Positions 1 to 25,661 of a DNA stretch of 25,661 nucleotides are shown in pieces (position 1 is the stretch's first letter; each line of letters opens with the position of its first letter). A program made the position numbers and the translations under genes. Under the pieces are notes generated by a model. It did not search any database. It was given only the letters and a program-made list of their open reading frames with translations, and was not told the DNA's origin. This DNA comes from a virus, in the IMG/VR virus record IMGVR_UViG_3300025138_000313, positions 1 to 25,661 of that record. One strand, written 5' to 3'.

Positions 1-101
1 TGAGCAGAAGCGATTGATTTTGAAAGAAACCGATCGTCTCATTAGAGAGAGGTTCTCTAATCTTTTCTTATCTACTCTACACAAGAGTTTCTTTGAAGAA
101 T

Positions 102-126
102 GGGATGGGATGGGATGGGATGGGAT
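102..126 (+). repeat. five tandem GGGAT units (possible G-quadruplex)
   Basis: Five perfect copies of GGGAT lie head to tail, and two more lie at 228-237. Five G3 tracts separated by two bases fit the classical G-quadruplex pattern on the + strand. The repeat sits just downstream of the terminator that ends the leftward operon. Confidence 0.8.
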
Positions 127-261
127 ATCCTACCTGATCTTTTTAGATCTTTTAATATCATGCTAACCTTAGAGTTAACATGAAAAAGAAAGAAAGAATC
201 ATCTATTTTTGTCCTCTCCTTTGGAATGGGATGGGATAGAGTTTTATAGATCACTAGGGTC

Positions 262-287
262 AAAAAAAAGGGACGCCGAAGCGTCCC
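262..287 (-). terminator. intrinsic terminator of the leftward operon
   Basis: On the minus strand a perfect 7-bp stem GGGACGC / GCGTCCC with a stable UUCG tetraloop is followed at once by eight T residues. It lies 18 bases past the stop of the 306-836 gene. It is the clearest rho-independent terminator in the window. Confidence 0.93.
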
Positions 288-305
288 AGTTGAGGCGTTG
301 GTGAT

Positions 306-836
306 TTAGGCTTTTGGTTGAGTCTCCACTACCAGTTTGACAAATGGCGTCCCCCAATATTTGGACGAAGGTGTATATCCGCCGTTCATCAAGGCGAGTA
401 AACAATTAGGCTTTTTCCGGCTGTGTCCCAGCTTAGCAGCTTTACCGAGCACCAGTTTAAGACTGGCATCGCCTTCGTAACCAAATAACATCCAGTCTTG
501 GATGCGCTGGCGAACCCCGCCAGATTTGCCGCCATATCCAAAAGGTACTGGCTCGGCGCTGGTAAGGTCTACGTTTTCCAGTGGCACGATACGTACATTA
601 CCCTCTTGACCGCCAGCGTGTTTTTGGACGAACGCCCAAATGTCGCTGTAATCAAGTGTACCCTCGGTAAGTTGCAACTCAACCGTGGTCACTGGTGCAA
701 CAACGATTTCGGCTGGGGGATTGGGCAGCACCTCGGGCGCGGCCTTTTTCGGGGCGGCCTTTTTCTTGGTGGCCTTTTTCTGGCCTTTGATCTTTTGGGC
801 GTTGATCGCGCCACCGACTGAAAGTGTAGTAGTCAT
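306..836 (-). CDS. phage protein with histone H1-like basic N-terminal tail
   Basis: This 176-residue protein is of unknown function. Residues about 14-34 are a Lys/Ala/Pro-rich segment (repeated KKA and APKK units) resembling the basic tails of histone H1 and AlgP-like proteins. This is followed by a Pro/Val linker and a folded-looking domain (about 50-176) with VRIVPLENVDL and a Gly-rich YGGKSGGVRQRIQDW stretch. The basic tail would suit nucleic acid binding, but that is inference. The start is well supported: GTAGAAAGGAG lies about 7 bases before the ATG. It is the last gene before the strong terminator at 262-287 and has 300 bp of repeat-rich non-coding DNA upstream, so it probably has its own promoter. 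Confidence 0.85.
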   Translation of the reverse strand: MTTTLSVGGAINAQKIKGQKKATKKKAAPKKAAPEVLPNPPAEIVVAPVTTVELQLTEGTLDYSDIWAFVQKHAGGQEGNVRIVPLENVDLTSAEPVPFGYGGKSGGVRQRIQDWMLFGYEGDASLKLVLGKAAKLGHSRKKPNCLLALMNGGYTPSSKYWGTPFVKLVVETQPKA

Positions 837-990
837 AGTGAGCTCCTTTCTACGAGCTGGACCAGAGCGTGGTTGCTTGGCCTATACATTCTTCTACCAC
901 CACTACAGCTCGGCCGCAAGTCTTTTTATGTCCTTTGTAATCTTTTTTATTAGACCTTCCTAGATCTTTTTTGATCTTTTTTCTTCCTAC

Positions 991-1008
991 CTGATCTTTA
1001 AAGATCAG
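991..1008. repeat. 18-bp perfect palindrome
   Basis: CTGATCTTTAAAGATCAG reads the same on both strands. It could be an operator for a dimeric repressor. A related half-site with the same TCCTACC prefix lies at 128-150. Confidence 0.8.
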
Positions 1009-1034
1009 TCAATCATCGTCAATCGTCATCGGCC

Positions 1035-1094
1035 GACTGATGATGAAAGATGATGACTGACGACGAAAGATGATGACTGATGATGACTGATGAT
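1035..1094 (+). repeat. tandem repeat array, 20-bp then 10-bp units
   Basis: Two 20-bp units beginning GACTGA and ending GAAAGATGAT (1035-1054 and 1055-1074, differing at two positions) are followed by two identical 10-bp units GACTGATGAT (1075-1084, 1085-1094). The shorter units look like internal deletions of the longer one. Iteron-like, function unknown. Confidence 0.85.
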
Positions 1095-1149
1095 CAATTA
1101 CGATCTGCACGATCTATCTAATCAAGCTCAAAAGACGATAAACGATGAT

Positions 1150-1584
1150 TTAATTTCTCTTTCTTTTATCATGGGACAAGACTATCATATCAATCATTCC
1201 CTTCCAATCAGATGGGATCCCTGAACTCCAATCAGGCTCCAATGGTCCCTTATCATCTGTCTGTCCAGCGATTTCTAAGGCTCTCCCACCCCAAAATAAA
1301 TTTATAGTCCGGCTCGGCGGGTGGGCAACCAAGTTCCAGACATTGCCGTTTTGAGCTGCATACCTTGTCTGCCACGATATTTGATGTGGCCGTAACCTGA
1401 TGCTCTTTAGTGACTTTAACTTATGGATCTTTAATTCTAACCAAAAAGGCTGACTATCTACTATGCCATGCAAGTCAGGAACTCCTGGACTAGACCAAGA
1501 TTCTATACGAGTCCAAAACACCCCTAAATCTTTAGTGCCAGCTTTGAGTTTACCCCAAAGCTGACTTTCTGGCTTAGTTGCCAT
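1150..1584 (-). CDS. VRR-NUC / PD-(D/E)XK family nuclease
   Basis: This 144-residue protein has the core of a small PD-(D/E)XK nuclease. There is an early acidic residue (E28) before SSPGVPDLHG (catalytic D37), then FWLELK with E50 and K52 as the ExK pair, and a following Gln (Q68 in RPHQISW). GxPD...ELK...Q is the signature of VRR-NUC-type phage nucleases, a family linked to Holliday-junction or flap cleavage. A role in recombination or in processing replicated phage DNA is likely; the exact substrate is not visible. I start at the ATG that overlaps the upstream stop as TAATG, which gives coupled translation; a GTG two codons earlier is possible. The C-terminal third is not conserved in any way I recognise. 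Confidence 0.8.
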   Translation of the reverse strand: MATKPESQLWGKLKAGTKDLGVFWTRIESWSSPGVPDLHGIVDSQPFWLELKIHKLKSLKSIRLRPHQISWQTRYAAQNGNVWNLVAHPPSRTINLFWGGRALEIAGQTDDKGPLEPDWSSGIPSDWKGMIDMIVLSHDKRKRN

Positions 1585-2021
1585 TACCACTCCATAAAAG
1601 TATATGATCTACCATTGTTTTGCGTTTTATCACGCATGAAATATGTCGGCAACTCACCATGTGCTGAGCATCCGCTATGGTTTATTTGCACGACTTCTAT
1701 GTTGTCTAAAGCATAAACATCTACAGAGTGTGTGTACCCGTCAGGAGTAGCAATACTGGCTACTTGACGTTCGCCATACGGGTGTAGAAAAAACATGCTT
1801 TTTTCTGGATAAGGAAATAATCCTAACGCCTCATTAGCTGTATCGTTACTTGCGTCTTCTGGATCATAGTAATGCCAGTTATCGCCCTGCACGTATAACT
1901 CGGCTAACGCTTGCAGAGGTTTTGTATTGCGGACGTACTCAGCCTCATCGGGTTCTGCCTCTGCGCTTGCCTGCCACATCTTAGCATAGTTGGCGACAGT
2001 GATCGTAGGTAGATTAAACAT
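1584..2021 (-). CDS. hypothetical phage protein
   Basis: This 145-residue protein is of unknown function. It is acidic and rich in Tyr, Asn and His, with no signal peptide, membrane segment or catalytic motif I can identify. Its N-terminus contains ITVANYAKMW, suggesting a helical start, and the rest looks like mixed alpha/beta. The start is firm: CATAGAAAGGGCC precedes the ATG, the same leader type seen before several other genes here, and a promoter-like TATACT lies at 2060-2065. It is translationally coupled (TAATG) to the downstream nuclease, which may hint at a shared job. Confidence 0.8.
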   Translation of the reverse strand: MFNLPTITVANYAKMWQASAEAEPDEAEYVRNTKPLQALAELYVQGDNWHYYDPEDASNDTANEALGLFPYPEKSMFFLHPYGERQVASIATPDGYTHSVDVYALDNIEVVQINHSGCSAHGELPTYFMRDKTQNNGRSYTFMEW

Positions 2022-2059
2022 ATCTGGCCCTTTCTATGGCACTAGGTTTCTGTACCTAT

Positions 2060-2088
2060 AGTATAGCACCCCGACTGTGCGGGGAGCT
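2060..2088 (-). promoter_or_regulatory. promoter for 2021-1150 genes
   Basis: Minus-strand TATACT (2060-2065) is followed by ATAGGTAC, as in the neighbouring promoter at 2646-2674. The -35 region at 17 bp is AGCTCC (within TTAGCTCC), a weak match. A small CCCCG/CGGGG hairpin (about 2070-2085) sits in the spacer and may end transcription from the upstream gene. Confidence 0.55.
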
Positions 2089-2096
2089 AATCTTTT

Positions 2097-2128
2097 GTTG
2101 TCAAACTTTTTTGTTGTCAAACCTTTTT
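2097..2128. repeat. 16-bp tandem repeat over the stop codon
   Basis: Two copies of GTTGTCAAAC(C/T)TTTTT lie head to tail with one mismatch. On the minus strand each ends ...GTTTGACAAC. The upstream copy carries the ancestral stop of the 2101-2409 gene; the other carries the stop used after the frame shift. Confidence 0.85.
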
Positions 2129-2409
2129 GTAGTCGCGCAACAGGTCTTGATATACAAAGCTCTGCAATATGCTTCGGACGTATCCTTCGCGTGATGCCTT
2201 ACAAAGCTCTGCAATATGCTTCGGACGTAGCCATCACGTGATGCTTTACCTAGCAGCGATGTGGGGAAGTCGGCTTCGTGCATTACCCTCATGCCCATAG
2301 GTTCAGATTTTAAAATGACTTCAGATGCTTGCCCGTTTTCAAAGTCATTCAAAACGGCACTGTATGTGACGCCGTTGCTAACTGCATCGTGGCGATAAAT
2401 CTTTACCAT
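2101..2409 (-). CDS. hypothetical protein with duplicated, frame-shifted C-terminus
   Basis: This 102-residue protein (MVKIYRHDAV...) is of unknown function. The start is fixed by a TAATG overlap with the upstream gene, so longer readings from the same frame are not needed. The striking feature is a 47-bp tandem duplication near the 3' end (2153-2199 and 2200-2246). Because 47 is not a multiple of three, the second-read copy is translated in a different frame, giving a novel tail from RHHAKDTSEAY onward. Without the duplication the protein would run ...LQSFVYQDLLRDYKKV and stop. A 16-bp tandem repeat at 2097-2128 supplies a GTTTGA stop in the new frame. The gene is therefore probably recently altered, and its tail may be non-functional. 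Confidence 0.75.
   Translation of the reverse strand: MVKIYRHDAVSNGVTYSAVLNDFENGQASEVILKSEPMGMRVMHEADFPTSLLGKASRDGYVRSILQSFVRHHAKDTSEAYCRALYIKTCCATTKRFDNKKV
2153..2246. repeat. 47-bp tandem duplication (43/47 identical)
   Basis: The copies at 2153-2199 and 2200-2246 differ at four positions. In the frame of the upstream-read copy all four are third codon positions: Lys AAA/AAG, Arg CGT/CGC, Asp/Glu GAT/GAA and Gly GGC/GGA. Confidence 0.93.
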
Positions 2410-2606
2410 TATACACGCTCGCCTTCTGTGATAAATGCCATGCGCTCGGCGCATTGTGAGCACGGTGCTTTGTCTTCGTCGTGCATTGCGTGGGCGTAGT
2501 TATTGCCGAGCATTGGCATCCCGCAAAGTGTGCGACCTGTGCCGTCGTACATTGCGAAGTGTTGTTGCCCGAGGCGTTTAGTCCATTCGGTAAATTTGGT
2601 AGACAT
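2409..2606 (-). CDS. small putative zinc-binding protein
   Basis: This 65-residue protein resembles many short phage proteins that contain a Cys-Gly near the middle and a C-x2-C pair near the end. Here TLCGMPM (C28) is followed by NNYAHAMHDEDKAPCSQC (C49, C52), with several His between, so a single metal site is plausible. The N-terminus (FTEWTKRLGQQHFAMYDGTGRTLCG) reads like a substrate- or nucleic-acid-binding beta hairpin, but no function is known. A good promoter lies upstream (2646-2674), and TAGAAAGGA precedes the ATG. It is coupled by TAATG to the next gene. Confidence 0.8.
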   Translation of the reverse strand: MSTKFTEWTKRLGQQHFAMYDGTGRTLCGMPMLGNNYAHAMHDEDKAPCSQCAERMAFITEGERV

Positions 2607-2645
2607 TGAACAGTCCTTTCTATGACTGGTTGCTTCCGTACTTAT

Positions 2646-2674
2646 AGTGTAGCGCAGGATATTTTGCCTGACAA
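2646..2674 (-). promoter_or_regulatory. sigma70-like promoter TTGTCA-N17-TACACT
   Basis: Minus-strand TTGTCA (2669-2674) and TACACT (2646-2651) are separated by exactly 17 bp. TACACTATAAGTAC is close to the sequence of the promoter at 2060. It should drive the 2409-2606 and 2101-2409 pair. Confidence 0.75.
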
Positions 2675-2676
2675 AT

Positions 2677-3240
2677 CTATTGTTCTCCTATTATTTCTGC
2701 ATCTTCAACTTCGTTTAGATCTTTTGTGATCTTAAGATTTCCTTCCGATACTGCGGCTAGAGCGGGGAATTCTTCTTGAAGTCTTGTGATTTCCCGCATA
2801 ACTTCATCGCGGCTCATTTTATCTATACGCCCATGCAAGATTTCTTTGCGGTCAATATACAGACCAGCGGCTTGACCTCGGGATTTTTCAGCGGCTACTG
2901 CTGCTGGATAATTTTGGTTGGTGAATGCGGCGTCCCTAATTTTTGCTAGTTCTTTTACGTGACCTTCAAATGAGACTTCGTATTTGCGAGCGTATTCTTG
3001 TTTTAATTCACGAATTCTTTCTACGACGTGTGGGTAGCGTTGACCGTTTAGGAGTTGGGAGGCTATAGCGTGAGCTGATTTTACAGAGTATCCTGCCCTG
3101 ATTGCGGCTTCGGTTTGCGAGATGTCTTCAGATACGTAGATTTTACAGAATTCTTCTTGTTTCGGAGTGATGTTCTTTTCTGTTCGAGGATTTGCAACGA
3201 CGTCTAGCTTATTTTTGTGAGTAGCTTTAGCGAGAGGCAT
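2677..3240 (-). CDS. terS: terminase small subunit (Terminase_2 type)
   Basis: This 187-residue protein matches the small terminase family. ITPKQEEFCKIYV (about 24-36) leads into SQTEAAIRAGYS, the helix-turn-helix that recognises packaging sites, then SAHAIASQLL and VVERIRELKQEYARKY, the start of the oligomerisation helix. The C-terminal part (about 90-187) is helical and charged, as expected for the ring-forming and portal-contacting region. The family recognises phage DNA and guides the large terminase. The large subunit is not next to it and is not in this window, which is unusual. The start has AGAAGGA upstream of the ATG. The 221-bp inverted-arm element lies just upstream and may control it. 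Confidence 0.88.
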   Translation of the reverse strand: MPLAKATHKNKLDVVANPRTEKNITPKQEEFCKIYVSEDISQTEAAIRAGYSVKSAHAIASQLLNGQRYPHVVERIRELKQEYARKYEVSFEGHVKELAKIRDAAFTNQNYPAAVAAEKSRGQAAGLYIDRKEILHGRIDKMSRDEVMREITRLQEEFPALAAVSEGNLKITKDLNEVEDAEIIGEQ

Positions 3241-3274
3241 CTTTATTTTTTCCTTCTTCTACAGGATGGGATCA

Positions 3275-3495
3275 CTTTGCTATATAGGACCAAAAACGAA
3301 AAGGAGTAAGTTTTTTTTCTTTTCCAAAATCGTCGCGCGTACAGAGAAAGTTACTGAATCTTTATTGTGATATCGGAGTCATTGGTCAGTAATCCATGCT
3401 AACCTATTGATTATGTGGTATATCGTGATATTGTATATTATCCGATCTGAAAAACGAATTTCATTCCATTCCGATTTTACTCCTATATAGCAAAG
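3275..3495. repeat. inverted-arm non-coding element, copy 1
   Basis: CTTTGCTATATAGGA at 3275-3289 and its exact reverse complement at 3481-3495 flank an AT-rich core with no gene. Inside are TCGCGCGTAC (3333-3342), followed by TATCGGAG (3371-3378). The same motifs with the same spacing occur in copy 2 (22888-23043). From CTATATAGG to TCGCGCGTAC is 44 bases in both copies; from TCGCGCGTAC to TATCGGAG is 38 bases start-to-start in both. Both arms read CCTATATAGCAAAG outward. Candidate origin or bidirectional control element; function unknown. Confidence 0.85.
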
Positions 3496-3508
3496 TCGTT
3501 TTTGAAGT

Positions 3509-3540
3509 AAAAAACCCATGCATGATTGAGCATGCATGGG
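3509..3540 (-). terminator. intrinsic terminator after 3661-5183 operon
   Basis: On the minus strand a perfect 10-bp stem CCCATGCATG / CATGCATGGG (6-nt loop) is followed by six T residues. It ends leftward transcription coming from 3661 before the terminase region. Confidence 0.9.
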
Positions 3541-3570
3541 AGTTAGGGAGAAGTAAACATGTCGTAAAGT

Positions 3571-3622
3571 ACGCAATACGGAGGAGCGCAGGTAATGGGT
3601 TAAGGAATGATCCGTATTGCGT
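3571..3622. repeat. 12-bp perfect inverted repeat
   Basis: ACGCAATACGGA (3571-3582) and TCCGTATTGCGT (3611-3622) are exact reverse complements separated by 28 bases. They lie between the stop of the 3661 gene and the terminator at 3509-3540, so they could form a 3' UTR stem, a small RNA or a protein site. Confidence 0.85.
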
Positions 3623-3660
3623 GATTATATGATAGTGTTTTTTCTTTTATTTGACTACTG

Positions 3661-4170
3661 TTATTTGCTTGTGTACCCGATGGTGTATGCTGTTATAGCG
3701 ACGATGATTGCAATAATGCAGAAGGTAACGAGTTGTTTTGGAATTACCCAGTGAGTGTTGTTTGTTTGTTCGGGTTTTAGAGTGAGTGCAAGTTTTTTGG
3801 GTTTGATTGTTATGGGTTCGGGTGTTTTTGATTTTTTGCCTATATTACGAACAGCGTCCCAATCATCAGCCATTGTTGGGAAGTGAGTGCTTTGTAAATC
3901 GGCGTGAGTATCTACATAATCATCGGATAATTCAGACTTTTTAGACTTTTTAGATGGTTTAGGTGTTTTTCGGGGTTTAGCTTTTAGTTGTCCCCGTACG
4001 AGACTTATGCGGTCATATACTGCTTTTGGTGTCCTGCCTAGATGGGTAGCAATATCGGCGGTTTTTATATCTGCTTCGTAAAGTTCTATTAGTTCAGCTA
4101 TTTCTTCAGGTTTCCAAGTTTTGCGAGTATTGGAATGAATTTTGTTATCACTGATTTGGTTAGTTCTCAT
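3661..4170 (-). CDS. membrane-anchored protein with Myb/SANT-like HTH
   Basis: In this 169-residue protein, residues about 18-60 (TWKPEEIAELIELYEADI, then TADIATHLGRTPKAVYDRI) look like a Myb/SANT or GcrA-like helix-turn-helix that binds DNA. A long Lys/Pro/Ser-rich linker follows (about 62-135). Residues about 143-166 (VIPKQLVTFCIIAIIVAITAYTIG) form one hydrophobic membrane helix, with a short tail. DNA binding with a C-terminal membrane anchor would tether DNA to the inner membrane; this is inference. The start overlaps the end of the upstream gene by 11 bases, indicating co-translation. It is the last gene of its operon, before the terminator at 3509. Confidence 0.8.
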   Translation of the reverse strand: MRTNQISDNKIHSNTRKTWKPEEIAELIELYEADIKTADIATHLGRTPKAVYDRISLVRGQLKAKPRKTPKPSKKSKKSELSDDYVDTHADLQSTHFPTMADDWDAVRNIGKKSKTPEPITIKPKKLALTLKPEQTNNTHWVIPKQLVTFCIIAIIVAITAYTIGYTSK

Positions 4171-4441
4171 AGCGGGTTTTCCTTGCTTCTAATTGAGCTA
4201 CAGCGCGTTGTTTGTTTTGGATTTGTTTTTGCAAATTTGCGTGAGCTTCAGGATGTTTATGGCAGATGCTGGCGAGTGTGAATGCGAGTGCGCCCACTTT
4301 ACGATCGGCTGTGAATTCTTCTAACCTTGTATGGTTGATGGTTGTTTCAAGGTTGAATTCACGTTCGCATAGGCGCAGATATTCACCTACGGCTGTGCGA
4401 GTTTTGCCGTAGCTGGCGCGATCTATGAAAAATTCTTTCAT
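4160..4441 (-). CDS. hypothetical helical protein
   Basis: This 93-residue protein is of unknown function. It is mostly alpha-helical, with a charged C-terminal helix (NLQKQIQNKQRAVAQLEARKTRYEN) that could form a coiled coil. Motifs such as YGKTRTAVGEYLRLCEREF do not match a family I know. It overlaps the upstream gene by ATGA and the downstream gene by 11 bases, so it is made together with two DNA-binding-type proteins and may belong with them. Confidence 0.75.
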   Translation of the reverse strand: MKEFFIDRASYGKTRTAVGEYLRLCEREFNLETTINHTRLEEFTADRKVGALAFTLASICHKHPEAHANLQKQIQNKQRAVAQLEARKTRYEN

Positions 4442-4755
4442 AGGCCGTATTCGCTTAGATTAATGCCCAACTTTTTCGTTTTATTAGTTACTGTTTGATA
4501 ACTACCTAACCCGAGTGTTTTGGCTATCTGCTGCTTGTTGTCGCATATGATTGCGGCTTTTATAATGTATATGCTAGTCACTTCATCTAGTAAGTCTTGT
4601 AGATTGATGTTACCTTTGCTTAGATCTACATTTAGTAATTCAGATCCGCGTTTAGACCAGTAATTGTGAGCTTGTACTTCTGTTGTTACGAGCTCGGTTA
4701 GGGCCTCCCCCACTTTTTTGTGGGGGATGCCGTCTACGGTTATTTCTATTTGCAT
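4438..4755 (-). CDS. Fis-type helix-turn-helix protein
   Basis: In this 105-residue protein, the C-terminal half (about 58-101) carries YIIKAAIICDNKQQIAKTLGL followed by VTNKTKKLGI. This resembles the Fis/NtrC C-terminal helix-turn-helix, in which NKxxxAxxLG leads into the recognition helix. It is probably a small DNA-binding regulator. The N-terminus includes DGIPHKKVGEALTEL, encoded over an 8-bp RNA hairpin (4706-4713 / 4720-4727) whose loop is six A residues in the mRNA. That hairpin lies close enough to the start codon to affect translation. It is linked to both neighbours by overlaps (TAATG upstream, ATGA downstream). Confidence 0.75.
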   Translation of the reverse strand: MQIEITVDGIPHKKVGEALTELVTTEVQAHNYWSKRGSELLNVDLSKGNINLQDLLDEVTSIYIIKAAIICDNKQQIAKTLGLGSYQTVTNKTKKLGINLSEYGL

Positions 4756-5183
4756 TAAAACTCTACCTGTACGCTGAATCTTGCTTCGGATAATTTATCC
4801 TGTATTTTATCATCTAAGAGTTGATCTTCTGCATCGCGATGTGTTTCTATTGCTTCATCTACGTAATCTTCATGGCCTGTGGTATGGGAATCTATATCAT
4901 CTGCTAGGTCTGATACTTTGGTTTCAAGCTCAGCTATACGAACTTCGTATTGTTCTATTGCTTGAAATAGGCACGCGAACTCATACCCGATGTTTTCAAA
5001 GCAAGCGCGTGTTTCTGCACCGCGATTGGTTTTGGCATCGTATGCGTTAATTACCTTACTATCTATAGAAATATCAGCATCAAGATTTACGTTTTTTATT
5101 TTGGAAATATCAGCATCCAGATTACTACTATAAAGATGATCAGTAACATGTGTGATATCATTGAGAACTTCTTTCTGTTCCAT
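4755..5183 (-). CDS. hypothetical acidic coiled-coil protein
   Basis: This 142-residue protein is of unknown function. The first 45 residues contain a short repeat, NLDADIS, twice, encoded by near-identical DNA around 5066-5125. Residues about 70-135 have heptad-like spacing (IEQYEVRIAELETKVSDLADDI and later EDQLLDDKIQDKL), typical of a coiled coil. The strong acidity and repeats could suit a scaffold or DNA-mimic role, but nothing proves this. The start has AAGAAAGGGG upstream, and a promoter lies at 5236-5264. It is first in an operon with three DNA-binding-type genes. Confidence 0.75.
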   Translation of the reverse strand: MEQKEVLNDITHVTDHLYSSNLDADISKIKNVNLDADISIDSKVINAYDAKTNRGAETRACFENIGYEFACLFQAIEQYEVRIAELETKVSDLADDIDSHTTGHEDYVDEAIETHRDAEDQLLDDKIQDKLSEARFSVQVEF

Positions 5184-5235
5184 AATTACCCCTTTCTTGG
5201 GTTATCGAGCGAGGGTGCATCCCTTGCTTACTTAC

Positions 5236-5264
5236 AGTTTATAAGCAGATTTATATATAGACTA
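5236..5264 (-). promoter_or_regulatory. promoter TAGTCT-N17-TAAACT
   Basis: Minus-strand TAGTCT (5259-5264) and TAAACT (5236-5241) are 17 bp apart. This matches the TWGTCN / TAnACT pattern seen at 2646, 7278 and 9209. It should drive the 5183-3661 operon. Confidence 0.6.
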
Positions 5265-5762
5265 TTCTTTTTTACTCTTATTTTGCCATGTGGTGATTTG
5301 ATAATCGTTTAATAGTTGACTAGATGAATTGCGTTTAGTGTTTCCCCCTACGCCGTACTCGTAAAATACTTCGTTGCCCCGTGAGCTGATGTAGTTTTCA
5401 GGGATAGAATTTGGTTGTCTATCGCCCCCGTTCATGAACAATAATTTTACGAAATAGTTTTTGTCCTTCCATTGTTGATCTACAATAGATATTAAATCGT
5501 TTGCGCTATCGTCATCATCATTAAATGGTAGAACTGTGAAAAAACAATCAAGATTAAGATGTTTTATAATATAGGATCTTTCATCCCATGTCATGAATGC
5601 TTGACCTTTTTTGCGTTTTAACCAGTTGTCGCTGTTTGGCCCGATTATGAGTTGATGACATTTTTTACTGGCTTCAAAAATATAATCAATATGACCAGAA
5701 TGTATTGGGTCAAATCCTCCTGTAACGATGCCTATTGTATAGGTTGAAGATTCAAAAGTCAT
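5262..5762 (-). CDS. cytidylyltransferase-like nucleotidyltransferase
   Basis: This 166-residue protein begins with the fold signature of the cytidylyltransferase superfamily, TGGFDPIHSGH (14-24), containing the HxGH nucleotide-binding motif. NGGDR (111-115) and TKRNSSSQ (142-149) sit where the family places its later substrate-binding motifs (compare ISTTxxI). Relatives such as TagD, RfaE C-terminal domains and PPAT transfer CMP or AMP onto phosphorylated alcohols or sugars; the substrate here cannot be read off. It is encoded with an ATGA overlap after a mannose-6-phosphate-isomerase-like cupin gene, so the two may build an activated sugar or polyol. A role in DNA or capsid decoration is speculation. 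Confidence 0.85.
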   Translation of the reverse strand: MTFESSTYTIGIVTGGFDPIHSGHIDYIFEASKKCHQLIIGPNSDNWLKRKKGQAFMTWDERSYIIKHLNLDCFFTVLPFNDDDDSANDLISIVDQQWKDKNYFVKLLFMNGGDRQPNSIPENYISSRGNEVFYEYGVGGNTKRNSSSQLLNDYQITTWQNKSKKE

Positions 5763-6337
5763 TTTATGTTTTCCCTTACATATAAATCCCCGTTATCTGC
5801 TTCTACGAGAAAATCTTCAGGGATAGGTACTTTTCCATCTACACAGGCTTTGCAATCATGTCGTTCTTCTTCAAACCAACCGCCATTGACAAAATCTACA
5901 ATTGGTTTATCGTACAGTATTCTTTCTGCCCCATTGCAATCAGAACAAGTCATAGTCATGCCTTCTTCATACGGGATTAATTGTCTGCGTTGAATATCTT
6001 CTTCTTCACAGCTTTCGCCATATTGAGTTTCTAATACGATACAGGGTTCGTTGTATGGATTTGATGTTAAGTGCCATTGATCTTTTTTTATCAATAAAGT
6101 ATCATGTGGTTTGAGGTGGTTGTTTTCTAGGTAATCACCACCTCTGCGCCAGTGTTCTTGAATAGTTACAATCAGGTTTCCGCTGATAATGTACCATTGT
6201 TCGTTGCGATGATGATGTAGTTGATCGCTGAGTTTGCTGTGTGGATTTATAGTGAGAGTTTTAATTTTAGTCTTTATTTTTCCTGTTTGTGATTCGTGAA
6301 GAATATTATAATATCCCCATTTACGCATGATTCCCAT
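5759..6337 (-). CDS. ManC/AlgA C-terminal-type cupin fused to a zinc-binding tail
   Basis: This 192-residue protein has two parts. Residues about 5-120 match the type II mannose-6-phosphate isomerase cupin: WGYYNIL, KIKTLTINPHSKLSDQLHHH with the metal-binding HHH (41-43) and E46, then DQWH (H89), and ending ETQYGESCEEEDIQR, very close to the usual QxGxxxxEDDIxR end. Residues about 125-192 add CSDC (131-134) and CKAC (162-165), a DnaJ-like four-Cys zinc site not found in ManC. The cupin could isomerise or bind a sugar phosphate; the zinc part may bind partners or nucleic acid. The start has AAAAAAGGAAAACCT before the ATG. It overlaps the nucleotidyltransferase gene by ATGA. Confidence 0.82.
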   Translation of the reverse strand: MGIMRKWGYYNILHESQTGKIKTKIKTLTINPHSKLSDQLHHHRNEQWYIISGNLIVTIQEHWRRGGDYLENNHLKPHDTLLIKKDQWHLTSNPYNEPCIVLETQYGESCEEEDIQRRQLIPYEEGMTMTCSDCNGAERILYDKPIVDFVNGGWFEEERHDCKACVDGKVPIPEDFLVEADNGDLYVRENIK

Positions 6338-6357
6338 AGGTTTTCCTTTTTTGTGGT

Positions 6358-6384
6358 GAGGGGGTTCGCAGCACCTGCCCCCTC
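6358..6384. other. 7-bp inverted repeat between genes
   Basis: GAGGGGG (6358-6364) and CCCCCTC (6378-6384) form a strong stem with a 13-base loop in the gap between 6394 and 6337. There is no T-tract on the minus strand, so it is more likely an mRNA structure or pausing site than a true terminator. Confidence 0.55.
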
Positions 6385-6393
6385 TTCAGGCAC

Positions 6394-6651
6394 TTAGGCG
6401 GGTAAAGCCTCGCTGCAATCTGCAATCAGCGGTACGTTAGCGTGAAGAGTTAGGTTTAACTCATATACTTTTTCTTCACCGCTGTCAATCTCTATAATGT
6501 GAAGTTTATCGTGATCCATGATATATATTCTGTGTTTCATTTGGTCACAGATCATAGCTGTTTGGCTTTCAACACCTGCGAAAGTATCGTAATCAGGTGA
6601 GTCCATGTATCGCCATTGTATTTTGGCGATAAGTTCAAGTAATCCGTTCAT
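6394..6651 (-). CDS. hypothetical small protein
   Basis: This 85-residue protein is of unknown function: MNGLLELIAKIQWRYMDSPDY, then MICDQMKHRIYIMDHDKLHIIEID. It looks like a small alpha/beta protein with a hairpin. I use the internal ATG because TAAGGAGG, one of the best Shine-Dalgarno sites in the window, sits 5 bases before it; the longer frame has no such site. It follows 6662-6859 closely in what seems one operon. Confidence 0.72.
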   Translation of the reverse strand: MNGLLELIAKIQWRYMDSPDYDTFAGVESQTAMICDQMKHRIYIMDHDKLHIIEIDSGEEKVYELNLTLHANVPLIADCSEALPA

Positions 6652-6661
6652 AATTACCTCC

Positions 6662-6859
6662 TTATTGGAATAATGTGTTGTATTCGTGAGCGTGTAAAAA
6701 GTCACGAAAGTTGTTGTCTACAATTTCTTGCCATTGTTCCCACTCGGCAAGAAACTGTGTAGCATCATCTCCTTGCATGAAGAAGTCTTGCCCTGCTTCG
6801 TAGTGTTTGACAGTAATACTGTCAAACACACGAGTCATTGAATAACCGCCGATAACCAT
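6662..6859 (-). CDS. hypothetical small acidic protein
   Basis: This 65-residue protein is of unknown function (MVIGGYSMTRVFDSITVKH...). It is rich in aromatic and acidic residues, with a helix FLAEWEQWQEIVDNNFRDFLH. The start is set by a TAATG overlap with the gene at 6859-7242; the longer reading back to 6952 would overlap that gene and is not needed. It has no recognisable motif. Coupled translation suggests it works with the upstream protein. Confidence 0.72.
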   Translation of the reverse strand: MVIGGYSMTRVFDSITVKHYEAGQDFFMQGDDATQFLAEWEQWQEIVDNNFRDFLHAHEYNTLFQ

Positions 6860-7242
6860 TAGTGTTCGCTCGGCAGATAAAGTACATTGTTGGCGAAGAA
6901 AAACTTCCAAACGCCATCCGGTGCATCGGTAAAATCGATATCGCGTTGCCAAAGGTCATTGCCATTGCCATCACCTGCGGTAATCGTAGCTGACATACCT
7001 TTTACATTTAATGCAATAACCATGAACTCTTCAGTTTCCATTAGGTCTGCTAGTTCGGTTGCTACAATATCTAAGAACCAGTACGCCCCAGCTTTTTCTG
7101 CAAAGAACTTTGTACCATCGGTATAAAGTAAATTAGAATTGAAGGGGTGGCGATACCATTGCGCTGTACCATCAAACATACGCAGGTCACCGCGCAGTTT
7201 TTCACTAACGTCTTGCGTTGTGATTTCGGTTTGGTCTGGCAT
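6859..7242 (-). CDS. conserved phage protein resembling DUF6876
   Basis: This 127-residue protein contains MFDGTAQWYRH, LLYTDGTKFFAEKAGAYWFLDIVA (about 38-61), and a C-terminal beta-rich region with DIDFTDAPDGVWKFF. The F-x-GT-x-x-(W/Y)YRH...TDG...AEKAGAYW pattern is the one I associate with the DUF6876 family, found in phages and mobile elements; its function is unknown. I make this link from memory of the motif, not from a search. The start has CAGAAAGGAG before the ATG, and a promoter lies at 7278-7306. It leads a small operon with 6662-6859 and 6394-6651. Confidence 0.75.
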   Translation of the reverse strand: MPDQTEITTQDVSEKLRGDLRMFDGTAQWYRHPFNSNLLYTDGTKFFAEKAGAYWFLDIVATELADLMETEEFMVIALNVKGMSATITAGDGNGNDLWQRDIDFTDAPDGVWKFFFANNVLYLPSEH

Positions 7243-7277
7243 ATTGAACTCCTTTCTGTGAGTGTTTTGCCAATTAT

Positions 7278-7306
7278 AGTGTACTACCGGATTTTATTAA
7301 GGACTA
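7278..7306 (-). promoter_or_regulatory. promoter TAGTCC-N17-TACACT
   Basis: Minus-strand TAGTCC (7301-7306) and TACACT (7278-7283) are 17 bp apart, with TATAAT overlapping just downstream. It overlaps the end of the small 7284-7415 gene and should drive the 7242-6394 operon. Confidence 0.68.
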
Positions 7307-7415
7307 ATCTTATTTGTTCTTTTTGTTTCTCTATGATCTTTTTTTGGTTTTCTAGATCTAACCATTGTTTGTCTATATTTGATAGTGTTGGAAACTCAAT
7401 TATTTTTTCAGTCAT
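7284..7415 (-). CDS. very small coiled-coil ORF
   Basis: This frame encodes 43 residues (MTEKIIEFPTLSNIDKQW... ending LVLNKIR), with a run of Glu, Lys, Gln and Ile (about 20-36) suited to a short coiled coil. Its stop lies inside the promoter at 7278-7306. The Shine-Dalgarno is weak (CGAGATAAAT). It sits just past the terminator at 7437-7465, so it would be translated from read-through or an unseen promoter. Its composition looks protein-like, but I am not sure it is a gene. Confidence 0.45.
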   Translation of the reverse strand: MTEKIIEFPTLSNIDKQWLDLENQKKIIEKQKEQIRLVLNKIR

Positions 7416-7436
7416 AATTTATCTCGGTTTTGTTTT

Positions 7437-7465
7437 AAAAATGGGGATAACAGCATTATCCCCAT
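7437..7465 (-). terminator. intrinsic terminator after 7472-8022
   Basis: On the minus strand a perfect 10-bp stem ATGGGGATAA / TTATCCCCAT with a 5-base loop ends in five T residues. It starts seven bases after the 7472 gene. Confidence 0.85.
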
Positions 7466-7471
7466 AAGTTT

Positions 7472-7876
7472 TTAGAAACGGCCTTCGTCGTTCAACGTCA
7501 GGTGATATTTCCTAGCGACGTTTTGTAGCCTAGGACGTATAACGTCGTACCAAGGTGTTTCGTGCATTTCATGTTCATCCCTGAAATCTTCAGCTACATC
7601 GTCATGGGCGCACTGCAAATCAGTAAAAAGTTTCAACTGTTTTGCAGAAAGTAACTCTTGTTCAAGGGTTCGTGCCACAGCATATTGAATTTCTATAGTA
7701 GCAGTGATTCCATGACCTTCCATTTTGTCGTTATGGTCTTCATCAGAAATAAAAGCACCGACCATGCACTTGTTTTCGCCATAACGATATAGACAGCCTG
7801 TTTTATCTATACAGGGTTCTTCCATTTGTAGGGCGTGATTTACAGCACGGTCAAGAATTTCTTGTAAGGAAGTCAT
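7472..7876 (-). CDS. hypothetical phage protein with CLYR...C.VG motif
   Basis: This 134-residue protein is of unknown function. Residues about 27-46 (GCLYRYGENKCMVGAFISDE) follow a pattern I recognise from many uncharacterised phage and bacterial proteins (C-x-Y-R...C-x-VG-x-x-I-x-DE). In those a Cys pair precedes a helical region; here the helical part includes DLQCAHDDVAEDFRDEHEM. Acidic overall. It is the second gene of a two-gene unit, overlapping the 49-residue upstream ORF by ATGA, and is followed by a terminator. Confidence 0.8.
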   Translation of the reverse strand: MTSLQEILDRAVNHALQMEEPCIDKTGCLYRYGENKCMVGAFISDEDHNDKMEGHGITATIEIQYAVARTLEQELLSAKQLKLFTDLQCAHDDVAEDFRDEHEMHETPWYDVIRPRLQNVARKYHLTLNDEGRF

Positions 7877-8022
7877 GCTATTTTCCTTTTCTTGGCTTGT
7901 GCAAGAATCGCACGTTTTGCTGCTCTGTTAATAGGTTTCCAGTCTGTAGTGTCTTTTTTGCGGGAGGCATTACTTTTGGTCATGCCTGGATGCCCACCTT
8001 GAATTCTCACTAATTTACTCAT
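7873..8022 (-). CDS. small basic protein, 49 residues
   Basis: This short gene encodes MSKLVRIQGGHPGMTKSNAS, then RKKDTTDWKPIN and a strongly basic end (RAAKRAILAQAKKRKIA). It is well supported despite its size: GAAGGAGAAAG lies just before the ATG, its stop overlaps the next start as ATGA, and a promoter is found at 8072-8100. The basic C-terminal helix suggests RNA, DNA or protein binding, but no family is recognised. Confidence 0.75.
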   Translation of the reverse strand: MSKLVRIQGGHPGMTKSNASRKKDTTDWKPINRAAKRAILAQAKKRKIA

Positions 8023-8071
8023 GAACTTTCTCCTTCATGTTTGGTTGTTATGACCCATATTAACCTATTAT

Positions 8072-8100
8072 AATGTATGACGCATGTCTTATTTGTTCAA
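8072..8100 (-). promoter_or_regulatory. promoter TTGAAC-N17-TACATT
   Basis: Minus-strand TTGAAC (8095-8100) and TACATT (8072-8077) are 17 bp apart; a perfect TATAAT overlaps just downstream. It drives the 8022-7472 pair. Confidence 0.65.
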
Positions 8101-8174
8101 AATATTATTTTGGACGGATAAGTTACCAACTAAAAGTGACATGATTTTGCGCCTACTTGTTAGATCTTTTTAAA

Positions 8175-8456
8175 TTACGTTAGATCTTCTTTTTTCACTC
8201 TAAATTTTTCCCAATCTCTCTTTCTCGTTGTCCACCGAGCTCCTAAAAGTGATCCACATTCATCGCAAGCGATCCGTCTAATTGGTTCTTTTAAGAGAAT
8301 GAACGAATGCGATCCACAGAGTGAGCAGCTCAATACATCTACATATTCTTCTGTAATAACAATATTTCTCTCGTCATCATGGGATGATTTTTCTTTCTTT
8401 ACGAATGGGATGACATTATCGGTTGCATGAATGGTGGAATTGGGCGGTTTTTCCAT
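8175..8456 (-). CDS. small zinc-ribbon protein
   Basis: In this 93-residue protein, residues about 44-70 hold CSLCGSHSF...RRIACDECGSLLGARW, a four-Cys C-x2-C / C-x2-C zinc ribbon as found in transcription or DNA-binding factors. The N-terminus (about 1-35) is polar and probably disordered; the C-terminus is charged (TRKRDWEKFRVKKED). Its first 58 bases overlap the end of the upstream gene in another frame, and no later Met is available. AAGG lies about 12 bases upstream, a modest Shine-Dalgarno. The zinc ribbon supports that it is real. Role unknown. Confidence 0.75.
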   Translation of the reverse strand: MEKPPNSTIHATDNVIPFVKKEKSSHDDERNIVITEEYVDVLSCSLCGSHSFILLKEPIRRIACDECGSLLGARWTTRKRDWEKFRVKKEDLT

Positions 8457-8881
8457 TTACAGAGCCTTGCTTTTTCGTGGATGTAATATTGTTGATAGGC
8501 GATTAATGTATCGTGATGTTTATATTGGTCTGGCATTGCTTGAGCAGGAGCAGTTGCCCCTCGTGCAGTGAGATTTATAGGGGGACAGCGCAAAATGGAA
8601 AGTATTCTTTCGCAGCCGTGAACTTTGTTATACCTGAACGTGTACTCAGCGCATAATGCTTTACCTAGAGACCACAACCACCGATAATTTTCAACAGTTT
8701 GCCCTGCCCATAGAGTACAGGGGTGTTTTTGATGTACTGGTAGGTATGGTCCGTCGTTGCTGTAGCGGTGATGTGTAGTGCTGAGCATTTGTGCGGTTTC
8801 TAATGGCATTTTGACAACGTGTTTGTCGCAATGATACTGGGCGCAAACATCATGCGCCCAGTCTAGTATAAAAATATTCAT
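8399..8881 (-). CDS. conserved phage protein with CDKHVVKM motif
   Basis: This 160-residue protein belongs to a family I know to be common in phages of aquatic bacteria, with no proven function. Features are an N-terminal MNIFILDWA, then CAQYHCDKHVVKMPLETAQML (13-33), HPCTLWAG and ENYRWLWSLGKALCAEY in the middle, and AMPDQYK, AYQQYY and a Lys/Trp-rich end. The conserved HCDKH cluster with later His and Cys residues would suit a metal-binding or nuclease-like active site, but this is inference. It overlaps the upstream gene by ATGA and the downstream zinc-ribbon gene by 58 bases. Confidence 0.82.
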   Translation of the reverse strand: MNIFILDWAHDVCAQYHCDKHVVKMPLETAQMLSTTHHRYSNDGPYLPVHQKHPCTLWAGQTVENYRWLWSLGKALCAEYTFRYNKVHGCERILSILRCPPINLTARGATAPAQAMPDQYKHHDTLIAYQQYYIHEKARLCKWKNRPIPPFMQPIMSSHS

Positions 8882-9180
8882 AGGTGTTGTGAGTCTTCCA
8901 TGCCCCCATATGCAGATGGAATAACAGTATTAGTATGATCACAGCCTAAGTAATCATTTTCGTAGTTTATTTCGCAAGCGATAACACACCAGTTAGGGTC
9001 TGAGTCGATAGTTTCGTCATTAGTAATAGCATTTTTTACTAATTGCAGGTTATCGTGTACAGCTTTATACGAAAGTATTGTGCCATCTTTGCAAACCCAG
9101 TATTTAGGATAGCCCCCTACATCAGTAAGACTACCGCCTTCTAGCGAAACAGTTAGGTCGGTTTGTGAATTTATTAGCAT
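8878..9180 (-). CDS. hypothetical protein
   Basis: This 100-residue protein is of unknown function (MLINSQTDLTVSLEGG...). It is beta-rich, with WVCKDGTILSYKAV, and ends with GCDHTNTVIPSAYGG. I use the second Met because TATAGAAAGGGA precedes it; the longer frame starts inside that leader. It has a promoter at 9209-9236 and leads a short operon with the CDKHVVKM protein and the zinc-ribbon protein. Confidence 0.75.
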   Translation of the reverse strand: MLINSQTDLTVSLEGGSLTDVGGYPKYWVCKDGTILSYKAVHDNLQLVKNAITNDETIDSDPNWCVIACEINYENDYLGCDHTNTVIPSAYGGMEDSQHL

Positions 9181-9208
9181 GATAGTTCCCTTTCTATAGA
9201 ACACTATT

Positions 9209-9236
9209 AGTGTAACATGGTTATAAGTACGGACTA
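9209..9236 (-). promoter_or_regulatory. promoter TAGTCC-N16-TACACT
   Basis: Minus-strand TAGTCC (9231-9236) and TACACT (9209-9214) are separated by 16 bp. It is the same type as at 7278-7306. It drives the 9180-8175 operon. Confidence 0.65.
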
Positions 9237-9239
9237 TTC

Positions 9240-9830
9240 TTATTTATTCTTAATATATCCACTTGTGGCTGGTGCAGCATTCATTAATTCAATCAAAATT
9301 TGTTCAACACGGCGGTATTTAGATCTGTTTTCATCATTACCTAAATATGTTTTTGTGAGATAACGAACACCTGTGTTGAATACTTCATGAGCAAAAGTAT
9401 TTCCTGTTTGCATCAACCTAAAACAATGCATAGTTAACTCTAATTTATCTGCAATATCGCACATATCGCGTTCTTCTACGCCTACGGGGAATGTTTCAAA
9501 ACCGATATTTAGTTTGTTTGCATAATCGTATTCTATTTGTTGTAAGGTTTCTGCGAATTGTGGATAGTTCCATTTAGTTGTTGCAGGGATATCACCTGTT
9601 TCTGCTTCTGCTACATCATGATACATCATGTGAATCATTGCGTTTTTGCTACTATCGGGCCAAAGCGTTTGCAATATAACCATCGCTCTCCATGTATGCG
9701 CTGCTACATTCTGCCCATCTGCGATTTCGGGTTTTGCATGATATCTTAATACATGACCGCCTTTTAACCTTTGATGTATTGCTTTTAGGTCAACATTTCG
9801 CTGTGTTGGTGTTTTAGTCCTCTGGTCCAT
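9240..9830 (-). CDS. HD-domain nucleotide phosphohydrolase (YfbR/DatZ-like)
   Basis: This 196-residue protein has the metal-binding residues of the HD superfamily in YfbR order: R29, H45 in AAHTWR, H71-D72 in MMYHDVAEAETGD (with E75 and D80), and D128 in ADKLEL. YfbR-type enzymes remove phosphate from deoxynucleoside monophosphates. The related DatZ of Z-genome phages breaks down dATP; which nucleotide is used here cannot be told. The gene starts 46 bases inside the end of the polymerase gene, with GGAGAAACC before the ATG, so the two are made together. A role in shaping the dNTP pool for the polymerase, perhaps to favour modified nucleotides, is likely. Confidence 0.87.
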   Translation of the reverse strand: MDQRTKTPTQRNVDLKAIHQRLKGGHVLRYHAKPEIADGQNVAAHTWRAMVILQTLWPDSSKNAMIHMMYHDVAEAETGDIPATTKWNYPQFAETLQQIEYDYANKLNIGFETFPVGVEERDMCDIADKLELTMHCFRLMQTGNTFAHEVFNTGVRYLTKTYLGNDENRSKYRRVEQILIELMNAAPATSGYIKNK

Positions 9831-11701
9831 GGTTTCTCCGTAAAGGTTTGTTTTGCTTCCCCCCAGTTTGGTCCAAACTCTGCGTCTACTACTGAGGGAA
9901 CTTCTAAATTGACACAGTTTTCCATAATTTCTACGACACGTTTACCTTGGGCTTCGTTTTCTATAGAAAGGTCTAACTCATCATGCACTTGCAGCATGGG
10001 TAAGATACCTTCTTCGTATAACGCGACCATTGCAGCTTTAGTTTGATCAGCTGCACTACCTTGGATTAATTTATTTAAGGCTTTGTAAGTGAAAGCTCGT
10101 TTGATAGCAGGCCCATGTTCGGCGTGAGCTTCTTGATGAGTCATTGGCTTCCAGCTGCCATACCGTGTTGGTTCCCATTTATCGAATCTACACCTGCGAC
10201 CTAGAACTGTACGAATCACACCCCGTTTACTTGCACGATTAATGGCATATTCACTCAACTCACGCACAAAAGGTACTTTGTCGTGATATGTACTGAATAA
10301 TTCTTTTGCATCTTCAAATTCTAAACCAAGACTAGCAGCCAGCTTTTTAGAACCCATGCCATAAAATAATCCTAAGTTAATATCTTTAGCTTGTTTGCGT
10401 GGGACACCCACAACATCAGCCGCCATTTGGTGAAAATCAGTACGAGCATCTTCATTATATTGAGCGGCGAATTCTGCTGCTCCTTTGAACCCCATAAGTT
10501 TAGCATAATGCACAACTATGCGCGGTTCTTGGCTAGAGTAATCGAACGCGCCCCAAACAGTTCCTTGTTCGGGGATAAATAAGCTGCGTATAAGCGGCCC
10601 TATGACGGGGTCTCGAGCGGGTATCTGCTGTAGGTTAGGGTTACTACAGCTAAACCGCCCTGTGACTGTCCCACCTTGGTCTGAACGCAGCGGGTGAAGC
10701 TCTGCATGTATGCGCCCATTAACTTGGTGTTTAAGTATCGAATCTACAAAAGTGCTGCGAGCTTTTTGTAACTCCCGCGCTTCTACAATCATTTGTGCGA
10801 CTTCATGCGGGTGATGTTTTAAAAATCCTTTTGTAAAACTCGGCGCACCAGTATTTTCAGTGCGACTGTATTCTAAATTTAATACATCAAAGGCTTTTGC
10901 TACGCTATCTGCGGCCCATATTTCAACAGCGATGCCTGTGCGTTGAGTAATAGCATCTAATAGTTTTTTCTCACGCTTTGCTAAATCTACTTTAACAAGC
11001 TCTGTTTTATCTAAATCTACGCACACACCAAGCTGTCGCATTGGAACTATGGTTTTCAACACCTTTAACTCAAGATCTACAATGTCAGAAATGTCTTCCT
11101 TTATAATTAAAGTTTGGAAGTGCTTCCACAATCGTAAAGTAAGTGCTGCATCTTGTTCTGCGTATAACCCGACATATGCCGCTGGGAGTTTAAACATCTC
11201 GCTTTTAGCATTGATACCAAAAGCAGCGGCGGCTTCACGTAACTCTGCTTCTGATTTGCGCTCTTGCAAATAATCTCTGCCCACAGCATTTAAGGCATAA
11301 CTGAACCTATTTTCATCTAACAAGGGAGCCACAACCATTGTATCTACAATTCGGCCATGCACTTGTACTCCTTCAGCCAGTAACCAGCCTACGTCGTAAG
11401 GAGCATTGTGAAACACATAATCACGATCAACATTACATACGTCTTGTAACCAACTCAATGTACGCTTTACATCTAAATTAGGGCCAAGCTCATGCCTTAT
11501 GGGGAAGTACCATTGATCACCTTCTACAGCTACAGCAATACCAATTACATGACCATCTTTACGCGCCCAGCCTGAACCCATCGTAGTTAGGTTTGGGTCT
11601 TTAGTTTCTAAATCTATAGCAACTTCTTTAGCATTACTCAGATTCGGGTATCCGTCTGGGATAACCCATTCGGTCGGTGGCTTGAATAGAGGAAATTGCA
11701 T
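9785..11701 (-). CDS. polA: family A DNA polymerase with 3'-5' exonuclease
   Basis: This 638-residue protein is the replicative-type phage PolA. The proofreading domain is intact: Exo I AIDLET (D30, E32), Exo II HNAPYD (98-103), Exo III YAEQD (Y180, D184). The polymerase domain shows TGRFSCSNPNLQQIP (348-361), motif A FDYSSQEPR (D387), motif B RKQAKDINLGLFYG (R435, K439, Y447) and motif C VHDE (H573, D574). The N-terminal 5' nuclease is absent, as usual in phages. The residue matching E. coli F762 is Leu (L443), a variant known in viral polymerases and linked to slower, more accurate synthesis. The Shine-Dalgarno is weak, and the start overlaps the upstream zinc-ribbon frame by 68 bases. Confidence 0.97.
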   Translation of the reverse strand: MQFPLFKPPTEWVIPDGYPNLSNAKEVAIDLETKDPNLTTMGSGWARKDGHVIGIAVAVEGDQWYFPIRHELGPNLDVKRTLSWLQDVCNVDRDYVFHNAPYDVGWLLAEGVQVHGRIVDTMVVAPLLDENRFSYALNAVGRDYLQERKSEAELREAAAAFGINAKSEMFKLPAAYVGLYAEQDAALTLRLWKHFQTLIIKEDISDIVDLELKVLKTIVPMRQLGVCVDLDKTELVKVDLAKREKKLLDAITQRTGIAVEIWAADSVAKAFDVLNLEYSRTENTGAPSFTKGFLKHHPHEVAQMIVEARELQKARSTFVDSILKHQVNGRIHAELHPLRSDQGGTVTGRFSCSNPNLQQIPARDPVIGPLIRSLFIPEQGTVWGAFDYSSQEPRIVVHYAKLMGFKGAAEFAAQYNEDARTDFHQMAADVVGVPRKQAKDINLGLFYGMGSKKLAASLGLEFEDAKELFSTYHDKVPFVRELSEYAINRASKRGVIRTVLGRRCRFDKWEPTRYGSWKPMTHQEAHAEHGPAIKRAFTYKALNKLIQGSAADQTKAAMVALYEEGILPMLQVHDELDLSIENEAQGKRVVEIMENCVNLEVPSVVDAEFGPNWGEAKQTFTEKPWTRGLKHQHSEMLT

Positions 11702-11855
11702 TAGGTTTTACTTTCATAGGTTGGGAGCACTTTTTACAATGGGGCCAACGATTCTTTAAGTTACGAAAAGTAACTGTTCGGGGGCTGGCCCCACAGTTGC
11801 ATGTAGCAAGCACTTGTTCGTCAAGTTTGTCTGACACTATCTCTTTTCCACTCAT
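11634..11855 (-). CDS. small zinc-ribbon protein overlapping polA
   Basis: This is a 73-residue reading (MSGKEIVSDKLDEQVLATCNCG...). CNCG (about 19-22 by this start) and CKKC (about 40-43) make a four-Cys zinc ribbon with a basic stretch between. The start is uncertain: this ATG has GGGG directly against it, a GTG two codons earlier and a GTG six codons later (AAAAGAG upstream) are alternatives. It overlaps the upstream gene by about 35 bases and the polymerase start by 68 bases. The ribbon suggests a real gene, perhaps a DNA-binding partner of the polymerase, though the overlaps make me cautious. Confidence 0.6.
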   Translation of the reverse strand: MSGKEIVSDKLDEQVLATCNCGASPRTVTFRNLKNRWPHCKKCSQPMKVKPNAISSIQATDRMGYPRRIPESE

Positions 11856-12222
11856 CCCCACATTCTAAAAACAGTTCTTTATTTTCATCAAAATAAGACC
11901 TTGGTTCTGCTGCACGTAACTTTTTAGCATCTAACTCTGCAGTGCGTAGTATTTCTGCTTCTACTAACATTAAATAACGCCGCAAATCGCGCACATCATC
12001 TATAACACCTTCTTCACGGTTATCATCTCTTATAGCTTCAAACACATCGTAATCCATATTTTCAACTTGTTTTTCTAATCTATCCCATTTACGAGCCAAC
12101 ATCATAAAAGCACCTACACCACCACGTTTTTTCCAACTATCGCCATAGCTTTCTTCTGCTTTTTCTAAAGCAGTTACATCTGCCCTAGCTACGATATCTA
12201 CGGCTACCATCATCTCAGACAT
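11821..12222 (-). CDS. conserved phage protein of unknown function
   Basis: This 133-residue, mostly helical protein contains SYGDSWKKRGGVGAFMMLAR, KWDRLEKQVEN, and a later DDVRDLRRYLMLVEAEI. This arrangement is familiar from many uncharacterised phage proteins and looks like an all-alpha, acidic-residue-rich fold of the MazG/nucleotide-hydrolase kind, but I cannot confirm that. The start is the ATG coupled as TAATG to the FkbM gene, with AAAGGAG upstream. Its place between polymerase and nucleotide-modifying genes would fit nucleotide metabolism. Confidence 0.75.
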   Translation of the reverse strand: MSEMMVAVDIVARADVTALEKAEESYGDSWKKRGGVGAFMMLARKWDRLEKQVENMDYDVFEAIRDDNREEGVIDDVRDLRRYLMLVEAEILRTAELDAKKLRAAEPRSYFDENKELFLECGDEWKRDSVRQT

Positions 12223-12848
12223 TAAGTGCTCCTTTTCCAATAACTATTACATTCTTTTGCAGATTGGAATGCGTAACCCCGCGAAGAAAGTATAGCGTAC
12301 TTTTGCACACGGGACTTTTCTTGTTCGTTAAAATATGAAGATGTAGTTTTACCCCGAACAGCTACATGGTCTTCTGTAATAATTTCATCTGGCATTACAG
12401 ACCAATCATAACTAGAAAATATTCGGGTATCATTACCTTCAGTATCTACTTTTAAAATATCTACATGAGTAATGCCGTGATTTTTAAAAAGTGTTTGCAA
12501 CTTTTTCACTGGAACCTGTTGATACTCATCTGTTAAATGTTGGCGAACAAAGGGTTCATTGTTTCGCAGTGAAGATCTCATGCACTTTTCTTTTTGTGCT
12601 GGAGACCGCCTATCAAAAAACCCATACTTACCAAAATAAAGTCTACCCATTTCATCTACATCACTTATAGCACAGTGATCGTAAACATAATCTGTTCCTT
12701 TTAAACTTTTGTGAATATCTTTTTCCATATGGGCATTTGGTTCTACCATAAGACCGAACCACTTTTCCTTTTTGCGATGTAAAAGTTTATTTGCAAGCGA
12801 CAGTGTTCGGGCGTTGAAGCACCCTATATCAACAATAACTTTAGTCAT
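12222..12848 (-). CDS. FkbM-family SAM methyltransferase
   Basis: In this 208-residue protein, SAM-binding motif I is VDIGCFNARTL (6-16), followed by VEPN (35-38), AISD (60-63), VPVKKLQTLF (112-121) and VDILKVDTEGND (129-140). The last is the FkbM hallmark, with the D-x-E-G core. FkbM enzymes methylate hydroxyl groups on sugars or small molecules. Here a glycosyltransferase lies two genes upstream, so methylation of a transferred sugar, possibly on DNA or on virion parts, is a reasonable guess. The ATG has AAAGGAGA upstream and overlaps the stop of the thymidylate-synthase-like gene as ATGA, arguing for joint expression. Confidence 0.87.
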   Translation of the reverse strand: MTKVIVDIGCFNARTLSLANKLLHRKKEKWFGLMVEPNAHMEKDIHKSLKGTDYVYDHCAISDVDEMGRLYFGKYGFFDRRSPAQKEKCMRSSLRNNEPFVRQHLTDEYQQVPVKKLQTLFKNHGITHVDILKVDTEGNDTRIFSSYDWSVMPDEIITEDHVAVRGKTTSSYFNEQEKSRVQKYAILSSRGYAFQSAKECNSYWKRST

Positions 12849-13819
12849 TTCATTCTCCTTTGTAGCCATTCAACGCAAGCCTTCCGCCAAGCTGCATCTC
12901 TAATAGTAAATGCGTGATTCACCGCACCTGTGAGATTTTTTTGTTTCCAACAATCCCATGATTTCCGCATTGGTTCACAAATATCTGCAAAAACGGCATT
13001 GCGTAAACAATATCTATCTTTAGTTATCCACCTACGAAGCTCCTCATCAAAGGTGTCGGGATGAGTTACAAGTGGTGTAGGGGTATTGTCGTCTGACCTT
13101 TTGTCTAACAAAAGATATGAATTATAATCGGGTTGCATATTATCTAACTTAGCTAACGTCTTTTTGTAGGCGTGAAGATTGTTAGAAATTTGATAGTATA
13201 ATCCGACTTGAAACCCAGTCATTGCTGCCATATACTCTAACAACATAGACATATGCACAGCATTTGCGCCATACGCACCCCAAATCATATCATTGCTGCG
13301 ATTCACAATACTCATGTTTAGTTTGCCTTCACGCGCCCAAAAGAAAGCCTGAGTATTACAGGGATAATCTTTTCCTGCGTTATGCTCACGCAAATCTTCC
13401 CAAGGATCCCACATACCCACCACAGCACGGCGATCATTTTTAAATGTCATTAATCTGTGTTGGGCTATTTTTAATTGATCGCCCCCAAACCATTCGCGCC
13501 ATCTAAAACCATACGCGCCGTGGAACACATCGCCATCATCGCTATAGCTGCTGATGTTAGAATTAAACTGGCTTATCCATTCAACATCATTGCGCCCTGC
13601 CAGCATCCACATACCTTCCATAAAATGAAAATATGGGTTGGCATCCCGTTCTGGATAAAACAGCACCCTTTCACGACTGTGAGTATAAACGGTTGTTACT
13701 GGAGTAGGAAATTCTAAAGCGGGGCCGTTTCTAGTTTCTACTTCTACGCCCTTTAACAAAAGAGCTTGCTTTGCAACGTATAGGGCTTCCGCCACGTTAC
13801 GAACATAAAAAGACTGCAT
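12845..13819 (-). CDS. thymidylate synthase-fold enzyme (possible dUMP hydroxymethylase)
   Basis: This 324-residue protein belongs to the ThyA superfamily. Catalytic Cys is C154 in DYPCNTQAFFW; NRSND (173-177) matches the QRSxD phosphate-binding motif; WGAYGANAVHMSMLLEYMA (180-198) matches the substrate loop; and NLHAY (214-218) is the conserved H-x-Y. FMEGMWMLAG (66-75) fits the E-x2-W region. The sequence is clearly not a standard ThyA: PCN replaces PCH, and the loop before N186 has an extra residue. Such divergent phage members include dUMP and dCMP hydroxymethylases, which make modified precursors. With an HMUDK-family gene nearby, a 5-hydroxymethyl-dUMP activity is plausible; plain dTMP synthesis cannot be excluded. 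GAGG lies about 8 bases before the ATG. Confidence 0.85.
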   Translation of the reverse strand: MQSFYVRNVAEALYVAKQALLLKGVEVETRNGPALEFPTPVTTVYTHSRERVLFYPERDANPYFHFMEGMWMLAGRNDVEWISQFNSNISSYSDDGDVFHGAYGFRWREWFGGDQLKIAQHRLMTFKNDRRAVVGMWDPWEDLREHNAGKDYPCNTQAFFWAREGKLNMSIVNRSNDMIWGAYGANAVHMSMLLEYMAAMTGFQVGLYYQISNNLHAYKKTLAKLDNMQPDYNSYLLLDKRSDDNTPTPLVTHPDTFDEELRRWITKDRYCLRNAVFADICEPMRKSWDCWKQKNLTGAVNHAFTIRDAAWRKACVEWLQRRMK

Positions 13820-13845
13820 ACAACGCCTCTACGATTAAAAGTGGT

Positions 13846-13874
13846 GCGGGGGGCTGTAACCACCCGCAATTATA
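13846..13874 (-). promoter_or_regulatory. hairpin and TATAAT upstream of 13819
   Basis: GCGGGGGG (13846-13853) and CCACCCGC (13860-13867) form an 8-bp stem with one mismatch. A perfect minus-strand TATAAT lies at 13869-13874, but no good -35 is seen 15-19 bp before it. It may be a terminator/promoter pair that separates the glycosyltransferase from the 13819-9240 operon. Confidence 0.45.
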
Positions 13875-13896
13875 ACTCATGCCCATCTAACGGGGC

Positions 13897-14928
13897 TTAC
13901 ACGGCTTGTCCAGTAAGGAAGGCTAAGTATTCTCCACCTATCATGTGGGCGTTATGCTGTTCTAAACTCCTGTAACCACCTTGCTGCAACTCCCGCAGTT
14001 TTTGGTCTGTGATAACAGCACCGTTCCGTTTGCCTTGTAGGATTTCAGCTAACTCTTCTGCTCCTGCTACAGCAATACAGTTGTATCCAGGAATCATATC
14101 ATCAGGCTTTTCTAACAGCCATTCAATATTGATAATAGGAATACAACCCGCACTCCATGCTTCTAGCCAAGTGTATTGAGTACCGCCGCCATCACCTTTA
14201 ATTATGGTCATATCTACATTAAACTTGTAATCCAGCATGAACCTACGCGCATAATCTCTTTCACGTGGGTAATGGGCTTTAGATTGAACCCACTCAGGGT
14301 ATTTAGGTACGATTTTGAATTTAGTGTAGAGCCTGTTTTCAAACCCCCGTATATCTATTTGGTGATGTTCTTCTAACAGCCTATTTGCATCTAATAAGAT
14401 TTCTGTATGTTTATCAAAATCTATGCGGCTAGTGCTAACTGCATTAAACAATCTGTTCGTAGGCATTTCCCCCGCTGGCTCACCACAACTGTACGGATGC
14501 CGGATAAACGCAGGTTCCCTTACCCTAAGAGCATCTTCATCGGTTAAAGTTTTCAAACCAATTTTGCGAATAACAACACACCTACGGGGATCTAATTTTC
14601 GGGGCATGTTTTTTAATTCAGTAGGGTCGTGAATGACAATGCTCGCATTACCAAACTCGTACAATTCCTTCGTTTGTTCTTTGAACTGTTTAGCCCCTGC
14701 TACAATCAACTTCATTGTTGGCCGAACAAGAGCTTCTACCATTGTGATGTTACGGTATTCTTTATCATAACCGAACTTGCGTTTGTTCTTTTCACTACGG
14801 GGACGAATTTTAAATAGGTTGACTTCTACCCCTACGCTTTCCAAGGCTTCCATCAAATGACAAGTGTATGTGACCCAACCACCATAGGGGTTAGGACTCA
14901 GGTAAAATAGATCAACTTTCATTGTCAT
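13897..14928 (-). CDS. GT4-like (GT-B) glycosyltransferase
   Basis: In this 343-residue protein, the N-terminal Rossmann half opens with DLFYLSPNPYGGWVTYTCHLMEAL (6-29), whose GG loop is typical of GT-B acceptors. The C-terminal half has NAVSTSRIDFDKHTEILLDA (162-181) and GDGGGTQYTWLEAWSAGCIPII (245-266), the E-x-x-S-x-G-x-P-type donor-sugar site of GT4 and relatives. It should transfer a sugar from a nucleotide donor. In phages such enzymes often glycosylate hydroxymethylated DNA bases; here it follows an HMUDK-family gene with an ATGA overlap, which supports DNA as a possible target. Virion or host surface sugars are alternatives. I start at the Met in the ATGA overlap; another Met lies two codons on. 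Confidence 0.82.
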   Translation of the reverse strand: MTMKVDLFYLSPNPYGGWVTYTCHLMEALESVGVEVNLFKIRPRSEKNKRKFGYDKEYRNITMVEALVRPTMKLIVAGAKQFKEQTKELYEFGNASIVIHDPTELKNMPRKLDPRRCVVIRKIGLKTLTDEDALRVREPAFIRHPYSCGEPAGEMPTNRLFNAVSTSRIDFDKHTEILLDANRLLEEHHQIDIRGFENRLYTKFKIVPKYPEWVQSKAHYPRERDYARRFMLDYKFNVDMTIIKGDGGGTQYTWLEAWSAGCIPIINIEWLLEKPDDMIPGYNCIAVAGAEELAEILQGKRNGAVITDQKLRELQQGGYRSLEQHNAHMIGGEYLAFLTGQAV

Positions 14929-15818
14929 GCTACTGTACCCCAACTCGTTGTAGAAAGAGGTTTAAACAAACTTCGGGGTCTGCCTTGGCCTAACCGCACA
15001 CGCTCATATTTATCCCACTCACACAAGCTATGTTCAATAGTTCGCATATCTACATCACATATATTTATATGAACGCCTATATGAGCTCCCGCATGAACTA
15101 ATAATTGCAACATTTCTTCATTAGCTTGGGGCTGCTTCATACTCTTTTTTAATTCACGCCCATGTATTCTATTCAACCCACGCACTGCTCCAGGACCAGC
15201 GTTAGCCCAAGTATATCTATCTGCAGACCCCCACAGTACGGGAGTATAGTTTAAGTCCGTAACAACTTCGTAAGACATAAAGCCGCCACCTCCCCAACCA
15301 CGGTATTCTTTTAACCTTTCATGGGTAGCTTGTAGACTTTTTTCTACAGAGGCTAGTTTACCAAGCCAATCTCTTGCTTTCCAAATAGGGGTCAGGAAAT
15401 GATCAACAACAACTTCTGCTTTGCTGCACTTCAACCCTTGATTAGTGATAATATACGCTCCTGTGAAAGTACGCTTCTTATCTGCTAACCTTTGTTGTAT
15501 CAAGGCTTTAGTTTGCTCAGGGTTCCAATCAGTAACCCAACCATGCTCTTCAGCAAACTCTGTTGTTCCCACCATTCGGAACAAACAGCAGTTGAAAAAC
15601 ATATCCCCCCAAGTAGCTTTGTTTTCGTTTGGTTTTGTCCAGTTTTGCCGCATCCAAATAGTAACGCGATCGTTTTCCCTAAACGGGTTTGTGAATTTAT
15701 ATGTTTGTAAGATTGGATCATCAGTCCAAGGTGGGTTTTTACCTGCCACCCTGCGCTGATATATAGCGTGTCGCTCATTGATCCAACCGAAGTAACTTTC
15801 TACGGCTTCGGTTTGCAT
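14925..15818 (-). CDS. 5-hmdU DNA kinase helical-domain (aGPT-Pplase clade) protein
   Basis: This 297-residue protein shows the pattern of the alpha-glutamyl/putrescinyl-thymine pyrophosphorylase-like family, whose clade 2 is now named the 5-hmdU DNA kinase helical domain. NPPWTDDPILQTYKFTNPFREND (28-50) is followed by RVTIW, FTGAYIIT (118-125), GWGGGGFMSYEVVTDL (174-189), GPGAVRGLNR (208-217) and IEHSLCEWDKYERV (261-274). The GPG turn recalls the helix-hairpin-helix of DNA glycosylases. In phages with hypermodified thymine, family members act on 5-hydroxymethyluracil in DNA. No Walker A is visible, so a kinase partner, or a different activity, would be needed. GAGGAAG precedes the ATG; it is coupled to the glycosyltransferase. 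Family assigned from motif memory, not a search. Confidence 0.8.
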   Translation of the reverse strand: MQTEAVESYFGWINERHAIYQRRVAGKNPPWTDDPILQTYKFTNPFRENDRVTIWMRQNWTKPNENKATWGDMFFNCCLFRMVGTTEFAEEHGWVTDWNPEQTKALIQQRLADKKRTFTGAYIITNQGLKCSKAEVVVDHFLTPIWKARDWLGKLASVEKSLQATHERLKEYRGWGGGGFMSYEVVTDLNYTPVLWGSADRYTWANAGPGAVRGLNRIHGRELKKSMKQPQANEEMLQLLVHAGAHIGVHINICDVDMRTIEHSLCEWDKYERVRLGQGRPRSLFKPLSTTSWGTVA

Positions 15819-15821
15819 TGT

Positions 15822-16448
15822 TTACACTTCCTCTAATTCAATTACGCCAGCTTTTATTGCGATACGGATATCCATGCCACTTCCGGGACTAGGATCTAAA
15901 GCACGAAGTTTTTCCATTGCTTCGCCTACTGTTTCACAATCCATAACAACAGACATGTTACGGTAACGATTAGTACCTTCACGAATGTTGGGTTTATCTG
16001 TTAGAAGAATAATTTTATCATCGTTATTAAACCTCGTTCGCACTTGTCTGATTTTTGTTACAAGTATTGGTTCTGGAAGATCAGAAACATCTGTGTAAGT
16101 AGGCATAGGTTTTGTTCCTTTTTTAGCCTTCCAAAAGGAAGCCTGTTTTATTACGATTTCGTGTAGTGTTTTGGTTGCGCGTTCTTTAGTGAAAAGTTCA
16201 AGAAAAGCAGGAGTAGCAATTTGTTTGCGAATTGATTCTGCCAACGCTTTTTGTTCCTTACAATCACTCGCAAGCAACACATTAAGAACAAGAGCTTCTA
16301 ACTCTGGTTTGGTACAAGAATTAAACAGTTGTTCAGGGGTGGAATAAACAATGCTATATTCATCGATAGCATCGCAAGTCTTCATAGCTTCTAATGTTTC
16401 AAACTTTAAGAAAAACCACGGCGGTCCATCACATATTGCGTAAAACAT
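15822..16448 (-). CDS. hypothetical protein
   Basis: This 208-residue protein is of unknown function. The N-terminal part starts MFYAICDGPPWFFLKFETLEAM, a short beta/alpha region; the middle is helical and charged (LEALVLNVLLASDCKEQ, SIRKQIATPAFLELF); the C-terminal part includes KIILLTDKPNIREGTNRYR and MDIRIAIKAGVIELEEV, the latter a likely beta strand. It does not match a family I know. Start supported by CATAGAAAGGGAGATAA before the ATG, with a promoter at 16483-16511. It is first in the operon that continues with the HMUDK-like and glycosyltransferase genes, so it could be part of that pathway. Confidence 0.78.
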   Translation of the reverse strand: MFYAICDGPPWFFLKFETLEAMKTCDAIDEYSIVYSTPEQLFNSCTKPELEALVLNVLLASDCKEQKALAESIRKQIATPAFLELFTKERATKTLHEIVIKQASFWKAKKGTKPMPTYTDVSDLPEPILVTKIRQVRTRFNNDDKIILLTDKPNIREGTNRYRNMSVVMDCETVGEAMEKLRALDPSPGSGMDIRIAIKAGVIELEEV

Positions 16449-16472
16449 TTATCTCCCTTTCTATGGAAAATT

Positions 16473-16511
16473 GGTATAGCCCATTTTAGTTCACAGGCTA
16501 TACCAAGACAA
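16473..16511 (-). promoter_or_regulatory. promoter TTGTCT-N17-TAAAAT with flanking inverted repeat
   Basis: Minus-strand TTGTCT (16506-16511) and TAAAAT (16483-16488) are 17 bp apart. A perfect 9-bp inverted repeat, GGTATAGCC (16473-16481) and GGCTATACC (16496-16504), straddles the -10, which is the place a repressor would bind. It drives the operon that starts at 16448. Confidence 0.72.
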
Positions 16512-16522
16512 TAGCTACTTTA

Positions 16523-17551
16523 TCAAGCTACATTAGCATATTCAATAGCTTTGGTCAATGCTTTGCGTTTTAAATTCGCACCCGTACCAAACCAAGCTGA
16601 GTGCAAAGAGTTACCCTCAACTTTAGACTTTTTCTGGTGATCAACTACATACGTTACCGCATTCAGTGCTCCCCACCATGTGCCTTTGGCCGAAGCAAGG
16701 TCAGCTCCAGGAGAAACTTCTACAGCTTCGCGCACAGCCTCTGCATTGCGTTTGAATTCATCACGCATTGGCGGCAATGCATTAGGATTGCCAGCCTTGG
16801 CACGTTCTATCAACAAGTTAGGTTGACATAACTCAGCTATAAAGTTATCAAGGTCGAAGGCTTTTGCCCGTTTGCTAGATAAAAACTCAGCTTGCTCTTG
16901 GAAGAACTTCATTTGTTCGCCACTCAAACCCAAAGCCTCTTCCGCAGCCTTATGTATTTCTTCGTCGAACATTTGTAGGTGTAGTACACGGAACCGTGAA
17001 CCTGTTTCACCTAACGCTTGTGTGAGCGTATTGTTGCATACAACTCGTATGGGCGTGAACATAATGGTCATAGCTTTACCGACTTGGTGGCTATTGTTCA
17101 GTAACAAGTACCCGCCAACTTCATCATTACCAGCCAGCTTGAACTTATCTGTTAATTTAGCCAAGCCCCAAATGTCTTTACCATCTTTTAGGCTACCCGC
17201 TGTTTCCATATTCATGGCCCCAGCTTCGGTAAACTTTTTGAAAAAGTCCATTACTTCCGCGTTTTGAAAAGGTATGTAGCCTTCGCCGCAATGCGAAAGT
17301 ATTTTGTTATCGCTGTCGCGTGTAAGAAAGTAGCTATCTTCAGCGCGAATAAAATTTGCTTCGCCTGTAGGATCGACAATATTCCAGCAGTCCGGCTTAG
17401 AAACCGTGTATGCTGGGCGTTTGCTTACTGTCCAGTCGATCTGGGCGGCTTTAAGCATTTCTTCAGGTGACATAGTGTTGTCAACTTTAGTACCTAACCC
17501 ATGCCAAGGGACTTGCCCCGCATAAGCCATCGTTTCTACTAAGTGTGCCAT
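16523..17551 (-). CDS. DUF932 phage/plasmid-like protein (TIGR03299)
   Basis: This 342-residue protein is a typical DUF932 member: MAHLVETMAYAGQVPWHGLG at the start, MLKAAQIDWTVSKRPAY, then ILSHCGEGYIPFQNAEVMDFF (about 84-104), and ETAGSLKDGKDIWGLAKL. This is followed by ICNNT-like VCNNTLTQAL and a helical C-terminus with GTGANLKRKALTKAIEYA. The family is widespread in phages and plasmids and sits near replication or recombination genes; its biochemistry is not settled. It forms a two-gene unit with the upstream 93-residue protein, with CTAGAAAGGAG before the ATG. Confidence 0.93.
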   Translation of the reverse strand: MAHLVETMAYAGQVPWHGLGTKVDNTMSPEEMLKAAQIDWTVSKRPAYTVSKPDCWNIVDPTGEANFIRAEDSYFLTRDSDNKILSHCGEGYIPFQNAEVMDFFKKFTEAGAMNMETAGSLKDGKDIWGLAKLTDKFKLAGNDEVGGYLLLNNSHQVGKAMTIMFTPIRVVCNNTLTQALGETGSRFRVLHLQMFDEEIHKAAEEALGLSGEQMKFFQEQAEFLSSKRAKAFDLDNFIAELCQPNLLIERAKAGNPNALPPMRDEFKRNAEAVREAVEVSPGADLASAKGTWWGALNAVTYVVDHQKKSKVEGNSLHSAWFGTGANLKRKALTKAIEYANVA

Positions 17552-17569
17552 TGTTACTCCTTTCTAGAG

Positions 17570-17851
17570 TTAGTGCATAGTGGCGTTTTCAACTTCAACT
17601 TCAACTACTGGTAAATCATTAAAACGGTCGAAAGACATATCGAGCATTACATTTAGTTCTGGTGCTATTAATACTTTCACACGCATTTCTACTTGGTTAT
17701 GCTCCATTGCAAATACTACAGGAAACTTGAAGTCGTCGTCGAGTTGCTGTAGTATTTCAGTATCAATGCTACGGTTGCGTTTTTCCTTAATAGCCGCAGC
17801 ATTGGTTTCAATAAGCATATCTTTAGTGAAGTATTGGTAACTGTTCGTCAC
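17570..17851 (-). CDS. hypothetical small protein upstream of DUF932
   Basis: This 93-residue protein is of unknown function. It has a helical N-terminus (MLIETNAAAIKEKRNRSIDTEIL) and a beta-rich end (VVFAMEHNQVEMRVKVLIAP, PVVEVEVENATMH). It starts at a GTG with GGAAGGA about 8 bases upstream. A likely promoter lies at 17885-17912. It is co-transcribed with DUF932, 18 bp apart, suggesting a shared role. Confidence 0.75.
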   Translation of the reverse strand: MTNSYQYFTKDMLIETNAAAIKEKRNRSIDTEILQQLDDDFKFPVVFAMEHNQVEMRVKVLIAPELNVMLDMSFDRFNDLPVVEVEVENATMH

Positions 17852-17884
17852 TTGGTAATCCTTCCTATTTTTACCTGTACTTTA

Positions 17885-17912
17885 AATATACCCGCCTAGT
17901 TTATAATGATAA
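17885..17912 (-). promoter_or_regulatory. promoter TTATCA-N16-TATATT
   Basis: Minus-strand TTATCA (17907-17912) and TATATT (17885-17890) are 16 bp apart, in a 72-bp AT-rich gap. It would drive 17851-16523. It is less like the common promoter type of this window. Confidence 0.5.
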
Positions 17913-17923
17913 CTACTATTTAC

Positions 17924-19441
17924 TCAGTGTGATAACAAATAACCTTGACTAAACATAGGGTGGATCAGGTGTAAATTATCTGTAGCTCTAGTAAGGCCAA
18001 CATAGAATACCCTAGCTTCATCTTCCTCGTAGGTATTTATTTTGCGCCACATACTATAAGGTCGACGCATGGTATCTGTTAACAGCATGACATTAGTTGC
18101 TTCCGCTCCTTTTGCTGAGTGTATAGTAGATATACGCAGCCTTGGAGTTTCTGTTAAACTTTCACCTTTTCGCAAACATGCTTTAATATATGTACGGTCA
18201 CGTTCTGATATTTTCCCTAACCCTACATCCCAAGGGTGAGTATGTAGTAACCCGTGATTTTGGCGTAAATCTTCTAAGCTGTAAAACACACTATCATCAC
18301 CATCGGGCATTGTTTTAAATCCGTAAGCAACTTGGCTGTTGAGCAGCATCTGTTTGTAAACTAACCGAACATGTTCTGCGTTCAAACGGTTTCCTTGCCG
18401 CAAATGTTCCCACAACCGAACAGCCTCCAATACCTTACTATCTATACTTTTAGATCCGTTATAGATGTACAAATGTCCTCGTCGGCGTACTTCTTCTTCA
18501 ATTTGTTGTGCGCCTCGTGTTGTTCGGCTGAGTAACAGCCATTGGCCTGATGATAAATCTACTTCTTCAGAGTGTCTATGCCAGACTACACTTCCGTGGG
18601 ATTCTTTAGGCGTGAATATTTTTTCACGTCTGCCAACAATTTTGCGTATAATCTTATGACTTAACTCATGGTGCAGAGAAGGTATTCTATAAGATTTATT
18701 TAATAACGTCACTTCACCGTTGAGACCGACAAAATGCTCTACATCTGCTCCTGCATATCTAAAAATCGCTTGATCATCATCCCCCGCCACATAACAGATT
18801 TTACTATTAGCTTCTAACATACGGGCCATCTCCCATTGGATGGGAGAAAGATCTTGGGCTTCATCTATGAACACTACTTCTAGCTTCGGGCACAACTTTC
18901 TTTCTATGAATGTTTCTAACATCCCCGCATAATCTTCTAACGCATAAGAGCGTTTCCAATGTTCTAACCCTTTGTTAACGTATTCAACCCTAGACCAATC
19001 TGTTTTTAATGGGACAATACTTTCATTATATATCTTACGCAACGGTTGCCGCAAAATGCGAGACATATTTATTATTTCTAAAAACTTATCTCCATAACCG
19101 AAATCTTTGTATGGCCCTTGATCTACAGGTGTACCTGTGTAAAACCTACCTATCTTTAACCAATCAGCTACTTCTTGGTATTTTTGTGGAGTCATTACTT
19201 GTGAATGAGTAAGCCCCGCTTGCAAAAAAGCTAGACTATGCAGGGTTCTAAAATAGGGCAACTCTTTACGGGAAAGCCCAAACTTCTCACTGGCTCTATC
19301 TATAGCTTCTGTAGCTGCTCTACGGGTGAATGCAAAATATCCAATACGATCTGGTGGCACACCACTCTGCAAATAACTTTCTACTAATGATAACAGCTTA
19401 GTTGTTTTTCCTGTTCCAGGAGGCCCAAGCACAATTTTCAT
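17924..19441 (-). CDS. UvrD/Rep-type SF1A DNA helicase
   Basis: This 505-residue protein has all main SF1A motifs in order: Walker A GPPGTGKTT (6-14), Ia YFAFTRRAATEA (35-46), TLHSLAF (66-72), Walker B FIDEAQDLSP (191-200), motif III VAGDDDQAIFRYAG (218-231), motif IV LLLSRTT (302-308), motif V STIHSAKGAEATNVMLL (438-454) and motif VI EARVFYVGLTRATDNL (475-490). It is shorter than UvrD (about 720), with reduced 1B/2B domains, like phage Dda-type enzymes. It should unwind DNA 3'-5' using ATP, in replication or recombination. Its start overlaps the primase stop as TAATG, so the two are made as a pair. Confidence 0.95.
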   Translation of the reverse strand: MKIVLGPPGTGKTTKLLSLVESYLQSGVPPDRIGYFAFTRRAATEAIDRASEKFGLSRKELPYFRTLHSLAFLQAGLTHSQVMTPQKYQEVADWLKIGRFYTGTPVDQGPYKDFGYGDKFLEIINMSRILRQPLRKIYNESIVPLKTDWSRVEYVNKGLEHWKRSYALEDYAGMLETFIERKLCPKLEVVFIDEAQDLSPIQWEMARMLEANSKICYVAGDDDQAIFRYAGADVEHFVGLNGEVTLLNKSYRIPSLHHELSHKIIRKIVGRREKIFTPKESHGSVVWHRHSEEVDLSSGQWLLLSRTTRGAQQIEEEVRRRGHLYIYNGSKSIDSKVLEAVRLWEHLRQGNRLNAEHVRLVYKQMLLNSQVAYGFKTMPDGDDSVFYSLEDLRQNHGLLHTHPWDVGLGKISERDRTYIKACLRKGESLTETPRLRISTIHSAKGAEATNVMLLTDTMRRPYSMWRKINTYEEDEARVFYVGLTRATDNLHLIHPMFSQGYLLSH

Positions 19442-20973
19442 TAGATGATACCTTCATCTGCCGGTAAATCAGGCAATTGAATAAATTCATCATGTGTTTC
19501 AAAAAACGATTGCGGTAATCCCCAAACATGGACACCTTTGCCCCGAACACGCCAAAAGGTTTTTTCGGCCTGTAAATCTCGTAAGCGCAACGTAATTTTA
19601 TTAGATGTATAATGGTTGAAGTCATTTACAGTTAGGTGTTTCTTTAAATCTTTCACTTGGAAAAACACCTTACCATCTAACCACACGGCAACGCCCTGTA
19701 ATACATCTTCTTTTTCTTCACCCTTAGCACGTTCACAAGCAAAAGCTGTAAGTAAATCTACAAATTCACCTTTAAGCGTAGCATCTGGCGGAACTTCAAT
19801 TATTGTTAAATTATCTAACAACAACTGTATTCGTGTTTGCCAAGATCGCTGGGCTATCATTACTGGAAACTTATTTATTTGGCTCACACATTCTTTTTGA
19901 AACTGCCCTTGGCTAGTCAAACCATTTGTAGATAATTCTAACCGTTCGCCATCTACATTTAATATCCATATAGGCGGATCACCATCTATTTTAGTAAGGC
20001 TAGTCATATCATTGCCTACGCCTGTTGGCCCCACACCGTATTTACGGAGTTTGCATACTTCTTTATTGCAAAAAGGTTTGATAGGTTGGTCTTCACATTT
20101 GTAAAAATACTCTTTTTTCTTTAACTGCCGTATAACCCCGCCAACTTCGTTGTGGCTCAGGGGCGGTTTTAAATAATCTATATTGTACTTTTGAACTAAG
20201 GTTTCCCAGTTCACTTCATCAAACATACGAGCATATACCCCTAAATTGAACAAAGCATTATTGCGAGAACCTTCTTCAAACCCCACACTGCATAAATGTT
20301 GTAGACAGGGTGGCCCTTCTTCCATCACACCTTCTTGTGTGCCAAAACTCATCGTTAAGTTATGGAATTGGTCTGGCGTACAAATAAATTGTTTAGCATA
20401 TTTTATGAAATCTGTTGCAGATAACGCTTCTGCATTATCGTCAAAAGCATATCGAGTAGAATCATCGCCCGATAAGTAAGGCATATTCAAAAAGTTGCCT
20501 GTATCGCCACGATCTAACAAAATGGTAGTTTGTTTAGGGAATATCTCACTGCCAGCAAAACCCAATGCTGCGCTCAACTCTGCCATTCGTCCTTGCATTT
20601 CTTCCGCTGTTATAGGTTCGTTTAAAAATACCCATACATGAGCACCACCAGATTTAGTGCGCCCCACTACAGCAGGGATTTTATTATCCCTTAATGTTTT
20701 AACTAACTGTTTGTGGCTGACATCATACTGATCAATATCTATTGCACCCCAATGGCACATATTGTCGCTTTTAATAGGGATAATACCTAACCCCGTACCC
20801 CCTTTTAAATGTTCTTCCCACATACTCAAAGTTGTGGGTTCACGTAAAACCTTTGCTGTTCCTTGTTTTTTGCCATCCCTTTGACGATCTTTGTTTACAA
20901 CAAAAGTGCCATGAGCAATGTCACTGCCTTTAAATAATTCACTAAACTGCCGCGCTAAATTTTCTATTGTCAT
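19441..20973 (-). CDS. archaeo-eukaryotic (AEP/PrimPol, TOTE-like) primase
   Basis: This 510-residue protein has an AEP core at about 1-190: HWGAIDIDQYD (74-84) with the catalytic D79 and D81, RTKSGGAHVWVF (105-116) with H112 as the nucleotide-binding His, and EIFPKQ, then LLDRGDTGN and NMPYLSGD for the last metal residue and sugar contact. The region 220-312 holds PPCLQHLC, GSRNNALFNLGVYAR, and YKC, FCNKEVC (C222, C227, C292, C301, C306), a probable zinc or Fe-S site in a PriCT-like domain. The C-terminus (about 320-510) looks like a helical/winged part. I chose the ATG with GAGGGT just before it; a longer N-terminus has no such site. It should prime DNA synthesis for the polymerase. Confidence 0.85.
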   Translation of the reverse strand: MTIENLARQFSELFKGSDIAHGTFVVNKDRQRDGKKQGTAKVLREPTTLSMWEEHLKGGTGLGIIPIKSDNMCHWGAIDIDQYDVSHKQLVKTLRDNKIPAVVGRTKSGGAHVWVFLNEPITAEEMQGRMAELSAALGFAGSEIFPKQTTILLDRGDTGNFLNMPYLSGDDSTRYAFDDNAEALSATDFIKYAKQFICTPDQFHNLTMSFGTQEGVMEEGPPCLQHLCSVGFEEGSRNNALFNLGVYARMFDEVNWETLVQKYNIDYLKPPLSHNEVGGVIRQLKKKEYFYKCEDQPIKPFCNKEVCKLRKYGVGPTGVGNDMTSLTKIDGDPPIWILNVDGERLELSTNGLTSQGQFQKECVSQINKFPVMIAQRSWQTRIQLLLDNLTIIEVPPDATLKGEFVDLLTAFACERAKGEEKEDVLQGVAVWLDGKVFFQVKDLKKHLTVNDFNHYTSNKITLRLRDLQAEKTFWRVRGKGVHVWGLPQSFFETHDEFIQLPDLPADEGII

Positions 20974-21115
20974 TGTACCCTCACGATATTTCTTCAACGT
21001 GTTTAATAAAATTGGGGATTGCCCCCGCTTCGAACGTAACTTGAAAGGGTAAAATTCAAACCATCCAAAGCAAAAACAATCCCCTGCAACCACAGGTGAT
21101 CAATCCCATGTGTTG

Positions 21116-21925
21116 TTACATAACCTCTTTTTCGTATACCTCACCTGTTTCTTTATCGTAATTAGCGGTTTTATCTTCTTTGACTTGCACATCACCCGCT
21201 TTAACAGATTTGCCAAAGGCCAAGGCTTGTTTGAACATGAATTCATCTTCTTCTGCGCTAAGGTTTAATGCACGTTCCCGCGCAACTTCCCAGCCGAACC
21301 ATGTGCCTTTATCGTTTTGTTCTTGCACAGTGGTTATTTTGTAAACCTGTGACATTAAAGGTAGAGTATACACACCGTTTTTGCCTTTAGCAGTTAACGA
21401 TTGCGCTTGTGTCATCCATTTACGCGCTTTTTTAAGCTGTGTGGAAGACATTGTGATCAGTGCGCGTTGTGGCCCTAGTTCGGGGTGCAACATCATTACA
21501 AAAAACTGGGCTGTATTACTCAACATATTACCATTAGGTAACATATCTTGGCCTGTATCGCTTTTGAAAGTAGTTTTCACTACAGGATCTGTTGGTTCAT
21601 AAGAATCTACATAACCCCCACCGTTTTCGCGTGTTTTCCATTCCACAAACCTACGGTTATAATGACAAGGGATTACGAAAACACCCTTCTCACCATCATA
21701 AGTTTCGTTAAGCACAGTATTAAACATCTGCCCTGCTTCTGCGCCCTGCACATAAGCTGCATCACGTTTGTTAACTTGTGGACTAAGTTGCGCTAATACC
21801 CGCAAAAACGGAATAGCAAGGTCTTCGCTGGTTACTTCAGCAAAACCCTCACCACTAAAATCTTCAAAACCTTCGTATGCTGCTACCGCACCACCCTTGG
21901 TTTCTGTTAATTCTTTTTTCGACAT
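21116..21925 (-). CDS. conserved phage replication-module protein (ssDNA-binding candidate)
   Basis: This 269-residue protein starts MSKKELTETKGGAVAAYEGF. It contains IPFLRVLAQLSPQVNKRD, then a beta-rich region with VFVIPCHYNRRFVEWKTREN and QFFVMMLHPELGPQRALITM, followed by TQLKKARKWMTQAQSL and a C-terminal acidic, repetitive tail (KEDKTANYDKETGEVYEKEVM). The acidic tail and beta core are what single-stranded DNA-binding proteins of phages look like, and the gene lies next to the primase. This is inference; family unproven. The start is 4 bases after the previous stop, with AAGGGG upstream. A GGGG...CCCC hairpin lies in the 142-bp gap before the primase. Confidence 0.78.
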   Translation of the reverse strand: MSKKELTETKGGAVAAYEGFEDFSGEGFAEVTSEDLAIPFLRVLAQLSPQVNKRDAAYVQGAEAGQMFNTVLNETYDGEKGVFVIPCHYNRRFVEWKTRENGGGYVDSYEPTDPVVKTTFKSDTGQDMLPNGNMLSNTAQFFVMMLHPELGPQRALITMSSTQLKKARKWMTQAQSLTAKGKNGVYTLPLMSQVYKITTVQEQNDKGTWFGWEVARERALNLSAEEDEFMFKQALAFGKSVKAGDVQVKEDKTANYDKETGEVYEKEVM

Positions 21926-21929
21926 GTGT

Positions 21930-22481
21930 TTACCCCTTGGGTTTAGTGATTGTGGCTTTTTCGCCAATAAACAAACCAAACAAATCTGCAGGGAGACTTT
22001 TACCCTGCTCAGTTTGATCTCTTGCAAACGCCTTTAATGTCATAGGTTCCACCCATTTTTTTGTATTAACGGACATTTGTCTTTCTGCTAACTCATTAGC
22101 AAGTTGTTCTGCTTGCTCTTCTTGCCCCCTTACAAAACTGGTAGATACTTGGTTTTTGATTAAATCACCAAAGTTATTATCCACCAGCCATTGGAAGGCT
22201 TCGTTAGATCTGTCTTTAGGTATGGAAGCACTGTAGAAAGTTTTTACTGTAATGCTAGAACCATCCTCAAGTTTTAACTCAGTTATATTGTGTTCAGACA
22301 TTGCAGCGGGTAGTTGATCTTCTGCAATTTCCCGTACACTTTTTTTAGCATCCTTTAATTCAGATTCCAGCAACGCTACTTTCTGTTGTAACCTTAGCTG
22401 CATTTGAGCAAGTCTGCTCACTTGGCTAAGGCCTGTTTCATTTACAGTGCTTAGTTCTTCAGATACAGATTCAAAATCCAT
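21930..22481 (-). CDS. conserved phage coiled-coil protein, replication module
   Basis: This 183-residue protein is of unknown function. Its N-terminal helix (about 20-55, LAQMQLRLQQKVALLESELKDA) has heptad-like spacing, and the middle has LPAAMSEHNITELKLEDGSSITVKTFYSASIPKDR. Residues 140-175 have WVEPMTLKAFARDQ and LPADLFGLFIGEKA, a motif set shared by many phages of diverse hosts. Its partner upstream (22482-22805) is joined with no gap, and the next gene lies 4 bases on, so the three form one unit feeding into the primase. Likely a DNA-binding or assembly factor; not proven. Confidence 0.78.
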   Translation of the reverse strand: MDFESVSEELSTVNETGLSQVSRLAQMQLRLQQKVALLESELKDAKKSVREIAEDQLPAAMSEHNITELKLEDGSSITVKTFYSASIPKDRSNEAFQWLVDNNFGDLIKNQVSTSFVRGQEEQAEQLANELAERQMSVNTKKWVEPMTLKAFARDQTEQGKSLPADLFGLFIGEKATITKPKG

Positions 22482-22805
22482 TTATTCACCCCCCACTTTA
22501 TAATTAAGGTCTGCTTGCAGCGGGAAGTATTTACCCTGTTCGCGGTCCCATTTTAACATTTTAAACCGCCCTGAATTATTCCTTGCGGCTACTGCCCCTG
22601 CCAAAGCTATTACAGCAGGATCGCCAGATAAAAGCAGGTAATCGTCATCATTGAACTTACTGAGTATCCTAGCAATCCTACGAAGTGTGGGTTGTGTTGA
22701 ATAACTAGCTTGGTGTTCGGCAAGGGTAAGAACTTCAATATCACCGAAGCTAATAGCATCAGTGATGTCCCTACCCCGCATTTCTTGCGTTATGTATACT
22801 GTCAT
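22482..22805 (-). CDS. conserved hypothetical phage protein
   Basis: This 107-residue protein is of unknown function (MTVYITQEMRGRDITDAISFG...). The middle has DDYLLLSGDPAVIALAGAVAA (residues about 54-74), then MLKWDREQGKYF, a pattern I know from small phage proteins near replication genes. I use the ATG at 22805 because GGAGAAAG sits directly before it; a GTG four codons earlier would put that site inside the gene. It is first in the leftward replication operon, across from the SNF2 helicase gene. Confidence 0.78.
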   Translation of the reverse strand: MTVYITQEMRGRDITDAISFGDIEVLTLAEHQASYSTQPTLRRIARILSKFNDDDYLLLSGDPAVIALAGAVAARNNSGRFKMLKWDREQGKYFPLQADLNYKVGGE

Positions 22806-22887
22806 GTCTTTCTCCACATGCTAACTGTATTTACTTGTACCACAACGAAACCAAAAGCTAAACTCCTGTTTAGTCGCGTATGTTGTA

Positions 22888-23043
22888 CTTTACTATATAG
22901 GCCATAAAACAAAACCGAAGACTATAAATATTAATTCTAAAACAGTCGCGCGTACGGAAAAAGTCGTGATATCTGATATTGTATATCGGAGAATGTTAAA
23001 AAACAAAAACACTGATCGACAGATTTGCCTCTATATAGCAAAG
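22888..23043. repeat. inverted-arm non-coding element, copy 2
   Basis: CTTTACTATATAGG (22888-22901) and CCTCTATATAGCAAAG (23028-23043) form imperfect inverted arms around a core. It contains TCGCGCGTAC (22946-22955) and TATCGGAG (22984-22991), with exactly the 44- and 38-base spacings of copy 1. It lies in the only divergent intergenic region of the window, between leftward and rightward replication genes, which favours a control or origin role. Confidence 0.85.
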
Positions 23044-23073
23044 TTAACAAACAACCCCTTTCTGTTAACTTTG
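23039..23073. repeat. 10-bp perfect inverted repeat
   Basis: CAAAGTTAAC (23039-23048) and GTTAACTTTG (23064-23073) are exact reverse complements 15 bases apart. The left half overlaps the right arm of copy 2. It could be an operator upstream of the SNF2 promoter. Confidence 0.8.
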
Positions 23074-23085
23074 AACAAATAAGAG

Positions 23086-23114
23086 TTGTCCATTTGTAGC
23101 TGCTTTAGTAAAAT
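23086..23114 (+). promoter_or_regulatory. promoter TTGTCC-N17-TAAAAT for the SNF2 gene
   Basis: TTGTCC (23086-23091) and TAAAAT (23109-23114) are exactly 17 bp apart. The -10 lies in the loop of an imperfect inverted repeat, GCTGCTTTA / TAAAGTAGC (one mismatch). CAGTAGAAAGGGG follows, the standard leader of this genome. Confidence 0.75.
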
Positions 23115-23139
23115 AAAGTAGCCAGTAGAAAGGGGCGTC

Positions 23140-24579
23140 ATGCGATACAAATTCAAGCACCAGCCGTACGAGCATCAGCTCGAGGCTTTGAAACGTAGTT
23201 GGGATAAACCTTATTACGCTCTGTTTTTAGATATGGGAACAGGAAAAACAAAAGTTGTACTCGACAATATAGCTATGTTGTACGACAAAGGTGAAATAGA
23301 TTCTGCTTTGATTATTGCACCAAAGGGTGTGTACAGAAACTGGGAACGTAAAGAAATACCAACGCATGTACCCGATCATATCACAGCTAATGTAGTCGTA
23401 TGGTCGCCACAAAAAACCCAGAAAAAATTAACTGAGTTACAAAAGTTGAGTGAAGTTACAGATGACCTCACTTTATTCCTAATGAATATTGAAGCGTTGT
23501 CCACTAAACGTGGTTTAGAAATGGCTAAGAAGTTTTTATTAGGACACCGTGCAATGATTGTTGTAGATGAAAGCACTACAATTAAAAGCCGATCAGCGCA
23601 ACGAACTAAGAATTTAATTAAATTAGGCGATTCTGCTCCGTACAGAAGAATCCTAACAGGCTCTCCTGTGACTAAATCGCCGTTAGATTTATTTACTCAA
23701 TGCGAGTTTTTAGAACACCAGTCTTTGAAACAATCTTCGTTTTGGACTTTTCAAAACCGTTATGCTAAAATGGTTCGCCGCACAATGGGAGCGCATTCTT
23801 TCAACCAAATAACAGGATACCAAAACCTAGAAGAATTAAACGATTTATTAGAACCTTTTAGTTACAGAGTTCGTAAAGAAGATTGTTTAGATCTACCTGA
23901 TAAAGTTTACACTCGTAGATTAGTAGAACTCACACCTGAGCAGAAAAAACTGTATGATCAAATGAAACGCACAGCTATTGCAGTAATAGAAGGTGAAGGC
24001 ATTGTTTCTGCGCCAACTGTGTTAACCCAATTACTGCGATTGCAACAAGTTTGTTCTGGGTTTGCAAAGTTAGAAGATGATAGGGTTATAGAAGTGCCTA
24101 GTAATAAGTTAAACGAACTTATGAGTGTGCTAGAAGAAACCAGTGGTAAGGTGATCATATGGGGGAACTTTACACATGACCTGCACATTATAGAAAAAGC
24201 GTTGAAAAAACAATATGGCGAGGAAAGTATAGAGTTATTTTATGGTGCAACTCCAGGAGAAGAAAGACAGCTTATTGTAGAGCGTTTTCAAGATCCTGAC
24301 AGCCCATTAAGATTCTTTGTAGGACAGCCTCGAACGGGCGGCTACGGGCTTACTCTGACCGAAGCGCACACCGTTATATACTACAGCAATGGTTATGACT
24401 TAGAGGTCCGCTTACAGAGCGAAGACCGCGCTCATCGGATAGGGCAAACCAACAAAGTAACGTATATAGACATTATTGTTGAAAACACCGTAGATGAAAA
24501 AGTTATCCAAGCACTGCGGGACAAAATAAACATCAGTACCCAAGTGTTAGCAGAGGGTTACAAAGAGTGGATAATTTAA
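23140..24579 (+). CDS. SNF2-family SF2 DNA helicase
   Basis: This 479-residue protein has SNF2 motifs: Q-motif-like PYEHQLEAL (9-17), Walker A DMGTGKT (31-37), Ia IIAPKGVYRNW (58-68), Walker B VVDESTTIKS (141-150, with DEST in place of DEAH), III TGSPVTKSPLDLF (173-185), IV KVIIWGNF (337-344), V GGYGLTLTEAHTVIYY (400-415) and VI QSEDRAHRIGQ (426-436). Such phage enzymes use ATP to move on double-stranded DNA or unwind forks. It is the only rightward gene, transcribed away from the primase/UvrD block. The start is clear (TAGAAAGGGG then ATG). Its stop overlaps the stop of the leftward gene at 24576 by three to four bases. Confidence 0.94.
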   Translation: MRYKFKHQPYEHQLEALKRSWDKPYYALFLDMGTGKTKVVLDNIAMLYDKGEIDSALIIAPKGVYRNWERKEIPTHVPDHITANVVVWSPQKTQKKLTELQKLSEVTDDLTLFLMNIEALSTKRGLEMAKKFLLGHRAMIVVDESTTIKSRSAQRTKNLIKLGDSAPYRRILTGSPVTKSPLDLFTQCEFLEHQSLKQSSFWTFQNRYAKMVRRTMGAHSFNQITGYQNLEELNDLLEPFSYRVRKEDCLDLPDKVYTRRLVELTPEQKKLYDQMKRTAIAVIEGEGIVSAPTVLTQLLRLQQVCSGFAKLEDDRVIEVPSNKLNELMSVLEETSGKVIIWGNFTHDLHIIEKALKKQYGEESIELFYGATPGEERQLIVERFQDPDSPLRFFVGQPRTGGYGLTLTEAHTVIYYSNGYDLEVRLQSEDRAHRIGQTNKVTYIDIIVENTVDEKVIQALRDKINISTQVLAEGYKEWII

Positions 24580-24842
24580 AAGCCTCCTTTAAGGCCATCT
24601 AATATTTCTGACAAACTAGGGCGTTTATCTTTCTTTTCGTAGACGCAACTAAAAACTTTTGGACACTCTGAAAAACTTAGCGTAGGATAATGATATCCTA
24701 ATCCACCAAAACCCGCACTAAATCTATACACGCATACTTTTTGATTATTGACATCTGTGAACCGTTTCCATAGATGACACTGCACATGAGTAGGATTAGC
24801 CACACCAACAAGTGTCACCGATAATATTAACGCATTTATCAT
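24576..24842 (-). CDS. small exported Cys-containing protein
   Basis: This 88-residue protein has an N-terminus (MINALILSVTLVGVANPTHV) that is hydrophobic and could be a signal peptide or anchor, though it lacks the usual positive charges. The rest is polar with four Cys (CHLW, VCVYRF, ECPKVFSCVY), enough for two disulfides in the periplasm. No lipobox. It could be a lysis-related or superinfection-type protein; no family is recognised. It overlaps the gene upstream by ATGA and converges on the SNF2 stop. Confidence 0.72.
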   Translation of the reverse strand: MINALILSVTLVGVANPTHVQCHLWKRFTDVNNQKVCVYRFSAGFGGLGYHYPTLSFSECPKVFSCVYEKKDKRPSLSEILDGLKGGF

Positions 24843-25318
24843 TGAGTAACCAATACGAGTAAGTAAATCCCACCACCAAGAACACTAATAATCCCTAAAG
24901 AAAGACCACCTATCGCAGCATTATTTGCCATCTGCCTTTTTGCTTCCATAGCTGCATACACCGTATCCTCTCTTTCTTTACGTATCTGCCTACGCATACC
25001 AAGCATTTCATCATAAGTGCCTAAACCGAATCGATAATCTAACATAAACTTAATTTCCTTCTCTTTTTCAAGAAGGGTTTTTTTGCGGATGACAATATCC
25101 ATAGCTTCTTGTTCTATATTACCAGAGCCGTGGGTTTGTTTATCTAGCCATGTGGGATTTTTGCGTTGTGATTCTGCTTTAGTTATATCTGCAACAGCGG
25201 AGTACCAAGAACCTAACTGTTTGCTAACATCTTGGATTTCACGGCCAGCACCCACAAGAGTTTTCACTCCTTTGAAAGCCATGTTCGCCGCTGCAAACGC
25301 TGTTACTGGGTCTATCAT
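24839..25318 (-). CDS. conserved phage protein with C-terminal membrane helix
   Basis: This 159-residue protein opens with MIDPVTAFAAANMAFKGVKT, followed by a long helical region with AGREIQDVSKQLGSWYSAVADI, VIRKKTLLEKEKEIKFMLDYRFGLGTYDEM and a basic RRQIRKEREDTVYAAMEAKRQM. It ends with one hydrophobic helix (about 135-157, IGGLSLGIISVLGGGIYLLVLV). I recall similar proteins next to virion or lysis genes of marine phages, always unassigned. A membrane-associated virion, injection or lysis role is possible. It is coupled by ATGA to the exported protein. Confidence 0.78.
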   Translation of the reverse strand: MIDPVTAFAAANMAFKGVKTLVGAGREIQDVSKQLGSWYSAVADITKAESQRKNPTWLDKQTHGSGNIEQEAMDIVIRKKTLLEKEKEIKFMLDYRFGLGTYDEMLGMRRQIRKEREDTVYAAMEAKRQMANNAAIGGLSLGIISVLGGGIYLLVLVTQ

Positions 25319-25333
25319 TCACACCCACCTACT

Positions 25334-25528
25334 TTATTCCATCCTACTTAATATCATAATCAACATTAGTATGGTAGCACCACTGCTTGCGATTAACACT
25401 GCTTCAAGACGTTTTATCCTAAGAAACACTTCTTTAAACTGAATTTTGACTTCAGTTTGCAAAGCAATCATATCTTTTTCCAATCCATCTAATCTGCTGT
25501 GGGCAGATTCTACTGTTCGTTTAACCAT
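25334..25528 (-). CDS. small coiled-coil membrane protein (holin/XhlA-like)
   Basis: In this 64-residue protein, residues about 8-42 form a heptad-repeat helix (RLDGLEKDMIALQTEVKIQF, KEVFLRIKRLE), followed by one membrane helix (43-62, AVLIASSGATILMLIMILS) and a short charged end. This is the layout of XhlA-type lysis proteins and some small holins. Its place beside other membrane-type genes supports a lysis or membrane role, but size alone makes this uncertain. GAGGT lies about 10 bases before the ATG. Confidence 0.7.
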   Translation of the reverse strand: MVKRTVESAHSRLDGLEKDMIALQTEVKIQFKEVFLRIKRLEAVLIASSGATILMLIMILSRME

Positions 25529-25534
25529 CGGCCA

Positions 25535-25661
25535 TTACCTCGGTAGACTCATTATCCCAGCATTTTGCTGTTTTTGATTTTGACGACTTTCAATAGCTGC
25601 ACCAGTTGAATCAAAAGGAAATAGTTGAGTTACGGAAGTTTTTGGTGACGCTGCTGAAGCC
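25535..25661 (-). CDS. C-terminal end of a gene running off the right edge (partial)
   Basis: The last 41 residues of an open frame (ASAASPKTSVTQLFPFD, then AAIESRQNQKQQNAGIMSLP, ending Arg-stop) are present; the start lies beyond the window. Low-complexity Ser/Ala and a Gln/Asn-rich tail are common in phage structural proteins such as internal virion or tail parts, but this is too little to name it. The short gap to 25528 fits continuation of the same leftward operon. Confidence 0.65.
   Translation of the reverse strand, partial: ASAASPKTSVTQLFPFDSTGAAIESRQNQKQQNAGIMSLPR

Follow-up and report, generated by a model that had tools for sequence, protein, structure and literature searches.

The DNA of Pseudomonas phages M6 and YuA is reported to contain 5-aminoethyl-dU. 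In these phages and in PaMx11, HMUDK_hel adjoins a gene for a thymidylate synthase (TS)-like hydroxymethylase upstream of a family A DNA polymerase, and the same genomes carry a PF18748-type 5-hmdU DNA kinase and an amino-acid:DNA transferase (ADDT). T-even phages offer a second comparison: their AGT, BGT and T6 TAGT enzymes are glycosyltransferases (GTs), with the GT-B fold represented, that act on a 5-hydroxymethyl pyrimidine in DNA, and the choice of GT varies among related phages. Their modified base is hmC, from a dCMP hydroxymethylase, and to our knowledge they do not use HMUDK_hel. A thymine-derived base also bears a sugar in base J of kinetoplastids, where T is oxidized in DNA, and in SP-15, where the sugars sit on dihydroxypentyl uracil. 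Linkage of TS, "aGPT-PPlase1" and GT genes has already been noted in HTVC023P-type pelagiphages of clades V, VIII and IX, clear prior art for this association (PMC9599517); the passages concerned make no mention of kinase loss, a swappable GT slot, the C0 and C4 GT types described below, or FkbM and radical-SAM modules.

The cluster described here was read from a 25.7-kb fragment of an uncultivated, aquatic phage (25,661 nucleotides; the whole analyzed stretch is called the window). Its relevant features are as follows.

9240-9830, minus strand: HD-domain YfbR-like 5′-deoxynucleotidase (PF12917, E 7e-10)
9785-11701, minus strand: family A DNA polymerase (PolA), 638 aa, 36% identical to YuA polymerase gp21
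11821-12222, minus strand: small conserved protein whose gene separates the cassette from PolA, start ATG at 12222, in 72/84 records searched
12222-12848, minus strand: FkbM-family methyltransferase (PF05050, TIGR01444)
12845-13819, minus strand: TS-fold enzyme, probable dUMP hydroxymethylase (C154, PCN motif, N186; phrog_5131, MilA, YuA gp17)
13897-14928, minus strand: GT-B/GT4-like glycosyltransferase of type C4, the slot gene (AF2 model and Foldseek)
14925-15818, minus strand: HMUDK_hel (PF18723, commonly annotated aGPT-PPlase1), all-helical, without a P-loop
15822-16448, minus strand: conserved 208-aa neighbor, in 67/84 records searched
17924-19441: SF1 helicase, with the sole Walker A motif within the window

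The four leftward genes of the original prediction were all present, and their overlaps are real. Two starts were corrected: the GT begins at ATG 14928 (open reading frame 13897-14943), in an ATGA overlap with the HMUDK_hel stop, and FkbM begins at ATG 12848 (open reading frame 12222-12869), in an ATGA overlap with the stop of the TS-fold gene. The arrangement is syntenic with YuA, PaMx11 and Sonora, in which the order is kinase-HMUDK_hel-TS...PolA. Compared with M6/YuA and PaMx11, in which no TAGT was detected, the window cluster has a GT and FkbM and lacks both a kinase and an ADDT above cut-off. No near-identical isolate phage was found, and a search for the host through phage matches in genome contigs was uninformative, as these were stray phage contigs in metagenome-assembled genomes.

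Family matches, folds and synteny support the proposed role in hydroxymethyluracil (hmU)-based thymine modification. We consider it likely that hmU takes the place of thymine in the phage DNA and is then glycosylated there, and that the cluster does so without the kinase step on which the M6/ViI pathways rely. In the route that we propose, the TS-fold enzyme would convert dUMP to 5-hydroxymethyl-dUMP, other kinases would phosphorylate this product, and the phage PolA would presumably polymerize hmdUTP. HMUDK_hel would then bind hmU-containing DNA, perhaps flip the base, and serve whichever modifying enzyme is present; the GT would put a sugar on the hydroxymethyl oxygen in DNA, much as T4 AGT acts on hmC and JGT on hmU; and FkbM would methylate that sugar in the window phage.

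The TS-fold protein matched PF00303 (E 1e-18) and phrog_5131 (E 1e-101) and is 45% identical to YuA gp17; the YuA and Sonora counterparts are putative dUMP hydroxymethylases. The PCN in place of PCH at the catalytic cysteine, to which the original prediction had drawn attention, is real but not unusual. It is shared, as is the dUMP-type Asn (N186), with YuA gp17, Sonora_044 and all aligned relatives, and because it is common to M6/YuA-type enzymes it was discarded as a mark of odd catalysis. That the gene encodes an ordinary thymidylate synthase and that no modified base is made is highly improbable. The PF00303 match and the thymidylate synthase names in public annotation would fit such a reading, but the protein fell far under the cut-offs of all NCBIfam TS equivalogs, its nearest PDB chain was the CMP 5-hydroxymethylase MilA (E 2e-14), ahead of ThyA, and the family is common to phages reported to be thymidine hypermodified. 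The sequence points to a probable dUMP hydroxymethylase.

HMUDK_hel was identified with confidence, matching PF18723 (E 4.7e-52; 177.5 bits against a cut-off of 25) almost over its full length (residues 3 to 276 on profile positions 1 to 276 of 281) and phrog_2396 (E 1e-54); its motifs are invariant across the relatives and YuA. The "aGPT-PPlase" label of the original prediction merged two families, of which PF18723 applies and PF18724 does not. The latter is the ADDT (aGPT-PPlase2, YuA gp10), and its profile did not match the window protein. Above cut-off, PF18724 was found in 0/24 relatives' records, with YuA and Sonora positive, and a weak match in one relative (G005) falls inside the HMUDK_hel gene itself. 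The AF2 model of HMUDK_hel (pLDDT 89.6) had as its best PDB fold match 8z2n, the 5-PmdU glycinyltransferase gp46 (probability 0.87, TM 0.43), and PF18723 is, by these models, a distant structural relative of the PF18724 ADDT. Since hhalign comparison of the two profiles was not significant, this relation rests on structure and weak HMM matches; identity with ADDT by sequence was dropped in favor of a relation at the fold level. The relatives show that HMUDK_hel itself is no kinase. In YuA, Sonora, PaMx11 and Simon it is paired with one, and in BFVD a 637-aa SP10 protein named 5-hmdU DNA kinase contains an HMUDK_hel domain. Its fold, and the fact that its partner is a kinase in some phages and a GT in others, make HMUDK_hel a probable hmU-DNA binding or base-flipping protein. 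The pattern suggests a kinase-independent job for this domain, though it is named after a kinase.

The pairing with kinases would also fit a standard kinase-dependent route, in which hmU is first phosphorylated by a divergent 5-hmdU DNA kinase of phage or host, leaving the GT to modify a subsequent intermediate. The original prediction held that the kinase-type P-loop is missing from the cluster, as proved correct: the helicase carries the only P-loop in the window, which is a 25.7-kb fragment. A variant without standard HMUDK is supported by the absence of PF18748 from 29/29 relatives' records (24 + 5), with the controls YuA, Sonora and ViI positive. The other option offered, that the kinase lies elsewhere, was made unlikely by these whole-record searches; in three near-complete relatives, no convincing P-loop (Walker A) protein besides the helicase was found. 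The ADDT, the enzyme that consumes the phosphate, likewise had no match above cut-off in the records searched. One relative (G016, locus L055) has a P-loop kinase of a family unrelated to PF18748, and a different P-loop gene lies near HMUDK_hel in acinetophage nACB2. The 15822-16448 gene sits where YuA and PaMx11 have their kinase gene, but its product has no Walker A and matched no family among Pfam, PHROG and NCBIfam profiles, and it was rejected as a degenerate kinase. On balance, a kinase-dependent route is unlikely.

Sequence searches of Pfam, PHROG and the PDB gave no match to the GT protein. Its AF2 model was of moderate confidence (pLDDT 75.6, pTM 0.81), and Foldseek matched it to PimA (E 3e-8) and T4 alpha-glucosyltransferase 1xv5 (E 2.9e-6), with TM values of about 0.5-0.6, as well as to HepE and MshA; the fold is a two-Rossmann GT-B fold (probability 1.00). 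The description "GT4-like" is therefore right at the fold level. At the place of the E-x7-E donor-binding motif, the Glu of "GDGGGTQYTxLEA" is conserved (window protein position 256), and the position of the first Glu is a Gly. The window GT as a lone scan query found nothing. When an alignment was used, C4 relatives lay inside the cluster in 22/22 loci (truncated at one end in 2 of the 22), solely beside a TS-like gene and downstream of either HMUDK_hel or a radical-SAM gene. An alternative order of events, in which hmdUMP or hmdUTP receives its sugar from the GT and the glycosylated nucleotide is then incorporated, appears very unlikely. A precedent exists in SP-15, which makes dihydroxypentyl-uracil before DNA synthesis (PMC5977210), but the GT model resembles T4 AGT, which works on DNA (structures with HMU-DNA), and HMUDK_hel resembles a DNA-acting transferase.

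About 90 relatives were compared (90 loci after removal of duplicate contigs). In 88 of the 90, the region contained one of three GT types: C0 (35 loci), TAGT (30) or C4 (23). The slot lies between HMUDK_hel and the hydroxymethylase gene, with FkbM or radical-SAM genes optional; in 2 loci the GT is found ~6 kb upstream instead. C0 is a further GT-B type and TAGT (PF20691) is a GT-A, so two unrelated folds occupy one slot. The relatives L022 and L020 share 95.9% identity over a 10.9-kb stretch that stops at base 10898, next to the HMUDK_hel end at 10897, and similarity resumes at the 3′ ends of their GT genes, a clean one-gene swap; their HMUDK_hel proteins are 98.3% identical despite the differing GTs. 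On the PolA tree, at least seven changes of GT type were counted against a minimum of two. The GT gene is thus exchanged as a cassette among near-identical phages, and the relatives show it to be the swappable core of the cluster. That a single HMUDK_hel accompanies differing GTs argues against a GT-specific adaptor. We tentatively suggest, as a reading with somewhat less than an even chance, that HMUDK_hel is a generic handler of hmU in DNA that can serve a kinase or GTs, and that this clade pairs it with an exchangeable one-gene GT cassette (C0, C4 or TAGT), to which tailoring by a methyltransferase or radical-SAM enzyme may be added, so that near-identical phages get different DNA sugar coats. 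Such swaps would presumably change the sugar coat that the DNA presents to modification-dependent nucleases and glycosylases of the host. If true, this would be a DNA counterpart of serotype switching. Genome pairs in which the GT gene is the main difference provide a natural experiment for asking what phages gain by varying their DNA sugar. C0 and C4, which had no relative in ~50,000 phage records and have no characterized relatives, could be two new families of DNA-modifying glycosyltransferases.

The FkbM assignment was confirmed by TIGR01444 (42.3 bits against a cut-off of 37.7) and PF05050 (38.2 against 22.7 bits; E 2e-9). This FkbM gene occurred only with the C4 glycosyltransferase (7/23 loci versus 0/67 without C4; by distinct lineages, 4/10 versus 0/30, p=0.0023). 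FkbM is a predicted sugar methyltransferase that probably O-methylates the sugar, and the methylated sugar raised as a possibility in the original prediction is supported as such. Enzymes with GT-B/GT4 folds also act on surface glycans, and GT4 and FkbM are both common in surface-glycan clusters; a nucleotidyltransferase and a sugar-nucleotide-type cupin are also encoded in the window, at 5262-6337. These features would suit an improbable alternative in which the GT and methyltransferase modify a surface glycan, the capsid or the host envelope and their position in the replication operon is incidental. Against it, GTs of two unrelated folds share the same HMUDK_hel/hydroxymethylase slot, and the TAGT family has a DNA-glucosylating member, the DNA glucosyltransferase of T6.

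The pattern is repeated in Brevibacterium phage LuckyBarnes, whose gp38-gp41 read HMUDK_hel-TAGT-TAGT-TS and which had no match to the PF18748 kinase. LuckyBarnes differs in being an actinophage and in having two TAGT (GT-A) genes rather than the one GT-B gene of the window, and it shows that the pattern exists independently of the window clade. A single origin of GT-linked HMUDK_hel was not recovered in the tree, where branches are long, that of LuckyBarnes among them, and the AU test did not reject one (p=0.065). Modification of DNA by sugar remains the favored role of the cluster; on this reading, a widespread group of uncultivated phages should have glycosylated hydroxymethyl-uracil in their DNA, made by a route that skips the kinase step defining the characterized thymine hypermodification pathways. 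LuckyBarnes is in culture, and its host, Brevibacterium iodinum ATCC 15728, is a soil bacterium; with this phage the question is testable now. An HD gene following TS is also found in PaMx11 (gp52) and AIIMS-Plu-RaNi, and the YfbR-like HD protein possibly removes dTMP.

The original prediction placed a DNA thymine hypermodification cluster of four leftward genes in the window, and ORF and family searches bore out both the genes and their assignments:

14925-15818, minus strand: HMUDK_hel, as predicted, matching PF18723 over its whole length (E = 4.7e-52) and also phrog_2396
13897-14928, minus strand: predicted GT-B glycosyltransferase (GT; type C4)
12845-13819, minus strand: thymidylate synthase (TS)-like enzyme, matching PF00303 and, much more strongly, phrog_5131 (E = 1e-101)
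gene at 12222, minus strand: FkbM methyltransferase, by family profile match

ATGA overlaps join HMUDK_hel to GT (14925-14928) and TS to FkbM (12845-12848), so two starts in the ORF list were corrected. The gene order is u208-HMUDK_hel-GT-TS-FkbM-small gene-PolA-HD. The middle gene, GT, matched no family in the family searches. A model of its product built from 13 relatives (pLDDT 75.6, pTM 0.81) matched the GT-B enzymes PimA, HepE, MshA, and T4 alpha-glucosyltransferase bound to HMU-containing DNA, consistent with the predicted GT4-like glycosyltransferase. The TS-like enzyme does carry the PCN motif described as divergent. The motif is not unusual: the YuA and Sonora phage enzymes (~45% identical) share PCN and N186, making it the family norm. 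MilA CMP 5-hydroxymethylases are its closest solved structures, and it missed all NCBIfam thymidylate synthase cutoffs by far.

An IMG/VR scan recovered 80 loci with HMUDK_hel 59 to 71% identical. The relatives have in common a replication module of SNF2-type helicase, Pam3-like genes, primase, SF1 helicase, DUF932, u208, HMUDK_hel, a slot, TS, small gene, PolA, HD, and a pyrimidine-excision-like gene. Three modules alternate in the slot between HMUDK_hel and TS: C0, ~430 aa long and of GT-B/GT1-4 type (PF00534, E = 2e-5); C4; and TAGT (PF20691, E = 2e-15), a GT-A enzyme (PMC13216743) with a SPASM radical-SAM protein encoded after it. By hhalign, C0 is a distant homolog of C4 (E = 6e-9). Among 90 loci, counted after removal of re-fetched contigs, 35 had C0, 30 TAGT, and 23 C4; the 2 without a recognized GT we take to be truncated contigs. 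In L055 and L071, HMUDK_hel directly adjoins TS and the C0 gene lies ~6 kb upstream. A C4 alignment scan recovered 22 loci, all 22 inside the cluster, with a radical-SAM gene in 3 (L104, L106, and L107); the L104 contig ends upstream of that gene, so that any HMUDK_hel would lie beyond its end. Another of the 22, L094, is the same contig as L061 and ends before TS. The SPASM radical-SAM protein, found with TAGT at 27 loci and with C4 at 3 (e.g., L034:11929-12981 and L106:7006-8004), suggests radical chemistry on sugar or base.

The GT modules are exchanged. A PolA tree with 40 distinct rows requires at least 7 changes of GT type, where 2 would be enough. L022 (C0) and L020 (C4) are 95.9% identical across 10.9 kb, ending at base 10898, a single base past the HMUDK_hel stop; homology is lost across the GT gene and returns at its 3' end (91.8% identity). 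Between these two phages, HMUDK_hel is 98.3% identical at the protein level despite the different GTs. Thus, the same HMUDK_hel operates beside more than one GT, which speaks more for a general role on hmU-DNA than for a subunit tied to one GT. A nucleotidyltransferase gene between PolA and HD (L020:15304-16128) is lacking in the near-identical C0 phages L019 and L022; this insertion marks a second site of exchange, perhaps linked to GT type. The window-type FkbM gene occurred only with C4 (7/23 C4 loci versus 0/67 others; by distinct PolA lineage, 4/10 versus 0/30, Fisher P = 0.0023). The FkbM-like methyltransferase upstream in L105 and L108 is a different one, identified by sequence motif only.

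The HMUDK_hel model is all helical (pLDDT 89.6). Its best PDB match was 8z2n, the phage 5-PmdU glycinyltransferase gp46 (Foldseek probability 0.87, TM 0.43, E = 0.39), followed far lower by the helix-hairpin-helix glycosylase MagIII. BFVD matches were PhiW-14, SP10, and ADDT (amino-acid:DNA transferase) proteins; a comparison of the HMUDK_hel and ADDT profiles gave no significant match. These fold matches suggest that HMUDK_hel binds DNA and may flip bases.

The 5-hmdU DNA kinase family PF18748 was found in none of 24 relatives' records (50 to 69 kb) or 5 more, in searches where the controls YuA, Sonora, and ViI matched clearly and PaMx11 weakly. A Walker A motif scan of the window and the near-complete G015, G013, and G020 (first 60.0 of 60.3 kb) yielded nothing convincing but the SF1 helicase, in agreement with the predicted lack of a kinase-type P-loop in the window. 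G016, the L055 phage, encodes a P-loop protein of a family other than PF18748 (L136, contig positions 27759-28073; kinase-like, PF13671 over cutoff); this is the lineage whose GT has left the slot. ADDT had no match above the cutoff in 24 relatives' records; of five weak matches, that of G005 lies inside its HMUDK_hel gene.

YuA has the order kinase gp13 (PF18748)-HMUDK_hel gp14-Nmad5 gp15-TS gp17...PolA gp21, with ADDT gp10 upstream; in PaMx11, it is ADDT gp46-gp47-gp48-kinase-like gp49-HMUDK_hel gp50-TS gp51-HD gp52...PolA gp55. Where these phages have the kinase gene, directly before HMUDK_hel, the window has u208 (15822-16448, minus strand; 208 aa), conserved yet fast evolving (23 to 58% identity among relatives). 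Kinase or kinase-position genes beside HMUDK_hel are named "terminase small subunit" in public records (NC_010116.1 gp13, NC_042117.1 gp55, and NC_028770.1); YuA gp13 belongs to the 5-hmdU DNA kinase family PF18748. The isolate Brevibacterium phage LuckyBarnes follows the same logic as the window cluster (HMUDK_hel gp38, TAGT gp39, TAGT gp40, TS gp41), and a profile search found no PF18748 match in it. Its HMUDK_hel falls outside the window's clade on a tree with long branches; a single clade was not rejected (AU P = 0.065).

Beside the observed gene content, folds, linkage, exchange, and kinase absence in relatives, we infer a pathway of presumed benefit to the phage. dUMP would be converted to hmdUMP, which would be polymerized into DNA before glycosylation; hmU would then be glycosylated directly in DNA from a putative donor sugar, probably with HMUDK_hel acting on the hmU-DNA, and in the window's phage the sugar would be O-methylated. 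Earlier work on pelagiphages had already noted a linkage of TS, "aGPT-PPlase1", and GT genes. The thymidine modification of YerA41, ~1 kDa, is thought to be an oligosaccharide (PMC9023294).

Other genes lie near the cluster. At 5262-6337 (minus strand), an RfaE/HldE adenylyltransferase-like nucleotidyltransferase (TIGR02199, E = 1e-12 but under the cutoff) adjoins a cupin resembling the mannose-1-P guanylyltransferase/mannose-6-P isomerase C terminus; the pair, found in some relatives only, could supply sugar nucleotide. The protein at 8399-8881 (minus strand; Pyr_excise PF03013 just above the cutoff; phrog_624), present near the cassette in 62/84 records, is a DNA-repair-type gene adjoining a base-modification cluster. 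An AEP-TOTE type primase (19441-21093, minus strand; PF22548, E = 1e-17) lies within the replication module.
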